From: Amycolatopsis cihanbeyliensis
GTDB taxonomy: Bacteria; Actinomycetota; Actinomycetes; Mycobacteriales; Pseudonocardiaceae
Reading direction: 5' to 3'
Assembly (NCBI RefSeq): GCF_006715045.1
Contig: NZ_VFML01000001.1
Location: 930,001-994,000 of the forward strand
DNA: 64,000 nt
The position numbers and the translations under genes were made by a program. This document shows positions 1-64,000 of this stretch, one piece after another (within the stretch, counting starts at the first letter, position 1; each line of letters begins with the position of its first letter). The notes under the pieces were generated by a model. The model was not told the origin of the DNA and ran no database searches. It saw nothing but the letters and a program-made list of their open reading frames with translations.

Positions 1-243
1 GGAAATGGTGACCTCGCCCGGGGGCAGGTCCAGCACGTGGATCTTGGTGCCGTGCGGGAGCTCGGCAGGCGGTACGGCGGGGATCGACCCGGACGGCCCC
101 TCGATCTCCAGCCGTTCCGTGTCGACCCCGGCGGACTCCGCCGCCGCGACCGACAGCGCGAGTCTGCCCGGTTTGGTGACGCGCAGGGAGAGTTCGGCTT
201 CGAGGGCGCTTCGTCCGGTCGCGACGGTCATGCCGGCCATCAT
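1..243 (-). CDS. N-terminal fragment, possibly transglutaminase-like protein
   Basis: About 81 residues of a minus-strand gene are visible; the rest lies beyond the left edge. It starts at ATG 243 (an in-frame ATG at 231 is also possible), 34 bases after the P450 stop codon on the same strand, so it may be cotranscribed with cyp125. The visible part looks rich in beta strands (LEAELSLRVTKPGRLALSV, then GTKIHVLDLPPGEVTIS). This recalls the N-terminal region of bacterial transglutaminase-like proteins. No catalytic Cys/His/Asp region is in view, so the family call is only a suggestion; that a coding sequence is present is more secure because the frame stays open to the edge. Confidence 0.4.
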   Translation of the reverse strand, partial: MMAGMTVATGRSALEAELSLRVTKPGRLALSVAAAESAGVDTERLEIEGPSGSIPAVPPAELPHGTKIHVLDLPPGEVTIS

Positions 244-277
244 CCCTGACCGGTCGGCGCGCCGGGTAGCGGGCGGG

Positions 278-1504
278 TTACTCGTAGGCGACCTGGTAGT
301 GCTTGATGCCGTTCAGCCAGCCCGAGCGCAGCCGGTCCGGCACGGAAACCTCCCGGATGTCCGGCATACTGTCGGCGATCGCGTTGAAGATCAGGTCGAT
401 CTCCAGCCGGGCGAGGTTCGCGCCGATGCAGTAGTGCGACCCGGTTCCGCCGAAGCCGACATGCGGATTGGGATCGCGCAGGATGTCGAACTTCGCCGGT
501 TCCGCGAAGACCTCGGGGTCGAAGTTGGCCGAGCTGTAGAACATGCCCACCCGGTCGCCCCTGGCAATGTGCTGCCCACCGAGCATCGTGTCCGCGGTCG
601 CGGTGCGCTGGAAGGCCACCACGGGCGTCGCCCAGCGCACGATCTCGTCCGGTGCCGTCTTCGGACGCTGCTGCTTGTACAGCTCCCACTGCTCCGGATG
701 ATCCAGAAAGGCCTTCATGCCATGGGTGATCGCGTTGCGCGTCGTCTCGTTGCCTGCGACGGCGAGCAGGATGACGAAGAAGCCGAACTCGTCCGAGGAC
801 AGCGACTCACCGTCGATATCGGCCTGCACCAGCCTGGTGACGATATCGTCCATCGGGCAGGCGCGCCGTTGCTCTGCCATGTTCCACGCGTAGCCCACGA
901 GCTCCGCGGAGGCGGCGATCGGTTCCACATCGTACTCGGGGTCGTCGTAGCCGATCATCTGGTTGGACCAGTCGAAGATCTTGCCCCGGTCCTCCTGCGG
1001 GATGCCGAGCAGTTCGGCGATGGCCTGTAGCGGCAGCTCACAGGCGACGTCCGCGACGAAGTCCCCGCTGCCCTTCGCCTTGGCCTGTTCGACGATCTGC
1101 CGGGCCCGGTCCCGCAGGGCTTCCTCCAGCCTGCCGATCGCCCGTGGGGTGAAGCCCTTGGAGACGATCCGGCGCAGCTTGGTGTGCTGCGGGGCGTCCA
1201 TGTTCAGCAGCACCAGCCGGTTGGCGTCCAGGCCCTCCTCCGTCATGGTCTCGTCGAACCGGATGATCGCCGTCTTCTCCCGGGAGGAGAACAGCTCGCT
1301 GTCCTTGGACACCTCCTTGACGTCCTCGAGGCGGGTGACCACCCAGTACCCGTTGTCCCCGAAGCCCGCCTTGTTGTGCGGCTGCGGGTTCCACCACACC
1401 GGCGCGGTCCGGCGCAGCTCGGCGAACTCCGCCAGCGGCAGGCGGGTGGCGTACAGGTCGGGATCGGTGAAATCGAAACCCGCGGGGATCAACGACGAGC
1501 CCAT
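278..1504 (-). CDS. cyp125: Cytochrome P450 CYP125, steroid C26-monooxygenase
   Basis: This 408-residue cytosolic P450 oxidises the terminal methyl (C26/27) of cholesterol or cholestenone to the alcohol and acid, the first step of side-chain degradation. The I-helix motif AGNETTRN (residues 250-257) and the heme-binding segment FGGTGSHYCIGANLA with Cys359 are intact. The C-terminus RSGWLNGIKHYQ is typical of CYP125 rather than CYP124 or CYP142. ATG 1504 has a GGAGG site six bases upstream. It diverges from fadA5, as Rv3545c does from Rv3546, with two KstR-type operators between them. No ferredoxin gene adjoins it, so electrons must come from elsewhere. Confidence 0.95.
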   Translation of the reverse strand: MGSSLIPAGFDFTDPDLYATRLPLAEFAELRRTAPVWWNPQPHNKAGFGDNGYWVVTRLEDVKEVSKDSELFSSREKTAIIRFDETMTEEGLDANRLVLLNMDAPQHTKLRRIVSKGFTPRAIGRLEEALRDRARQIVEQAKAKGSGDFVADVACELPLQAIAELLGIPQEDRGKIFDWSNQMIGYDDPEYDVEPIAASAELVGYAWNMAEQRRACPMDDIVTRLVQADIDGESLSSDEFGFFVILLAVAGNETTRNAITHGMKAFLDHPEQWELYKQQRPKTAPDEIVRWATPVVAFQRTATADTMLGGQHIARGDRVGMFYSSANFDPEVFAEPAKFDILRDPNPHVGFGGTGSHYCIGANLARLEIDLIFNAIADSMPDIREVSVPDRLRSGWLNGIKHYQVAYE

Positions 1505-1546
1505 CGGCTACCTCCGGTGGTCGGCTCCAGACGCCCAAAAAGAACG

Positions 1547-1560
1547 TGAAACACGTTCTA
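1547..1560. promoter_or_regulatory. KstR operator, cyp125 side
   Basis: The sequence TGAAACACGTTCTA fits the KstR core TnnAACnnGTTnnA at all eight fixed positions. It lies 43 bases upstream of the cyp125 start and inside a longer palindrome (GAACGTG-AAA-CACGTTC). KstR is a TetR-family repressor released by steroid CoA thioesters; its gene is at 42.3 kb here. Confidence 0.85.
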
Positions 1561-1687
1561 GCCACCGATTGAAGCATACGCCGTTAACCTTGGGAAGAGC
1601 CGAGTGAACACTGTTTACTCGAGCAAGCGAGATCTTGAAACTACAGGTAGAACATCCATCGCCGGAGAGTGACCAATCGGCGGTTGA

Positions 1688-2920
<1,233 letters not shown>

Positions 2921-2927
2921 GTGCTGG

Positions 2928-3428
2928 TCAGGAGCGAAGGACGATGCGGACCGCAGGGCCGTTCGGCATCCGCTCGTACCGCACCCTCGGCTCGCCGGGC
3001 CGCCAGGACTCGATGATCAGGACATCGTTGCGGACCGCGGTCAGCGTCACCCGGTCGAGCCGCAGCAGGAACAGGTCGAAGGAACCCGCCGGGGCCTCCG
3101 CCCCCACGAGCGCCTCGAACTCCGCCGGATCGGTGACCTCGACCGCCACCCCGGACAGCTTCGCGTCACCCTCCTCCATCGAGGCCTCACCCGGATTGGT
3201 GTGCAACGCGTAGCGTGGGTCGCGACGCAGGTCCCGCGCCTTCACCGCGCCCAGCATCATCCCGATGGTGAGGTCCGGGCCACGGAACTCGACCTCGGTG
3301 CCGCTGAGCCGCGGTGAGCCGTCCCGCCGCAGCGTGGCCAGCACGTGGTGGTTGTACTCTTCCAGCCGCGCGCGGACCTCGGCGGCCAAGCCGGGTGCTT
3401 CCGCTTCGAACCGCTGCCATGTCGTCAT
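2928..3428 (-). CDS. Pyridoxamine-5'-phosphate-oxidase-fold FMN/F420-binding protein
   Basis: This 166-residue single-domain protein starts at ATG 3428. The opening (LEEYNHHVLATLRRDGSPRLSGTEVEFRG) and the basic VKARDLRRDPRYALHTNP segment are typical of the split-barrel PPOX family that binds FMN or F420. The substrate cannot be told from the sequence. It ends seven bases from the fadA5 stop on the opposite strand. In M. tuberculosis this position holds Ddn (Rv3547), an F420-dependent split-barrel enzyme, so a related redox role is possible but not shown. Confidence 0.75.
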   Translation of the reverse strand: MTTWQRFEAEAPGLAAEVRARLEEYNHHVLATLRRDGSPRLSGTEVEFRGPDLTIGMMLGAVKARDLRRDPRYALHTNPGEASMEEGDAKLSGVAVEVTDPAEFEALVGAEAPAGSFDLFLLRLDRVTLTAVRNDVLIIESWRPGEPRVRYERMPNGPAVRIVLRS

Positions 3429-3480
3429 ACAAGCAGTATCGCCCCGGGCACCGACGGTATCGCGGCGACCCCGTCACGTG

Positions 3481-3505
3481 GCGCAGGCGAGCGCTGAACC
3501 TGCGC
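3481..3505. terminator. Hairpin after the SDR pair, possible terminator
   Basis: Arms GCGCAGG (3481-3487) and CCTGCGC (3499-3505) enclose an 11-base loop, 12 bases past the stop codon of the minus-strand SDR operon. There is no T-tract, so this is only a candidate GC-hairpin terminator of the kind common in high-GC actinomycetes. Confidence 0.35.
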
Positions 3506-3516
3506 GCACCCGTGCT

Positions 3517-4422
3517 TCAGGCGCCGTAGACCGGCTCCGGCTCGGCGGCCTCGGCGATCAGCCCGGCCACCACCGGCCCGAGCTCGGCGGGCTCCCAGCG
3601 CGCGCCCTTGTCCGCGGCGGGCCCGTGCCGCCACGCCTGCGCCAGCGACACCCTGCCACCATCCACTTCGAACACCCGGCCGGTGACCTCGGCGGACTCC
3701 GTGCTGCCCAGCCAGACCACCAGCGGGGAGATGTTCTCCGGCGCCATCGCGTCGAACCCGTCCTCCGGCGCCGCCATGTCCTCGGCGAAGGCCCGTTCGG
3801 TCATCCGGGTCCGCGCCGCCGGCGCGATCGCGTTGACCGTGACCCCGTAGCGGGCGAACTCCGCCGCCGCCACCACGGTCAGCCCGGCGACCCCGGCCTT
3901 GGCCGCCGAGTAGTTGCCCTGCCCGATGCTACCGAGCAGGCCGGCGCCGGAGCTGGTGTTGATCACCCTCGCGCTCGGGGTCCTGCCGGCCTTGGCCTCG
4001 GCGCGCCAGTGCGCCACGGCATGCCGCATCGGCGCGAAATGCCCCTTCAGGTGGACCCTGATCACCGCGTCCCACTCGTCCTCGCCGAGGTTCACCAGCA
4101 TCCGGTCCCGCAGGAAGCCGGCATTGTTCACCAGCACGTCCAGCCGGCCGAACTCCTCGAGCGCGGTCCGCACCAGGTTCTCCGCGCCGGCCCAGTCGGC
4201 CACGTCGTCGGTGCTGGCCACCGCGCTGCCGCCCGCGGCGACGATCTCGGACACCACCCGCTGCGCGGGGCCGCCGGACGCGCCGTCCCCCGCCAGTCCG
4301 GTACCGGCATCGTTGACCACCACCCGCGCGCCTTCCGCGGCGAAGGCGAGGGCGTGCGCGCGGCCGATCCCGCGACCCGCGCCGGTGACGATCACGACCC
4401 GGTCGTCGACCATTCCGTTCAC
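3517..4422 (-). CDS. Short-chain dehydrogenase/reductase (Rv3548c-like)
   Basis: This 301-residue SDR has the nucleotide-binding motif TGAGRGIG near residues 12-19, the NNAG strand motif, and the catalytic Ser with YSAAK (NYSAAKAGVAG). The long C-terminal part (EVDGGRVSLAQAWRHGPAADKGARW) resembles large hydroxyacyl-CoA-dehydrogenase-type SDRs such as Rv3548c and the MFE-2 dehydrogenase domain. GTG 4422 is preferred (GGGGAG five bases upstream) and overlaps the stop of the preceding SDR gene as GTGA, so the two are translationally coupled. KstR2-controlled context suggests oxidation of a hydroxyacyl-CoA from ring C/D or the side chain; the substrate is not proven. Confidence 0.85.
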   Translation of the reverse strand: MNGMVDDRVVIVTGAGRGIGRAHALAFAAEGARVVVNDAGTGLAGDGASGGPAQRVVSEIVAAGGSAVASTDDVADWAGAENLVRTALEEFGRLDVLVNNAGFLRDRMLVNLGEDEWDAVIRVHLKGHFAPMRHAVAHWRAEAKAGRTPSARVINTSSGAGLLGSIGQGNYSAAKAGVAGLTVVAAAEFARYGVTVNAIAPAARTRMTERAFAEDMAAPEDGFDAMAPENISPLVVWLGSTESAEVTGRVFEVDGGRVSLAQAWRHGPAADKGARWEPAELGPVVAGLIAEAAEPEPVYGA

Positions 4423-5210
4423 GATTTCTCCCCGGACAACTCGGCCGTACTGGCGGAAAGGAACGCGGGGACCTCGCCCCCGCCATGCACCGCCAGCGCG
4501 GCACCACTCACATAGGACGCCAGCGGCGAGGCCAGGAACACCGCACAGGCGCCCACCTCCTCCGGCTCGGCCAGCCGCCGCAACGGGACCACCGAACCGA
4601 CGGCGGCCACCCCGGCCTCGTCGCCGTAGTGCAGGTGCGCGAGCTCGGTACGCACCATACCGACATCGAGCGCGTTCACCCGCACCTTCGGTGCCCACTC
4701 CACGGCCAGGCTGGCCGTCAGGTTGTCCAGGCCGGCCTTGGCCGCGCCGTAGGCCGCCGTGCCCGGCGAGGCACGGCAGCCGCTGACGCTACTGACATTC
4801 ACGATCGCCCCGCCGGATTCCTGTTGCTGCATCAGGGAGTTGGCCTGCTGCGCCACGGTGAGCGGGGCGAGCAGGTTCAGCGCGACCACCTTGCTGTGGA
4901 ACCGCGGGGATGCCGTGGCGGCGTCGGCGAACGGCGCGCCGCCCGCGTTGTTCACCAGCACGTCCAGCCGTCCGTGCCGATCCACGAGCTCGCCGACCAG
5001 CCGGCCGACCTGTTCGGGCTCACGGACGTCGCAGGGCAGGAACTCGGCCTCCGCACCGCCCGCGGTCACCGGCCGCTCCGGTGCGTGCCGCGCACAGACC
5101 ACGACCCGCGCGCCGGCACGGAGGAAGGATCTGGCGATCCCGGCCCCCACCCCGCGCACGCCGCCGGTCACCAGCACGACCGCGCCGTCGAGCCGCAGCT
5201 CCAGTGTCAC
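4419..5210 (-). CDS. Short-chain dehydrogenase/reductase (Rv3549c-like)
   Basis: This 263-residue classical SDR has TGGVRGVGAG near the N-terminus, LVNNAGG, VSSVSG, the YGAAK catalytic pair and a C-terminal VSGAALAVHGGGE. GTG 5210 has GGAGG seven bases upstream. It is the first gene of the pair and diverges from echA20 across a KstR2-type palindrome, as Rv3549c does from Rv3550. It belongs to the HIP-degradation regulon by position. The exact substrate is unknown. Confidence 0.85.
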   Translation of the reverse strand: MTLELRLDGAVVLVTGGVRGVGAGIARSFLRAGARVVVCARHAPERPVTAGGAEAEFLPCDVREPEQVGRLVGELVDRHGRLDVLVNNAGGAPFADAATASPRFHSKVVALNLLAPLTVAQQANSLMQQQESGGAIVNVSSVSGCRASPGTAAYGAAKAGLDNLTASLAVEWAPKVRVNALDVGMVRTELAHLHYGDEAGVAAVGSVVPLRRLAEPEEVGACAVFLASPLASYVSGAALAVHGGGEVPAFLSASTAELSGEKS

Positions 5211-5257
5211 CGGCGAACCTCCAACCGCTGGCCTGTACCCGGACACCCTGCTACCGT

Positions 5258-5275
5258 ACCAAGCAAGTGCTAGGT
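5258..5275. promoter_or_regulatory. KstR2-type operator between SDR pair and echA20
   Basis: The sequence ACCAAGCAAGTGCTAGGT is an imperfect 18-bp palindrome (ACCnAGCA / TGCTnGGT arms). It shares ACCAAGCA, TGCTAGG and spacing with the palindrome at 13507. Against the mycobacterial KstR2 motif AnCAAGnnCTTGnT it has two mismatches. It lies 17 bases upstream of the echA20 start and 47 bases upstream of the SDR start. Confidence 0.7.
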
Positions 5276-5292
5276 TTGGAAATTGGGGCGAG

Positions 5293-6051
5293 ATGTCGAC
5301 ACCGATCACCACAGACCGGGGCGAGCCCGGGATCACCACCGTCACGGTGAACGCGCCACCGGTGAACGCACTCACCGTGCGCGGCTGGTTCGACCTCGCC
5401 GAGGCGGTCACCGCCGCCGGCAGGGACCCTGCCTGCCACGTCGTGCTGCTGCGCGCGGAGGGGCGCGGGTTCAACGCGGGCGTCGACCTCAAGGAAATCC
5501 AGCGCGACGACGGGTTCCACGCGCTGATCGGCGCGAACCAGGGTTGCGCGGCCGCGTTCTCCGCGATCTACGACTGCGCGGTGCCCGTCATCGCCGCGGT
5601 ACACGGGTTCTGCCTCGGTGGCGGGATCGGCCTCGTCGGGAACGCCGACGTGGTGGTCGCGTCCGAGGACGCGAGTTTCGGACTGCCCGAAGTGGACCGT
5701 GGCGCGCTCGGCGCGGCGACACACCTGGCGCGGCTGGTCCCCCAGCACCTGATGCGCGCGCTGTACTACACCGCGAGCACCATCGACGCGCACCAGCTGC
5801 ACCACCACGGTTCGGTGTACGCGGTGGTGCCGAGGGGCGAGTTGGACGAGGCGGCGCTCGAGGTCGCCAGGCGGATCGCAACCAAGGACACCGCGGTGAT
5901 CCGGGCCGCGAAGCAGGCCATCAACGGGATCGACGTGCAGCCGGTGCACCGTAGCTACCGGTTCGAGCAGGGGTTCACCTTCGAGCTCAACCTGTCCGGC
6001 GTCTCCGACGCGGCACGGCGGGAGTTCCTGGACAACGGAGGGGAACGCTGA
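5293..6051 (+). CDS. echA20: EchA20, HIEC-CoA ring-D hydrolase (crotonase family)
   Basis: This 252-residue crotonase-fold protein hydrolyses the remaining five-membered (D) ring of the HIP-derived CoA ester during steroid C/D-ring breakdown. Visible features are the oxyanion segments NAGVDLKEI and CLGGGIGLVGNADVV, then SFGLPEVDRGALG. ATG 5293 follows GGGGCGAG. Its stop shares one base with the ipdA start (TGATG), giving a coupled echA20-ipdA-ipdB-ipdC operon in the same order as Rv3550-Rv3553. The divergent KstR2-type operator lies immediately upstream. Confidence 0.92.
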   Translation: MSTPITTDRGEPGITTVTVNAPPVNALTVRGWFDLAEAVTAAGRDPACHVVLLRAEGRGFNAGVDLKEIQRDDGFHALIGANQGCAAAFSAIYDCAVPVIAAVHGFCLGGGIGLVGNADVVVASEDASFGLPEVDRGALGAATHLARLVPQHLMRALYYTASTIDAHQLHHHGSVYAVVPRGELDEAALEVARRIATKDTAVIRAAKQAINGIDVQPVHRSYRFEQGFTFELNLSGVSDAARREFLDNGGER

Positions 6052-6914
6052 TGGCGGACAAGCGGACGACCGCGGACGAGGTGGTCGCGGAACTGACCGA
6101 CGGAATGACCATCGGAATCGGCGGCTGGGGCTCCCGCCGCAAACCGATGGCACTGGTGCGGGCGATCCTGCGCTCCTCGCTCACCGACCTGACCGTGGTG
6201 TCCTACGGCGGTCCCGATGTCGGCCTGCTGGCCTCGGCCGGCCGGATCCGCAGGCTGGTGTTCGGGTTCGTCACCCTGGACTCGATCCCGTTCGACCCGT
6301 GGTTCAACCGGGTCCGTGAGGCGGGTGAGATCGAGGTGACCGAGTACGACGAGGGCCTGTTCGGAACCGGGCTTTCCGCCGCCGCGCAACGACTTCCGTT
6401 CCTGCCGAGCCGGGCGGGCCTCGGCTCGGACGTGCCGAGGCTGAACCCGGGGCTGCGCACCGTGCGCTCCCCCTACGAGGACGGCGAGGAACTGCTCGCG
6501 GTACCCGCGCTCCGGCTGGACGCCGCGCTACTGCACCTCAACCGGGGGGACGCGCGGGGCAATGTGCAGTACCTCGGCCCGGACCCGTACTTCGACGACC
6601 TGTTCGCGCTCGCCGCCCGGCGGTGTTACGTCTCGGTGGAACGGGTCGTCGAGACACCCGAGCTGACCGCTTCGGCGCCGGTGCAGAGCCTGTTGCTGAA
6701 CCGTGGCTCGGTGCACGGCGTGGTGGAGTCGCCGCACGGCGCGCATTTCACCACTGCCGTTCCGGACTACGGCAGGGATGAGGCTTTCCAGCGGCACTAC
6801 GTCGAGTCCGCGAAGGACCCCGAGGCCTGGCCGCGGTTCGTCGACCGGTTCCTGTCCGGGGACGAGGCCGGATACCAGGCCGAGGTCACCAGGTTCGCCG
6901 AGGAGGCAGCGTGA
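6051..6914 (+). CDS. ipdA: IpdA, COCHEA-CoA hydrolase alpha subunit
   Basis: This 287-residue class I CoA-transferase-fold subunit pairs with IpdB. In studied homologues IpdAB hydrolytically opens the last steroid ring (ring C) of COCHEA-CoA rather than transferring CoA. The Gly-rich IGIGGWGSRRKPMALVRAIL and the YDEGLF segment are present; Glu101 there appears to align with the catalytic Glu of characterised IpdA proteins, by eye only. The start codon overlaps the echA20 stop and the end overlaps ipdB by four bases, consistent with an obligate complex. Confidence 0.92.
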   Translation: MADKRTTADEVVAELTDGMTIGIGGWGSRRKPMALVRAILRSSLTDLTVVSYGGPDVGLLASAGRIRRLVFGFVTLDSIPFDPWFNRVREAGEIEVTEYDEGLFGTGLSAAAQRLPFLPSRAGLGSDVPRLNPGLRTVRSPYEDGEELLAVPALRLDAALLHLNRGDARGNVQYLGPDPYFDDLFALAARRCYVSVERVVETPELTASAPVQSLLLNRGSVHGVVESPHGAHFTTAVPDYGRDEAFQRHYVESAKDPEAWPRFVDRFLSGDEAGYQAEVTRFAEEAA

Positions 6915-7654
6915 ACGCACCGACCCGCGCCGAGGTCGCCGCCGTGGCCTGCGCCGAGTTGTTCCGCGGCGACGGCGAGATCGTGGCCAGCCCGATGGGG
7001 CTGCTGCCCGCGCTCGGGGCCAGGCTGGCCCGGCTGACCTTCGAACCGGATCTGCTGCTCTCCGACGGCGAGGCGCTGCTGCTCGCCAGCACCCCGGGTG
7101 TCGAGGAGCCGGTGGTCGAGGGGTGGCAGCCGTTCCGCCGGATGCTGGACACCGTGGTGCCGCACGGGAAACGGCATGTCGTGATGGGCGCCAACCAGAT
7201 CGACCGCTACGGCAACCAGAACATCTCCGCCATCGGCGCGCACGCCAAGCCGAAACGGCAGTTGCTGGGCGTGCGGGGCGCACCGGGCAACACGGTCAAC
7301 CATCGCACCAGCTACTGGGTTCCCCGGCACAGCACGCGGGTGTTCGCCGAGCGGGTGGACGTGGTGTCCGGGGTCGGCTACGACCGGGCGCGGGAGGCGG
7401 GTGCGCGGCGCTTCCACGACGTGCACCGGGTGGTGACCAACCTCGGCGTGCTGGACTTCGGTGGGCCCGAGCACCGGATGCGGCTGGTCTCGGTACATCC
7501 GGGGGTCACCGTGGCCGAGGTGGAGTCGAGCACGGGCTTCGAGCTGGACACCACCGCGGTCGGCGAGAGCAGGCCGCCGACCGCGGAGGAGTTGCGCCTG
7601 CTGCGCGAGGTACTCGATCCCACGGCGTCGCGGGACAAGGAAGTACCGTCGTGA
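6911..7654 (+). CDS. ipdB: IpdB, COCHEA-CoA hydrolase beta subunit
   Basis: This 247-residue partner subunit of IpdA starts at GTG 6911 in a GTGA overlap with the ipdA stop. It shows the CoA-transferase beta-subunit pattern (ASPMGLLPALGARLARLT, VVMGANQIDRYGNQNISAIG, RVVTNLGVLDFG). Family members at this site act with IpdA in hydrolytic ring opening and are dedicated to steroid degradation. It overlaps ipdC by four bases. Confidence 0.92.
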   Translation: MNAPTRAEVAAVACAELFRGDGEIVASPMGLLPALGARLARLTFEPDLLLSDGEALLLASTPGVEEPVVEGWQPFRRMLDTVVPHGKRHVVMGANQIDRYGNQNISAIGAHAKPKRQLLGVRGAPGNTVNHRTSYWVPRHSTRVFAERVDVVSGVGYDRAREAGARRFHDVHRVVTNLGVLDFGGPEHRMRLVSVHPGVTVAEVESSTGFELDTTAVGESRPPTAEELRLLREVLDPTASRDKEVPS

Positions 7655-8706
7655 GTACGCTGCCGACCCGGTTGACCGAGCTGGCCGGTATCCGGCATCC
7701 GGTGGTGCAGACCGGTATGGGCTGGGTGGCCGGGCCGCGGCTGGTGTCGGCCACCGCGGAGGCGGGCGGGCTCGGCATCCTGGCCTCGGCCACCATGTCC
7801 TACGACGAACTGGCCGCGGCGATCGCCGAGACCCGCGGTCGTACCGGGGAGCCGTTCGGCGTCAACCTGCGCGCGGACGCCGAGGACGCGTCGCGCCGGG
7901 TCGACCTGCTGATTCGGGAGAACGTGCGGGTCGCCTCGTTCGCGCTGGCGCCCCGCAGGGAGCTGATCGACCGGCTCAAGGACGCCGGGGTGGTGGTCAT
8001 CCCCTCGGTCGGGGCGGCGCGGCACGCGGAGAAGGTGGCCGGCTGGGGCGCGGACGCCGTCCTGGTGCAGGGTGGCGAGGGTGGCGGGCACACCGGCGGG
8101 GTGGCGACCACGCTGCTGCTGCCCTCGGTGCTGGACGCGGTGGACATCCCGGTGATCGCCGCGGGCGGGTTCTTCGACGGTCGGGGCCTCGCCGCGGCAC
8201 TCGCCTACGGTGCGGCGGGTGTCGCGATGGGCACCAGGTTCCTGCTGACCAGGGAGAGCACCGTGCCGGAGGAGGTGAAGCGGGCCTATCTGGACCGCGG
8301 ACTCGGCGACACGGTGGTCACCCGCAAGGTCGACGGGCTGCCGCACCGGGTGCTGCGTACCGGACTGGTGGATTCGCTCGAACGATCCGGCACGGTCGGC
8401 AGCCTGGTTCGTTCTGTTCGCAACGCGGCGCGCTTCCGCAGGCTGACCGGGTCGTCCTGGCGATCCATGCTGGCCGAGGGGCTGGCCATGAAACGCGGTA
8501 CCGATCGCAGCTGGGCACAGGTGCTCATGGCCGCGAACACCCCGATGTTGTTGCGCGCGGGCCTGGTCGGCGGAGACACCTCCGCGGGGGTGCTCGCCTC
8601 CGGGCAGGTGGTCGGCCTGCTGGACGATCTGCCGAGCGTGTCCGAGCTGCTCGGGACGATGGTGGACGACGCCGCCGGGATCCTCCGCGCACTCGGCGGC
8701 CGGTGA
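7651..8706 (+). CDS. ipdC: IpdC, FMN-dependent (nitronate-monooxygenase-like) HIP-CoA reductase/dehydrogenase
   Basis: This 351-residue TIM-barrel flavoprotein of the 2-nitropropane dioxygenase family starts at GTG 7651. N-terminal HPVVQTGMGWVAGP, then VVVIPSVGAARHAEK, QGGEGGGHTGGV and the phosphate-binding IAAGGFFDGRGLAAALAYGAAGVAMGTRF mark the FMN site. In steroid degraders IpdC works on the 5-OH-HIP-CoA intermediate before ring opening by EchA20 and IpdAB. In M. tuberculosis the next gene is a ferredoxin (fdxB); here it is an unrelated acetyltransferase on the other strand. Confidence 0.9.
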   Translation: MSTLPTRLTELAGIRHPVVQTGMGWVAGPRLVSATAEAGGLGILASATMSYDELAAAIAETRGRTGEPFGVNLRADAEDASRRVDLLIRENVRVASFALAPRRELIDRLKDAGVVVIPSVGAARHAEKVAGWGADAVLVQGGEGGGHTGGVATTLLLPSVLDAVDIPVIAAGGFFDGRGLAAALAYGAAGVAMGTRFLLTRESTVPEEVKRAYLDRGLGDTVVTRKVDGLPHRVLRTGLVDSLERSGTVGSLVRSVRNAARFRRLTGSSWRSMLAEGLAMKRGTDRSWAQVLMAANTPMLLRAGLVGGDTSAGVLASGQVVGLLDDLPSVSELLGTMVDDAAGILRALGGR

Positions 8707-8709
8707 GCC

Positions 8710-9267
8710 TCACAGCTCGCGAACGACCCGGCACGGGTTGCCCGCGGCGAACACCCGCGGTGGCAGGTCCCTCGTCACCACACTGCCCGCGCCGACGACG
8801 GTGTTCTCCCCCACGGCGACCCCGGGGCAGACGATCACCCCGCCGCCGAACCACACGTTGTCGCCGATCGTGATCGGCGCCGCGGCCTCCCAGCGGGCCC
8901 GCCGCGCCTCGTGGTCCTCCATCGGGTGCAGTGCGGTAAGCAGCTGCGCCCGTGGCCCGATGGACACGTCGTCGCCGATGGTGATCCGCGCGCAGTCCAG
9001 CAGGATCGCGTCGTAGTTGAGGAAGCTGTTCGACCCGATCTCGATCAGGTAGCCGTAGTCGCACTGGAACCGCGGCATGACCCACGATCCCGACCCGATC
9101 CGGCCCAGCAGCGTGCCCAGAATCCGCCCCCGCCGCTCCGCCTCGCCCGCACCGGTCCCGTTGAACTCGTCCACGAGCTCCTGCGCCCGCCGCCGCTCGG
9201 CGACGAGTTCCGGGTCGCTGTCCTGGTACCGCTCGCCGCGCAGCATGCGCTCCTTCTGCTCACCCAC
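8710..9267 (-). CDS. Maltose/galactoside O-acetyltransferase family protein
   Basis: This 185-residue left-handed beta-helix acetyltransferase has an N-terminal Mac domain (KERMLRGERYQDSDPELVAERRRAQELV) and hexapeptide repeats (ITIGDDVSIGPRAQLLT; PITIGDNVWFGGGVIVCPGVAVGENTVVGAGSVVTRDLP). The catalytic His is likely in LLTALHP. It transfers acetyl from acetyl-CoA to a sugar or similar acceptor. It converges with ipdC (three bases apart) and is probably not part of steroid degradation. It occupies the slot that holds fdxB/Rv3555c in mycobacteria and is followed by the intergenic repeat. GTG 9267 is the likely start. Confidence 0.85.
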   Translation of the reverse strand: MGEQKERMLRGERYQDSDPELVAERRRAQELVDEFNGTGAGEAERRGRILGTLLGRIGSGSWVMPRFQCDYGYLIEIGSNSFLNYDAILLDCARITIGDDVSIGPRAQLLTALHPMEDHEARRARWEAAAPITIGDNVWFGGGVIVCPGVAVGENTVVGAGSVVTRDLPPRVFAAGNPCRVVREL

Positions 9268-9289
9268 GCCGCCAGGCTAGCGCCCATCG

Positions 9290-9412
9290 TGTTTGCCGCC
9301 CACGCCCGCGTTTGCCATTCCCGCGCACGAGTTTGCTGCTCACGTAACCGTGTTGGCCATTCATGTAACCGAGTTTGCCGTTGGCGTTGGCGAGTTTGCC
9401 GTTCGCGGGGAA
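9290..9412. repeat. Degenerate 20-22-nt tandem units (minisatellite), copy 1
   Basis: Six imperfect units of 20-22 bases follow the consensus CGWGTTTGCCRTTCRCGTARC, for example CGTGTTGGCCATTCATGTAAC and CGAGTTTGCCGTTGGCGTTGG. They lie between the acetyltransferase start and the fadA6 end and form the left part of the larger repeat. Similar units are at 31467-31572 and 62950-63046. No coding function is supported. Confidence 0.8.
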
Positions 9413-9681
9413 GAGATGGGTGGATGCGGGAGACGGGGCGGCTCGGGGTTGGGTCTCGGGCACGCCTTCGGCGCCCCGTGAGGCACTGGCGCACCCCGCA
9501 TCACCCCTGGCAGACCTGTTCACCAGCGCCAGCACCCCACGGAACGAGACTCCCCACCCCACCCGACCACACCGGTCGTTTCGAACACACATTCGAGTGA
9601 AAACCAACCAGTGTTGCCGTCTCCACCCCATTCTGTCGAGCATTTCAGTATCATTGGGGCGTGGAAAGATACCGTTCCGAT
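9307..9681. repeat. ~375-bp dispersed intergenic repeat, copy 1
   Basis: This segment is about 96% identical by eye to 31467-31842, with a constant offset of 22160 until a one-base indel near the right end. It contains the tandem units, a CGCCTTCGGCG-type inverted stretch, a palindrome TCGAACACACATTCGA (9581-9596) close to the actinobacterial SOS box, and an A/C-rich tail. It fills the 9268-9732 gap with no gene inside. Copy 1 lacks the coding tail seen after copy 2. Confidence 0.9.
9581..9596. promoter_or_regulatory. LexA/SOS-box-like palindrome in repeat copy 1
   Basis: TCGAACACACATTCGA matches TCGAAC-N4-GTTCGA at all but one position (A for G). REP13E12 elements in M. tuberculosis carry LexA-bound SOS boxes, so the site fits a 13E12 5' flank. 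No intact gene follows it here. Confidence 0.5.
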
Positions 9682-9732
9682 CCACATACGGACCCCCAGA
9701 CGAGGACAGATCCCTCTGAACCGGCCGCCGTG

Positions 9733-10884
9733 TCAGAGACGCTCGATGATCGTCACGTTGGCGGTGCCGCCGCCCTCGCACATCGTCTGCAGGCCGTAAC
9801 GCCCACCCCCGCGCTCCAGCTCATGCAGCAGGGTGGCGAACAGCTTGGTGCCGGTGGCGCCGATGGGGTGGCCGAGGGCGATGCCGCCGCCGTTGACGTT
9901 GACCCGTTCCGGGTCGGCACCGGTCTCCTCCAACCAGGCCAGCACCACGCTGGCGAAGGCCTCGTTGACCTCGAACACGTCGATCTCCTCGACCTTCAGC
10001 CCGGTCCTGCGCAGGGCATGCGCCGTCGCCGGGATCGGGCCGGTCAGCATCCACACCGGGTCGGCGGCCCGCACCGAGAGGTGATGCACCCGCGCTCGCG
10101 GGCGCAGGCCGTGCTCGGCGACGAAACGCTCGGAGGCCAGCAGCGTCGCGCTGGCGCCGTCGGAGATCTGGCTGGCCACGGCCGCGGTCAGCCGCGAGCC
10201 CTCGGTCAGCGGCGACAGCCCGGCCATCCGCTCCAGGCTGGTGTCCCTGCGGGGTCCCTCGTCCGCCACCAGATCGCCGAAGGGCACCGTCTCCCGGTCG
10301 AAGCGGCCCGCGTCGATCGCCGCGATCGCGCGCCGGTGGCTCCGGTAGGCGAACTCCTCCATCGCCTCCCGGGAGATGTCCCAGTGCTTGGCGATCAGCT
10401 CCGCGGCGCGGAACTGGGAGATCTCCGCCGCGCCGTAGCGCTGCCGCCAGCCCTTCGACCCGGAGAAAGGATCGTCGAAACCGTACTCCCCGCCGGCCAG
10501 CATCGCGGCGCTGATCGGGATCTGGCTCATGTTCTGCACCCCGCCGGCCAGCACCAGATCCATCGTGCCGGACAGCACCGCCTGCGCGGCGAAATGCACC
10601 GCCTGCTGGCTGGAACCACACTGCCGGTCGACGGTCACCCCCGGCACCTGGTCCGGGAGACCCCCGGCCAGCCACGCCGTGCGGGCGATGTTGCCGGACT
10701 GCGGGCCCAGCGTGTCGGTGCAGCCGAGGACGACGTCGTCCACCAGCGCGGGATCGACACCGGCGCGCCGCACGAGCGCCCCGATCACGTGTGCGGCCAG
10801 GTCCGCGCTGTGCACCGCGCTCAACCCGCCGCCACGCCTGCCGACCGGGGTCCGCAGCGCGTCCACGATGTACGCCTCGGCCAT
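9733..10884 (-). CDS. fadA6: FadA6 thiolase
   Basis: This 383-residue thiolase is implicated in thiolysis of ring-derived 3-oxoacyl-CoA intermediates at the end of HIP degradation. Cys89 (DRQCGSSQQ), His339 (ALGHPIG) and Cys369 (TMCEGGG) form the catalytic set. ATG 10884 follows GGGAGGCGAA. It lies 9 bases downstream of kstR2 as the last gene of fadE30-ipdF-kstR2-fadA6, as with Rv3556c/Rv3557c. The repeat copy begins about 50 bases past its stop. Confidence 0.92.
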   Translation of the reverse strand: MAEAYIVDALRTPVGRRGGGLSAVHSADLAAHVIGALVRRAGVDPALVDDVVLGCTDTLGPQSGNIARTAWLAGGLPDQVPGVTVDRQCGSSQQAVHFAAQAVLSGTMDLVLAGGVQNMSQIPISAAMLAGGEYGFDDPFSGSKGWRQRYGAAEISQFRAAELIAKHWDISREAMEEFAYRSHRRAIAAIDAGRFDRETVPFGDLVADEGPRRDTSLERMAGLSPLTEGSRLTAAVASQISDGASATLLASERFVAEHGLRPRARVHHLSVRAADPVWMLTGPIPATAHALRRTGLKVEEIDVFEVNEAFASVVLAWLEETGADPERVNVNGGGIALGHPIGATGTKLFATLLHELERGGGRYGLQTMCEGGGTANVTIIERL

Positions 10885-10893
10885 TTCGCCTCC

Positions 10894-11523
10894 CTATCCC
10901 TTTCGTACCGGCCTGCGCCGGGTCGCGATGCCGTCCAGCAGGATCCCGAGGTACTGCTCGGCGACGTCGTGGGCGGACAGCGGGCCATCCGGGTTGTACC
11001 AGCGCACAGCCACCCACACGGTGTCCCGGATGAACCGGTACACCAGCTCGATGTCCAGGTCCGCACGGAACGCCCCGGTCCGCACCCCCTCAGCCAGGAT
11101 TGCGTTCCACAGGTCGCGAAACTCCCGGTTCCGCTCATCCAGGTAGGCGAAGCGCTCGAGCTGCGCCAGGTGCTTGGCCTCGTTCTGGTAGATGGCCACC
11201 TCGGCGGGATGCGCGTGGATCGACTCGAAGGAGGCGACCACCACGGCCTCCAACGTCTTCCGCGGGCCCAGCTCGGCCGCGACGATCTCGGCGTAGGTAC
11301 CGAACAGCTCGTCCAGGAACCCACGCAGAATCTCGTCGGCCATCGACTCCTTCGAGTCGAAGTGATGGTAGAGGCTGCCGGAGAGGATGCCCGCCGCCTC
11401 GGCGATGTCGCGGACGGTGGTCAAGACGAAACCGCGCTCGGCGAACAGCCGCGCGGCGAGCGCGAGCAACTCGGCCCTGCGGCCCGTTCCGGACTGGCGA
11501 CCCGTGGACGTCTTCGTGCTCAT
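10894..11523 (-). CDS. kstR2: KstR2, TetR-family repressor of HIP degradation
   Basis: This TetR repressor of about 209 residues has the HTH segment TTVRDIAEAAGILSGSLYHHFDSKESM and a ligand-binding C-terminal part (VYRFIRDTVWVAVRWYNPDGPL) like mycobacterial KstR2. The known effector of the family is HIP-CoA. ATG 11523 (GAGGGG upstream) is preferred; ATG 11538 would add five residues and overlap ipdF. It is transcribed from the promoter carrying the palindrome at 13507, so it is probably autoregulated. It should also act at 5258. Confidence 0.92.
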   Translation of the reverse strand: MSTKTSTGRQSGTGRRAELLALAARLFAERGFVLTTVRDIAEAAGILSGSLYHHFDSKESMADEILRGFLDELFGTYAEIVAAELGPRKTLEAVVVASFESIHAHPAEVAIYQNEAKHLAQLERFAYLDERNREFRDLWNAILAEGVRTGAFRADLDIELVYRFIRDTVWVAVRWYNPDGPLSAHDVAEQYLGILLDGIATRRRPVRKG

Positions 11524-11530
11524 CTGCCCC

Positions 11531-12307
11531 TCACGCATGCTGACTACTCACCGAGATCACCTCGCCGGTCAGGTACGAGGCGTACTCACTGGCGAGGAAT
11601 ACCATCACATTCGCGACCTCCCATGGCCGCGCCGCCCTCCCGGACACCTCCCGCTCGGTCAGTTCGGCGAGTAGTTCCTCACTGGTCACCTTGGCCAGGA
11701 ACGGGTGCGTCGCCAGGCTCGGCGACACGGCGTTCACCCGGATGCCGTGCTGGGCGGCCTCCACCGCCGCGCTACGAGTCAGCGCCATCACCCCCGCCTT
11801 CGCCGCGGCGTAGTGGGACTGCTCGGCCTGCGCGCGCCAGCCGATCACCGAGGCGTTGTTCACCACCGCTCCCCCGCCGCCCTGTTCGATCATCCTGCGC
11901 AGGGCGGCCCTGGTCATCCGGAACGTCCCGGTCAACGTGACGTCGAGGACCCGCGACCACTCCTCGTCCGTCATGTCCACAATGGCCCTGCTGCCGCCCA
12001 GCCCGGCGTTGTTGATCAGTACGTCGATCCGGCCGAACCGCCGCACCGTACCGTCGATCAGGGCCTGGACCTGGGTTTCCTCGGTGACATCACAGGAGAT
12101 CGGATGAACCTCGCCGACCGGGTCCAGCTCGGCGGCCTGCTCGCCCAGCCTGCGCTCGTGCCAATCGCTCAGCACCACGCTCGCACCCTCCTCGAGGCTG
12201 CGCCGCGCCACCGCCGAACCGATACCGGTCCCGGCGGCCGCGGTCACCACGACCACCTTGTCCCGCAACAGGTCACGTCCCTCGGGATAGCCGGGCAGCG
12301 GAATCAC
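11531..12307 (-). CDS. ipdF: IpdF, SDR acting on 5-hydroxy-HIP-CoA
   Basis: This 258-residue SDR has an unusual cofactor loop, TAAAGTGIG, plus INNAGLGG, the catalytic Ser in NNASVIG, HYAAAK and a C-terminus ASYLTGEVISVSSQ. The IpdF family oxidises the 5-hydroxyl of 5-OH-HIP-CoA. GTG 12307 has GGGAGGT seven bases upstream and overlaps the fadE30 stop as GTGA. Order fadE30-ipdF-kstR2-fadA6 follows Rv3560c-Rv3556c without the PPE gene of M. tuberculosis. Confidence 0.9.
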   Translation of the reverse strand: MIPLPGYPEGRDLLRDKVVVVTAAAGTGIGSAVARRSLEEGASVVLSDWHERRLGEQAAELDPVGEVHPISCDVTEETQVQALIDGTVRRFGRIDVLINNAGLGGSRAIVDMTDEEWSRVLDVTLTGTFRMTRAALRRMIEQGGGGAVVNNASVIGWRAQAEQSHYAAAKAGVMALTRSAAVEAAQHGIRVNAVSPSLATHPFLAKVTSEELLAELTEREVSGRAARPWEVANVMVFLASEYASYLTGEVISVSSQHA

Positions 12308-13455
12308 GGGCGTACCTCCCTCGGCAGGCCGAGCACCCGCTCGGCGATGATGTTGCGCTGGATCTCGTTGGTGCCGCCGTAGATGGTGTCGGCGCGGCTG
12401 AACAGGTACAGCCGCTGCCACTCGTCCAGCTCGCCGGAATCCGGGTCCGCCACCAGGGATCGCGCGCCACGAACCAGCATGGCCAGCTCACCGAGTGAGC
12501 GGTGCCAGTTCGCCCAGACCAGTTTGGACACCTCGGCCACACCCGGCGAGGAGTCCCCGAGCGTGCGCTCGGCGTGTGCCCGCATCACCTCGAGGCCGGT
12601 CCATGCCCTGGCCAGCCGCTCGGCGACCACCGGATCGTCCATGGCCCCGTTCGCGCGCGCCAGCTCGGTCAGCCGCCGCAGCTCATCGCGAAAGCCGACC
12701 TGCTGACCGAGGGTGGCCACGCCGCGCTCGAAGGCCAGCGTGCCCATCGCGACCCGCCAGCCATCGCCCGGCTCGCCCACGACCAGGCCCCGCTCGGTGC
12801 GGGCTCCGTCGAAGAAGACCTCGTTGAACTCCGAGGTACCGGTCAGTTGCCGGATCGGCCGGACCCGCACCCCCTGCTGGCGCATCGGTACCAGCAGGTA
12901 GGAGAGCCCGCGATGCCGGGTCGATCCCGGTTCGGTGCGGGCCAGCACGAAACACCAGTCCGCGACCTGGGCCAGTGAGGTCCACACCTTCTGCCCGCGC
13001 AGCACCCACTCGTCCCCGTCCAGGGTCGCCGTGGTGGACACCGCGGCCAGGTCCGAACCGGCCCCCGGCTCGGAGTACCCCTGGCACCACAGCTCGCGCA
13101 CCGCGGCGATACCGGGCAGGAACCGGCGCTGCTGCTCCGCCGTACCGTAGGCGATCAGGGTCGGGCCGAGGAGTTCCTGGCCGAGGTGGCTGACCTTCGC
13201 CGGCGCGCCGGAGCGGGCGTACTCCTCGTGGAAGATCACCTGCTGCCGCAGCGTCGCGCCCCGGCCGCCGTGCTCGACCGGCCAGCCGAGGCAGGTCCAA
13301 CCCGCGGCCGCGAGATGCCGTTCCCACGCGATACGTTCCGCGAAGGACTCGTGCTCGCGGCCGGGTCCGCCGAGTCCACGCAACCCGGCGAACGCGCCGG
13401 TGAGGTTCTCGGCCAGCCAGGACCGGACCCGCTCGCGGAAGTCGTCCTCGGACAC
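12304..13455 (-). CDS. fadE30: FadE30 acyl-CoA dehydrogenase (HIP-CoA)
   Basis: This 383-residue FAD-dependent acyl-CoA dehydrogenase begins FRERVRSWLAENLTGAFAGLRGLGGPGREHESF, characteristic of FadE30, which desaturates 5-OH-HIP-CoA. The ACAD signatures CQGYSEPGAGSDLA and the C-terminal YGGTNEIQRNIIAERVLGLPR are present. GTG 13455 (GGGAGG five bases upstream) is preferred over earlier in-frame codons that would cross into the operator. First gene of its operon, divergent from fadD3. Confidence 0.9.
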   Translation of the reverse strand: MSEDDFRERVRSWLAENLTGAFAGLRGLGGPGREHESFAERIAWERHLAAAGWTCLGWPVEHGGRGATLRQQVIFHEEYARSGAPAKVSHLGQELLGPTLIAYGTAEQQRRFLPGIAAVRELWCQGYSEPGAGSDLAAVSTTATLDGDEWVLRGQKVWTSLAQVADWCFVLARTEPGSTRHRGLSYLLVPMRQQGVRVRPIRQLTGTSEFNEVFFDGARTERGLVVGEPGDGWRVAMGTLAFERGVATLGQQVGFRDELRRLTELARANGAMDDPVVAERLARAWTGLEVMRAHAERTLGDSSPGVAEVSKLVWANWHRSLGELAMLVRGARSLVADPDSGELDEWQRLYLFSRADTIYGGTNEIQRNIIAERVLGLPREVRP

Positions 13456-13506
13456 CGGGCCTCCCTCGGCTCTGTTCAAGTACCCCGTTCCCGCGTAGGC
13501 TACCCT

Positions 13507-13524
13507 ACCAAGCACTTGCTAGGG
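13507..13524. promoter_or_regulatory. KstR2 operator between fadE30 and fadD3
   Basis: ACCAAGCACTTGCT (13507-13520) fits the mycobacterial KstR2 motif AnCAAGnnCTTGnT at every fixed position and sits within a 22-bp near-palindrome, 13503-13524. It is eight bases upstream of the fadD3 start and about 50 bases from the fadE30 start, so it can control both operons. Confidence 0.85.
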
Positions 13525-13531
13525 AGGCTTG

Positions 13532-15073
13532 ATGGCTGCCGACGCGGACACCGTTCCGGCGGCACTCGGCCGCGCGGCCGGGCTGTTCGCCGACCGTGAG
13601 GCACTGGTGGACGGCCAGGTCCGGCTGACCTTTACCGAGTTGCACCGGCAGGTACGGCGCTGCGCCGCGCTGCTCGCCGAGCACGGCGTCCGGTCCGGCG
13701 ACCGGGTCGCGATCTGCTCGCCGAACACCCACCACTGGGTGATCGCCGCGCTGGGCGCGTTGTACGCGGGCGGCACGTTGGTGCCGATCAACACCCGGTT
13801 CACCGGACCGGAGATGCTGGACATCGTCGAGCGCAGCGAGGCCGCGGCCCTGGTGGTCGCAGGCCCGTTCCTTGGCACCGACCGGCTGGCCGAACTGCGC
13901 GCCGCCGGATTCGGCCGTCCGATCACGATCCTGCGTATCCCGGTCGAGGGCAGACCGCCCACCGAACCGGGGGTACTCGAGTGGGAGGCGGTGGACACGG
14001 CCGATCCGAGCGGCGCGGACACCCGTGCCGAGGCGGTGCGGCCAGAGGATGTGAGCGACATCCTGTTCACCTCGGGTACCACCGGGCGCAGCAAGGGAGC
14101 GATGACCAGTCACCGCCGGTCGCTCGGGGTCGCCGCGGCCTGGGCCGACCGCGGCGGGTTGACCGCGGACGACCGGTACCTGGTGATCAACCCCTTCTTC
14201 CACAGCTTCGGTTACAAGGCGGGCATGCTGGCCGCGCTGCTGCGCGGCGCGACCCTGCTCCCGCAGGCCACCTTCGACGCCGAGCGCACCCTGCGGACGA
14301 TCGCGCGGGAACGGATCACCGTGCTGCCCGGCGCGCCGACCATCTACCAGACCCTGCTGGACGCGCCCGCTTTCGGCGAGCACGACATCGGCAGCCTGCG
14401 GCTCGCGGTCACCGGCGCCGCCACCGTCCCGGTGGCCCTCGTGGAGCGGATGCGGACCGACCTCGGCTTCGACACCGTGCTCACCGCCTACGGGCTGACC
14501 GAGGCCGTGGTGGCGACCATGTGCCGGCCCGAGGACGACACCGCGACCATCGCCCGCACCTGCGGGCGGGCGGCCGCAGGCTTCGAGGTGCGGATCGCCG
14601 AAGGCAGCGGGGAGGTCCTGCTACGCGGGCCGAACCGGATGCTCGGCTACCTGGACGACGTGGAGGCGACCACCAAGGCCATCGACGGCGACGGCTGGCT
14701 GCACACCGGGGACGTGGGCACCCTGGACGAGCACGGGTACCTCACCATCACCGACCGGATCAAGGACGTCTACATCTGCGGCGGGTTCAACGTCTACCCG
14801 GCGGAGGTCGAGCAGGTGCTCACCCGGTTGCCCGGGGTCGCCGAGGCCGCGGTGATCGGCATACCCGACGCCAGGATGGGCGAGGTCGGCAGGGCCTACC
14901 TCGTCGCCAGCCCCGGCCACACCCTATCCACGGAGGACGTCACGCGGCACTGCAAGCAGAACCTCGCCAACTACAAGGTTCCACGTCAGGTCGAGCTCAG
15001 GGAACGGTTGCCACGCAACGCCGCCGGCAAGGTCCTCAAGCGACTGCTTCGCGACGAACAGGAGAATCGATGA
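13532..15073 (+). CDS. fadD3: FadD3, HIP-CoA synthetase
   Basis: This 513-residue ANL-superfamily ligase adenylates HIP (3aa-H-4a(3'-propanoate)-7ab-methylhexahydro-1,5-indanedione) and attaches CoA, starting C/D-ring degradation and generating the KstR2 effector. Motifs: FTSGTTGRSKGAMTSH, TAYGLTEA, the hinge TGDVGTLDEHGYLTITDRIKDV, and the C-terminal catalytic Lys in NAAGKVLKR. ATG 13532 follows GGGAGG by four bases. It overlaps the next gene by four bases and leads a five-gene operon. Confidence 0.93.
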   Translation: MAADADTVPAALGRAAGLFADREALVDGQVRLTFTELHRQVRRCAALLAEHGVRSGDRVAICSPNTHHWVIAALGALYAGGTLVPINTRFTGPEMLDIVERSEAAALVVAGPFLGTDRLAELRAAGFGRPITILRIPVEGRPPTEPGVLEWEAVDTADPSGADTRAEAVRPEDVSDILFTSGTTGRSKGAMTSHRRSLGVAAAWADRGGLTADDRYLVINPFFHSFGYKAGMLAALLRGATLLPQATFDAERTLRTIARERITVLPGAPTIYQTLLDAPAFGEHDIGSLRLAVTGAATVPVALVERMRTDLGFDTVLTAYGLTEAVVATMCRPEDDTATIARTCGRAAAGFEVRIAEGSGEVLLRGPNRMLGYLDDVEATTKAIDGDGWLHTGDVGTLDEHGYLTITDRIKDVYICGGFNVYPAEVEQVLTRLPGVAEAAVIGIPDARMGEVGRAYLVASPGHTLSTEDVTRHCKQNLANYKVPRQVELRERLPRNAAGKVLKRLLRDEQENR

Positions 15074-15909
15074 CCGACGAGGTGGTGCGGTACGAGCGGC
15101 GCGGGGCGACCGCGTTGGTGACGATGAACCGTCCCGAGTACCGCAACGCGCAGAACTCGGCGATGACCTACGCGCTGGACGCCGCCTTCACCCGCGCGGT
15201 GGAGGACGACGAGGTGAAGGTGATCGTGCTGGCCGGTGCGGGCAAGCACTTCTCGGCGGGCCACGACATCGGCAGCCCTGGCCGGGACGCGGACGCGTCC
15301 TTCGACCGCAAGGCGGTGCTGTGGTGGGACCACGTCGGTGCCGAGGGTGGGGACGCACGCCTCGCCAGGGAGTCCGAGGTCTATCTCGGCATGTGCCGCC
15401 GGTGGCGGGAAATCCCCAAACCCACCATCGCCAGTGTGCAGGGCGCGTGCATCGCGGGCGGGCTGATGCTGGCCTGGGTCTGCGACCTGATCCTGGCTTC
15501 CGAGGACGCATTCTTCGCCGATCCGGTGGTCCGGATGGGCATTCCCGGGGTGGAGTACTTCGCGCATCCGTGGGTTCTGGGCCCGCGTGCGGCGAAGGAG
15601 GTGCTGTTCACCGGCGAGCGATTCACCGCGGCCCAGGCCAAGGAGTGGGGCATGCTCACCCGGGTGGTGCCGCGCGCGGAACTGGAGGCCGAGACCCTCG
15701 ACCTTGCCGAGCGGATCGCCGGGATGCCGCGGTTCGGGCTGGCGCTGGCGAAGAAGGCGGTCAACCAGGCCGAGGATCTGATGGGCCTGCGTAGCGGGAT
15801 GGACTCCGCGTTCGGGCTGCACCACTTCGCGCACGCGCACAACGCCGAGATCGCCGGTGGCGACGCGCTCGGTGGGCAGGACGCGCGCTCGATGCGGGAC
15901 GCGGGCTGA
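15070..15909 (+). CDS. Enoyl-CoA hydratase/isomerase (EchA, steroid C/D-ring operon)
   Basis: This 279-residue crotonase starts at ATG 15070 inside the fadD3 stop (ATGA). N-terminal TALVTMNRPEYRNAQNSAM, oxyanion segments FSAGHDIG and GACIAGGLMLAWVCDL, and ADPVVRMGIPG are seen. The insertion with DRKAVLWWDHVGAEGG makes it longer than classic crotonases; homologues lie between fadD3 and fadE31 in rhodococci. A role hydrating an unsaturated C/D-ring acyl-CoA is inferred from position. Confidence 0.82.
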   Translation: MTDEVVRYERRGATALVTMNRPEYRNAQNSAMTYALDAAFTRAVEDDEVKVIVLAGAGKHFSAGHDIGSPGRDADASFDRKAVLWWDHVGAEGGDARLARESEVYLGMCRRWREIPKPTIASVQGACIAGGLMLAWVCDLILASEDAFFADPVVRMGIPGVEYFAHPWVLGPRAAKEVLFTGERFTAAQAKEWGMLTRVVPRAELEAETLDLAERIAGMPRFGLALAKKAVNQAEDLMGLRSGMDSAFGLHHFAHAHNAEIAGGDALGGQDARSMRDAG

Positions 15910-15910
15910 G

Positions 15911-17056
15911 ATGGACCTCGAACTGGACGAGCACGCCGCCCGGTTCCGGGACGAGGTGCGCTCCTGGCTGGCCGAGAACGTGCCGCAACGGCCGCTGGCC
16001 TCGTTCGACACCGCCGAGGGATTCGCGCGGCACCGGGCATGGGAAGCGAGACTGGCCGAGGCAGGGCTGTCGGTGGTTGCCTGGCCCGAGGAGTTCGGCG
16101 GGCGGGACGCGAGCCTGCTGGAGTGGGTGTTGTTCGAGGAGGAGTACTACGCCGCGGGCGCGCCGGGACGGGTGAGCCAGAACGGCATCTTCATGCTCGC
16201 GCCGACCCTGTTCTCGCACGGCACCGCGGAGCAGCGGCGGCGGATCCTGCCCCCGATGGCGCGTGGCCAGGAGGTCTGGGCGCAGGCATGGTCGGAACCG
16301 GAGGCCGGCAGCGACATCGCCGCGCTGCGCAGCACCGCCACCCGCACCGAGGGTGGTTGGCTGCTGTCCGGGCAGAAGACGTGGAGCTCGCGGGCCGCCT
16401 TCGCGGACAAGGCGTTCGGCCTGTTCCGCAGCGACCCGGGCAGCGAGCGGCACCGTGGCCTGACCTACCTGATGTTCGACCTGCGGGCCGAGGGGGTGCG
16501 GGTCCGCCCGATCCCCCAACTCGACGGCGAGCCGGGGTTCGCGGAGATCTTCCTGGACGGGGTGTTCGTACCGGATGCGGACGTGCTCGGCGAGCCGGGC
16601 GACGGCTGGCGGGTCGCGATGACCACCGCGAACAACGAGCGCGGGCTGTCCCTGCGCAGCCCCGGGCGGTTCCTGGCGGCCGCGGACCGGCTGACCGAGC
16701 TGTGGCAGCGGGTCGGTGACCCGGCCGACACCGCGCTGTCCGGCCGGGTCGCCGACGCCTGGATCGGGGCGCGGGCCTACCAGCTCTACACCTTCGGCAC
16801 GGTGACCCGGCTGCGGGAGGGCGGCAGCCTCGGGCCGGAGTCCAGCGTGAACAAGCTGTTCTGGTCGCATTTGGACCTCGCCCTGCACGAGACAGCGCTC
16901 GACCTGCTCGGCCCGGACGGGGAGCTGCGCGCCGAACACGGCTGGGTGGACGGGTGGCTGTTCGCGTTGGCCGGACCGATCTACGGCGGCACCGACCAGA
17001 TCCAGCGCAACACCGTGGCCGAGCGGCTGCTGGGCCTGCCGAGGGGTGACCGATGA
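15911..17056 (+). CDS. fadE31: FadE31 acyl-CoA dehydrogenase
   Basis: This 381-residue ACAD shows AQAWSEPEAGSDIAALR, WLLSGQKTWSS, and C-terminal YGGTDQIQRNTVAERLLGLPRGD. It starts at ATG 15911, one base after the echA stop. FadE31, FadE32 and FadE33 are consecutive in mycobacteria (Rv3562-Rv3564) and participate in beta-oxidation of HIP-derived CoA esters. It overlaps fadE32 by four bases, consistent with subunits made together. Confidence 0.9.
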   Translation: MDLELDEHAARFRDEVRSWLAENVPQRPLASFDTAEGFARHRAWEARLAEAGLSVVAWPEEFGGRDASLLEWVLFEEEYYAAGAPGRVSQNGIFMLAPTLFSHGTAEQRRRILPPMARGQEVWAQAWSEPEAGSDIAALRSTATRTEGGWLLSGQKTWSSRAAFADKAFGLFRSDPGSERHRGLTYLMFDLRAEGVRVRPIPQLDGEPGFAEIFLDGVFVPDADVLGEPGDGWRVAMTTANNERGLSLRSPGRFLAAADRLTELWQRVGDPADTALSGRVADAWIGARAYQLYTFGTVTRLREGGSLGPESSVNKLFWSHLDLALHETALDLLGPDGELRAEHGWVDGWLFALAGPIYGGTDQIQRNTVAERLLGLPRGDR

Positions 17057-18021
17057 GATTCGCGCTTTCCGCCGAGCAGAAGGACTTCGCGGCCAGCATC
17101 GGCGACTTCCTTTCCGATGTGGACACCGCCGCGGCGGCACGGGACTGGGCGGCCGGCGATCCGGGCTCGGGGTTGACACTGTGGCGCGGGCTGGCCGGGA
17201 TCGGGATCACCGGCCTGCTGGTGCCCGAGCGGTTCGACGGGCTCGGCGCCGACCCGGTGGACCTGGTGGTGGCGTTCGAGCGGCTCGGTTACCACGCGGT
17301 GCCGGGACCGTGGGTGGACACCGCTGCCGTGCTGCCGATGCTGCTCGAGGACGAGCTGCTGGCCGGGGTGGCCGCCGGCGAGACGCTCGCCTCGGTGGCG
17401 CTGCCGCCGCACGTTCCGTACGCCCTGGACGCGGACGTGGCGGAGGCGCGGATCGCGGTCGCCGGGACGCGGCTGCACGCGTTCGCCCCCGGCCGCGCGC
17501 TGCCGTCGGTCGACTCCTGCCGTCGGTTGTTCGAGGTGCGCGAGGGCGAGGTGCTCGGCGCCGCGGTGGACCCGCCGCTGGCCTTCGATGCCGGCGTGCT
17601 GGCCACCGCCGCGCAGTTGCTCGGTGCGGGCCAGTGGCTGCTGGACGCCGCGGTGGATTATGCGCGGCAGCGCAGGCAGTACGGCCGCGAGATCGGCCGC
17701 TACCAGGCGGTCAAGCACCTGCTCGCCGACGTGGTCACCCGGCTGGAGCTGGCCAGGCCGCTGGTGCACGCGGCCGCGATCGCCGTCCGGGACGGCGCCC
17801 CGACCCGGGCACGGGACGTGTCCGCGGCCAAGGTGGCCGCCGGCGAGGCCGCGTACCTCGCGGCCCGTACCGGGCTGCAGGTGCACGGCGCGATCGGCTA
17901 CACCGCCGAGCACGAGCTCGGCCTGCGGCTGGCGAAGGTGCGCGCGCTGGTGGCGGCGTGGGGAACGCGGGGCATGCACCACCGCCGGGTGCTGGACGCC
18001 GTCTCCGGGGCGGTCGCATGA
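17053..18021 (+). CDS. fadE32: FadE32 acyl-CoA dehydrogenase subunit
   Basis: This 322-residue ACAD-like chain is shorter than canonical enzymes (~380). It has RQRRQYGREIGRYQAVKHLLADV and AAKVAAGEAAYLAARTGLQVHGAIGYTAEHELGLRL. Steroid ACADs of this kind form alpha2beta2 heterotetramers in which one chain lacks part of the FAD site, so pairing with FadE31 or FadE33 is likely. The start (ATG 17053) and end overlap neighbouring genes by four bases. Confidence 0.88.
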   Translation: MRFALSAEQKDFAASIGDFLSDVDTAAAARDWAAGDPGSGLTLWRGLAGIGITGLLVPERFDGLGADPVDLVVAFERLGYHAVPGPWVDTAAVLPMLLEDELLAGVAAGETLASVALPPHVPYALDADVAEARIAVAGTRLHAFAPGRALPSVDSCRRLFEVREGEVLGAAVDPPLAFDAGVLATAAQLLGAGQWLLDAAVDYARQRRQYGREIGRYQAVKHLLADVVTRLELARPLVHAAAIAVRDGAPTRARDVSAAKVAAGEAAYLAARTGLQVHGAIGYTAEHELGLRLAKVRALVAAWGTRGMHHRRVLDAVSGAVA

Positions 18022-19040
18022 CACCGACGCGGACCGCGGAGCAACAAGCCCTCGGCGAGACGGTGCGCGCCGTCCTGCGGCGTTCCCCCGGCGAGCACGG
18101 GTGGTCGCCGCTGTGCGAGCAGGTCGGGGTGGCCGCGCTGGCGATCCCCGAGTCCTTCGGCGGGCTGGGCGCGGGCCTCACCGAGTTGCAGGTGGTCGCC
18201 GAGGAACTGGGCCGGGAGCTGGTCCCCTGCCCGTTCCTGGGTTCCACGGTGCTCGCCACGCAGGCCCTGCTGGAGTCCGGGGACGAGGCCGCATGCGCCC
18301 GGCTGCTGCCCGGGCTGGCCGAAGGCAGGGTGGCCGCGCTGGCCTGGGCGGATGAGCACGGCCGCTGGTCTCCAGACCACGGCTGCGGCAGCGCCGCCGC
18401 CGACTCCGCCCTCGAGGGCAGGGCGGAGTACGTGCTGGACGCCGACCTCGCCGAGGTCCTGCTCGTGGTGGCCGAGGTCGCCGGCGAGCTCGGCCTGTTC
18501 GAGGTGGATCCGGAGCGGGTGGAGGTGCGGCGGTCGGAGTCGATGGATCCCTCGCGCGGCTTCGGGAGCGTCGAGCTGCGGGGCGCCAGGGGCCGGCGGC
18601 TCGGCGGGGACTTCCGGCCCGGCCTGCGCCGGGTGCGGGAGACCGCCTGCGCGGTGCTGGCCGCCGAGCAGGCCGGGGCGGCCGCTCGCGCGCTGGAGAT
18701 CACCGTGGAGTACACCAAGCAGCGGCAGCAGTTCGGCAGGCCCATCGGCGGTTTCCAGGCGCTCAAGCACCGGATGGCCGACCTGCACGTGCTGGTCGAG
18801 ACCGCGCACTCGGCGGCCCGCGCGGTGGCCGAAGCCGGGCCGGACCGCGGGCGGCTGGCCGCGGTCGCGAAGGTGCACTGCTCCGAGGCCCTGTCCACGG
18901 TGACCGCCGAGATGATCCAGCTGCATGGTGGGATCGGCATTACCTGGGAACATCCGGCACACCGTTACTTCAAGCGCGCTCACGGCGCCGCCCAGCTCTT
19001 CGGCCGGCCGCACGAGCATCTCCCCGACTGCTATGAGTGA
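18018..19040 (+). CDS. fadE33: FadE33 acyl-CoA dehydrogenase subunit
   Basis: This 340-residue ACAD chain is the last gene of the fadD3 operon. TKQRQQFGRPIGGFQALKHRMADLH and EMIQLHGGIGITWEHPAHRYFKRAH are typical. Gly/Ala-rich middle sections (GCGSAAADSALEGRAEY) are variable. It probably forms a heteromer with FadE31/32. Its stop codon TGA (19038-19040) lies inside the left arm of a 17-bp inverted repeat that likely ends transcription. Confidence 0.88.
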   Translation: MTPTRTAEQQALGETVRAVLRRSPGEHGWSPLCEQVGVAALAIPESFGGLGAGLTELQVVAEELGRELVPCPFLGSTVLATQALLESGDEAACARLLPGLAEGRVAALAWADEHGRWSPDHGCGSAAADSALEGRAEYVLDADLAEVLLVVAEVAGELGLFEVDPERVEVRRSESMDPSRGFGSVELRGARGRRLGGDFRPGLRRVRETACAVLAAEQAGAAARALEITVEYTKQRQQFGRPIGGFQALKHRMADLHVLVETAHSAARAVAEAGPDRGRLAAVAKVHCSEALSTVTAEMIQLHGGIGITWEHPAHRYFKRAHGAAQLFGRPHEHLPDCYE

Positions 19041-19095
19041 CCCGTTCACCGGTCGGGTCGTGGTGGGAGACGGGTGGGCGGGTCACTCATAGCAG
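19028..19095. terminator. Bidirectional terminator-like inverted repeat
   Basis: Arms CTGCTATGAGTGACCCG (19028-19044) and CGGGTCACTCATAGCAG (19079-19095) are a perfect 17-bp inverted repeat with a 34-base spacer. The left arm contains the last codons and stop of fadE33; the right arm ends five bases before the LPMO stop. It serves convergent genes. There is no T-tract. Confidence 0.75.
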
Positions 19096-19099
19096 AGGG

Positions 19100-19618
19100 T
19101 CAGCGGACCTGGAGGTCGATGCAGGCGTAGAAGGCGTTGGCGGTGTCGCCGATGTTCCACACCGCGAGCACCTTCTGCCGGCCGCTCACCCCACCGAGGT
19201 CGACCGTATGCGAGACGGATGGTGGTGGCTGCTGGTTGTGGCCGTCGACCTCGGCGATCTTGCGGCCGTTCAGGAAGTACTCGTAGTTCGCGGTGCGGTG
19301 CCGCGCGGTGAACGTCCAGTTGAAGGTCACCGTGTTCCCTGCGGGGCTCGCGCGCCAGCCCTTGCTGTCGTCGTCCAACTCGGCGAACCGGGAGTTGCCA
19401 CCACTGCAACTACGCAGGCCCTTGGGCCCCTCGACGCTCTGCGGCTCCCACTTGATCTGGCCGCAGGACACGGTTCCCTGCGCGCACTGGGCCTGCCTGC
19501 TCGGCGGCGAGGACACGTACCCGTGCGCGTTGGCGACTCCAGCCGGGACGACCACAAGGGCGAGTGGAGCGATACCCGCGCCCACCGCGGCGGCAACGAG
19601 CTTCCGTTTCGTATGCAT
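19100..19618 (-). CDS. AA10 lytic polysaccharide monooxygenase (chitin-binding type)
   Basis: This is a 172-residue secreted copper enzyme that oxidatively cleaves chitin or cellulose. A signal peptide (MHTKRKLV...PAGVANA, residues 1-31) is followed by mature N-terminal His32 (HGYVSSPPSRQ). His107 in FTARHRTANYEYF completes the histidine brace, and NAFYACIDLQV is the conserved C-terminal strand. The mature domain of 141 residues is short for AA10 and has no extra carbohydrate-binding module. ATG 19618 has GAGGAG upstream; an earlier in-frame ATG would run through the structured element. It is unrelated to steroid degradation and interrupts the island. Confidence 0.9.
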   Translation of the reverse strand: MHTKRKLVAAAVGAGIAPLALVVVPAGVANAHGYVSSPPSRQAQCAQGTVSCGQIKWEPQSVEGPKGLRSCSGGNSRFAELDDDSKGWRASPAGNTVTFNWTFTARHRTANYEYFLNGRKIAEVDGHNQQPPPSVSHTVDLGGVSGRQKVLAVWNIGDTANAFYACIDLQVR

Positions 19619-19670
19619 CTCGACTCCTCTTCGGAGAACGGCGTTCCCAGTGCCCCATTCAAAAGTCGGA

Positions 19671-19766
19671 TTATTCAGGTCCGTAGCGTGCGTCAACAAT
19701 GCGTTGACCTGCAACGACCGTTCGCACGGGCCTGGCGGCCCGCGGTCACTGGGTCGTTCTGAATAA
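19671..19766. other. Candidate structured element, copy A
   Basis: Four potential stems: outer TTATTCAG (19671-19678) with CTGAATAA (19759-19766); GTCAAC (19692-19697) with GTTGAC (19703-19708); AACGACC (19713-19719) with GGTCGTT (19752-19758); inner CGGGCC (19727-19732) with GGCCCG (19737-19742) over a TGGC loop. The same architecture recurs at 55135-55232. Copy A lies 53 bases upstream of the LPMO start, within its leader if transcribed on the minus strand. Confidence 0.6.
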
Positions 19767-20378
19767 CCCTCCCAGTGGCGTTCCGACAGATCCGGCATTC
19801 CGGGAATCTTCGAAAACGCAGGGGCCACTACAAGGAGGGAACGGTAGGGCGAAGAGCCACGAACGACTCTTCACCATGAGGGCGACATTGGCATCGGCGT
19901 ACCGCGGCGAGCCGGCTCCCATTCCACGGCCACGCTTACCAATGTGGTCCAGACCATACGTCGCCGTTTCCATTGTGGTCAAGAGGCGACAACGCGAGGG
20001 CGGAACGGGTTAGCGGTTTCCGTAGCGCATTGCAGCAGGCGCACTCATTCTGATGCGCCTACTGCAACGGACACCATTCTTGGTGCCTTGCGGACAGCTC
20101 CCGACCAATCCTTCACGGCAGATGGTGACTCCACGAATTCGCACCCGGCCGCTTTTCACTCACACGAGTGAACTTGTTCCACCCCCGGAACGGGAACCAT
20201 TCCACGGGACCGAGAACGCCGCCGAACCCCGATGCGTACCCGGAAGCGGCGTCGGGGTTCCCTCGGTTCGGTCTCCGGGCACGTCCCGGATGCGACCTGG
20301 CCCGCGTGCCGGGAATCCTCTCCGGTGCGTGCCGCGACCGCGGCCACAGGGACGTCTACGAGAAGGGGGACAACCACC
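19767..20378. other. Intergenic stretch with hairpins, no gene seen
   Basis: Between the structured element and the membrane protein gene I see no convincing reading frame with a ribosome site. It holds the dre-like site, a strong hairpin at 20030-20067 (TTGCAG-c-AGGCGCA / TGCGCCT-a-CTGCAA, 10-base loop) and a 7-bp hairpin TTCACTC-ACAC-GAGTGAA at 20155-20172. GC content is lower here than in the coding regions. Confidence 0.6.
19945..19956. promoter_or_regulatory. DasR-type dre-like site upstream of the LPMO gene
   Basis: TGGTCCAGACCA differs by one base from the core TGGTCTAGACCA of the dre element bound by DasR, the GntR-type regulator of chitin and N-acetylglucosamine use in actinomycetes. 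It lies 327 bases upstream of the LPMO start, far for a direct repressor site unless the leader is long. Confidence 0.4.
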
Positions 20379-21079
20379 ATGTCCGAGCCAAGGACGCCGG
20401 AAGCCGCAGCACAACGCCTCGGCATGCGGTCGTCCGGGATCCTGGCGCTGGCAGGCACCGCACTCACGATCGTGAGCACCCTGCTCCAGCAACGGATGGA
20501 CATCCCGCGCGGCGACCCACTCGGAGGGCTCGCCCACATCGAAGCGCGACCGTGGTTCGCCGCGGCCCTGGCCGGCATGCTCGGGATGCTGTGCTGGGGT
20601 ATGGCCTTCACGGCAGCCGGTCGCAGCCTCCGGGACCCGGCGGGCAGGACGCTCGCCCGGATGGCCGAACCCGTGCTTCTCGTCGCGGTCGCGGTGTTCG
20701 CCGTGCACTACGCGCACGACGGGTTCAGCAGCGGCGTGCTCGCCGGGCAGTGGTCCTCCGGTGAGCGCGACCCGGCCGCCGCCCTGGCGGACAGCCGCGT
20801 CATGGAAGGGTTGATCGGCGGCACCTCCATCCTGTCCCAGACCCTCATCGGCCTGGCGCTGGCCCTGTACGCCCTGGCGATGCTGCGCGGCCGGCAGTAC
20901 CCGCGGGTGCTGTCCTGGGTGGGCCTCGTCGGTTCCGCCGGATGGTTTCTCGGCGGCTCGGCGCTGTTCCTGCGCCTGCCCGGGATGTCGTTCGAGCTCC
21001 TGCTCCCCTTCACCGGGCTGGCCACGGTCTGGGTCGTGGGCGTCGGGATCACGCTGGTGCGCACCCGCGTTCCGCGCCG

Positions 21080-21083
<4 letters not shown>
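20379..21083 (+). CDS. Multi-pass membrane protein of unknown function
   Basis: This 234-residue protein starts at ATG 20379 with AGAAGGGGG upstream. About six hydrophobic segments are visible, near residues 18-36, 55-76, 87-110, 137-160, 170-190 and 204-226. N-terminal MSEPRTPEAAAQRLGMRSSG is likely cytoplasmic. The pattern loosely resembles small actinobacterial DUF4386-like membrane proteins, but I do not recognise the family. It converges with hsaB with a four-base overlap at the stop codons. Confidence 0.75.
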
Positions 21084-24614
<3,531 letters not shown>

Positions 24615-24663
24615 CCATCCCTCGCGGTCGTGTTGGCACCCTCCGCGCCATCGCCAATTATAC

Positions 24664-24677
24664 TAGAACATGTTCTC
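24664..24677. promoter_or_regulatory. KstR operator of the hsa operon
   Basis: TAGAACATGTTCTC matches TnnAACnnGTTnnA at seven of eight fixed positions (last A is C). It is 50 bases upstream of hsaA, in the short gap behind the KstD-like gene. Confidence 0.75.
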
Positions 24678-24717
24678 GTTTTTGTCGAGTCGGCGCAGCT
24701 CGTGCCCGACTCGATCT

Positions 24718-26334
24718 TCAGTCCACTATGGATCCATGAACAGCGGGAACGGCAGCGTGCGAGCCAGCGCGGCGGCCGGAGAACACGCAGTCGGCCAGCG
24801 ACAGCCCGCTGACGTACGAGCGAGAACATATTCCCACCGCCGACCGGCCGGCCGCGTACAGCCCTGGCACCGGCTCGCCCCCGCCCTGGCGGACCTGACC
24901 GGTGTCCTCGTCCACGACGAGCCCACCGAGGGTCAACATCGGGCAGGGGTAGCCGAGGTTCGGCCGGATCGACACATCCACCAGCGAGTACGGCGGGGTG
25001 CGCAACGGACGGAGGAACTCCGCCGGTTTGCCTGCCGGGTCCCCTCCCCCACCCTCGGCGGCCGCGTTGTACGCCTCGACCGAGGCGGCGAGCCCATCCG
25101 GGTGCACCCCGGCGCGCCGCGCCACGGCCTGGATCGAGCCTGCGCTGACCCGCCCCCTACCCAGCAGGTAGAGCGCCTGCAGCCACTGGAACCACTGGCT
25201 CTGCGCGCGGGCGGTGCGCCAGGACTCCCGCGCGATCTCGCGGTCGATGAGCAACCAACCCCGGCCACCATGCCTGTTGATCAGTTCCGCGCCGACGGCA
25301 GCGCCGTAGCGGGACTCGTCGATCACCCTGCGGCCGTCGGCGTCGACCAGGATCCCCCCGAGAAAGGCACTCGGCGGGGTGAGGAACCGCCAGGCCGAAA
25401 CCCGGTCCAGCGCGGCCGTGGCGGCGCCGACCTCGACGCCGAGCCGGATCCCGGAACCGTCGTCGCCGGCCGTACCCAGCGCGAGCCCACCCCGGTAGGC
25501 GGGCGCGTGCTCGCGCATCAGCCCCCGGTTCGCCACGAAACCACCCGCCGCCAGCACCACCCCGCGGCGCGCCGTGACCCGCAGCTCGCGGGCGAAACCT
25601 CGCTCGATCGCGGCCACTCCGCGGTTCAGCAGCTTGCCCAACGCCGGCACGTAGAGCCCCGGCTTCGCCGCGTACCTGGCCAGCAACCGGTGCGTGACCC
25701 GTGCCCAGGCGGGGGCGCCGCGCAGGCTGTCCAGGACCGCCCCGGTGACCTCGCCGTCCGGGCCGGTCAGCAACGTGCGAGCGCGCGACTGCGGCAGCAC
25801 CCGGACGCCGCGCCGCCGCGCCGCGGCCGCGAGGCGGGCGAACAGCAGCCTGCCCGAGGTACCCCGACCCTTTGCCCGGTGACCGCGCGGCGCGGGCGGC
25901 GCCACCTGCCGAAACGCGCCCGCCGCCTCGCTGCCCGAGTAGTAGAGGTAGTAGTCGTCGTTCGGGTACGAGGTCTTGTCCGGGCACAGGCTGCCCTCGA
26001 ACGGGACCCCGTGCCGCTCCAACCAGGTGATCATGGCGGTGCTGCCCGCGCAGAACCGGCGCAGTGTCGACTCGGCGACCACGTCCCCGACCTCCAGCCG
26101 GAGGTAGTCGTACATCGCCTGCTCGGAGTCCGGGACCCCGGCGGCGCGCTGCTGCTCGGTGCCACCGCCCGCGTACACCACACCGCCGGAGAGGGCGCTC
26201 GCCCCTCCCCCGGCGAACCGGTCCACCACCAACACCTCGGCCCCGGCCTCCGCGGCCTCGATGGCCGCGCAGGCTCCGGCCGCACCGAACCCGATCACCA
26301 GGACATCGGTGTACGTTTCCGCGGGATCTGCCAT
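24718..26334 (-). CDS. FAD-dependent KstD/fumarate-reductase-like flavoprotein
   Basis: This ~538-residue flavoprotein has an N-terminal FAD-binding Rossmann motif (VLVIGFGAAGACAAIEAAEAGAEVLVVDR), FAGGGASALSGGVVYAGGG, and a C-terminal PGLYAAGRSAVGICSRSYVSGLSLADCVFSGRRAG. It belongs to the KstD/flavocytochrome c family but lacks the KstD TYAGPG segment, so it may not be a Delta1-dehydrogenase; Rv0785-type proteins are similar. ATG 26334 is preferred, GTG 26343 is possible. It diverges from kstD with a KstR-type operator about 20 bases upstream, so a steroid redox role is likely. Confidence 0.8.
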   Translation of the reverse strand: MADPAETYTDVLVIGFGAAGACAAIEAAEAGAEVLVVDRFAGGGASALSGGVVYAGGGTEQQRAAGVPDSEQAMYDYLRLEVGDVVAESTLRRFCAGSTAMITWLERHGVPFEGSLCPDKTSYPNDDYYLYYSGSEAAGAFRQVAPPAPRGHRAKGRGTSGRLLFARLAAAARRRGVRVLPQSRARTLLTGPDGEVTGAVLDSLRGAPAWARVTHRLLARYAAKPGLYVPALGKLLNRGVAAIERGFARELRVTARRGVVLAAGGFVANRGLMREHAPAYRGGLALGTAGDDGSGIRLGVEVGAATAALDRVSAWRFLTPPSAFLGGILVDADGRRVIDESRYGAAVGAELINRHGGRGWLLIDREIARESWRTARAQSQWFQWLQALYLLGRGRVSAGSIQAVARRAGVHPDGLAASVEAYNAAAEGGGGDPAGKPAEFLRPLRTPPYSLVDVSIRPNLGYPCPMLTLGGLVVDEDTGQVRQGGGEPVPGLYAAGRSAVGICSRSYVSGLSLADCVFSGRRAGSHAAVPAVHGSIVD

Positions 26335-26351
26335 GCGCCTCACCCTAGAAC

Positions 26352-26365
26352 TGAAACACGTTCTC
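26352..26365. promoter_or_regulatory. KstR operator, KstD-like gene side
   Basis: TGAAACACGTTCTC matches seven of eight fixed KstR positions and lies 18 bases upstream of the minus-strand flavoprotein gene. Confidence 0.7.
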
Positions 26366-26408
26366 GTCTATGGTGAAGGCAGGGGCGGCCACCTGGCTGC
26401 CAGAAAGC

Positions 26409-26422
26409 TATAACGTGTTTCA
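26409..26422. promoter_or_regulatory. KstR operator, kstD side
   Basis: TATAACGTGTTTCA matches all eight fixed positions of TnnAACnnGTTnnA, 20 bases upstream of the kstD start. It probably controls the whole kstD-kshA-kshB-MaoC operon. Confidence 0.8.
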
Positions 26423-26441
26423 GAATTTGCTCGGAGGTGGC

Positions 26442-28151
26442 ATGACGAGCCAAGGCGGCCACGAGGAGTTCGATGTCGTCGTGGTCGGCAGCGGGGCCGC
26501 CGGTATGACCGCCGCGCTCGCCGCCGCCCATGCCGGCCTCCAGGTCGTGGTGGTCGAGAAGGCCACCCGGTTCGGTGGGTCCACCGCCCGCTCCGGCGGG
26601 GGCGTCTGGATCCCGAACAACGAGGCACTGGCGGCCGCGGGCGTGCGGGACACGCCCGAGCAGGCACGCGAGTACCTGGCCGCCATCATCGGCGACGTGG
26701 TACCCGCCGAGCTGCGGGCGGCCTACCTGGACCGGGGTCCCGAGGTCCTCACGTTCCTGCATCAGCGGACCCCGCTGCGGATGCGCTGGGTCCGCGACTA
26801 CGCCGACTACCACCCGGAGGCTCCCGGTGGCCGTGCCGGCGGGCGGTCGGTGGAGCCCGCGCCGCTGGACGGGAAGGTCCTCGGCGCGGAGTTGGCGAAC
26901 CTGGAGCCGCCGTACAGCGCGCTGCCCATGGGCGTGCCGATGACCCAGGCCGACTTCCGCTGGCTCAGCCTGGTGGCCCGGCACCCGCGCGGGTTGCTGC
27001 GGCTGTGCGGGCTCGGCCTGCGCACCCTCGCCGGTCGGGTCGCAGGCAAGCATCTGCTTTCCATGGGCCAGGCGCTCGCCGCCGGCCTGCGCGCCGGCCT
27101 GCTGCGCGCGCGGGTGCCTGTGTGGCTGGACACCCCGCTGACCGGGCTGGAGGTGGAGAACGGCGAGGTCACCGGGGCACAGGTGGAACGCGAAGGGGAG
27201 CAGGTGCTGCTGCGCGCCCGCCGCGGGGTGATCCTGGCCTCCGGGGGTTTCGAGCACAACGAGGAGATGCGCGTCAAGTACCAGCGTCCCCCGATCGGCA
27301 CGGAGTGGACGGTGGGCGCGAAGGCCAACACCGGCGACGGGATCAGTGCTGGTCTCGCACTGGGCGCGGCGGTGGACCTGATGGACGACGCCTGGTGGGG
27401 GCCGTCCATCCCGCTCACCGGCGGGCCGTGGTTCGCCCTTGCCGAACGCTCGCGGCCGGGCTGCCTGCTGGTCAACGGGCGGGGCAGGCGGTTCGTCAAC
27501 GAGTCGGCCCCGTACGTGGAGGCCGTGCACGCCATGTACGGCGAGGGTGACGGTCCGGCCGAGAACATCCCCACCTGGCTGGTGTTCGACCAGCGCTACC
27601 GCAACCGGTACATGTTCACCGGCCTCGGGCCGCGCCAGCCGCTGCCAGGCCGCTGGTTCAAGGCCGGGATCGCGGCGAAGGCGGGCACGCTCGCCGAGCT
27701 GGCCGAGCGGATCGAGGTCCCTGCCGAGGAACTGGTGTCCACGGTCGAGCGGTTCAACGCCTTCGCCCGAGCCGGCGAGGACGAGGACTTCGGCCGCGGG
27801 CGCAGCGCTTACGATCATTACTACGGCGACCCGCGCAACCGGCCGAACCCCAGCCTCGGCGCGCTGGAGCGGGCACCCTTCTACGCGGTCCGGATCGTGC
27901 CCGGCGACCTGGGTACCAAGGGCGGGCTGCGGATCGACACCCGGGCCAGGGTGCTGCGCGAGGACGGCTCGGTGGTCGCCGGGCTGTACGCGGCCGGCAA
28001 CGCCAGCGCCGCGGTGATGGGTCATACCTACGCGGGTCCTGGCGCGACGATCGGACCCGCGATGGTGTTCGGCTACCTTGCGGCCGAGCACCTTGCGATC
28101 AACAATCCGACCAGCGAGGCGGTCGAGCGAGCAGGTGGAGGTAACCGATGA
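26442..28151 (+). CDS. kstD: KstD, 3-ketosteroid Delta1-dehydrogenase
   Basis: This 569-residue FAD enzyme introduces the C1-C2 double bond into 3-ketosteroids, which with 9alpha-hydroxylation opens ring B. FAD motif VVVVGSGAAGMTAALAAAHAGLQVVVVEK, then STARSGGGVWIP; C-terminal Tyr530 and Gly534 in TYAGPG correspond to the catalytic Tyr487/Gly491 of Rhodococcus KstD1. AYDHYYGDP is also conserved. ATG 26442 has GGAGG just upstream; earlier in-frame codons would fall in the operator. It overlaps kshA by four bases. Confidence 0.94.
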   Translation: MTSQGGHEEFDVVVVGSGAAGMTAALAAAHAGLQVVVVEKATRFGGSTARSGGGVWIPNNEALAAAGVRDTPEQAREYLAAIIGDVVPAELRAAYLDRGPEVLTFLHQRTPLRMRWVRDYADYHPEAPGGRAGGRSVEPAPLDGKVLGAELANLEPPYSALPMGVPMTQADFRWLSLVARHPRGLLRLCGLGLRTLAGRVAGKHLLSMGQALAAGLRAGLLRARVPVWLDTPLTGLEVENGEVTGAQVEREGEQVLLRARRGVILASGGFEHNEEMRVKYQRPPIGTEWTVGAKANTGDGISAGLALGAAVDLMDDAWWGPSIPLTGGPWFALAERSRPGCLLVNGRGRRFVNESAPYVEAVHAMYGEGDGPAENIPTWLVFDQRYRNRYMFTGLGPRQPLPGRWFKAGIAAKAGTLAELAERIEVPAEELVSTVERFNAFARAGEDEDFGRGRSAYDHYYGDPRNRPNPSLGALERAPFYAVRIVPGDLGTKGGLRIDTRARVLREDGSVVAGLYAAGNASAAVMGHTYAGPGATIGPAMVFGYLAAEHLAINNPTSEAVERAGGGNR

Positions 28152-29287
28152 CCAAGGCTGATGGCGTGCGCACGATCGACGCCGGTGCCCCGCCGGCCCG
28201 GTTCGCCCGCGGCTGGCACTGCCTCGGCCTCGCCGAGACGTTCAAGGACGGCAAGCCACACGCGATCAACGCCTTCGGCACCAAACTCGTGGTGTTCCAG
28301 AGCCAGGAGGACGGCAAGCTCAACGTGCTGGACGGCTACTGCCGGCACATGGGCGGCGACCTCACCCAGGGCACGATCAAGGGCAACGAGGTCGCCTGCC
28401 CCTTCCACGACTGGCGCTGGGCGGGCAACGGCAAGTGCGTCTCGATCCCGTATGCCAAGCGGGTCCCGCTGCGGGCCCGTACCCGCTCCTGGATCGCCAT
28501 GGAGGAGAACAAGCAGCTGTTCGTGTGGAACGACCCGGAGGGCAACCCCCCGCCGGAGGACGTGGTGATCCCCCGGATCGAGGGCGTCTTCAACGGCGAG
28601 TGGAGCAACTGGACCTGGGACTCGGTACTCATCGAGGGCGCCAACTGCCGCGAGATCGTGGACAACGTGGTGGACATGGCGCACTTCTTCTACATCCACT
28701 TCGCCTTCCCGACGTACTTCAAGAACGTGTTCGAGGGACATATCGCCACCCAGTACCTGAACACCAAGGGTCGGCCGGATGTGGGGATGGCCTCGAACTA
28801 CGGCGGCGAGGAGAACCTGCTGCGCTCGGAGGCCTCGTACTACGGCCCCTCGTACATGATCAACACCTTGCTGAACACCTACAAGGGCCTCGAGATCGAG
28901 AACGTGCTGATCAACTGCCACTACCCGGTCACCGAGGACTCCTTCGTACTGCAGTGGGGCGTGATCGTGAAGAAGCTGCCAGGGGTGTCCGACGAGCAGG
29001 CGGACAAGATCGCGGGCAAGTTCGCCAAGAGCATCGGCGTCGGCTTCATGCAGGACGTGGAAATCTGGAAGAACAAGACCCGCATCGACAATCCGCTGCT
29101 GTGCGAGGAGGACGGCCCGGTGTACCAGTTGCGCCGCTGGTACGACCAGTTCTATGTGGACGCCGCGGAGGTCACCGAGGACATGACCGGCCGCTTCGAG
29201 TTCGAAGTGGACACCACGAGGGCGAACGAGGTGTGGTCCAGGGAGGTCGCCGACAACCTGGCGCGGCAGCAGGAGGCCGGGGTGTGA
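28148..29287 (+). CDS. kshA: KshA, 3-ketosteroid 9alpha-hydroxylase oxygenase
   Basis: This 379-residue Rieske non-heme iron oxygenase hydroxylates C9 of androstadienedione or its CoA thioesters. The Rieske ligands are Cys65/His67 (YCRHMGGD) and Cys84/His87 (CPFHDW). The mononuclear iron site is His179 and His184 (DMAHFFYIHF, with Asn173 and Asp176 nearby) and Asp303 (QDVEIW). It starts at ATG 28148 in the kstD stop (ATGA) and ends in a GTGA overlap with the small Cys-rich gene, so kstD, kshA, the small gene and kshB are translationally linked. Confidence 0.95.
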   Translation: MTKADGVRTIDAGAPPARFARGWHCLGLAETFKDGKPHAINAFGTKLVVFQSQEDGKLNVLDGYCRHMGGDLTQGTIKGNEVACPFHDWRWAGNGKCVSIPYAKRVPLRARTRSWIAMEENKQLFVWNDPEGNPPPEDVVIPRIEGVFNGEWSNWTWDSVLIEGANCREIVDNVVDMAHFFYIHFAFPTYFKNVFEGHIATQYLNTKGRPDVGMASNYGGEENLLRSEASYYGPSYMINTLLNTYKGLEIENVLINCHYPVTEDSFVLQWGVIVKKLPGVSDEQADKIAGKFAKSIGVGFMQDVEIWKNKTRIDNPLLCEEDGPVYQLRRWYDQFYVDAAEVTEDMTGRFEFEVDTTRANEVWSREVADNLARQQEAGV

Positions 29288-29568
29288 GCGCGGGTCCGGA
29301 GACGAGCGCGGACGAGCGGCAGGAGTTCCTCAGCGGTGGCCTGCGGCCGCACCACTGCGCGTCCTGCGGGACCTGCGTGCTGGTGAAGAAGAACAGCATG
29401 CAGCACACCAGCATTCAGTGGACCACCGACCCGGCCGCCAGCTGCCCGGTGTTCGCCGAGCGGGCGGCCGAGGGCGCGAACACGGCGTTGCTGGACACCT
29501 GCGCGAAGCTGTCGGACAGCATCGCGCGGGCGGCATGGGACGGCCGGCTGGAGGTGGGCGGTGATTGA
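29284..29568 (+). CDS. Small Cys-rich, ferredoxin-like protein between kshA and kshB
   Basis: This 94-residue protein starts at GTG 29284 in a GTGA overlap with the kshA stop; its stop overlaps the kshB start by eight bases. Cysteines fall at 25, 28, 31, 54 and 73. The arrangement Cys25-x2-Cys28-x2-Cys31 with a remote Cys54-Pro resembles half of a [4Fe-4S] ferredoxin, though only CxxCxxC and CP are shared. His23-His24 precede the cluster. I do not recognise the family. Coupling between oxygenase and reductase genes suggests a part in 9alpha-hydroxylation or cluster assembly. The gene call is supported by codon bias and tight packing. Confidence 0.75.
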   Translation: MSAGPETSADERQEFLSGGLRPHHCASCGTCVLVKKNSMQHTSIQWTTDPAASCPVFAERAAEGANTALLDTCAKLSDSIARAAWDGRLEVGGD

Positions 29569-30592
29569 GTCCCACGTGCTGCGGGTCGCCGAGGTGGTCG
29601 AGGAGACCCCGGAGGCCTGCTCGGTGGTGTTCGACCCGACCCCGGAGCAAGCCCGCCACCTGGACTACCGGCCGGGGCAGTTCCTCACCGTGCGGGTGCC
29701 GAGCGAGCGGTGCGGCTCGGTGGCCCGGTGCTACTCGCTGTCCAGCTCGCCACACACCGGGGACGCCCCGAAAATCACGGTCAAGCGTACCGCGGACGGC
29801 TACGCCTCCCACTGGATCTGCGACAACGTGCGTGCCGGGGCCGAGTTGGAGGTGCTGCCGCCGAGCGGGGTGTTCACCCCGGCCTCGCTGGAGGACGATC
29901 TGCTGCTGTTCGCCGCGGGCAGCGGGATCACCCCGGTCATCTCGATCGTGAAGTCGGTGCTGGCCAAGGGAACCGGCAACCTGGTGCTGATCTACGCGAA
30001 CCGGGACGAGCGCTCGGTGATCTTCGGCACGGAACTGCGGGAGCTGGCCGCCGCCGCGCCGGACCGGCTGACCGTGGTGCACTGGCTGGAGACCGTGCAG
30101 GGCTTGCCGGACGCCGAACGGCTACGGGCGTTGGCCACGCCGTTCTCCGGGCGCCAGGCCTTCGTCTGCGGGCCCAAGCCCTTCATGGCCGCCGCGACCG
30201 GTGCGTTGAAGGCCCTCGACGTACCGCGAAACCGGATGCGCACGGAGAAGTTCGTCTCGCTGGGCGGCAATCCGTTCGAGAAGGCGAAGCCGGCGGCGGA
30301 GGCCGTCACGGACGAGGGCCCGGCCTCGGTACACGTCGAACTGGACGGGCAGCGGCACTCCTTTTCCTGGTCTCGGCGGCAGAAGTTGCTGGACCTGCTG
30401 CTGGAGCAAGGCTTGGACGCACCCTTCTCCTGCAGGGAAGGCGCGTGCAGCGCCTGCGCCTGCCGGATAACCTCGGGCGAGGTGCGCATGCTGGAGAACG
30501 ACGTGCTCGAGCAGGACGATCTGGACGAGGGGATCGTGCTGGCCTGCCAGTCCCTTCCGGTCACCGACGAGGTGTCCGTCAGCTACGAGTAG
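29561..30592 (+). CDS. kshB: KshB, 3-ketosteroid 9alpha-hydroxylase reductase
   Basis: This 343-residue NAD(P)H-dependent reductase delivers electrons to KshA. Domains in order: FAD-binding barrel with RCYSLSSSP (around residue 56), NAD domain with FAAGSGITPVISIVKSVL, and a C-terminal plant-type [2Fe-2S] domain with CREGACSACACRI and a distal Cys in LACQSLP. GTG 29561 lies inside the end of the small Cys-rich gene. Equivalent to Rv3571. Confidence 0.94.
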   Translation: MIESHVLRVAEVVEETPEACSVVFDPTPEQARHLDYRPGQFLTVRVPSERCGSVARCYSLSSSPHTGDAPKITVKRTADGYASHWICDNVRAGAELEVLPPSGVFTPASLEDDLLLFAAGSGITPVISIVKSVLAKGTGNLVLIYANRDERSVIFGTELRELAAAAPDRLTVVHWLETVQGLPDAERLRALATPFSGRQAFVCGPKPFMAAATGALKALDVPRNRMRTEKFVSLGGNPFEKAKPAAEAVTDEGPASVHVELDGQRHSFSWSRRQKLLDLLLEQGLDAPFSCREGACSACACRITSGEVRMLENDVLEQDDLDEGIVLACQSLPVTDEVSVSYE

Positions 30593-30600
30593 GAGTGCCG

Positions 30601-31464
30601 ATGCCCATCGACCCGACCGTCGCGATCGGTGCCGAGCTGGATGAGGTGCGATTCGCCTGGACCTCGTCCGACGTCCTGCTCTACCACCTCGCGCTGGGCG
30701 CGGGTGATAGTCCGACCGACGCCGCCGAGCTGCGCTACGCCTACGAGGCCGACCTGCGAGTGCTGCCGACCTTCGCCACCGTGGCGCCGAACCTGCGTAC
30801 CTTCGAACCGCCGTCGGTATCCTTCCCCGGGGTGGAGATCGACCTGGAGAGGGTGGTGCACGGCAGGCAGGGAGTCACCGTGCACCGGCCGATCCCGGTC
30901 GAGGGCAAGGCGGTGGCGCGGACCCGGATCACCGACATCCTGGACAAGGGCAAGGCCGCCGTGATCCTGCAGGAGACGGCGGTCACCGATCCGGACGGAA
31001 GTCCGTTGTGGACCGCCACCTCGAGCATCTTCGCCCGCGGCGAGGGTGGTTTCGGCGGCAAGCGTGGTAGCTCGGACCGGATCGACCCGCCGGAACGTGC
31101 GCCGGAGGTCGTTGTCGACACGCCGACCTTGCCGCAGCAAGCCCTGCTGTACCGGCTGTGCGGCGACCGCAACCCCCTGCACGCGGATCCGGAGTTCGCC
31201 GCGCGTGCCGGGTTCGAGGTACCGATCCTGCACGGGCTGTGCACCTACGGCATCGTCGCCAAGGCGGTCACCGACGCGATGCTGGACGCGGATGTCACCC
31301 GCATCCGCTCCTGGTCGGCGAAGTTCGCCGGGACCGTGCTACCGGGCGAAACCCTGCGCACCCGGATCTGGCGGGAAGACGGCAACCTGGTGGTCACCAC
31401 CGTCGCCCTGGACCGCGACGAAGCCCCCGTGCTCACCGACGCCCTCCTCGAGCCCACCCCGTAA
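30601..31464 (+). CDS. MaoC-type double-hotdog enoyl-CoA hydratase (Hsd4B-like)
   Basis: This 287-residue protein has two hotdog halves; the C-terminal one carries the hydratase-2 motif, LYRLCGDRNPLHADPEFAARAGFEVPILHGLCTYG, with the catalytic Asp and His (GDRNPLH). Such enzymes hydrate 2-enoyl-CoA esters; relatives (Hsd4B/Rv3538, HtdY) act in steroid side-chain beta-oxidation. ATG 30601 has AGGAG upstream and lies eight bases past kshB, so it is the last gene of the operon. The exact side-chain intermediate is inferred. Confidence 0.87.
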   Translation: MPIDPTVAIGAELDEVRFAWTSSDVLLYHLALGAGDSPTDAAELRYAYEADLRVLPTFATVAPNLRTFEPPSVSFPGVEIDLERVVHGRQGVTVHRPIPVEGKAVARTRITDILDKGKAAVILQETAVTDPDGSPLWTATSSIFARGEGGFGGKRGSSDRIDPPERAPEVVVDTPTLPQQALLYRLCGDRNPLHADPEFAARAGFEVPILHGLCTYGIVAKAVTDAMLDADVTRIRSWSAKFAGTVLPGETLRTRIWREDGNLVVTTVALDRDEAPVLTDALLEPTP

Positions 31465-31466
31465 AT

Positions 31467-31842
31467 CGCGTTTGCCATTCCCGCGCACGAGTTTGCTGCT
31501 CATGTAACCGTGTTGGCCGTTCATGTAACCGAGTTTGCCGTTCGCGTAGGCGAGTTTGCCGTTCGCGGGGAAGAGATGGGGGGATGCGGGAGACGGGGCG
31601 GCTCGGGGTTGGGTCTCGGGCACGCCTTCGGCGCGCCGTGAGGCACTGGCGCTCCCCGCATCACCCCTGGCAGACCTGTTCACCAGCGCCAGCACCCCAC
31701 GGAACGAGACTCCCCACCCCACCCGACCACACCGGTCGTTTCGAACACACATTCGAGTGAAAACCAACCAGTGTTGCCGTCTCCACCCCATTCTGTCGAG
31801 CATTTCGATATCATTGGGTGCGTGGAAAGCTACCGTTCCGAT
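31467..31842. repeat. ~375-bp dispersed intergenic repeat, copy 2
   Basis: Near-identical to 9307-9681. The tandem units occupy 31467-31572 and the SOS-box-like palindrome TCGAACACACATTCGA is at 31741-31756. Differences are scattered single bases and one indel near 31820. It starts two bases after the MaoC-gene stop codon. Unlike copy 1 it continues into a coding-like tail. Confidence 0.9.
31741..31756. promoter_or_regulatory. LexA/SOS-box-like palindrome in repeat copy 2
   Basis: Same TCGAAC-ACAC-ATTCGA sequence as in copy 1, 86 bases upstream of the 13E12-like remnant. One base away from the TCGAAC-N4-GTTCGA box. Confidence 0.5.
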
Positions 31843-32094
31843 GCCACCGACCCTCACAACACTGCCAAAACGACCACACCACCGGATGAACCCCAAAGCG
31901 ACACCACCAACGCAAAAGAACTGATCGGCTACTGCGAACAAGACCACCACCTCAAAAACCTACCCGGATGGACCTACAAGGTCACTGACAGCACACCCAC
32001 CACCACACCCCACGGAGACACCCACACCAACCCACACCAACCACTCCACAAACCCCTCACCCCAACGAACAAACACGACACCCCACCCTTCTAA
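31843..32094 (+). pseudogene. Remnant of a 13E12/DUF222-HNH endonuclease gene (C-terminus)
   Basis: An 83-residue frame ending at TAA 32092-32094 contains ELIGYCEQDHHLKNLPGWTY followed by a Thr/Pro/His-rich tail (TTTPHGDTHTNPHQPLHKP). This matches the end of the HNH motif and C-terminal tail of the actinobacterial 13E12 repeat family, where CxxHHxxK-x-GW is followed by a PTG-type tail. The DUF222 region and most of the HNH domain are missing. Base composition (A/C-rich) differs from neighbours. The SOS-like box upstream fits the REP13E12 arrangement. Overlaps the next gene's stop by four bases. Confidence 0.55.
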
Positions 32095-33314
32095 GGGATG
32101 CGCCACGGGCCCGGCGCGATGACGTCGACGTGTACCAGATGGTGGTCCGAGGCGCCGTTCAACCGTGCCAGCGGCGAGCGGGAGGTCGGCCAGAACACTC
32201 CGTCGCCGACCGGCAGGAGACCGCGGGAGGGCAACACGTAGTCCACCCGGAGATTGCCCGGTGCGTCGTCGTTGAAGTCCGCGGTGTCGAGAAACGAGGG
32301 GGTCTTGTGGTTCTGGTTCGCGCCACCCTGCTCCCGGGCCGCCAGGTAGCCACCGAGGCTGCCCGGCCGGGTGTCGATCACCCGCCGTGCGTTCAGCAGC
32401 TGGTCGATCGCGCCCGGCACGCTGTCGCCGTCGTGCGGGTCGGAATTGTTGTCGCCGGCGATGACGAACCGCGCGCCGGGGTGGAGGCCGCCACGGCCTC
32501 CGGCATCATCGTAGATATAGCCGCCCCTGCCCGGGGTCACGTAGTCGGCCCAGAAGCGGATCTCGTCGTGGTTGCGGGTGCCGTTGCGGTCCTCGGTGCC
32601 GTCGAACGTGGGCGGGGTGGGGTGCGAGACGAGGAAGTGCACGCTGGCCCGGCCGAGGCGGATCGGCAGGTCCCAATGCGACTTCGACGGCAGGCGCAGC
32701 ACGTCGAGGATCTCCGGCGAGTACCAGTCGGCCGGGGCGGGGGTCGCCGGGTCGTCGGGCAGTATCGCGCCCGGCATGTCCTTCCAGCGGAACTCCTGGA
32801 AGGTGCGCACGGCACCGGTGTCGATCGGGTACTTGGACAGCACGAGCATCCCGTACTGGCCGGGAAAGAAGCCGAAGCCCTGCGCGTCGTCGGCGGTTCC
32901 GGTGCGGCCGTCGCGGTTGAGGTCGAACCCGGTCGGCAGGCCCGTGTTGGACGGCGCGCCGAAAGCGTACGGGTAGTGGATCGGCTCGGCACCGTTCTGT
33001 CCGCGCTCGAGGTAGTTGTCCCGGAACAGGTCGGCCGCGCGGTTTCCCGGCACGTAGTCGAACTCGTTGATCAGCAGGACGTCCGGCCGGCTGCGCTGGA
33101 TCACCTCGGCGACCTCGCGAGCCCGCGCGTCGCCGGTGGTGGAGAGATCGGCGACCAGCTGCCCGGCCGCGGCGCGGCTGAGCGAGGCGTTGAACGTGGC
33201 GAAGCGGACGGGCTCGAGTCGACCCGGAGCCGGTTCGGCCTGGGCGGCCGGCGCGGTCAGCACTCCGGCGGTCAGCGCCAGCACGGGCAGGAACGCGAGT
33301 CGGGCTCGGACCAT
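32091..33314 (-). CDS. Secreted endonuclease/exonuclease/phosphatase-family protein
   Basis: This 407-residue exported phosphodiesterase-like enzyme has a signal peptide (MVRARLAFLPVLALTAGVLTAPAAQA). EEP-fold motifs in order: FATFNASLSR, LLINEFDY (metal-binding Glu), HFLVSHPTPP, FVIAGDNNSDPHDGD, and C-terminal RVDYVLPS and NGASDHHLVHVDV (catalytic Asp-His). An insertion FDLNRDGRTGTADDA resembles a calcium-binding EF-hand/dockerin-type loop. Substrate unknown: nucleic acid, phospholipid or another phosphodiester. ATG 33314 has GGAGG upstream; an earlier TTG is in frame. Confidence 0.87.
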   Translation of the reverse strand: MVRARLAFLPVLALTAGVLTAPAAQAEPAPGRLEPVRFATFNASLSRAAAGQLVADLSTTGDARAREVAEVIQRSRPDVLLINEFDYVPGNRAADLFRDNYLERGQNGAEPIHYPYAFGAPSNTGLPTGFDLNRDGRTGTADDAQGFGFFPGQYGMLVLSKYPIDTGAVRTFQEFRWKDMPGAILPDDPATPAPADWYSPEILDVLRLPSKSHWDLPIRLGRASVHFLVSHPTPPTFDGTEDRNGTRNHDEIRFWADYVTPGRGGYIYDDAGGRGGLHPGARFVIAGDNNSDPHDGDSVPGAIDQLLNARRVIDTRPGSLGGYLAAREQGGANQNHKTPSFLDTADFNDDAPGNLRVDYVLPSRGLLPVGDGVFWPTSRSPLARLNGASDHHLVHVDVIAPGPWRIP

Positions 33315-33417
33315 GATCAACCTCCACCAGTCGGCGCGTCACCCTGCCATGCCCAAGCCACAAGCGGGTGATGCGCTCGTGAACACTCGCATATCCACGT
33401 GCTGGTAGCCTCGATCG

Positions 33418-33978
33418 ATGGTCGCGCGCAGGATCTTCGTGTATGGCGTCACCGGGTCGGGCAAAACCACGGCTGCCGCACGGATCGCCACGGCCACAGG
33501 GCTGCCGTGGCATTCGGTGGACGACCTGACCTGGGAACCGGGCTGGGTGCAGGTGCCGGACGAGGAGCAGCGCAGGCGGATCGCGGCGATCTGCGCGGGC
33601 GAGGAATGGATCCTGGACACGGCCTACGGCAAGTGGCTGGAGATCCCGCTGGCCAGGGTGGAGCTGATCGTCGCGCTGGACTACCCGCGCTGGCTGTCCC
33701 TCGCCCGGCTGCTCCACCGCACGGCCCGACGGATCATCGATGGCAGGCTGGTCTGCAACGGCAATTGGGAGACGCTGCGGCAGGCCATGGGCAACGACTC
33801 GATCATCCGCTGGCACCTCCAGTCGTTCGGCCGCAAGCGGGAACGCATCCGGCGATGGTGCGCCGACACCTCCGGGCCCACGGTGCTCCGCTGTACCTCG
33901 CCCCGGCAGCTCGAGCGCTGGCTCAGGCAGCCGCGGCCAGCACCAGACCGCTCGTCGGAACCCCGGTACCCGCGGTGA
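33418..33978 (+). CDS. P-loop NTPase, adenylate-kinase/topology-modulation-like
   Basis: This 186-residue protein has Walker A GVTGSGKTT (residues 10-18), a WILDTAYGKWLEIPLARVELIVALDYPRW central part and a basic lid-like region RKRERIRRW. It resembles small kinase-like proteins annotated adenylate kinase or topology modulation protein (FlaR-like); the phosphorylated substrate is unknown. ATG 33418. Its last 56 bases overlap the 3' end of ltp2 on the other strand. Confidence 0.78.
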   Translation: MVARRIFVYGVTGSGKTTAAARIATATGLPWHSVDDLTWEPGWVQVPDEEQRRRIAAICAGEEWILDTAYGKWLEIPLARVELIVALDYPRWLSLARLLHRTARRIIDGRLVCNGNWETLRQAMGNDSIIRWHLQSFGRKRERIRRWCADTSGPTVLRCTSPRQLERWLRQPRPAPDRSSEPRYPR

Positions 33979-35095
33979 CCACGACGTGCCGCGCGCCGGT
34001 GACCTGGTTCGATGCCGTGCCGCGCACCTGACGCACCCCCTCGGCGATGCCGTTCATCCCGTGGATGTAGGCCTCCCCGAGCTGCCCGCCATGCGGGTTC
34101 AGCGGCAACCCGCCGTCCAACTCCAGCTCCCCGTCCCGGATGAAGTGCTTGGCCTCACCCCGCCCGCAGAAACCCAGCTCTTCCAACTGCATCAACACGT
34201 ACGGGGTGAAATGGTCGTAGAGCACGGCCACGTCCACGTCGGCGGGGCCGATCCCCGCCTGCCGCCACAGCTGCCCGCCGACCACACCCATCTCCGGCAG
34301 CGCCGCGAGCTCCTCGCGGTAGTAGCTGGTCATCACGTACTGGTCCGGTGCGCTGCCCTGTGCCGCACCCGCGATCACCGCGGGTGGGTTGCGCAGCTCG
34401 CGCGCCCGCCGCAGGCTGGTGATCACCAGCGCCACCCCGCCGTCGCTCTCCTGGCAGCAGTCCAGCAGGTGCAGCGGCTCGGCCACCCAGCGCGAGGCCT
34501 GGTGCTCGGCCAGTGTGATCGGCCTGCCGTAGAACCATGCCTTCGGGTTGGTCGCCGCGTGCTTGCGGTCCAGCACCGCCACCCGCCCGAAGTCCTCGCT
34601 GGTGGCGCCGTACTCGTGCAGGTAACGCCGGGCGAGCATGGCCACCGTGGCGGCCGGGGTCGCGATGCCCATCGGGTAGTGGAAGCTGTTGTCCACCCCG
34701 GACGAGTTGACCTGCTGCGCCGCGGCCGTGGACACCTGGCCGAAACGCTGCCCGGACCGCTCGTTGAACGCGCGGTAGGCCACCACCACCTCGGCGGCCC
34801 CGGTCGCCACCGCCATCGCGGCCTGCTGCACCGTCGCGGCCGCCGCTCCCCCTCCGTAGTGGATCCGGCTGAAGAACGACAGATCGCCCATGCCGAGCTC
34901 GCGCGCCACCGCGATCTCGCTGTTCCCGTCCATGGTGAACGAGACCAGTCCGTCCACATCAGATGGTGAAAGTCCCGCGTCGGCCAGCGCCGAGCTGACG
35001 GCCTCCGCGGCCAGCCGCAGCTCGCTGCGCCCGGAGTCCTTGGAGAACTCGGTCGCGCCGATCCCGGCGATCGCCGCCGTGCCGGACAGTGTCAT
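33923..35095 (-). CDS. ltp2: Ltp2, steroid side-chain aldolase (thiolase fold)
   Basis: This 390-residue thiolase-superfamily protein lacks the thiolase Cys-His-Cys set and, with the DUF35 domain of ChsH2, catalyses retro-aldol release of propionyl-CoA from the hydrated C22 side chain, giving androstadienedione. Tyr293 (VLYDHFTPY) and Tyr343 (GEAYIHGMNG) correspond to the catalytic tyrosines (294/344) of the studied Ltp2. It overlaps chsH1 by four bases as the last gene of chsE1-chsE2-chsH2-chsH1-ltp2. Confidence 0.93.
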   Translation of the reverse strand: MTLSGTAAIAGIGATEFSKDSGRSELRLAAEAVSSALADAGLSPSDVDGLVSFTMDGNSEIAVARELGMGDLSFFSRIHYGGGAAAATVQQAAMAVATGAAEVVVAYRAFNERSGQRFGQVSTAAAQQVNSSGVDNSFHYPMGIATPAATVAMLARRYLHEYGATSEDFGRVAVLDRKHAATNPKAWFYGRPITLAEHQASRWVAEPLHLLDCCQESDGGVALVITSLRRARELRNPPAVIAGAAQGSAPDQYVMTSYYREELAALPEMGVVGGQLWRQAGIGPADVDVAVLYDHFTPYVLMQLEELGFCGRGEAKHFIRDGELELDGGLPLNPHGGQLGEAYIHGMNGIAEGVRQVRGTASNQVTGARHVVVTAGTGVPTSGLVLAAAA

Positions 35096-35490
35096 GCCGC
35101 CTCCGGTAGTTCGATGTGGACGGTTCCGGTGACGTGCTCGCCCAGCGAGCAGCTTCCGGTGACCTCGACCACCGCCTCGGCGCCCGCGCGCTCGGCCACC
35201 CGGCCGTGCAAGGTCAGGGTGTCGTGGGCGTAGCAGGGCACACCGAGCCGTATCCGCACCGCCCGAACCAGTGCCCGCGGGCCGGCCCAGTCGGTGACGA
35301 ACCGTTGCACCAACCCGGTGTCGGTGAGGATGTTCAGGAAAATGTCCTTCGACCCCCTGGCGAGAGCCGCATCCCGGTCGTGGTGCACATCCTGGAAGTC
35401 ACGGGTCGCGAGCGCGGTGCTCACCACGAAGGTCGGCGTCACCTCGATGCTCAATGACGGCAGCTCGGTACCGGTCTCGACCGTGGTCAT
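35092..35490 (-). CDS. chsH1: ChsH1, MaoC-like hydratase subunit
   Basis: This 132-residue single-hotdog protein pairs with ChsH2 to hydrate 3-oxo-4,17-pregnadiene-20-carboxyl-CoA. It contains FQDVHHDRDAALARGSKDIFLN (Asp/His hydratase motif) and TGLVQRFVTDWAGP. ATG 35490 overlaps the chsH2 stop by four bases; a longer in-frame extension upstream is a shadow of chsH2. Same order as Rv3541c. Confidence 0.92.
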   Translation of the reverse strand: MTTVETGTELPSLSIEVTPTFVVSTALATRDFQDVHHDRDAALARGSKDIFLNILTDTGLVQRFVTDWAGPRALVRAVRIRLGVPCYAHDTLTLHGRVAERAGAEAVVEVTGSCSLGEHVTGTVHIELPEAA

Positions 35491-36416
35491 CGGGCGATCC
35501 TCCAGCCAGGCAACGTCAGTTCCTCGTCCACACGAAGGAAAGTCACTTCGACAGGGAGTCCGATCCGGACCTCGTCGGGATCGGCGTCGACCAGCTCGCC
35601 GAGCATCCGCACCCCCTCGTCCAGCTCGACCAGCGCCACCACGAAAGGCAGCTTCTTGCCGGGAACCCGCGGGTGGTGATGCACCACGTAGCTGTAGACG
35701 GTCCCGCTTCCGGCGGCGACCACGTAGTCGGGCACCGCCGAGAGGTCGCCGTCCGGCGGCATCGGACCGGGTGGATGCCGCAAGGTGGAGCCCCAACGCT
35801 GGATGCGCAGTTCACCTTTCCTGGTGCCCTCCCAGAAGAACTCGGTGTCCCTGCTGATCACCGGGCGCAACACGGCGGTGTGGTCGGCTTCCTCGGCCGG
35901 TGGCTCGGCCCCCGGCGGGCGGAACTTGAGTACCCGGAACATCATCTCGGCGACCAGCTCCTCGCCGACGTACCAGTTCGTCCGGGTGGTGACGAACCAG
36001 CCTTCGCCGAGACCGGTCCGCTTCGGGCCGACCACACTCTCCAGCCTGCCGGTGGCCGAGACCTGCTCGCCGTAGCGCAGGTAGCGGTGGTAGGTCTGCT
36101 CGGAGTTCGTGGCCACCACCGAGGTGAACCCGGCCTCGTCCAGCACCGAGATCATCGCGCCGAGCGGGTCGTCGGCGGCCCGCGTGCCGTGCAGGCCGTT
36201 CATCGTCCACACCTGCATCATGGCGGGTGGCGCGACCGGCTCCCCGTGCCCGGCCTCGCCTGCCGCGTCCGAATCGGTGTACACCGGGTTGGTATCGCCC
36301 ATGGCTTCCACCCAGTTGTGCACCATCGCCGGGTTCACCGGGTCACGGCCCAGCCGCGGACGGGATTCCCCTTGCGCGGCAAGGCGTTCGGCCGCCGCTT
36401 CCACCGCGCCGGTCAT
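35487..36416 (-). CDS. chsH2: ChsH2, MaoC-DUF35 fusion hydratase subunit
   Basis: This 309-residue protein has an N-terminal MaoC domain (residues ~20-165: WVEAMGDTNPVYTDS, PPAMMQVWTMNGLHG) and a C-terminal rubredoxin-like/OB-fold DUF35 domain (from ~195: EFFWEGTRKGELRIQRW ... VPDYVVAAGSGTVYSYVVHHH). The MaoC half forms the hydratase with ChsH1; DUF35 binds Ltp2 to make the aldolase. The DUF35 zinc ribbon has no clear CxxC pairs here, as often in this subfamily. ATG 36416 overlaps chsE2. Confidence 0.93.
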   Translation of the reverse strand: MTGAVEAAAERLAAQGESRPRLGRDPVNPAMVHNWVEAMGDTNPVYTDSDAAGEAGHGEPVAPPAMMQVWTMNGLHGTRAADDPLGAMISVLDEAGFTSVVATNSEQTYHRYLRYGEQVSATGRLESVVGPKRTGLGEGWFVTTRTNWYVGEELVAEMMFRVLKFRPPGAEPPAEEADHTAVLRPVISRDTEFFWEGTRKGELRIQRWGSTLRHPPGPMPPDGDLSAVPDYVVAAGSGTVYSYVVHHHPRVPGKKLPFVVALVELDEGVRMLGELVDADPDEVRIGLPVEVTFLRVDEELTLPGWRIAR

Positions 36417-37585
36417 CGCGGCACCCGGGGAAGTCCGAGGCCGGAGCTGGCGATCAGCTCGCGCTGGATCTCGTTCACACCGCCACCGAAGGTGAGCACC
36501 AGGTTGCGCCGGGCCTGGACGTCCAGCCAGTCCGCGAGCTCGGCCGTCTCCGGATCGGCCGGATCTCCGTGTCGTGCCACGACCTCCTCCAGAAGTCTCC
36601 CCACGTGTTGGATTCGCTCCGAACCGAAGACCTTGGTCGCCGAGGCGTCCGCCACCGCGACACCTCCCGTGGTCGATGCGGCCGCGACCTGCCAGTTGAG
36701 CAGTTCGTTGATCCGGGTCACCGCGAACGCCTCGGCCAGCGCCGCCCGCACGTCCGGCCGGTCGAGCAGGCGAGAACCGTCCGGGTCGGTCCGAGCCGCG
36801 GCCCAGGCCCGCACCCGGTCGTAGAGCCCGCCGATCCGGCCCGCCGGCCCGAGCATCACCCGCTCGTGGTTGAGCTGGGTGGTGATCAGCTTCCAGCCCT
36901 TGTTCTCCGTGCCGACCAGCATGTCCGCCGGAACACGGACATCGGAGTAGTAGGTGGCGTTCACATGGTGGGCGCCGTCGCAGGTGATGATCGGGGTCCA
37001 GGAGTAGCCGGGATCGCGGGTGTCCACGATGAGGATCGAGATGCCCCTGTGCTTCGGAGCCTGCGGGTCGGTGCGCACCGCCAGCCAGATGTAGTCGACG
37101 TCGTGGGCGCCGGTTGTGAAGATCTTCTGGCCGTTCACCACGTACTCCTCGCCCTCGCGCACCGCCGAGGTACGCAGCGCGGCGAGGTCGGTGCCCGCCT
37201 CCGGCTCGCTGTAGCCGATGGCGAAATGCACCTCCCCGGCCAGGATTTTCGGCAGGAACCGGGCTTTCTGCTCCGGCGTGCCGAAGGCCTGCAGGGTGGG
37301 GCCCACGGTCTGCAGGGTGACGGCGGGTAGTTGCACATCGGCACGGGCCGCCTCGTCGGCGAAGATGTGCTGCTCGATCTCGCCGAGGCCGAGGCCGCCG
37401 TACTCGGTGGGCCAGCCGACGCCGAGCCAGCCGTCCCTGCCCATCCGCCGGACAATCTCCCGGAACACCGGGCCGTGCCGCTCCCGCCGCATCCGCGCGC
37501 GTTCCGCATCGGAGATCAGCCCGGCGAAGTACGCCCTGAGCTCGGCTCGCAGTTCCCGTTGCGCCGCGGTCAGTTCGAGATACAT
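36413..37585 (-). CDS. chsE2: ChsE2 (FadE29) acyl-CoA dehydrogenase subunit
   Basis: This 390-residue subunit, with ChsE1, forms the alpha2beta2 dehydrogenase that desaturates 3-oxo-4-pregnene-20-carboxyl-CoA. HFAIGYSEPEAGTDLAALRT, FTTGAHDVDYIWLAVRTD, ITCDGAHHVNATYYSDVRVP and FGGGVNEIQRELIASSGLGLPRVPR closely follow mycobacterial FadE29. ATG 37585 is chosen by comparison with that protein; GTG 37594, in a GTGA overlap with the chsE1 stop, is an alternative that adds three residues. Confidence 0.93.
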   Translation of the reverse strand: MYLELTAAQRELRAELRAYFAGLISDAERARMRRERHGPVFREIVRRMGRDGWLGVGWPTEYGGLGLGEIEQHIFADEAARADVQLPAVTLQTVGPTLQAFGTPEQKARFLPKILAGEVHFAIGYSEPEAGTDLAALRTSAVREGEEYVVNGQKIFTTGAHDVDYIWLAVRTDPQAPKHRGISILIVDTRDPGYSWTPIITCDGAHHVNATYYSDVRVPADMLVGTENKGWKLITTQLNHERVMLGPAGRIGGLYDRVRAWAAARTDPDGSRLLDRPDVRAALAEAFAVTRINELLNWQVAAASTTGGVAVADASATKVFGSERIQHVGRLLEEVVARHGDPADPETAELADWLDVQARRNLVLTFGGGVNEIQRELIASSGLGLPRVPR

Positions 37586-37590
37586 CCCGC

Positions 37591-38676
37591 TCACCCCGCC
37601 ACCAGCTCGCCAAGCCTGTCCAGCCGACCGCGGGCGCCGCCGACCTGCGTGGCGAGGTCCTTGGCCAGCGCGTAGTACCGGTGCAGTGGGTAGGTCACGT
37701 CCAGGCCGAGGCCACCGTGCAGGTGGTGGCAGGCGGCCAGTGCGCGGGGAGCCTCCTCGGCCAGCCAGTAGGCGGCGATCCCGAGGTCCGGCTCCGGATC
37801 GAGGCCGGTCCCGAGCCGCCACACGGCGGAGGTCGCGGCGAGATGCACCGTGCGGGCCGCCACGTACACATCGGCGACCTGCTGGGCCACCGCCTGGAAA
37901 GTGGCCAGCGGCCTGCCGAACTGTTCCCTGGCACCGACATGGTCGGTGGTCAGCCGCAGCGCCCCCGCCAGTACACCGTCGCCGAACGCGACCGCACCGG
38001 CCAGCGCGTACCGGTGCAGCACGGCGAGTGCCTCGCCCTTCCGCTCGGAGCCCAGCAGGTCGGCGTCCTCGACCGCGGCGCCGTCGAGACGCACCGTGTA
38101 CCCGTTCCCGGTGGCCGGTACCAGGACCACCCCTTCGGCGGCCGGGCTCACCAGGAACACGCCGGTGCCGCCCGGCATCGTCGCCGGGACCAGGATGCGC
38201 GTCGCGGCCGAGGCGAAGGGCACGGCGATTTTCGTGCCGGAAAGCACCCAGCGCCCACCGGAACTGCTCGCGGTGGTGGCCGGGTGCTCGGTCAGCGGGG
38301 CGGAGGGTTCGTGCAGCGCGGCGGTGAGGAGTTCCTCACCGGCGGCGGCGCCGGGCAGCAGGTCCGCCCGCTGCCGGGGCGCCCCCAGCTTGTTCACCGG
38401 CAGCACACCGAGCGCCAGTGTGGCCAGTGCGGGTACCGGTGCCGCCGCCTTGCCGAGCTCGGTGAGCAGTACGGCGAGCTCCGCGACCCCGAGGTCGTCC
38501 CCACCGAGCTCGGCGGGAAGGGCAAGGGACAGCAGCCCGGCCTTGGCCAGTGCCCGCCACAGTTGCTCGTCGTACCCCTGCTCGCCGAGCGCCCGCTCGG
38601 CATCCAGCTCCTTGCCGAGGACCTCGGCGGCGAGGTCGGCGACCGCCCGCTGGTTCTCGTCGAGGGTGAAGTCCAC
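37591..38676 (-). CDS. chsE1: ChsE1 (FadE28) acyl-CoA dehydrogenase subunit
   Basis: This 361-residue partner of ChsE2 has VDFTLDENQRAVADLAAEVLGKEL, AREQFGRPLATFQAVAQQVADVYVAARTVHLAATSAVWRL and HHLHGGLGLDVTYPLHRYYALAKDL. GTG 38676 is chosen because GAGGAG precedes it. Leading gene of the propionyl side-chain operon, with a fully matching KstR operator 34 bases upstream and the LipC-like gene divergent. Confidence 0.92.
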   Translation of the reverse strand: MDFTLDENQRAVADLAAEVLGKELDAERALGEQGYDEQLWRALAKAGLLSLALPAELGGDDLGVAELAVLLTELGKAAAPVPALATLALGVLPVNKLGAPRQRADLLPGAAAGEELLTAALHEPSAPLTEHPATTASSSGGRWVLSGTKIAVPFASAATRILVPATMPGGTGVFLVSPAAEGVVLVPATGNGYTVRLDGAAVEDADLLGSERKGEALAVLHRYALAGAVAFGDGVLAGALRLTTDHVGAREQFGRPLATFQAVAQQVADVYVAARTVHLAATSAVWRLGTGLDPEPDLGIAAYWLAEEAPRALAACHHLHGGLGLDVTYPLHRYYALAKDLATQVGGARGRLDRLGELVAG

Positions 38677-38709
38677 ACTCGCTCCTCGCTCCGACGCCGC
38701 AGCCAATAC

Positions 38710-38723
38710 TGAAACTTGTTCTA
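38710..38723. promoter_or_regulatory. KstR operator of the chsE1-ltp2 operon
   Basis: TGAAACTTGTTCTA matches TnnAACnnGTTnnA at all eight fixed positions. It lies 34 bases from chsE1 and 76 bases from the divergent hydrolase gene. Confidence 0.85.
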
Positions 38724-38776
38724 GTCTTAACCACGGCGGCGGATCACGGCAAGTGCCATTCCCCCACCCGCCGCAA

Positions 38777-38794
38777 ACCTACTCTAGAGTAGGT
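38777..38794. promoter_or_regulatory. 18-bp perfect palindrome at the LipC-like start
   Basis: ACCTACTCTAGAGTAGGT is a perfect inverted repeat ending four bases before the ATG at 38799, overlapping the ribosome site. It does not fit the KstR or KstR2 motif, so it may be the operator of another TetR-type regulator or an mRNA hairpin. Confidence 0.6.
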
Positions 38795-38798
38795 ACAC

Positions 38799-40022
38799 AT
38801 GCGGCAGACCTTCCTCGCCCGCAGGGCGCTCGATCTGGCGATCACCGCCAACGCGCTCCGGCCCGTACGCGGGGCACGCGCGGCCGTACCCGCCTTCCTG
38901 GCCGGCATGGTCGCCACCGAACTGGCCCCGCAACTGCTCGCGCTGAACCTCGCCGACACCGCGACGCATGTGGCACGGCACGGGATCCGCGGCCGCGCGG
39001 ACCGGGCGGGGCTCGCGCTGGCCGCCGCCTCGGCCGGCGGGCTCGGCGCCGCCATCCTCTCGGCCCAGCGGGCCCGGAGTGAGGTGGAGACCGCGCTGGC
39101 GGAAGCGCTCGGCCCCGGCTACGCCGACCGGCTCGGCCCACCACCGTCCCCGGCCGGGATCCGGCGGGATCGGGACATCGCCTACGCTCCTGGCGGCAAG
39201 CGGTTCCTGCTGGACGTGTACCGGCCGCGTGTACCGGATGATCGGCCCCGACCGGTGCTGCTGCAGGTGCACGGCGGGGCCTGGATGTACGGCAGCAAGG
39301 ACCTCCAGGGGTTGCCGCTGATGGTGCATCTTGCCCGGCGCGGATGGGTCTGCGTGGCGATCAACTACCCGCTCGCCCCCGCCGCGCGCTGGCCGGCGCA
39401 CATCGTGGCGGCGAAGCGGGCCGTGGCCTGGATCCGCGAACACATCGCCGGCTACGGCGGCGACCCGGGACGACTCGCGGTCACCGGCGGTTCGGCCGGC
39501 GGACACCTGGCGGCCCTGCTGGCGTTGACGGCGGGCGATTCCCGGTTCCAGCCCGGTTTCGCGGAGGTGGACACGAGCGTGCAGGCATGCGTGCCGCACT
39601 ACGGGGTTTACGACTTCGCCGCGAGCAGCGGTTCCCGGGCGAGCGCGTTCCGGCTACGGTCCGTGCTGGCCCGGCGGGTCGTCGGCAAGGATCCGGACGA
39701 GTTCCGCGCGGAGTATCTCGCCGGCTCGCCACTGGATCGCGTCACCGCGGCCGCGCCGCCGTTCCTGGTGCTGCACGGTGAGCACGACTCCCTGGTCCCG
39801 GTCCGGGAGGCCAGGGAGTTCGCCAGGCGGTTGCGTGAGGTGTCCGCCAACCCGGTGGGCTACGCGGAGCTGTCCGGCGCCCAGCACGCCTTCGACCTGC
39901 TGCCCTCGATCCGCGGCGCCCATGTGATCCGGGGGGTCGCGCGCTTCCTGGAAGCCACCGTACGTCCACTCACGACCCCGGCTCGCGAGGAAGGCCGAGC
40001 AGTCGCTCCCCGGCCACGTTGA
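38799..40022 (+). CDS. LipC-like esterase/carboxylesterase (HSL-type alpha/beta hydrolase)
   Basis: This 407-residue protein has an N-terminal ~110-residue helical region with possible membrane segments (PAFLAGMVATELAPQLLALNLAD, GLALAAASAGGLGAAIL). A hydrolase domain follows with the oxyanion motif VHGGAWMYGS, nucleophile GGSAGGHL, acid HGEHDSLVP and His in GAQHAFDLL. It resembles mycobacterial LipC/LipN-type esterases; a steroid ester or lipid ester substrate is a guess from the location. It shares the divergent region with chsE1 and overlaps fadE34 at the 3' end by 53 bases. Confidence 0.83.
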   Translation: MRQTFLARRALDLAITANALRPVRGARAAVPAFLAGMVATELAPQLLALNLADTATHVARHGIRGRADRAGLALAAASAGGLGAAILSAQRARSEVETALAEALGPGYADRLGPPPSPAGIRRDRDIAYAPGGKRFLLDVYRPRVPDDRPRPVLLQVHGGAWMYGSKDLQGLPLMVHLARRGWVCVAINYPLAPAARWPAHIVAAKRAVAWIREHIAGYGGDPGRLAVTGGSAGGHLAALLALTAGDSRFQPGFAEVDTSVQACVPHYGVYDFAASSGSRASAFRLRSVLARRVVGKDPDEFRAEYLAGSPLDRVTAAAPPFLVLHGEHDSLVPVREAREFARRLREVSANPVGYAELSGAQHAFDLLPSIRGAHVIRGVARFLEATVRPLTTPAREEGRAVAPRPR

Positions 40023-42144
40023 GCAGCACCTGCGTGGTGCCACCCGCGATACTCAGGCAGCGGGAGAGCAGGAACTCGTGCTGCACGGCCGAGCCGTCCC
40101 CCTCCGCCACCGCGCCGTCCGGACCGAGCAGGTCCAGCGCGACCTCGGCCACCGCCTGCCGCTGCCGGACCCCGGCCAGCTTGCGCACGCTGGACTCGGC
40201 ATCCGCCTGCTGCCCGTCCAGCCGGCGCAGGGTGGCCCGCAGCCCGAGCATCGAACCCGCCGATCCCCCGGCGACCAGGCCGCCGAGCCGCTCCAGCAGT
40301 GCCGGGCCCGGCTCGGGCGGCGCCGCGCCGAGCAGGGCCTCGACGCCGTCGCCCACCGAGGAACCGCCGGCGAGGGCGACCCGCTCGCTGGCGAGGGTGG
40401 TGCGGGCGAGCCGCCAGCCGCCGTCGACCTCGCCGACCACGCAGTCGTCCGGGACGAACACCTCGTGCAGGAACACCTCGTTGAACACCGCCTCCCCGGT
40501 GATCTCCCGTAGCGGCCGCGCCTCGATCCCCGGTGAGCGCATGTCCACGAGGAAGTAGGTGATTCCCTTGTGCTTCGGCGCGTTCCGGTCGGTCCTGGCC
40601 AGGCAGATGGCCCAGTCCGCGGTATGGGCCAGCGAGGTCCATACCTTCTGACCGGTGAGCAGCCAGCCACCCTCGGCGCGGACCGCGGTGGTGCGCAGCG
40701 CGGCCAGGTCGGAGCCGGCTTCCGGCTCGCTGAACAGCTGGCACCAGGTGATCTCGCCGCGCAGCGTCGGGCCGACGAACCGCCGCTGCTGCGCGGGGGT
40801 GCCGTGCCGCAGGATCGTGGGTGCGGCCCAGGCACCGATCACCAGGTCCGGCCTGCGCACTCCCGCCCTGGTCAGCTCGGCTTCGATCACCAGCTGGCGC
40901 CCGGCGGGAGCGTCCAGCCCGTACGGCCGCGGCCAGTGCGGCATGAGGTACCCGGTCTCGACGAGGCGGGCACGCTGCCGCTGTGCCGGGAGGCCCGCGA
41001 TCTCCTCGGCCACCGCCCGCGCCTGCTCGGTGACGCCGTCCTCGGCGTGGTCGCTGAGGTCCACCTCCAGCCCGCGCCGGGTACCGGCCAGCACCAGCTC
41101 GGCCGCCCGGCGACGCCAGCGCGCCGACCCGCCGAACAGCTGGCGCGTCGCCACCGCGCGCCGCAGGTAGAGGTGCGCATCATGCTCCCAGGTGAAGCCG
41201 ATCCCACCGAGCACCTGGATACAGTCCTTGGCGTTGTCCACCGCGGCGTCCAGCGCGGAGGCCGCGGCCACGGCGGCCGCGAGGGCGTGCTGCCCCGCCG
41301 GGTCGGCGGCGGCGCGGGCGGCGTCCCAGGCCAGCGCCGCGGCCAGCTCCGCGCGACACAGCATCTCCGCGCACAGGTGCTTGACCGCCTGGAAGGAGCC
41401 GATCGGCCGGCCGAACTGCTCGCGCACCTTCGCGTACTCGGTCGCGGTGCGCACGCACCATCCGGCCACGCCGGCCGCCTCGGCCGCGGCCAGGGTGAGC
41501 GCCAGGTCACCGACCGTGGACCCCTCCAGGTCCGGGAGCAGGGCGTCCGGCGGCACCCGCACCTCGTCCAGCTCCACGAAACCCAGCTGCCGGGACACGT
41601 CCAGCCCGGGCGCCTCGGTGACGCGCACGCCGGGGCTGTCCGGCGGGAGCAGGAACCACTCCGGTCGCCCGTCCAGCTCGGCGGCGAGCAGCAGGTGGAC
41701 GCCGGGCCGCGCGTCCAGGACCGGGCCGAGCCGCCCGCTCACCAGGAACCCGCCGTCGGGATGGACCGTCGCTCCCGCCCGCTCCTCGTAGACCACCGCG
41801 GCCCACGCGCTACCCTCGGCCAGCGCAGGCAGCAGTTCCTTGGCGGGTCGGGAGTCCGGGGCGCCGGCGAGCGCGAGCCCGGCGAGCAACCCGCCGAACA
41901 CCGGGCCCGGAACCAGCCCGGCCGCGACCTCCTCGAGCCCCGCGACCAGGTCGATCACCGACCCACCGGCGCCACCCAGCTCCTCGGGCACCGCGACCCC
42001 GAACAGACCCAGCTCAGCGAGTTCGTCCAGCAGGTCGGGATCGGTGTCCCGCGCGCGCACCGCCGAGCAGGGCTGTCGCGTGGACACCCACGCCCTGATC
42101 GACTCGGCCAGCGCGCGCTGCTCCTTGGTGATCGCGATCGGCAC
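39970..42144 (-). CDS. fadE34: FadE34 (ChsE3), fused double acyl-CoA dehydrogenase
   Basis: This 724-residue protein joins two ACAD units: residues ~1-340 (subunit like FadE28; VREQFGRPIGSFQAVKHLCAEML, QVLGGIGFTWEHDAHLYLRR) and ~365-724 (CQLFSEPEAGSDLAALRT, GWLLTGQKVWTSL, IAGGTTQVLLNVAGERLLGLPREPG). Such single-chain equivalents of the ChsE1E2 heteromer desaturate C24-type steroid-CoA side chains. GTG 42144 has GGAGGG upstream. Divergent from kstR as Rv3573c is from Rv3574, with two KstR-type operators between. Confidence 0.93.
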   Translation of the reverse strand: MPIAITKEQRALAESIRAWVSTRQPCSAVRARDTDPDLLDELAELGLFGVAVPEELGGAGGSVIDLVAGLEEVAAGLVPGPVFGGLLAGLALAGAPDSRPAKELLPALAEGSAWAAVVYEERAGATVHPDGGFLVSGRLGPVLDARPGVHLLLAAELDGRPEWFLLPPDSPGVRVTEAPGLDVSRQLGFVELDEVRVPPDALLPDLEGSTVGDLALTLAAAEAAGVAGWCVRTATEYAKVREQFGRPIGSFQAVKHLCAEMLCRAELAAALAWDAARAAADPAGQHALAAAVAAASALDAAVDNAKDCIQVLGGIGFTWEHDAHLYLRRAVATRQLFGGSARWRRRAAELVLAGTRRGLEVDLSDHAEDGVTEQARAVAEEIAGLPAQRQRARLVETGYLMPHWPRPYGLDAPAGRQLVIEAELTRAGVRRPDLVIGAWAAPTILRHGTPAQQRRFVGPTLRGEITWCQLFSEPEAGSDLAALRTTAVRAEGGWLLTGQKVWTSLAHTADWAICLARTDRNAPKHKGITYFLVDMRSPGIEARPLREITGEAVFNEVFLHEVFVPDDCVVGEVDGGWRLARTTLASERVALAGGSSVGDGVEALLGAAPPEPGPALLERLGGLVAGGSAGSMLGLRATLRRLDGQQADAESSVRKLAGVRQRQAVAEVALDLLGPDGAVAEGDGSAVQHEFLLSRCLSIAGGTTQVLLNVAGERLLGLPREPGS

Positions 42145-42190
42145 GAGCCCTCCAACCGGGGAAGAACGGACACGACAGACTCGGCCATAG

Positions 42191-42204
42191 TAGAACTTGT
42201 TTCA
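42191..42204. promoter_or_regulatory. KstR operator, fadE34 side
   Basis: TAGAACTTGTTTCA matches all eight fixed KstR positions, 47 bases upstream of fadE34. Confidence 0.82.
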
Positions 42205-42268
42205 GTTTCGTGTCGAATGAGCCAGCGGTTGAACAAGCCTTCATATTGGGTACGCTACGCGTACAAAA

Positions 42269-42282
42269 TGAAACAGGTTCGC
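42269..42282. promoter_or_regulatory. KstR operator, kstR side
   Basis: TGAAACAGGTTCGC matches seven of eight fixed positions and lies 21 bases upstream of the kstR start, consistent with autorepression. Confidence 0.72.
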
Positions 42283-42302
42283 TCATCAGGGGGAACAGAC
42301 CG

Positions 42303-42950
42303 ATGGCAGGCAAGCCCAAGGCGTCCGGGCAGACCAAGTCCCGTGGCGGCCTGAGCACGATCGGCGGCGAGGAACTCGGCTCCGCCGCCCAGCGCGACCG
42401 GCGCAAGCGCATCGTCGACGCGACGCTCGCGCTCGCCGCGAAGGGCGGCTACGACGCCGTGCAGATGCGCGCCGTCGCCGACAAGGCCGATGTCGCGCTG
42501 GGCACGTTGTACCGCTACTTCCCTTCCAAGATCCACCTGCTGGTCTCCGGGCTGGCCAGGGAGTTCCAGCGCGCGCAGGACAAGCTCGACCGGGGAACCA
42601 TCCCGGGCGACACGCCGATCGAGCGGTTGCTGTTCGTCCTCGGCCGCAATACCCGGATGATGCAGCGCGACCCGCACCTCACCGAGGCGATGGTACGAGC
42701 GTTCATGTTCGCCGACACCACCGCGGCTGCCGAGGTGGAGCTGGTCGGCAGGACGATGGAGAGCATGTTCGCCAAGGCGATGGGCATCGAGGACCCGACC
42801 GAGCACGACCGGGCCGTCTTCCACGTGATCGCCGACGTCTGGATGGCGAACCTGGTCGCCTGGGTCACCCGCCGCGCCTCGGCCGCCGACGTCGCGCACC
42901 GCCTCGAGCTGGCCGTCCACCTCCTGCTGGACAAGCAGGAGGTGGTATAG
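42303..42950 (+). CDS. kstR: KstR, TetR-family repressor of cholesterol catabolism
   Basis: This 215-residue repressor has a basic N-terminal extension, the DNA-binding HTH (MRAVADKADVALGTLYRYFPSKIHLL) and a C-terminal effector domain. In mycobacteria it binds 3-oxo-cholestenoyl-CoA-type ligands and releases the TnnAACnnGTTnnA operators. ATG 42303 is preferred over ATG 42210, which would run through the operator. Position beside fadE34 matches Rv3574. All eight operator-like sites in this window are expected targets. Confidence 0.93.
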   Translation: MAGKPKASGQTKSRGGLSTIGGEELGSAAQRDRRKRIVDATLALAAKGGYDAVQMRAVADKADVALGTLYRYFPSKIHLLVSGLAREFQRAQDKLDRGTIPGDTPIERLLFVLGRNTRMMQRDPHLTEAMVRAFMFADTTAAAEVELVGRTMESMFAKAMGIEDPTEHDRAVFHVIADVWMANLVAWVTRRASAADVAHRLELAVHLLLDKQEVV

Positions 42951-42957
42951 GGGACCG

Positions 42958-44073
42958 ATGAGATCCCGCCTGCTGGCCGTACTCCTCACCCCGCTGCTCG
43001 CCGCGATGCCGGCCGTCGCGGTCGCGGACACGCCTACCGTCGATCACCCACCGTGGTCCGGCCGGTTGCTGTCGTCCGAACGGCTCGACCTCACCGGTGC
43101 CGCCCTTCCGGACGGCACCGGCGGGTACCGGATGCGGTACCTGTCCACGACCCCACGCGGCGGCTACGCGGTGGTCAGCGGTTTCACCCTGCTACCGCCC
43201 GGTTCGGCACCGGCCGGCGGGTGGCCGGTCATCGCGTGGGACCACGGCACCACCGGGATCGGGGACCGCTGCGCCCCTTCCCGTAACCCCGGCGCCGCCT
43301 ACGGTCCCACGCTGGGTGAGTTCCTGCGCGACGGCTACGCGATCGCCGCCACCGACTACCCCGGCCTCGGCACCCCGGGCGTGCACCCGTATCTCGTGTC
43401 CGAGTCGGAAGCACTGGCCACTGTGGACTCGGTGCGGGCCGCCCGCCGGCTCGCACCGGAACTGTCCGCGCGGTGGTTCGCCGCTGGACACTCGCAGGGG
43501 GGCCAGGCCTCGTTCGCCACGGCCGAGCTGGCCGGCGAGTACGGTGACGGTCTGGATTTCGGCGGTTCGATCGTGTACGCCCCGGCACCGAACATGACCG
43601 GGGCGGTGGGCGAACGTTCCCTGGACGATCCGGTGTTGCAGGCCTTCTACTCGATGATGCTGGTCGGGTTGAAAACCCAGCATCCACGCCTGTCCTACGG
43701 CGACTACCTCGGCCGGCGGGCACGACGCCTGTTGCCCGCCGTGCACCAGGCGTGTTTCAACGACCTGGCCACTCGGTTCATCGAGGCCGAGTTGCCCGCC
43801 GAGCAGTTCGAGCCGAAGAGTGAGGCGGCCGCCGAACGGTTGCGCGACTGGTTCGCGGAGAACGAGATCGGCCAGGAACGCGCCGATGGCCCGGTATTCG
43901 TCGCCCAGGGGTCCGCCGACCCGATCGTCACCCAGCCAGGGACCGACATGATCGTCGCCGAGTCCCGCAAGCATGGCTCCACAGTGGAGTACCACGTATA
44001 TCCTGGCGCCGACCACGGTAGCGTGCTGACGGCCGCGAGCGCGGACGTCTTCGCCTGGCTGTCGCGGCACTGA
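42958..44073 (+). CDS. Secreted lipase-family alpha/beta hydrolase
   Basis: This 371-residue protein starts at ATG 42958, seven bases after kstR, so it may be cotranscribed with it. Signal peptide MRSRLLAVLLTPLLAAMPAVAVA; then WDHGTTGIGDRCAPS (oxyanion region), nucleophile AGHSQGGQ, Asp in GSADPIVT and His in PGADHGSV. It belongs to the secretory lipase (LIP) family. Linkage to kstR suggests extracellular release of sterols from esters, which is an inference only. The rho-independent-type hairpin at 44080 follows. Confidence 0.85.
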   Translation: MRSRLLAVLLTPLLAAMPAVAVADTPTVDHPPWSGRLLSSERLDLTGAALPDGTGGYRMRYLSTTPRGGYAVVSGFTLLPPGSAPAGGWPVIAWDHGTTGIGDRCAPSRNPGAAYGPTLGEFLRDGYAIAATDYPGLGTPGVHPYLVSESEALATVDSVRAARRLAPELSARWFAAGHSQGGQASFATAELAGEYGDGLDFGGSIVYAPAPNMTGAVGERSLDDPVLQAFYSMMLVGLKTQHPRLSYGDYLGRRARRLLPAVHQACFNDLATRFIEAELPAEQFEPKSEAAAERLRDWFAENEIGQERADGPVFVAQGSADPIVTQPGTDMIVAESRKHGSTVEYHVYPGADHGSVLTAASADVFAWLSRH

Positions 44074-44079
44074 CCCCGT

Positions 44080-44112
44080 GGGGCCGGGTCCCGCCCAGCG
44101 GAACCCGGCCCC
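44080..44112. terminator. Convergent GC-rich terminator hairpin
   Basis: GGGGCCGGGT (44080-44089) and ACCCGGCCCC (44103-44112) form a perfect 10-bp stem with a 13-base loop between the convergent lipase and F420-oxidoreductase genes. No T-tract. Confidence 0.75.
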
Positions 44113-44118
44113 GCGCGG

Positions 44119-45108
44119 TCAGCGGGTCAGCTTCGGGATCACCTCGCGGCCGAAGACCTCCAGCCACTCGTCCTGGTTGCGCCCCACGTTGTGCAGGTAG
44201 ATCCGGTTGAACCCGGCGTCGACGAACTTCTGCAGCGCGGCCCGGTGCACATCGGGGTCGGCGGAGACCACCATCCGGCCCTCGAAGTCCTCCGGGCGCA
44301 CCAGCTTGGCCATCTGCTCGAAGTCGAACGGCGAACGGATGTCGGCCTTGGGGAACTTCATCCCGCCGTTCGGCCACTGCTCCATCGCGTTCCGCCAGGC
44401 TTCCTCGTCGGTGGCGGCCCAGGAAAGGTGCACCTGCAGCAGCTTGGGCATGGTGTCCGGGTCCTTGCCTGCCTTGCGCGCGCCCTTGCCGAAGTTCTCC
44501 AGGATGCCGCTGAGCTTCTCCAACGATGCCCCGGGCGTGATCAACCCGTCGGCGAGCTCGCCGGTCTTGCGGGAGGTGTACGGCGCCGCCGAGGCGATGT
44601 AGATCGGTGGCGGGGCGTCCGGCAGGGTCCACAGCCGCGTGGTGTGCAGCTTGAAGAACTCGCCGCTGTGCTTGACGTCCTTGCCGCTGAACAGCTTGTG
44701 GATGACCTCGAGCGCCTCGAGCATCCGGCGCACCCGTTCGGGGGCCTCGGGCCAGTAGCCGCCGATGATGTGTTCGTTCAACGCCTCCCCGGAACCGATC
44801 CCGAGCCAGGTCCGGCCGGGGTAGGTGGCCTCGAGGGTGGCCGCGGCTTGCGCGATCAGCGCCGGATGCAGCCGGAAGGACGGGCAGGTCACCCCCGGGC
44901 CGAGGTCGCCGGAGGTGTTCTCGGCCAGCGACGCGAGCACGCTCCACACGAACGAGGCCTCGCCCTGCGCCGGCACCCATGGCTGGAAGTGGTCGGCCGC
45001 CATCTGGCCGGAGAATCCGTGCTGCTCGGCCAGCGCGGCCAAGCGCACCGACTCCCGTGGCGAGAACTGCTCCAGTGCCGCGGCGACACCGATCTGCACG
45101 TCACTCAC
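44119..45108 (-). CDS. F420-dependent LLM-class oxidoreductase (FGD-like family)
   Basis: This 329-residue luciferase-like TIM barrel starts at GTG 45108, five bases after GAGGAGGA. Features: QIGVAAALEQFSPRESVRLAALAEQHGF, ADHFQPWVPAQGEASFVWSVLASLAENTSG, GVTCPSFRLHPALIAQAAATL, LGIGSGEALNEHIIGGYWP, PPPIYIASAAPYTSRKTGELADGLIT. These closely follow the F420-dependent subgroup related to glucose-6-phosphate dehydrogenase FGD. The substrate is unknown. It is the last minus-strand gene of the icmF-LLM-LLM row. Confidence 0.85.
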   Translation of the reverse strand: MSDVQIGVAAALEQFSPRESVRLAALAEQHGFSGQMAADHFQPWVPAQGEASFVWSVLASLAENTSGDLGPGVTCPSFRLHPALIAQAAATLEATYPGRTWLGIGSGEALNEHIIGGYWPEAPERVRRMLEALEVIHKLFSGKDVKHSGEFFKLHTTRLWTLPDAPPPIYIASAAPYTSRKTGELADGLITPGASLEKLSGILENFGKGARKAGKDPDTMPKLLQVHLSWAATDEEAWRNAMEQWPNGGMKFPKADIRSPFDFEQMAKLVRPEDFEGRMVVSADPDVHRAALQKFVDAGFNRIYLHNVGRNQDEWLEVFGREVIPKLTR

Positions 45109-45187
45109 GAATTCCTCCTCAACCCGGTCCGGCCGTCGATCGTCCACTCGGCAGCCAACCTACCCCGGCTCGGCCGGCACGTGCCTG

Positions 45188-46018
45188 TCACCGGTACGCC
45201 GCCACGACCTCGGCGAGGCCGTCCAGCTCGCGCAGGACCTCGCTCTCCCCCTGCGGCCGGAGCACGAAGGTGGCCCGCTCCACACCGGCTTCGGCGTAGC
45301 CGTCGAGGACGGCGCGGTTGTTGCTGTCCACCCCGCTGACGGTCACCGCGGCCTTCTCGGCATGCTCGGCGAGCAGGTCGAGCTGCGGTCGGATCTCGGC
45401 CGGGTCGCTGACGGCGAAGGGGAACCAGCCGTCGCCATGCGTGGCCACCCTGGCCAGGCTGGCCGGGCTGTTACCGCCGACGTAGATCGGCGGGTGCGGC
45501 TGCTGCACCGGCTTGGGCCAGGCGAAGATCGGGTCGAAGTCGACGTACCTGCCGTGGTACTCGGCCTGTTCCTCGGTCCAGATCACCTTCAGCGCCTCGA
45601 GCTGCTCGTTCATCAGCGCGCCACGGGTGCGTGGGTCGGTGCCGTGGTTGCGCATCTCCTCCCTGTTCCAACCCACCCCGACGCCGAAGATCACCCGACC
45701 GCCGGACAGCGTGTCCAGGCTGGCGACCTCCTTGGCGGTCTGGATGGTGTCGCGCTGGATCAGCAGTGCGATCCCGGTGCCGAGCCGCAGGTGGGTGGTC
45801 GTGACGGCGGCGGCGGTCAGCGCGACGAAAGGATCGAGGCTCCGGTAGTAGACGCCCGGCAGCTCCCCACCCATCGGGTAGGGACTCTCCCTGCTGGCGG
45901 GGATGTGCGAGTGCTCGGCGACGAACAGCGAGTCGAACCCGCGCTCCTCCAGCGCAGGGCCGAGCCGGTCGGGCCGAATACCGTCCGCGGTGACAAAGGT
46001 GGTCGCTCCGAACTTCAT
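45188..46018 (-). CDS. LLM-class F420-dependent oxidoreductase
   Basis: This 276-residue luciferase-like protein has KFGATTFVTADGIRPDRLGPALEERGFDSLFVAEHSHIP, LRLGTGIALLIQRDTIQTAKEVASLDTLSGGRVIFGVGVGWNREEMRNHG and PHPPIYVGGNSPASLARVATHGDGWFP. This is the TIGR03619-type F420 family. ATG 46018 is chosen; an earlier start adds a poorly conserved leader. It lies 40 bases past icmF. The substrate is unknown; steroid linkage is not implied. Confidence 0.85.
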   Translation of the reverse strand: MKFGATTFVTADGIRPDRLGPALEERGFDSLFVAEHSHIPASRESPYPMGGELPGVYYRSLDPFVALTAAAVTTTHLRLGTGIALLIQRDTIQTAKEVASLDTLSGGRVIFGVGVGWNREEMRNHGTDPRTRGALMNEQLEALKVIWTEEQAEYHGRYVDFDPIFAWPKPVQQPHPPIYVGGNSPASLARVATHGDGWFPFAVSDPAEIRPQLDLLAEHAEKAAVTVSGVDSNNRAVLDGYAEAGVERATFVLRPQGESEVLRELDGLAEVVAAYR

Positions 46019-46058
46019 ACGTGCCCCAACCCGCCCTACCCATCCCGCTATTCCGAGA

Positions 46059-49000
46059 TCAGACATTGCGGCGGTACTGGCCGCCGACCTCGAAAAAGGC
46101 CTCGGTGATCTGGCCGAGGGAGCACACCCGCGCCGCGTCCATCAGCGCACCGAACAGGTTGCCCCCACTGGTGGCCACCTCACGCAGCCGGCGCAGCGCC
46201 GCACGCGCCTCGTCCGCGTTCCGCTGCTGGACGTCGGCGAGCCGGTTGAGCTGGGATTTCTTCTCCTCCTCGGTCGCCCGCGCCAGCTCGACCTCGCCTT
46301 CCTCCTCATCCGCGCCGTTCGGGTTCCGGAAGGTGTTCACGCCGACGATCGGCAACGACCCGTCATGCTTGAGCCGCTCGTAGGTGATCGACTCGTCCTG
46401 GATCCTGCCGCGCTGGTAGCCGGTCTCCATCGCACCGAGCACCCCGCCCCGTTCCGAGATCCGGTCGAACTCGGCCAGCACGGCCTCCTCGACCAGGTCG
46501 GTCAGCTCGTCGATGATGAACGAGCCCTGCAGCGGGTTCTCGTTCTTGGAAAGACCCCACTCCTTGTTGATGATCATCTGAATGGCCATCGCCCTGCGCA
46601 CCGAGCTCTCGCTCGGGGTGGTGATCGCCTCGTCGTAGGCGTTGGTGTGCAACGAGTTCGCGTTGTCGTACAGCGCGCACAGGGCCTGCAGCGTAGTGCG
46701 GATGTCGTTGAAGCTCATCTCCTGCGCGTGCAGCGAGCGGCCCGAGGTCTGCACGTGGTACTTCAGCTTCCGCGAGCGCTCGTTCGCGCCATACCGCTCG
46801 CGCATCGCCACCGCCCAGATCCGCCGGGCCACCCTGCCGAGCACCGAGTACTCCGCGTCCATCCCGTTGGAGAAGAAGAACGACAGGTTCGGCGCGAACT
46901 CGTCGATGTCCATCCCGCGCGCCAGGTAGGACTCCACGTAGGTGAACCCGTTGGCCAGGGTGAAGGCCAGCTGCGAGATCGGGTTCGCCCCGGCCTCGGC
47001 GATGTGGTAGCCGGAGATCGACACCGAGTAGAAGTTGCGCACCCCGTGCTCGATGAACCACTCCTGGACGTCGGCCATCATCCGCAGCGAGAACTCGGTG
47101 GAGAAGATGCAGGTGTTCTGCCCCTGGTCCTCCTTGAGGATGTCGGCCTGCACGGTGCCGCGGACGTTGCGTAGTGTCCACTCGCGCACCTGCGCGGCCT
47201 CGGCATCGGAGGGCTCCCGCCCGTGCTCCTCCCGGAACGCCGCGAGCCGCTGGTCGATCGCGGTGTTCAGGAAGAACGCCAGGATCGTCGGCGCCGGCCC
47301 GTTGATCGTCATCGACACCGAGGTGCTCGGCGCGGTGAGGTCGAACCCGTCGTAGAGCACCTCCATGTCCTCCAGCGTCGCGATGGAGACGCCGGAGGTG
47401 CCTACCTTGCCGTAGATGTCCGGCCGGGTGTCCGGATCGTGCCCGTACAGGGTCACCGAGTCGAAGGCGGTGGACAGCCGCTTGGCCTCGGAATCGGAGG
47501 AGAGGTACTTGAACCGCCGGTTCGTGCGGAACGGGTCGCCCTCCCCCGCGAACATCCGCGCCGGGTCCTCACCCTCCCGTTTGAACGGGAAGACGCCGCC
47601 GGTGTACGGGAAGTACCCCGGCAGGTTCTCCCTGCGCAGGAAGGACAGCAACTCGCCGGGATCGGTGTAGCGCGGCAGGGCCACCCGCGGGATCCGGCTA
47701 CCGGACAGGGTGTCCCGCCACAACTGCGTGTGCAGTTCCTTGTCCCGGACCCGCACCACCAGCTCCTCGGCCCGGTAGGACTCGGCCAGCTCCGGCCAGG
47801 CCTCCAGCAGCCGCCGCGACTCGGCATCCACTTCCTGCTCGGCCCGCTCCAGCAGCCTGGAGACGTCCCCGGTGCCGGAACCGGCCTCGGCCAGCGCGTC
47901 CCGTGCCGCGCTCAGGTGCTCGCGGGTGCGCACCGCCTCGGCCTGGGCGCGGGTGTGCTCGTGGTACCCGCGCACCGTCGCGGCGATATCGGCGAGGTAC
48001 CGGGTGCGGGAGGACGGGATGATCGTCGAGGCGTCGGTGGAGACCTTGCCCTCCACCGCGGGCAGTACCCCGGCCGACACCGAGAGGCCGAGCTCGGCCA
48101 GGTCGTCCCGCAGGTGCTGGTACAGCGCGGTCACGCCGTCGTCGTTGAACTTCGCCGCGCTGGTGCCGTACACCGGCATGTCCTCCGGCGCGGAGCCGAA
48201 CGCCTCGCGGTTGCGCACCAGCTGCCTGGCCACATCCCTGCGGGCGTCCTCCGCGCCGCGGCGCTCGAACTTGTTGATCGCCACCGTGTCCGCGAAGTCC
48301 AGCATGTCGATCTTCTCCAGCTGGGACGCGGCGCCGAACTCCGGCGTCATCACGTACAGCGAGTAGTCGACGTGGTCCACGATCCCGGCGTCGCCCTGGC
48401 CGATACCGGGGGTCTCCACGACCACCAGGTCGTAGCCCGCCGCCTTGCAGGCCAGCACCGCCTCGTCCAGCCCGGTCGGGATCTCGCCGCTGGTGGTGCG
48501 GGTGGCCAGCGAACGGAAGAACACCGGCGCCCCGTCCAGGCAGTTCATCCGGATCCGGTCGCCGAGCAGCGCGCCACCCCCGCGCCGCCGGGAGGGGTCG
48601 ACCGCGAGCACCGCGATGCGCAGCTTGTCCTCCTGGTCAAGCCGGAACCGGCGGACCAGCTCGTCGGTGAGCGAGGACTTCCCCGAACCCCCGGTGCCGG
48701 TGATACCGAGTACCGGCACGGTGCGCGCCTTCGCGGCGTCGGCGATCGCCGAGCTCCACGCGTCGGGCAACGCGCCCGCCTGCAAGCGCGTGACCACCCG
48801 AGACAGCGTGGGCACGTCGCCGGAGATCAGGGTGTCCACCGAGCCGGTCTCCTGGGAACCGAGGTCGACATCGCAGGCCTGGATCATCCAGTTGATCATC
48901 CCGGGCAGGCCCATCTCCAGGCCGTCGTCCGGGGAGAAGATGCGCGCCACCCCGCGCGAGTGCAGCAGCTCGATCTCCTCCCGCACGATCACGCCGCCAC

Positions 49001-49298
49001 CGCCGCCGAACACCTTGACGTGCCCGGCGCCGCGCTCGGCGAGGAGTTCGACGAGGTAACTGAAGTACTCGACGTGCCCACCCTGGTAGGCACTGATCGC
49101 GACGCCCTGCACGTCCTCCGAGATCGCGGCGGTGACCACCTCGTCCACCGACCGGTTGTGCCCGAGGTGCACCACCTCGGCGCCCTGCGACTGCAGGATG
49201 CGCCGCATGATGTTGATCGACGCGTCGTGCCCGTCGAAGAGGCTGGATGCGGTCACGAACCGGACGGGGTTCGCGGGACGGTGCAGTTCGGCGTTCAT
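46059..49298 (-). CDS. icmF: IcmF, fused isobutyryl-CoA mutase with G-protein chaperone
   Basis: This 1079-residue adenosylcobalamin enzyme interconverts isobutyryl-CoA and n-butyryl-CoA (some also pivalyl/isovaleryl-CoA). N-terminal B12-binding domain (~10-145) with FDGHDAS (Asp22, His24); MeaB-like GTPase with P-loop GTGGSGKSS near residue 201; C-terminal mutase barrel (YGKVGTSGVSIATLEDM, FSTEFSLRMMADVQEWF, HVQTSGRSLHAQEMSFNDIRTTLQALCALYDN). ATG 49298 agrees with homologues, yet GGAGGT directly abuts it (one base), too near for normal Shine-Dalgarno use; GTG 49343 would add 15 non-conserved residues. Context (branched acyl-CoA) may connect to valine or propionate metabolism. Confidence 0.92.
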   Translation of the reverse strand: MNAELHRPANPVRFVTASSLFDGHDASINIMRRILQSQGAEVVHLGHNRSVDEVVTAAISEDVQGVAISAYQGGHVEYFSYLVELLAERGAGHVKVFGGGGGVIVREEIELLHSRGVARIFSPDDGLEMGLPGMINWMIQACDVDLGSQETGSVDTLISGDVPTLSRVVTRLQAGALPDAWSSAIADAAKARTVPVLGITGTGGSGKSSLTDELVRRFRLDQEDKLRIAVLAVDPSRRRGGGALLGDRIRMNCLDGAPVFFRSLATRTTSGEIPTGLDEAVLACKAAGYDLVVVETPGIGQGDAGIVDHVDYSLYVMTPEFGAASQLEKIDMLDFADTVAINKFERRGAEDARRDVARQLVRNREAFGSAPEDMPVYGTSAAKFNDDGVTALYQHLRDDLAELGLSVSAGVLPAVEGKVSTDASTIIPSSRTRYLADIAATVRGYHEHTRAQAEAVRTREHLSAARDALAEAGSGTGDVSRLLERAEQEVDAESRRLLEAWPELAESYRAEELVVRVRDKELHTQLWRDTLSGSRIPRVALPRYTDPGELLSFLRRENLPGYFPYTGGVFPFKREGEDPARMFAGEGDPFRTNRRFKYLSSDSEAKRLSTAFDSVTLYGHDPDTRPDIYGKVGTSGVSIATLEDMEVLYDGFDLTAPSTSVSMTINGPAPTILAFFLNTAIDQRLAAFREEHGREPSDAEAAQVREWTLRNVRGTVQADILKEDQGQNTCIFSTEFSLRMMADVQEWFIEHGVRNFYSVSISGYHIAEAGANPISQLAFTLANGFTYVESYLARGMDIDEFAPNLSFFFSNGMDAEYSVLGRVARRIWAVAMRERYGANERSRKLKYHVQTSGRSLHAQEMSFNDIRTTLQALCALYDNANSLHTNAYDEAITTPSESSVRRAMAIQMIINKEWGLSKNENPLQGSFIIDELTDLVEEAVLAEFDRISERGGVLGAMETGYQRGRIQDESITYERLKHDGSLPIVGVNTFRNPNGADEEEGEVELARATEEEKKSQLNRLADVQQRNADEARAALRRLREVATSGGNLFGALMDAARVCSLGQITEAFFEVGGQYRRNV

Positions 49299-49368
49299 AC
49301 CTCCAAAATACTTGGACTTCCTACTATTTTGAAGGCATGACACCCCGTGATGGCGGTCACTCGACCCG

Positions 49369-50016
49369 TTACTGCGCTGCCGCCGAGCGGCGCGCGATCC
49401 ACTGCCGCATCGCGTACTCGACCAGCGTGATCAAGGTCTGCTTGGTCGACTCCCTGTCCCGGGCGTCGCACCGCACGATCGGGGTGTTCGGATCGATCGA
49501 CAGCGCCTCGCGCACATCGTTGACGTCGTGGTTCAGCACGCCGTCGAAGGTGTTCAGCCCGATGATGTACGGAAGACCGCGGTCCTCGAAGAAGTCCACC
49601 GGGGCGAAGGAGTCGGCCAGCCGTCGCGTGTCGGCCAGCACCACGGCACCGATCGCGCCGCGCACCAGGTCGTCCCACATGAACCAGAACCGCTGCTGCC
49701 CCGGCGTGCCGAACAGGTAGAGGATCAGGTCCTCGTCCAGCGAGACCCGCCCGAAGTCCATCGCGACGGTGGTCGTGGACTTGTTCGGGGTCGCCTCGAG
49801 GTCGTCGATGCCCGTGCTGGCGTCGGTCATCATCGCCTCGGTGGTCAGCGGCACGATCTCGGACACCGACCCCACGAAGGTGGTCTTACCAGCGCCGAAC
49901 CCGCCGGCCACGACGATCTTGGCTGACGTCATGGTCGGCGCCGCGGTGCCGCTACCCGCCGCCTGGCGGGCTACACCTTCCGCATTCCGCGGTGCCTTAA
50001 AGCCGACGGAGTCCAC
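49369..50016 (-). CDS. cvnD: CvnD, Ras/MglA-like GTP-binding protein of a conservon
   Basis: This 215-residue small GTPase has Walker A VVAGGFGAGKTTFVGSVSEI, a switch region with AMDFGRVSLDEDLILYLFGTPGQQRFWFMWDDLVRGAIGAVVLADTR, and a recognition motif GLNTFDG in place of NKxD (N-T-F-D), as in other CvnD proteins. In conservons CvnD acts downstream of the CvnA sensor with CvnB and CvnC. GTG 50016 gives a 28-residue leader and overlaps cvnC by 20 bases. Last gene of cvnABCD. Confidence 0.9.
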   Translation of the reverse strand: MDSVGFKAPRNAEGVARQAAGSGTAAPTMTSAKIVVAGGFGAGKTTFVGSVSEIVPLTTEAMMTDASTGIDDLEATPNKSTTTVAMDFGRVSLDEDLILYLFGTPGQQRFWFMWDDLVRGAIGAVVLADTRRLADSFAPVDFFEDRGLPYIIGLNTFDGVLNHDVNDVREALSIDPNTPIVRCDARDRESTKQTLITLVEYAMRQWIARRSAAAQ

Positions 50017-50611
50017 TCAAAACCCTTTCCATCAACATCAGATGTTCCTCGGCGCCGTCGTCACTCGAGACGGTCCTGTGCACAGCGATCAGACCCGCAT
50101 CCGCCGCATCACTAATCAGGACTCGCGCGACACCGAGTGGAACCCGGAGGGCCGAGACTATCTCGGCGACCGACCGCGGGATCCGGCATTCTTCCATGAT
50201 TAATCGATGTTCGACCAGCTCGGGCGTCGGCATGGCCTCGCCCTCGCGGGTGGAGAGCAATGTCTCCAGCTCCAGTGCGTAGTTGGCCTTGGTCCGGCCA
50301 CCGGTGATGGCATACGGGCGGACGAACCCCGTTTCCTCTTCCGCCGCCGGCAAGGGAATGGCTTCGGCAGACACGCGCTGCTCCTTTCCGGTCGAGTGCC
50401 CAGGGTGTGCGGCGCCCGCGTCGCCGCGCGAGTCCTCCTTGCTCTTCTTCTTACGCTTCTTCCTGCCGCGCCCGGAGTCCAAGGTGAAGGAGTTGAGCAC
50501 ATCGGCGAACGTGCTCTCCTCCGAGCGCCTGTTGGCGGCGCCGCTCCCCTCCTCCGGGGGCCGACTGTCCGCACCCGGCTCTTCACCGAAGAACCCCGAT
50601 CCCGTGCTCAT
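49997..50611 (-). CDS. cvnC: CvnC, DUF742 protein
   Basis: This 204-residue protein has an N-terminal disordered, charged stretch (RGRKKRKKKSKEDSRG) then the DUF742 winged-helix-like domain: FVRPYAITGGRTKANYALELETLLST, EHRLIMEECRIPRSVAEIVSALRVPLGVARVLISDAADAGLIAVHRT. It is longer than the usual ~120 residues because of the leader. ATG 50611 shares one base with the cvnB stop. Confidence 0.9.
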   Translation of the reverse strand: MSTGSGFFGEEPGADSRPPEEGSGAANRRSEESTFADVLNSFTLDSGRGRKKRKKKSKEDSRGDAGAAHPGHSTGKEQRVSAEAIPLPAAEEETGFVRPYAITGGRTKANYALELETLLSTREGEAMPTPELVEHRLIMEECRIPRSVAEIVSALRVPLGVARVLISDAADAGLIAVHRTVSSDDGAEEHLMLMERVLSGLRRL

Positions 50612-51063
50612 CAGCCCACCGGTTCACCGATCAGCGAGCCGCCCGAGCTCTGCAGCTGCGCGCGCAGCTCCGGGGTGAGGATCTGCCCGACGCGATCGAC
50701 GAGCAGGGTCATCTCGTAGGCCACCTGCCCGATATCGCAGTTCGGGGCCGCGAGTACGGCCAGGCAGGAACCGTCGCTGATGGACATCAGCACCATGATG
50801 CCCAGCTCCATCTCGACCACGGTCTCGTTGACCGATCCTGCCTCGAAGCACCGCGCGGCACCCTGGGTGAGGCTCACCAGCCCGGAAGCAACCGCGGCCA
50901 GCTGGTCGGCCCGGTCCAGCGGGAGGCGGTTCGACGAGGTCAACAGCAGCCCGTCCGCGGAGACGACCACCGCGTGAGCCACACCGGGCACCCGCTCGGC
51001 GAAGTCGTTGACCAACCATCCGAACTGATTCTGCTGAGGCTGTGCCCCTTCCGGCGAGGTCAT
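50611..51063 (-). CDS. cvnB: CvnB, roadblock/LC7-domain protein
   Basis: This 150-residue roadblock/LC7 protein (FGWLVNDFAERVPGVAHAVVVSADGLLLTSS; LSIDRADQLAAVASGL-like helix; EMELGIMVLMSISDGSCLAVLAAPNCDIGQVAYEMTLLVDRVG) is thought to act as GTPase activator or scaffold for CvnD. It overlaps cvnA by four bases (ATGA). Third layer of a membrane-associated heteromeric signalling complex as described for Streptomyces conservons. Confidence 0.92.
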   Translation of the reverse strand: MTSPEGAQPQQNQFGWLVNDFAERVPGVAHAVVVSADGLLLTSSNRLPLDRADQLAAVASGLVSLTQGAARCFEAGSVNETVVEMELGIMVLMSISDGSCLAVLAAPNCDIGQVAYEMTLLVDRVGQILTPELRAQLQSSGGSLIGEPVG

Positions 51064-54000
51064 TCACCCTCCACTTTCTCTTGGTTGCCTTCGGCCGGCT
51101 CAGCGGTCTGGTGCCGGCCCCGGCGGATTCCCTGCTGGAAGCTGCTCAGCCGCCCACGGACGTCGGCGGGATCGCGCTCGACGCGCGGTGCCGCCTTCGC
51201 CGGTCCCGCGCTGCCCGGCAGCAGCCGTTCGCCACGACGACGCCGGGGCAACCCCGCCGAAGTATAGGCGGACGGTGATGAGTTCGTCGCCGACCGTGCG
51301 GCCCGCTGCCGCTCGTCGGACGCGAACGACCAGTCGCCATCCGCGTCGCCCTCGCCGCCTGCCCGCTGCTCCGGCTGCTGTACCTGCTCCGGCTGCTGCG
51401 GACGCTGTGCCTGCTGTGCCCGCTCCGGACGGTCCGGCTGCTCGCCGGTGCTGCGCCTGCGCCCCCGGCTGAGGCCTTGCTGGAAACTGCTCAGCCTGCC
51501 CCGGACATCGGCCGGATCCCGGGCGGGCAGCTCCGCGGCCTTACCCGAGGAACCCTCCCCTGCGCCCTCCGTACGCGCCGCGCTGCCCGGCATCAGGTAC
51601 TCCCCACGCCGGCGGCGGGGCAGGCCGGCTGAGGTGTAGCTGGACGGCTCGGTCCGGGACACCGCCTGCACCGTACGCCAACTCTCGTCGCTGGCGAAGT
51701 CCCAGCTCTGCATGGCCGCGCTGGCGGCGTCGTCTCGCTCGTCCTTCGCCTTCGGCTGCTCCTCGGCGGTACGGAACCAGGCGGACAGGGTGGCGTCGAA
51801 GATCGGGGTGGTCTCGGTGCGCCAGTCGTCGGCCTGCTGCGCCCTGCGGGCGGCGTCGGCCGCCGTGGTCGCGGCGCTCCACCAGTCACTCAGTACGGTG
51901 CTGTTCGCCTCGAACAGTTCCTTGCCACCGGGCACCGCACCGCGTGGCCTGCGCCGGGCCGCCTGGCTCGCGGCCGGGTGCTGCACGCGCTCGGTGGACT
52001 CGGTGTCGTCCGCCGGCTCGGTACCTCCGGCGGTTTCCGTGCTCTCCGCCGACACCGCGGTCGTCGCCGCCTCGGACGGCGGGACCTCGTCCGGCCCGTC
52101 CTGCTCGGTCGGCCAGGCGGCCTCCTCGGCAGTGGGTTCCTGGCGTGGCGCGGGTTGGTCGGTGGGTCGCGGGCGTGGCGGCTGCTGCGACTGCTGCGAA
52201 GGCTGCGACGGTTTCGTCTGCTTGGACCGCTCGGCCTCGGTGCCGTCCCGCTCGATCGGGCTGAACAGCGCCGTGCCGGAAACCTCCATCTCCGACGGCG
52301 GTCCGGCGGTGCGCGGCGGCGGTGCCTGCTGGCCTTCGCCGAACCCGTTCACCGCGGCACCGTGTGGCGCCGCCACGCTCGGCCGCTCCACCGGAGTGCC
52401 GTTCACCTGCCGCTGCCGCCGCGGCAACGAGCCGCCGACCACCTGCTGCGGCGCCGACGCCGCGGGCTGCTCGGGCGCCTGCGGGGCGGTGTCCTCGGCC
52501 ACCACCAGCCCGGCCGGGACGGTGACGGTCGCTCGCACGCCCGCGATGTCCTTACCGCCGTGCAGGGTCACGCCGAAGCCGTGCCTGCTCGCCAGCCTGC
52601 CGACCACGAACAGGCCCATCCGGCGTGAGGTAGCCAGGTCCACCGAGGCCGATTCGGTCAACCGGGCGTTGGCCTCGGCGACCTCGGTCTCGTTCATGCC
52701 GATGCCCTTGTCCATGATGTCCAGTGACAGCGACCCGTCGTCCATCAGCTGGGTGGCCACGATGACCTGGGTGTCCGGCGCGGAGAACGCGGTGGCGTTG
52801 TCCAGCAGCTCGGCGAGCAGCCGCATCAGATCGCTCGCGGCGTAGCCGAGCACCCGCGAGGCGGGCGGGGTACGCACGGCGACCCGCTGGTACTGCTCGA
52901 TCTCGGACACCGCGGCCCGCAGCACGTCCGTAGTGCTGATCGGCTGGCCCGACCGGCGACCGGGCTCGGACCCGGACAACACCATCAGGTTCTCGTTGTT
53001 GCGCCGCATCCGGGTGGCGAGGTGATCGAGCTGGAACAGGGTGGCCAGCTGGTCGGCGTCCTCCTCGTCACGTTCCAGCCGCTCGATCAGCTGTAGCTGG
53101 CGCTGCACCAGGCTCTGGCTGCGCCGGGAGAGGTTGACGAACACGTTGCTGTATCCGGTGCGCATCGCGGCCTGCGCGACGGCCAACCGCAACGCCTGGC
53201 TGTGCACGGCGTCGAACGCCCTGGCCACCTGCCCGACCTCGTCGGCGGTACGCACCGGAACGGGCTGCAGCTCGGTGCTCTGCGGGCGGCCCTCCTGGAT
53301 GTTGTGCACCGCGGCGGGTAGCTGGGTGTCGGCGACGTCCAGCGCGCTGGCCCGCAACACCCGCAGCGATCGGAGCAGCTGCCTGGTGATCACGAACACC
53401 ACCGCCGCCGCCAGCACGAACGCGCTGAACAGCAGGACGGCGAGCAGGCCCGCGTCATTGCTCGAGCCCTCGACCAGCGCCGAGGTGGTCTCGCCGAGGC
53501 CGGTGCCGAGCCGGTCGGCCACGGTACCGAGCTGGTCGGTGACCGCGGTCGAGGCGCCCTGCCAGCGTTGCGGGTCGATCTGGCCGGACGCGTCCCCGCC
53601 CACGATCCGGTCGGCCAGGTCCGTTCGCGCCGCGAACTCCGCCCCGGACACCGTGCCGTCGTAGAGTTGCCGCTGCGAACCGCTCGCCGCCCCCCGGAAC
53701 CCGGTCAACCGGTCGGCGAGGCGAACCTCCGCGGTACGCACCTGGTTGAGCTCGTCCGGGGTGAGGCCGCCGCGCGCGATGCCGTAGCCGCCGAGAGCCT
53801 GCTCGAAGGAGACCTGCTCGGCCGCGGCCAGCAGCGCGTGCAGCGCCGTCGGCGTGCCGCCGATCTCCGCGTCGCTCAGCCGCGAGACCAGCGTCGTGTC
53901 CAGCGCCAGCAGCGCACGGGTGATCGCCGAGTACTCCTCGATGGCCTGCGCGGAGTCGAGCTGGCCCGCACCGACCTGGTCCCGGATCCCGGGCAGCCGG

Positions 54001-54464
54001 TCGAGCTGGGTGCTCGCCTCCCCCTGGGCGCCACCCAGCGTGCCGTCCAGCTCCACCGCCCGGTCCGCCGTCTCGGACATCGCCGGAATCGCCCGGTCGA
54101 GTTCGGCCCGCGTGGTCTCCAGCTCGGCCGAGTCCCCGGCCAGTCCCTGGTTCAGCAGCCGCACGGTCTGGGTGCGCTCGTCCTGCACCTCGCCGAGCAC
54201 CGTTCGCAGCTCGCCGTTCAGCGCGACCAGGGCCTCCATCCGTTCGTAGCCGTCGGCGCGCTCGACCTGGTTGGCTATGGTCGTCCCACCGAGCACCAGT
54301 GCGATGAGCATCGGGACGAGGGTGACCGCGGCCAACTTGACCGGCAGGCTCCAGTCTCGCCACTGCAGCAGTTCCCGCCACTTGACCCGCCATTTCGAGG
54401 GCTGGGGCGCTTGCTGGCCGAGGAGCTTCCCAACAGGCACTTGTCCTTGTCCTGCAACGGTCAC
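51060..54464 (-). CDS. cvnA: CvnA, NIT-domain membrane sensor histidine-kinase-like protein
   Basis: This 1134-residue sensor has a TM helix at ~42-64, an extracellular nitrate/nitrite-sensor-like (NIT) domain to ~335, a second TM helix (~338-362), HAMP, a helical region RTGYSNVFVNLSRRSQSLVQRQLQLIERLERDE, and a GHKL ATPase (N-box LLDNATAFS; GIGMNE). The phospho-acceptor His is not obvious, as in other CvnA proteins. The C-terminal 480 residues are low-complexity (Pro/Gln/Glu) and contain two copies of a ~75-residue module (923-1002, 1047-1116). GTG 54464 is the start. It leads cvnABCD. Confidence 0.9.
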   Translation of the reverse strand: MTVAGQGQVPVGKLLGQQAPQPSKWRVKWRELLQWRDWSLPVKLAAVTLVPMLIALVLGGTTIANQVERADGYERMEALVALNGELRTVLGEVQDERTQTVRLLNQGLAGDSAELETTRAELDRAIPAMSETADRAVELDGTLGGAQGEASTQLDRLPGIRDQVGAGQLDSAQAIEEYSAITRALLALDTTLVSRLSDAEIGGTPTALHALLAAAEQVSFEQALGGYGIARGGLTPDELNQVRTAEVRLADRLTGFRGAASGSQRQLYDGTVSGAEFAARTDLADRIVGGDASGQIDPQRWQGASTAVTDQLGTVADRLGTGLGETTSALVEGSSNDAGLLAVLLFSAFVLAAAVVFVITRQLLRSLRVLRASALDVADTQLPAAVHNIQEGRPQSTELQPVPVRTADEVGQVARAFDAVHSQALRLAVAQAAMRTGYSNVFVNLSRRSQSLVQRQLQLIERLERDEEDADQLATLFQLDHLATRMRRNNENLMVLSGSEPGRRSGQPISTTDVLRAAVSEIEQYQRVAVRTPPASRVLGYAASDLMRLLAELLDNATAFSAPDTQVIVATQLMDDGSLSLDIMDKGIGMNETEVAEANARLTESASVDLATSRRMGLFVVGRLASRHGFGVTLHGGKDIAGVRATVTVPAGLVVAEDTAPQAPEQPAASAPQQVVGGSLPRRQRQVNGTPVERPSVAAPHGAAVNGFGEGQQAPPPRTAGPPSEMEVSGTALFSPIERDGTEAERSKQTKPSQPSQQSQQPPRPRPTDQPAPRQEPTAEEAAWPTEQDGPDEVPPSEAATTAVSAESTETAGGTEPADDTESTERVQHPAASQAARRRPRGAVPGGKELFEANSTVLSDWWSAATTAADAARRAQQADDWRTETTPIFDATLSAWFRTAEEQPKAKDERDDAASAAMQSWDFASDESWRTVQAVSRTEPSSYTSAGLPRRRRGEYLMPGSAARTEGAGEGSSGKAAELPARDPADVRGRLSSFQQGLSRGRRRSTGEQPDRPERAQQAQRPQQPEQVQQPEQRAGGEGDADGDWSFASDERQRAARSATNSSPSAYTSAGLPRRRRGERLLPGSAGPAKAAPRVERDPADVRGRLSSFQQGIRRGRHQTAEPAEGNQEKVEGE

Positions 54465-55134
54465 GAAGGTGACTCCCTGTCCGGTTCGCCACTGGTCTGT
54501 TCGGTGCTGGTCTGTCCGGTACTACTGTCCATGTCCTGTCGACCCCCGTACCGGTCGACGCGGTGCTGGTCGACGCGGTACCGGTCGACCGCAACTCGCA
54601 CGATGCAAGTGCAGGCGCACGAGCAACCGCACGAGCTTCGCGCCTTGGCCGGCACGGTAGCCAACGTGGCTAAAGAAGCGTACACCAATCGAGTGGAAAT
54701 CAATTTCTCCGCACATACCCGACATGACCAGCCGAAATGATGTTGTGAATCCTTTCGCAAGGTCTTCTCGGCGACAACGCTTCGGCAAGCGAGCAATTCG
54801 GTTACAGATTCCATAAGGTCACCGGTTCGCGTGTCACCCACTCAGACCTTGCGACGCCGGCGCGCCGCGGGCGACGCCTACCGGGCGTACCCATACGCCG
54901 GGACATGGCCGAGATAAATTCCACGATGATGTGGTGTTTCATCGCCGGGCCGACACGGCCGACCGGCCTCGTCGCCGATCCGCTCGCGGGTACCTCCGGA
55001 ACACCGCTCCCCGACTCGTGATCACGAACGGTAATTACTGACCGGTTACCCGACCCGTTCCCGATCATCGTACATCCGTCGGTTGCCGCATTCTCGCGGG
55101 TAAGGTCCACTACCGGTGTCCTATTCACAGGTCG
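54465..55134. other. cvnA upstream region with short tandem repeats, no gene seen
   Basis: The 670 bases contain tandem units: CTGGTCTGTTCGGTG / CTGGTCTGTCCGGTA (54490-54519) and GTCGAC-centred units GGTCGACGCGGT (54553-54590). From 54600 to 55050 GC content drops and no frame looks coding. A cvnA promoter must lie here; I cannot place -10/-35 boxes with confidence. Confidence 0.5.
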
Positions 55135-55232
55135 GTTGTTCAGTCCGGGTCACGCCATAGCCGCTGCCGTGACCTGCAACGACCGCTCGCACGGGCCTGG
55201 CGGCCCGCGGTCGCTCGGTCGTTCTGAACAAC
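55135..55232. other. Candidate structured element, copy B
   Basis: Stems: outer GTTGTTCAG (55135-55143) with CTGAACAAC (55224-55232); GGTCACG (55148-55154) with CGTGACC (55168-55174); AACGACC (55178-55184) with GGTCGTT (55217-55223); CGGGCC (55192-55197) with GGCCCG (55202-55207) over TGGC. The last two match copy A exactly; the first two differ in sequence but stay paired. It ends 106 bases before the DUF485 gene. Confidence 0.6.
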
Positions 55233-55338
55233 TCTCCCGGCGTCCCACAACCCACTAACGAGTGAGGGCGGTGGACGTCGCTACCATGTGCGCCCTGCCT
55301 CGCGCAGTCCCGACCGCACCCCTGCCTCCGGAGAGCCC

Positions 55339-55758
55339 ATGCACGATGTCGCACGCGCCACCACGGCAGGCAACCCGCTCGAGGAGACCGGCCGTATCCC
55401 GGTGATGTTCGGCGGGCGGGGGGCGGAGCCCCGGCCCGCGACCAGCGTGACCCCGGATTTCGAGCGCATCCAGCGCAGCTCCGAGTTCGGCGCCCTGCGC
55501 CGCAGGCTGCGCAGGTTCGTGTTCCCGGTGAGCCTGCTGTTCTTCGCCTGGTACCTCAGCTACGTGCTGCTCGCGGCCTATGCGCACGACTTCATGAGCA
55601 CCAAGGTGTTCGGACAGGTCAACGTGGCGATGGTGCTCGGCATGCTGCAGTTCCTCAGCACGGTCGTGGTCACCGTGGCCTACCTGCGGTTCGCCAGGCG
55701 GCAGATCGATCCCCGGGTGGCCGAGATCCGCAGGCAGGCCGGGGTACCCGAGGCATGA
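55339..55758 (+). CDS. DUF485 small membrane protein
   Basis: This 139-residue protein starts at ATG 55339 with GGAGAG upstream. Two transmembrane helices are seen (LFFAWYLSYVLLAAYAHDFMS and VNVAMVLGMLQFLSTVVVTVAYLRFA) with the DUF485 signature between and RVAEIRRQAG at the end. DUF485 proteins (YjcH) travel with SSS symporters such as ActP; its stop overlaps the symporter start by four bases. It is probably an accessory subunit. Confidence 0.9.
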   Translation: MHDVARATTAGNPLEETGRIPVMFGGRGAEPRPATSVTPDFERIQRSSEFGALRRRLRRFVFPVSLLFFAWYLSYVLLAAYAHDFMSTKVFGQVNVAMVLGMLQFLSTVVVTVAYLRFARRQIDPRVAEIRRQAGVPEA

Positions 55759-57350
55759 GCGCAGCACTCGCCGCGGACGGGCGGATCCTCAGCGACCCGG
55801 TGCTGAACACCGGGGTGTTCGCGCTGTTCGTCGCCATCACCCTGTTCGTGGTCTACCGGGTCAGCCACCGCAACCGGTCGACCGCGGACTACTACGCGGC
55901 GGGCAGCATCTTCACCGGTCGGCAGAACGGGATCGCGCTGTCCGGCGACTTCCTGTCCGCCGCCTCCTTCCTCGGCATCGCCGGCGCGATCGCCATCCAC
56001 GGCTACGACGGCTTCCTGTACTCGATCGGGTTCCTGGTCGCCTGGTTGGTGGATCTGCTGCTGATCGCCGAGCTGCTGCGCAACACCGGCCGGTTCACCA
56101 TGGGCGACGTACTCAGCTTCCGGATGCGGCAACGACCGGTCCGGGCGGCCGCGGCCACCTCCACCATCGTGATCTCGTTCTTCTACATGCTCGCGCAGAT
56201 GGCAGGCGCCGGCGGGCTGGTCGCGCTGCTGCTGAACATCCACAGTGGCTTCGGTCAGGCGCTGGTGATCGGCGTGGTCGGGCTGGTGATGGTGCTGTAC
56301 GTGCTGGTCGGTGGCATGAAAGGCACCACGTGGGTGCAGATCATCAAGGCCGGCCTGCTGATCCTCAGTGCGACCGGGATCACCGTGTTCCTGTTCGGCA
56401 AGTTCGGCTTCAGCTTCTCCGGTTTACTGTCCGCGGCCGCCGACAACAGCCCGCTCGGCGAGAAGCTCCTCGAGCCCGGCGGGCGGTACGGCGCGAGCGA
56501 CATCAGCAAGCTCGACTTCGTCTCGCTGGCGGTGGCGCTGATCCTCGGCGCCGCGGCACTGCCGCACGTGCTGATGCGGTTCTACACCGTGCCGAACGCG
56601 CGGGAGGCCCGCCGTTCGGTGGTCTGGGCCACCGCCTGCATGTTCGTGTTCTACCTCTGCACCCTGGTGATCGGGTTCGGTGCCGCCGCGCTGGTGGACC
56701 CGGAGACGATCCGCAACGCTCCGGGCGGGGAGAACTCCGCGGCCCCGCTGCTCGCACTGGAGATCGGCGGCAGCGTACTGCTCGGCATCGTCTCCGCCGT
56801 GGCCTTCGCCACCATCCTCGCCGTGGTGGCCGGGCTGACCATCACGGCATCGGCCTCGTTCGCGCACGACGTCTACGCGAACATCGTCAAGCGCGGCAAA
56901 GTCGGTGCGGACACCGAGATCCGGGTGGCCAGGTACACCGCGGTGGTCGTCGGTGTGCTCTCGATCGTCGGCGGTATCCTCGCCAACGGGCAGAACGTCG
57001 CGTTCCTGGTGGCGTTGGCCTTCGCCGTGGCGGCCTCGGCGAACCTGTCGACCCTGCTGTACTCCCTGTTCTGGAAACGCTTCAACACCATGGGAACTCT
57101 CTGCGGTATCTACGGCGGGCTCGCCGCATGCCTGGTCCTGGTGCTGTTCTCGCCGGTGGTGTCCGGTGCCCCTGACTCGGTCTTCCCCGGGATCGACTTC
57201 CACTGGTTCCCGCTACGCAACCCCGGCCTGGTGTCGATCCCGTTCTCCTTCCTCTGCGGCTTCGTCGGCACCCTGCTCGGCAGGACCAAGGCCGATCCGG
57301 GCAAGCACGCCGAGATGGAGGTCCGTTCGCTGACCGGCATCGGCGCCTGA
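55755..57350 (+). CDS. Sodium:solute symporter, ActP-like
   Basis: This 531-residue SSS-family transporter has about 13 TM helices. Signature parts: RSTADYYAAGSIFTGRQNGIALSGDFLSAASFLGIAG, MKGTTWVQIIKAGLL, LPHVLMRFYTVPNAREARRSVVWA and ASANLSTLLYSLFWKRFNTMG. Best-known relatives import acetate or short carboxylates with Na+ or H+. It overlaps DUF485 (ATGA) and is followed 12 bases later by the polyamine genes, so its substrate might instead be an amine precursor; the sequence does not decide. Confidence 0.88.
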   Translation: MSAALAADGRILSDPVLNTGVFALFVAITLFVVYRVSHRNRSTADYYAAGSIFTGRQNGIALSGDFLSAASFLGIAGAIAIHGYDGFLYSIGFLVAWLVDLLLIAELLRNTGRFTMGDVLSFRMRQRPVRAAAATSTIVISFFYMLAQMAGAGGLVALLLNIHSGFGQALVIGVVGLVMVLYVLVGGMKGTTWVQIIKAGLLILSATGITVFLFGKFGFSFSGLLSAAADNSPLGEKLLEPGGRYGASDISKLDFVSLAVALILGAAALPHVLMRFYTVPNAREARRSVVWATACMFVFYLCTLVIGFGAAALVDPETIRNAPGGENSAAPLLALEIGGSVLLGIVSAVAFATILAVVAGLTITASASFAHDVYANIVKRGKVGADTEIRVARYTAVVVGVLSIVGGILANGQNVAFLVALAFAVAASANLSTLLYSLFWKRFNTMGTLCGIYGGLAACLVLVLFSPVVSGAPDSVFPGIDFHWFPLRNPGLVSIPFSFLCGFVGTLLGRTKADPGKHAEMEVRSLTGIGA

Positions 57351-57362
57351 GAACCTGATCTG

Positions 57363-58538
57363 GTGAGCACCACGTTCGACCGGATCAGGCGATTCCTGAC
57401 CGAGCACGCACCATCGAGCCCGTGTCTCGTCATCGACCTCGACGCGGTGGCGGACCGGTACCGCGAAGTCGCCGCCGCGTTCGAGAACGCGCGCGTCTGC
57501 TACGCGGTGAAGGCCAACCCGGCTCCACCGGTGATCTCCACCCTGGTGTCGGCAGGCGCGAGCTTCGACGTCGCCAGCCCCGCGGAGATCAAGCTGTGCC
57601 TCGCCGCGGGGGCGGACCCGGAGTCACTGTCCTACGGCAACCCGATCAAGAAGCCGTCCGCGATCGAGTTCGCGCACAACGTCGGGGTACGCGAGTTCAC
57701 CTGCGATGCCGAGGGCGACCTGGACAACATCGCCAGGTTCGCGCCCGGCGCTCAGGTACAGGTGCGGCTGCTGGTCGAGGCCCCGGACTCGGTGACTCCG
57801 TTCGGCCGCAAGTTTGGCTGCGTTCCGCGGCGGGCAACCGAGTTGTTGCTACGCGCGGTCGAACTCGGGCTGGAGCCGACGGGGGTGAGTTTCCATGTCG
57901 GTTCGCAACAACTGGACCCAGCGGCGTGGGAGCTGGCCGCGGCCGCCGCGGCGACGGTGTTCACCGCCTGCGCCGAGCAGGGGACGACGCTGCGCAGACT
58001 GAACATCGGCGGCGGCTTCGGGGTGTCCTACGACCGGGAGGCACCGTCGCTGGCGGAATACGCGGGCACCGTCGACGCGTCATTGCGAGCGCACTTCGGG
58101 CAGCCGCTGCCCGAGCTGGTGCTGGAGCCGGGCAGGGCGATGGTCGCCGAGGCCGGGCTGATCAGGGCCGAAGTCGTGCTGGTCGCACGCAAGTCGGCCA
58201 CCGACCCGGCGCGCTGGGTCTACCTCGACATCGGCAGGTACAACGGTCTTGCCGAGACGGAGAACGAGGCGATCGCCTATCGCTTCGAGCCGGTCGACGA
58301 CACCGGCACCGCCGAGGAGGAAGGGCCGGTGATCATCGCCGGGCCGACCTGCGATGGTGATGACGTGCTGTATCAGCACACGCCGTACCGGTTACCGCTC
58401 GCGCTACGCGCTGGCGATCAGCTGGACATCCTCGCCACCGGCGCCTACACGGCAAGCTACTCGTCGGTGGCGTTCAATGGAATCGAACCATTACCTACGT
58501 ACTGCATTACTGGAGGGAGATTGATCAGTGCGCACTGA
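57363..58538 (+). CDS. PLP-dependent (fold III) ornithine/lysine decarboxylase
   Basis: This 391-residue eukaryotic-type decarboxylase has Lys50 (CYAVKAN) as PLP Schiff base, HVGSQ, GGGFGVSYD (phosphate loop), EPGRAMVAEAG and Cys in GPTCDGDDVLYQ with the aspartate supporting substrate binding. Product is putrescine or cadaverine. GTG 57363 lies after the symporter stop by 12 bases. Together with speD and the speE-like gene it forms a putrescine-to-spermidine pathway. The specificity helix residues cannot be assigned by eye. Confidence 0.87.
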   Translation: MSTTFDRIRRFLTEHAPSSPCLVIDLDAVADRYREVAAAFENARVCYAVKANPAPPVISTLVSAGASFDVASPAEIKLCLAAGADPESLSYGNPIKKPSAIEFAHNVGVREFTCDAEGDLDNIARFAPGAQVQVRLLVEAPDSVTPFGRKFGCVPRRATELLLRAVELGLEPTGVSFHVGSQQLDPAAWELAAAAAATVFTACAEQGTTLRRLNIGGGFGVSYDREAPSLAEYAGTVDASLRAHFGQPLPELVLEPGRAMVAEAGLIRAEVVLVARKSATDPARWVYLDIGRYNGLAETENEAIAYRFEPVDDTGTAEEEGPVIIAGPTCDGDDVLYQHTPYRLPLALRAGDQLDILATGAYTASYSSVAFNGIEPLPTYCITGGRLISAH

Positions 58539-58923
58539 GTACCTGCGGCCACCGATCGGGGCGTTCGCCGGCCGGCACGTCCTTGCCGAGCTGGAGGGAA
58601 TCCCGGCCGCGGCGCTCGATGATGTCGCGACGCTGCGCGACACCCTGGCTACGACGTTGAGTGAGGCCGGTGCGACGGTCTGCGATGTGATCTCGCACCG
58701 ATTCCAACCGCAGGGCGTGACAGTGCTCGCCATGCTCGCGGAGTCCCACGCCTCGCTGCACACCTATCCGGAGATCGGCGCCGTGTTCGTCGACGTGTTC
58801 ACCTGCGGCGAACGCGCCGATCCCGAGCGGGCGGCGGAGCTGCTGGCCAGCAAGCTCGGCGCCGCCTCGGTACGCATGTCCACCGTCGACCGCGGGCACC
58901 AGCCCGCAACCCAGGGGAGCTAG
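58528..58923 (+). CDS. speD: S-adenosylmethionine decarboxylase proenzyme (SpeD)
   Basis: This 131-residue prokaryotic class 1b AdoMetDC self-cleaves at Glu72-Ser73 (LAESHASLHTYPE), turning Ser73 into the pyruvoyl cofactor; His78 and Cys93 (VFTCGE) are the processing/catalytic partners. It makes decarboxylated AdoMet, the aminopropyl donor. GTG 58528, after TGGAGGGAG, overlaps the decarboxylase gene by 11 bases. Note the His74 directly following the nucleophile Ser, as in Thermotoga-type enzymes. Confidence 0.9.
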   Translation: MRTEYLRPPIGAFAGRHVLAELEGIPAAALDDVATLRDTLATTLSEAGATVCDVISHRFQPQGVTVLAMLAESHASLHTYPEIGAVFVDVFTCGERADPERAAELLASKLGAASVRMSTVDRGHQPATQGS

Positions 58924-58924
58924 A

Positions 58925-59827
58925 TTGACCGTTACACCACACCAGATCGTCGAGCCGCTCGGCCCGGGGCTGTCCCGGGTGTGGGACCTTCCCGAGGTTC
59001 TGCTCGATACCCGCACCGACTACCAGCACGTGGTGATCGCCAGGACGGCGCAGGGGATCACGCTGTTCTGCGACAACGACCGGCAGAGCACCGAGGAGAG
59101 CCAACTCGTCTACCATGAGGCGCTGCTCGTGCCGGCCGCGCTGCTGGCCGACGAGGTCCGCCGGGTGCTCGTGATCGGCTCCAGCGAGGGTGTGCTCAGC
59201 CAACAGGCGGTGGCCTTCGGGGCCGACCGCGTGGACCATGTCGACATCGACCGCGAGGCGGTCCGGGCCTGCGCCGAGTACCTTCCCTACGGTTACTCGC
59301 CCGCCGAGCTCGACGCGGCCGAGCGCGCGGACGGGCCGGTCCGGATGCACTACCGCGACGGTTGGGAGTTCCTCGCCGAGGCGGCGGCCGGCACGGAACG
59401 CTACGACATCGTGGTGATCGACCTTCCGGACGAGAACGCCGACCCCGAGGCGCAACACAACCGGCTGTACGCGAAGGACTTCCTACGGCGCTGCACCGAG
59501 GTACTCGCCCCCGGCGGCGTGCTGGCCGCACAGGCGGGCTGCCCGACGTTGTGGCGCAACGAGACGCTCATCGCGGCGACCCGGCGATTCTCGGAGATCT
59601 TCGGCACCGTGGTCTATTTCGGATCCGACGAGCACGAGTGGGCGTTCCTCAGTGGACGTGCCGACCGGATCGCCGACCCGGTGGACGGAATGATCCGCAC
59701 GCTGTCCGGAGCCGGTTACCGACCATCTTCTGTGGACCCCGAGGCGCTACGCGGCTGCACGGTGCTGCCGCACAGCGTCCGGGTCGCGCTGGCTAGACCT
59801 TCTGGCCGGACCGGACGCGACGAGTAA
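58925..59827 (+). CDS. Spermidine-synthase-like aminopropyltransferase (SpeE-like)
   Basis: This 300-residue protein has the amine/dcAdoMet site segments FCDNDRQSTEESQLVYHEALLVPA and the catalytic VVIDLPDENADP (Asp-x-x-Asp). The usual GGGDG cofactor loop reads GSSEG (VLVIGSSEGVLSQQ) and the acidic end of beta2 is HVDIDREAV. TTG 58925 is the only fitting start (AGGGGAG upstream), one base after speD. The pathway context supports aminopropyl transfer, but the altered loop may change the acceptor. Its 3' end overlaps the next minus-strand gene by 35 bases. Confidence 0.83.
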   Translation: MTVTPHQIVEPLGPGLSRVWDLPEVLLDTRTDYQHVVIARTAQGITLFCDNDRQSTEESQLVYHEALLVPAALLADEVRRVLVIGSSEGVLSQQAVAFGADRVDHVDIDREAVRACAEYLPYGYSPAELDAAERADGPVRMHYRDGWEFLAEAAAGTERYDIVVIDLPDENADPEAQHNRLYAKDFLRRCTEVLAPGGVLAAQAGCPTLWRNETLIAATRRFSEIFGTVVYFGSDEHEWAFLSGRADRIADPVDGMIRTLSGAGYRPSSVDPEALRGCTVLPHSVRVALARPSGRTGRDE

Positions 59828-60134
59828 CGGCGCGCTCGGCCACGAAGGACACCAGCGGAACGCACCCCGCGAGCAGGACCAGCACCGCGCCCTTCACCGA
59901 CCAGCGCGCCTTGATCGCCAGATCCACGGTGAGCACCAGGTAGATCATGTACAGCACACCGTGGATCGGCGAGTACACGGCCGAGGGTTCCGGATTGTCG
60001 TAGCCGTACCGCAGCACCATGACGACGACCAGGCCGAGCAGGCCGATACCGGTCACGTAGGCGGCAATCCGGAACCTGGCCAGTGCACCGCGCCAGTGCG
60101 CGGTCGGGGCGGGGTCTTGGGTCTGCGCGGTCAT
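59793..60134 (-). CDS. DUF3817 small integral membrane protein
   Basis: This 113-residue protein has about three TM helices (RIAAYVTGIGLLGLVVVMVLRYG, GVLYMIYLVLTVDLAIKARW, GAVLVLLAGCVPLVSFVAERAV) and an A/P-rich N-terminal tail; SPIHGVLYMIYL and PLVSFVAER match the DUF3817 family. Function unknown. ATG 60134; cotranscribed with the next gene upstream (24 bases). Confidence 0.85.
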   Translation of the reverse strand: MTAQTQDPAPTAHWRGALARFRIAAYVTGIGLLGLVVVMVLRYGYDNPEPSAVYSPIHGVLYMIYLVLTVDLAIKARWSVKGAVLVLLAGCVPLVSFVAERAVTRRVRSGQKV

Positions 60135-60157
60135 GCTGTTGGCGGGCCTCTCTGCTG

Positions 60158-60568
60158 TCAGCGGGAGTTCTCCTGGTCTCGAGCGTGCAGCTCGGCCAGG
60201 TAACGGTTGTAGGCGGCGAGCTCGTCGTCGGCTTCCTCCGCCTCGTCGGGCGCCGATGGCGCCGCGGGCGGGTTCGGCCGCTGCTCGGGGACCTGCGCGG
60301 GGGCGTGGCCCCACTCCTCGCGTCCGCTGGTGGGAGCCTCCGCTCGCGGCGTGGCCCGCTTGGCGAGCCTGCGCAGTCGCCAGAAGACGAAGGCGGGGAA
60401 CAGACCGAACAGGGGCCACTGCAGCACGTAGCCGAGATTCTGGAAGCTACCGCTCGCCGAGGCGAAGCGCTCCCACTGCCACCAGGCGAGGCCACCGCAC
60501 ACCGCCATGCTCAACACGCACACGCCGACCATCAGGAGTCGGCGGGTCAACGTCGAGCTTGCGGCCAC
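60158..60568 (-). CDS. Actinobacterial membrane-anchored protein, unknown function
   Basis: This 136-residue protein starts at GTG 60568 and has two N-terminal TM helices (LLMVGVCVLSMAVCGGLAWWQW, GYVLQWPLFGLFPAFVFWRLRRL) followed by a soluble, acidic tail ending ELAAYNRYLAELHARDQENSR. The WQWERF...SFQNLGYVLQWPLFG pattern is conserved in Actinobacteria next to DUF3817 genes. Function unknown. Confidence 0.82.
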   Translation of the reverse strand: MAASSTLTRRLLMVGVCVLSMAVCGGLAWWQWERFASASGSFQNLGYVLQWPLFGLFPAFVFWRLRRLAKRATPRAEAPTSGREEWGHAPAQVPEQRPNPPAAPSAPDEAEEADDELAAYNRYLAELHARDQENSR

Positions 60569-60627
60569 GTCTCGACGCTAGCACCCTGGCGGACCGGGTG
60601 GACGTGGCGGCCGCCCGTACCGGGAGG

Positions 60628-61563
60628 TCAGCGGCCCCGGGCCGCCTTGGCGTAGCGGTCGGCGAGGCCGAAGACCTTCTGCGCGTACTCCACCGAGTGG
60701 TTGTACGACATGACCCCGGCCCACCAGCCCTGCGCACCGGCCATATCCCTGCCGTCGGCGCACAGGTAGTGGGCCGCGGCCAGCGCGGCGTCGTCGATCT
60801 GCTGCGGGTCGCCGCGCCCGTCGCCGTTGCCGTCCGCGGCGTAGCGGGCCCAGGTGCTCGGGATGAACTGCATCGGGCCGACCGCCCGGTCGTGTCGCGC
60901 GTCACCGTCGAAGCGACCGCCGTCGGTGTCCGTGATGGCCTTCACGCCCGGTGAGCCGTCCAGGGGAACCCCGATGATCGGCTTGGACGGCCTGCCGTCC
61001 GCGCCGAACACGGCACCGCCGTAGCGGCCGTGGTTGGACTCGATCCGGCCGATACCCGCCAGCGTCGCCCAGGACACCCGGCAACCGGGTTGGGCAGAAC
61101 GCAGCGCGAGCTCGGCGTGCCCGTAGGCCATCAGGGCCCGCGCCGGGACCCCGACGGCCGGCTCGGTACGCGCGGCCCACTCGGCGATCGACTGCGGGCC
61201 GGACCGCTGCTCGGCGGGCGGGTCCGGGCGTTCGGTCGCCCCACCGGCGGCGGCCTTGCCACCCGCGAGCGTGGTGTTCACCGGGGCGACACTGCCCGGC
61301 TCCACCTCGGCGGCGGCCACCTCGAGTGCCGGGATCTCCATCGTGGTCGGCCCGGCCTCCGGCGTCACCGCCGCGGTCACCACCCACACACCACCGGCAC
61401 CCACGGCCAGCACGCTGGCCACGATGAGCAGCCTGCCCAGAATCCCGGCGCCCCGACGCCGCGCCGAGATCCCGTCTCCCGCCTCCGGGGCCGCGGAGTC
61501 ACCGTCTTCGGTGCCCGCCTCGGCCGACGTGCCGCGCACGAACCACTGCCTCTCGCTCGCCAA
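60628..61563 (-). CDS. Membrane-anchored lytic murein transglycosylase (SLT-type)
   Basis: This 311-residue protein has a cytoplasmic N-terminus, one TM/signal anchor (~42-66), a Pro/Ala-rich linker and a catalytic domain of the MltB/SLT_2 type: WATLAGIGRIESNHGRYGG (catalytic Glu in IESNHG), HDRAVGPMQFIPSTWARYAADGNGDGRGDPQQIDDAALAAAHYLC and GVMSYNHSVEYAQKV. It cleaves peptidoglycan outside the membrane. TTG 61563 is the best start though no good ribosome site precedes it. Confidence 0.87.
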   Translation of the reverse strand: MASERQWFVRGTSAEAGTEDGDSAAPEAGDGISARRRGAGILGRLLIVASVLAVGAGGVWVVTAAVTPEAGPTTMEIPALEVAAAEVEPGSVAPVNTTLAGGKAAAGGATERPDPPAEQRSGPQSIAEWAARTEPAVGVPARALMAYGHAELALRSAQPGCRVSWATLAGIGRIESNHGRYGGAVFGADGRPSKPIIGVPLDGSPGVKAITDTDGGRFDGDARHDRAVGPMQFIPSTWARYAADGNGDGRGDPQQIDDAALAAAHYLCADGRDMAGAQGWWAGVMSYNHSVEYAQKVFGLADRYAKAARGR

Positions 61564-61647
61564 GGATGCTGCAAACCTATGCGATCAACGACGCTACGCA
61601 GGCTAGCGTTACGCCGTTGCGAGGCGGTGGTGCGCCGCGCCGCCCGC

Positions 61648-62133
61648 TCAGCTCGCGTCGCGGCGCTGCCGAGCCAGCCTGGCCACGCACCACGCGGGCG
61701 CGCTGCCCCGCCGCAGGTGCTCCAGCACGGTCAGCGGTCCGAGACGCTTGCTCAGGTCGGCGGGAGTCAGGCCGGCGGCCCGATAGTCGAGTGCGCGCTG
61801 GTCGAGCGGGCTGATCCCGGCGTCCCACCAGCGCTCGGCCTCCGCGACGTCGCCGATCATCTGCCACCAGCCCGCGGCGGCGTTCAGCAACTCGACCGGC
61901 ACCTCGGGCAGCCTGCTGCGCATGGCCGCCAGGTAGCCGGGGTCGGCGGAGTCGACGTTCGCCCAGGAGTCGGCCCCGGTACGGCTGCGCTGTCCGGGAA
62001 TTCCCGGTGCCGGTTGCGGCGCGTCGGCCAGCCATGCCGACGCGATCCGGTCGACCTCCCTTTCCTCCGCGCTCCGCTCGCGCTCGGCGGCCCACTGCCG
62101 GATCAACGCATCAACTCCGGGATCTCCGGTCAT
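61648..62133 (-). CDS. Hypothetical protein, 161 residues
   Basis: I do not recognise the family. The protein starts at ATG 62133 with GGAGGCAGGGG upstream, so translation is well supported. It is soluble and mainly helical: an acidic N-terminus, an internal PGYLAAMRSRLPEVPVELLNAAAGWWQMIGDVAEAERWWDAG segment and a C-terminal LTVLEHLRRGSAPAWCVARLARQRRD. The run of helices could be a small protein-interaction fold. No catalytic motif seen. It lies 84 bases before the transglycosylase gene on the same strand. Confidence 0.6.
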   Translation of the reverse strand: MTGDPGVDALIRQWAAERERSAEEREVDRIASAWLADAPQPAPGIPGQRSRTGADSWANVDSADPGYLAAMRSRLPEVPVELLNAAAGWWQMIGDVAEAERWWDAGISPLDQRALDYRAAGLTPADLSKRLGPLTVLEHLRRGSAPAWCVARLARQRRDAS

Positions 62134-62496
62134 CCCCTGCCTCCTTCACAACGCACTGCCGTAGCCGCAGCACGGGTCGAACACTGGGTCTTCGGGTCTT
62201 TGACAAGCACTGGTCTCTGACGAGCACTGGTTTTGTCACTGGATGGTGCGGCAATCGGCCGCTCACGCAATGTGAGCACCGTAGAACCGGACCCCGGTAT
62301 TCCGCCAGACCCCGAGTGCGATGAATTCGTCGACCAGCATCTCCGACCCCGCATTCCACCCGGATGGTCGAGTCTTATGCCCCGGATCGTGGACTTCTTA
62401 ACGGTGTGTAGTCATACCGGCTGTACGCAGCATCATAACCGGCGCCGTTACCGTACCGTTACCGCGCCGGTCAAGTCCCCGGAAGAAAGTCGAAAC
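62134..62496. other. Intergenic region, no convincing gene
   Basis: 363 bases hold a direct repeat, TGACAAGCACTGGTCT (62201-62216) and TGACGAGCACTGGTTT (62218-62233), and a hairpin GCTCAC-GCAAT-GTGAGC (62261-62277). Possible frames are short, with no ribosome site or recognisable product. Confidence 0.5.
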
Positions 62497-62664
62497 TCAG
62501 GAAAACACGTTCTCCACGAACGTCACAATGGCCTCGGCACCGTCTCGCAACCAGCCGAGCGCGGTACGTACCGCGTCCGCTGACTGATTCGGTTGAGAAA
62601 TCAGGAGAAACAATACGAGTGCGACAGCACCGACGATCAGGATCTTCTTAATTCCCGGCGACAT
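62497..62664 (-). CDS. Small single-pass membrane peptide, 55 residues
   Basis: This frame was read directly from the sequence: ATG 62664 to TGA 62497-62499, 56 codons. It begins MSPGIKKILIVGAVALVLFL (one TM helix, residues ~8-23), then ISQPNQSADAVRTALGWL and an amphipathic end, DGAEAIVTFVENVF. A GGATGGAG site lies upstream. Third-position GC is lower than in neighbours but the hydrophobic-helix-then-amphipathic plan is coherent. I recall similar small proteins in Pseudonocardiaceae, without a known function. Confidence 0.7.
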   Translation of the reverse strand: MSPGIKKILIVGAVALVLFLLISQPNQSADAVRTALGWLRDGAEAIVTFVENVFS

Positions 62665-63046
62665 GGCTCCATCCGATCAAGTCGTCGGTCCCCGCGTCGG
62701 TCACGGAGCCCGGTACCTCCCAGCCAACATGGCCATCATCCCGCAGACCGCGAACACATGGGTACCTGTCACACGGACGGGCAGCCCTGTGCCACCAGCG
62801 CTGACTCACCGTATCCGACGAGCCGGTCCCCACTCTAGGAGAACGGCGCCCGAGCCTACCACCGGACACGCCCACGCCAACCCCTCCGCGCGGGCGACCC
62901 CGATCGGTCCAGCGTCCATGAACAGCCAACGCGTGCGCGCAGGGAGCAAACACGCGCGCGTGGATGGCCAACACACCCGGCGCGGCGTGTTGGCCACTCA
63001 CGTCACCGTGTTTGCCATTCGCGTAGGCGAGTTGGCCGTGCACGGG
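62665..63046. other. Intergenic region with degenerate repeats and a 10-bp hairpin
   Basis: The right part (62950-63046) contains units related to the 21-nt family (CGTGTTTGCCATTCGCGTAGG; CGAGTTGGCCGTGCACGGG) and a perfect hairpin TGGCCAACAC (62965-62974) / GTGTTGGCCA (62987-62996). No gene is evident on either strand; the area downstream of the racemase stop probably includes its terminator. Confidence 0.6.
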
Positions 63047-64000
63047 TTAGTTGATCACGCCCTCGGTGCGCAGGCTCGCCAGTTCGCCGGGGTCCAGTCC
63101 GAGCTCGGCGAGCACCTCGGTGGTGTCCGCCCCCTTCTCGTGCGGCGGCTCCGGGGTGGCCGGCGGCGTGCGGTCGAACTTCGGTCCCGGTGCGGGCTGG
63201 ACCACCCCGCCGACCTCGACGAAGGTGCCGCGTTCCGCGTTGTGCGGATGCTCGGCCGCCTCCCACGGGGACAGCACCGGCGTCAGGCAGGCGTCGGTGC
63301 CCTCCGCCCGCGCGACCAGCTCGTCCCTGGTGTACTTGCCGATCGCCTCGGCGACGATCTCGCGCAGCCGCGGCCACTCGTTCTGGTCCAGGTGGAACGG
63401 CAGGTTCTCGGCCTCCAGGTCGAGCACGGAGACCAGGGCCGCCCAGAAGCGCATCTCGATCGCGCCGACCGCCACGTACTTGCCGTCGGCGGTCTCGTAG
63501 GTGTCGTAGAACGGCGCGCCGCCGTCCAGCATGTTCTCCCCGCGCTCCCCCGGCCAGACCCCGGAGGCCCGCAGGCCGTGCAGGTGCGTGGTCAGCAACG
63601 CCGCCCCGTCCACCATGGAGGCATCCACCACCTGGCCCTGGCCGGAGGACGTGCGCTCGTACAGCGCCGCGAGCACGCCCATCGCGAGGAACAACCCGCC
63701 GCCACCGAAGTCGCCGACCAGGTTCAGCGGCGGCACCGGCCGCTCGCCCGCGCGCCCGACGGGCTCCAGCGCACCGGCGAGGCCGATGTAGTTGATGTCG
63801 TGCCCGGCGCTCGGCGCCAGCGGGCCGTCCTGCCCCCAGCCGGTCATCCGGCCGTACACCACCCGCGGGTTGCGCGCGTGCACCTCGGCGGGCCCCAGGC
63901 CCATCCGCTCGGCCACGCCCGGCCGGAACCCCTCCACCAGCACGTCCGCCTGCTCCACGAGGCGAAGCACCAGCTCGACCCCTTCGGCCGACTTGGTGTT
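63047..64000 (-). CDS. Alpha-methylacyl-CoA racemase (CoA transferase family III), 5' end cut off
   Basis: 317 residues are visible, ending at TAG/TTA-side position 63047; the N-terminus lies beyond the right edge. EGFRPGVAERMGLGP, TGWGQDGPLAPSAGHDINYIGLAGAL (base His) and LNLVGDFGGGGLFLAMGVLAAL (acid Asp), with NMLDGGAPFYDTYETADGKYVAVGAIE, are typical of AMACR/MCR rather than formyl- or carnitine-CoA transferases. It epimerises the 2-methyl centre of steroid side-chain or branched acyl-CoAs, needed when CYP125 products have the wrong configuration. No KstR-type operator is in view for it. Confidence 0.87.
   Translation of the reverse strand, partial: NTKSAEGVELVLRLVEQADVLVEGFRPGVAERMGLGPAEVHARNPRVVYGRMTGWGQDGPLAPSAGHDINYIGLAGALEPVGRAGERPVPPLNLVGDFGGGGLFLAMGVLAALYERTSSGQGQVVDASMVDGAALLTTHLHGLRASGVWPGERGENMLDGGAPFYDTYETADGKYVAVGAIEMRFWAALVSVLDLEAENLPFHLDQNEWPRLREIVAEAIGKYTRDELVARAEGTDACLTPVLSPWEAAEHPHNAERGTFVEVGGVVQPAPGPKFDRTPPATPEPPHEKGADTTEVLAELGLDPGELASLRTEGVIN

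Follow-up and report, generated by a model that had tools for sequence, protein, structure and literature searches.

The structured repeat upstream of an LPMO gene in Amycolatopsis cihanbeyliensis is probably a copy of a small, non-autonomous, MITE-like mobile element that behaves like bcr1, is moved in trans, and maintains a fold of its single strand. Two copies, A and B, lie in the window, a stretch of 64,000 nucleotides at positions 930001-994000 of contig 1, and all coordinates of these copies are window coordinates. The first-pass annotation of the window had described a fixed, four-stemmed element. Instead, the element is a mobile repeat with many copies in its own genome, flanked by target duplications, with empty sites in a close relative and paired changes in its stems. 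It is a new family within a known kind of mobile repeat, the nearest kinds having been compared by description.

Borders of copy A were set by comparing 59 complete copies in its own genome (G000) and by its empty site in genome G013, a near relative that is 93-95% identical (table 1). The extent first annotated, 19671..19766, captures the folded stems but falls short of the repeat unit, which spans 19650-19771 and, in copy B, 55116-55236. From the left, the element consists of L1 (TGTC-TTATTCA), L2 (TGTCGGG-TTATTCAG), hairpin 2, stem 3 with hairpin 4 inside it, and, at the right tip, R, which is the inverse of L2 followed by TC. A TTATTCA core is present near the left tip in L1, in L2 at a distance of 16 bp inward from that of L1, and inverted near the right tip in R. 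The tips are unequal in that they share this core and differ in their outermost bases, and the right tip pairs most strongly with the subterminal L2, not with the left tip. Letters were checked for the outer stem, AACGACC/GGTCGTT, and CGGGCC/GGCCCG, which are present in both copies where they had been annotated. The leading G of copy A may be part of the target duplication.

Table 1. Features of the two window copies and their neighbors (window coordinates)
Feature	Position	Strand	Basis or remark
LPMO_10 gene adjoining copy A	19100..19618	-	PF03067, E 3.1e-24
CCAG, target duplication of copy A, left	19647..19650	.	single in G013 empty site
Copy A, short (122-bp) form of mobile repeat	19650..19771	+	own-genome comparison and G013 empty site
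Outer stem, left arm (L2), GGATTATTCAG in copy A	19668..19678	+	covaries with right tip
Hairpin 2, GTCAAC/GTTGAC	19692..19708	+	within genus, covariation not above shuffles
Stem 3, AACGACC/GGTCGTT, encloses hairpin 4	19713..19758	+	between-genus covariation
Hairpin 4, CGGGCC/GGCCCG, almost invariant	19727..19742	+	long form: 48 extra bases before hairpin 4
Outer stem, right arm CTGAATAACCC, at right tip	19759..19769	+	covaries with L2
CCAG, target duplication of copy A, right	19772..19775	.	single in G013 empty site
CCGG, target duplication of copy B, left	55113..55116	.	
Copy B, short form, 121 bp; left arm of hairpin 2 out of register	55116..55236	+	alignment
CCGG, target duplication of copy B, right	55237..55240	.	
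DUF485 gene adjoining copy B	55288..55758	+	context only
SSF symporter after DUF485 gene	55755-57350		context of copy B

Sizes of the element fall into two main classes, and neither has room for a transposase gene. The 59 complete copies of the own genome comprise 33 of a short form (about 122 bp) and 26 of a long form (about 170 bp). The long form carries a 48-bp insert (CCCGTCGCCCACC...GGTGGCGCTGCGCGCCG, as in the copy L072:1346-1515), which is a repeat in its own right, dispersed across the genus (L129, L130, L132-L140); in L130 it is present as four tandem units. A TCCCGC border typical of the long form is present in some short copies, so the short form may be the long form minus the insert, or the long form may be the short form plus it. 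One copy of only 52 bp (G011:C36:95958-96009) is barely more than the ends and has CCCTG, five equal bases, at both borders; either it moved at that size or its middle was lost after insertion. At another locus (L227, G130:C81:16330-16580), two copies lie head to tail, three bases apart, and have different outer-stem sequences.

Copies are numerous in few genomes. With copy A as query, 45 matching pieces were found in the own genome (7.4 Mb in two contigs), and of 60 relatives searched, four matched, including the own genome and one with a 33-base piece only. In four genomes of the genus, 77 copies could be placed from end patterns, additional stretches, and local alignments; 71 are complete. 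A covariance model was built from 39 short copies (33 own, four from G013, and one each from G011 and G080). At E 0.001 it gave 73 matches in the own genome, seven in G013, 15 in G011, and 32 and 70 in G119 and G130, which belong to other genera, with some matches being partial. Across 297 genomes of the family (46 genera sampled), six in five genera, own included, were matched and 291 were not under the stricter filters used. A model search of this kind had been proposed as a check by the first-pass annotation; it recovered further copies, and paired changes were seen across the four genera compared. The element is also present in an A. palatopharyngis contig. Of eight candidate loci, the model confirmed only the Amycolatopsis one (L176, E 9.2e-9); for the remainder, three partial matches (E 0.008-0.083) and four without a match were taken as chance. 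Long-form matches in 32 of 80 genomes of the genus are mostly to the 48-bp insert and were excluded from the copy count.

Own copies are mostly between genes: 12 of 59 lie inside coding-like frames (14 by other criteria), compared with a fraction of 0.58 for random points in the same stretches. No copies were found in the phage, plasmid, or viral collections searched, using blastn with copy A for phages, blastn with the long form for plasmids, and the exact core pattern for viral contigs, and a phage or plasmid origin was rejected on these grounds. About 4.5 kb separates a complete copy from a right-end fragment in one region of the own genome (L110, G000:C1:3277200-3284900), where both are surrounded by P450-like, dioxygenase-like, and acyltransferase-like frames that form an apparent biosynthetic cluster, judged by eye from translations.

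Other repeats were seen alongside the element. A second dispersed family, GAGGGTTNTGCACAG ... TTGTGCAYAACCCTC, has at least eight sites in the own genome, of which five were read (C1:4747162, 2676480, 3053343, and 538055, loci L121-L124; 4595199, locus L120). It shares the right tip of the element, and some of its copies have a left tip like that of the element as well; the same enzyme possibly moves it. A high-copy repeat of about 50 bp lies beside the element copy at G000:C1:4408770 (positions 1882-1934 of the G013 flank query) and has at least 23 matches in G013.

Flanks of the element repeat three to five bases. Across the 71 complete copies (the six truncated ones of the 77 placed were left out), all four of four flanking bases agree in 30 copies, relative to a mean of 2.3 and a maximum of 9 in 10,000 shuffles. 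At least three of four agree in 51 copies, relative to a shuffled mean of 17.0 and a maximum of 31 (10,000 shuffles). Right flanks end in G in 58 of 71 copies, and C precedes the left block in 42 of 71, so the target resembles C-NNN-G and the duplication can be counted as three, four, or five bases. In 29 copies from G011 and the other genera the signal is weak (nine with at least three of four bases vs. 5.5 in shuffles), and for these we infer mobility from dispersal only.

Comparisons to G013 revealed sites without the element. Window positions 19100-19652 and 19770-20700 are contiguous in that genome, with an eight-base overlap; its site reads GGCGTTCCCAGTGGCGTTCCG, with TCCCAGTG once, and is the empty site of copy A. 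Joined 42-base flanks of 26 further own copies (22 long and four short) were searched in G013 and 12 sites are clearly empty, each with one alignment across the junction (one only 79% identical). Of the rest, two are marginal, one is in another high-copy repeat, and 11 have no spanning match, three of which match one flank only. No filled site was seen among the 26, and flanks of 42 bases could overlook one. A composite transposon was considered for two long-form copies that share an orientation and are separated by about 1 kb (G000:C1:3152878-3154223/3154234). G013 has neither copy, and its two empty sites lie about 0.9 kb from each other, so the pair was taken as two neighboring copies and the composite transposon rejected.

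The fold of the element is supported by paired changes, most clearly in the outer stem. In 69 copies of the genus (two internally deleted copies of the 71 were left out), the L2-R stem covaries at three pairs, each with a p of 0.0035 or less in 2000 shuffles. States at these pairs are T-A in 48 and C-G in 10 copies, A-T in 34 and G-C in 13, and A-T in 56 and G-C in four. Among 34 disjoint nearest-neighbor copy pairs, two-sided changes number 5, 9, and 3 and one-sided changes 9, 15, and 9; the frequency of one-sided changes counts against a maintained fold. L1 and R show no significant excess of covariation in the genus (lowest p 0.056), and none of 19 pairs in stems 2 to 4 reaches a p below 0.03 (lowest uncorrected p 0.035). 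For the structure as a whole, two-sided change was found at 10 pairs in the 39 short copies, compared with 5.8 in shuffles, a number reached by one of 500 shuffles, and the true structure beat all six slid controls on every measure. Hairpin 2 in these copies has three pairs with some change on both sides and 78% of cells paired.

Comparisons between genera extend this pattern to stem 3. The set has 39 sequences of four genera, with 16 from the genus, 12 from G130, 10 from G119, and one from G109, a genome of another genus; the other-genus rows are 23 of 26 listed copies, after L244, L245, and L247 were dropped as ill-fitting. Arms were read from raw letters, anchored on the sequence alignment. 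Stem 3 is 95.6% paired versus 81.2% when shuffled (maximum of 85.0 or 86.8, depending on the kind of shuffle) and the outer stem 88.6% versus 76.3% (maximum of 80.2 or 80.9), percentages that are not p-values because related copies are not independent, and that include other-genus sequences found by a structure-containing model, which favors paired matches. Variants of stem 3 across genera include AACGACC/GGTCGTT, ACCGATC/GATCGGT, ACCGGCC/GGCCGGT, GTCGATC/GATCGAC, CCCGATC/GATCGGG, and others. Judged from these alignments, there is good cross-genus evidence for a maintained fold. Since other genera keep much of the fold with different letters, its role seems to lie with the element and not with the neighboring gene.

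The first-pass annotation had drawn its compensatory changes from the two window copies, which are far too few, but the 39 to 69 copies compared here bear out covariation of the outer stem. Its second example, GTCAAC/GTTGAC in copy A against GGTCACG/CGTGACC in copy B, holds for one base pair. Copy A has a true paired change from C-G to A-T, the sole A-T among 67 copies with letters there, whereas the alignment places the GGTCACG arm of copy B at a nonhomologous position.

We propose that a transposase acting in trans probably recognizes the repeated TTATTCA core (L1, L2, and inverted in R). A staggered cut at C-NNN-G-like sites would insert the element and duplicate 3 to 5 bp. As a single strand, the element would fold with L2 paired to R and with hairpin 2 and stem 3 plus hairpin 4 inside. 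The fold may be kept because it is useful to the element, either protecting transcripts that cross it or forming hairpins when single-stranded.

It is possible, and we consider it tentatively, that the fold works as RNA, such that crossing transcripts are stabilized, processed, or terminated and selection on the host or the element keeps the pairs. RNA effects of this sort are among those that PMC3446304 discusses for bcr3, bcr10, and bcr18. Of the 59 own copies, 49 have the lower folding energy on the - strand. Copy A folds modestly on the + strand (z -1.91, with 10 of 200 shuffles equally good) and well on the - strand (z -4.63), and copy B has z of -4.23 and -6.06 on the + and - strands, respectively. 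Rough gene calls classify the own sites as 26 codirectional, nine divergent, six convergent, 14 inside genes, and four unknown. At 19 of the 26 codirectional sites the element runs against its neighbors, and the better-folding strand would be the one transcribed, but this is a small, post hoc count on those rough calls. A predicted LPMO transcript would likewise carry the better-folding - strand, and paired changes across genera are also consistent with an RNA. Wobble, however, favors no strand consistently, with 16 G-U versus 33 A-C events in the outer stem and 45 versus 31 in the inner stems (22 vs. 15 in hairpin 2, 12 vs. 9 in stem 3, and 11 vs. 7 in hairpin 4). Comparison to Rfam, another check that had been proposed, matched no family, either in the window at gathering score or, with a cutoff relaxed to E 5, in the surroundings of one long-form copy. 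A known RNA family was rejected on this result, which also counts against an RNA role. Strand signals are mixed and lean mildly, but not decisively, toward the - strand acting as RNA. Of the original reading of the paired changes as a functional RNA or cruciform and not a chance repeat, the maintained fold stands on its cross-genus pairing and the RNA does not follow.

Paired changes could instead be mutational, in which template switching in imperfect palindromes overwrites one arm with a copy of its partner and stems stay paired without function. This would fit the out-of-register arm of hairpin 2 in copy B. It would also fit a locus in G119 (L255, G119:C5:75700-76400) where, by eye, the stem 3 core is enclosed in an outer stem of 15 bp whose arms, GCGTGCGTCGTCCGG and the inverse of it, are quite different in sequence. 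We consider it rather unlikely as the explanation, in that four genera retain a largely similar architecture at equivalent positions and mismatches from one-sided change are frequent and persistent, such as A-C at pair 24/115 of the outer stem in 17 of 69 copies.

A more specific version of a mobile element with a maintained fold is that transposition itself requires the fold, in which the right tip would pair with L2, as RNA or single-stranded DNA, before staggered-cut insertion with duplication. To our knowledge, from a search that was not exhaustive, no described bacterial transposon combines a fold requirement with target duplication by staggered cut, and we regard this version as improbable.

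It is very improbable that an IS200/RAYT-type (Y1) enzyme moves the element in the form of a folded DNA single strand, as with REP sequences. The element is palindromic, intergenic, and multicopy, and its folded ends keep pairing, all of which would fit such movement. Target duplications nevertheless flank the element, and Y1 enzymes, as far as we know, make none. At E 0.001, Y1_Tnp has no match in G000, G013, G011, or G119 and three in G130. A REP/RAYT element was rejected on the target duplications and the lack of a Y1 match in the own genome. Last, the element almost certainly does not control the LPMO gene as a riboswitch or other cis-regulatory RNA, for although copy A is 31 bp upstream of the presumed LPMO ATG, as annotated, the orthologous site in G013 is empty, the model finds no element in LPMO stretches of six relatives (L164-L169), and dozens of copies are elsewhere in the own genome; the link to this gene is incidental.

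For the preferred reading, a MITE-like element moved in trans, candidates for the enzyme were sought. Among 30 of 37 DDE_Tnp_1 matches in three genomes, scanned for element tips with four of five flanking bases equal, none is a convincing autonomous partner. In six sets of related transposase copies, which cover 16 of the 30 loci, the ends begin with CTAGGGCG, CTAGCCCG, CAATACCG, or (C)AGTGAGGTGATCTCAGC, unlike those of the element, and two loci with potential partner ends, L183 and L212, are weak (2+2 and 1+2 mismatches) and were judged chance. Tip patterns spaced 0.4-5 kb apart in the own genome yielded three pairs among 100 listed of 145 left tips. None was accepted as an autonomous element, two being neighboring copies and one having a poor left tip. 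Transposons of the Tn402/Mu type have ends starting with 5'-TGTC and five-base duplications, but a link to them was dropped because the right tip of the element does not end in CA. We infer an enzyme that acts on the element in trans, and know of no matching transposase.

The element is short, multicopy, and gene-less, as MITEs are, and has target duplications in the genus. Target duplications are likewise made by Correia/NEMIS, ERIC, YPAL, and pneumococcal repeat units. As PMC2229807 and PMC3733652 portray them, these repeats are also short and gene-less, with inverted tips and RNA-structure motifs. The element differs from Correia/NEMIS-type MITEs in that its right tip pairs best with the subterminal L2, and it is likened to them by description. 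The closest kind appears to be structured MITE-like repeats such as bcr1-bcr3 of the Bacillus cereus group, which in the accounts of PMC3446304 and PMC6542083 are 100-400 bp, intergenic, MITE-like, and present in tens of copies. They are often within untranslated regions, and bcr10 and bcr18 have conserved secondary structure (PMC3446304, PMC6542083). Both traits of the bcr1 type, mobile-element features and conserved secondary structure, were found in the element. Their movement is tied, in those accounts, to a TTTAT motif as opposed to the degenerate C-NNN-G target of the element, their hosts are in another phylum, and the likeness is drawn from descriptions. GTAG/CGTC REP repeats are also palindromic and dispersed, and the 48-bp insert has CGTC near a GC palindrome. 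REPs, however, are 20-40 bp (PMC3733652) compared with about 120-170 for the element, which has target duplications and no Y1 match in its own genome. For CGTC repeats, the portion of PMC3733652 that lists their distribution gives five phyla and does not mention Actinobacteria. In open-licence literature, we recognized no account of a comparable repeat from Amycolatopsis, Pseudonocardiaceae, or actinomycetes, and a description elsewhere is possible.

The element also carries a caution, in that two copies with "compensatory" stems, one of them adjacent to a gene, are not necessarily a riboregulator. It provides structured mobile repeats that can be counted in actinobacteria, with empty sites between close genomes and about 70 copies in a genome of another genus. 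This set allows a direct test of whether covariation in bacterial MITEs comes from a role as RNA, from an intermediate of transposition, or from hairpin mutagenesis.
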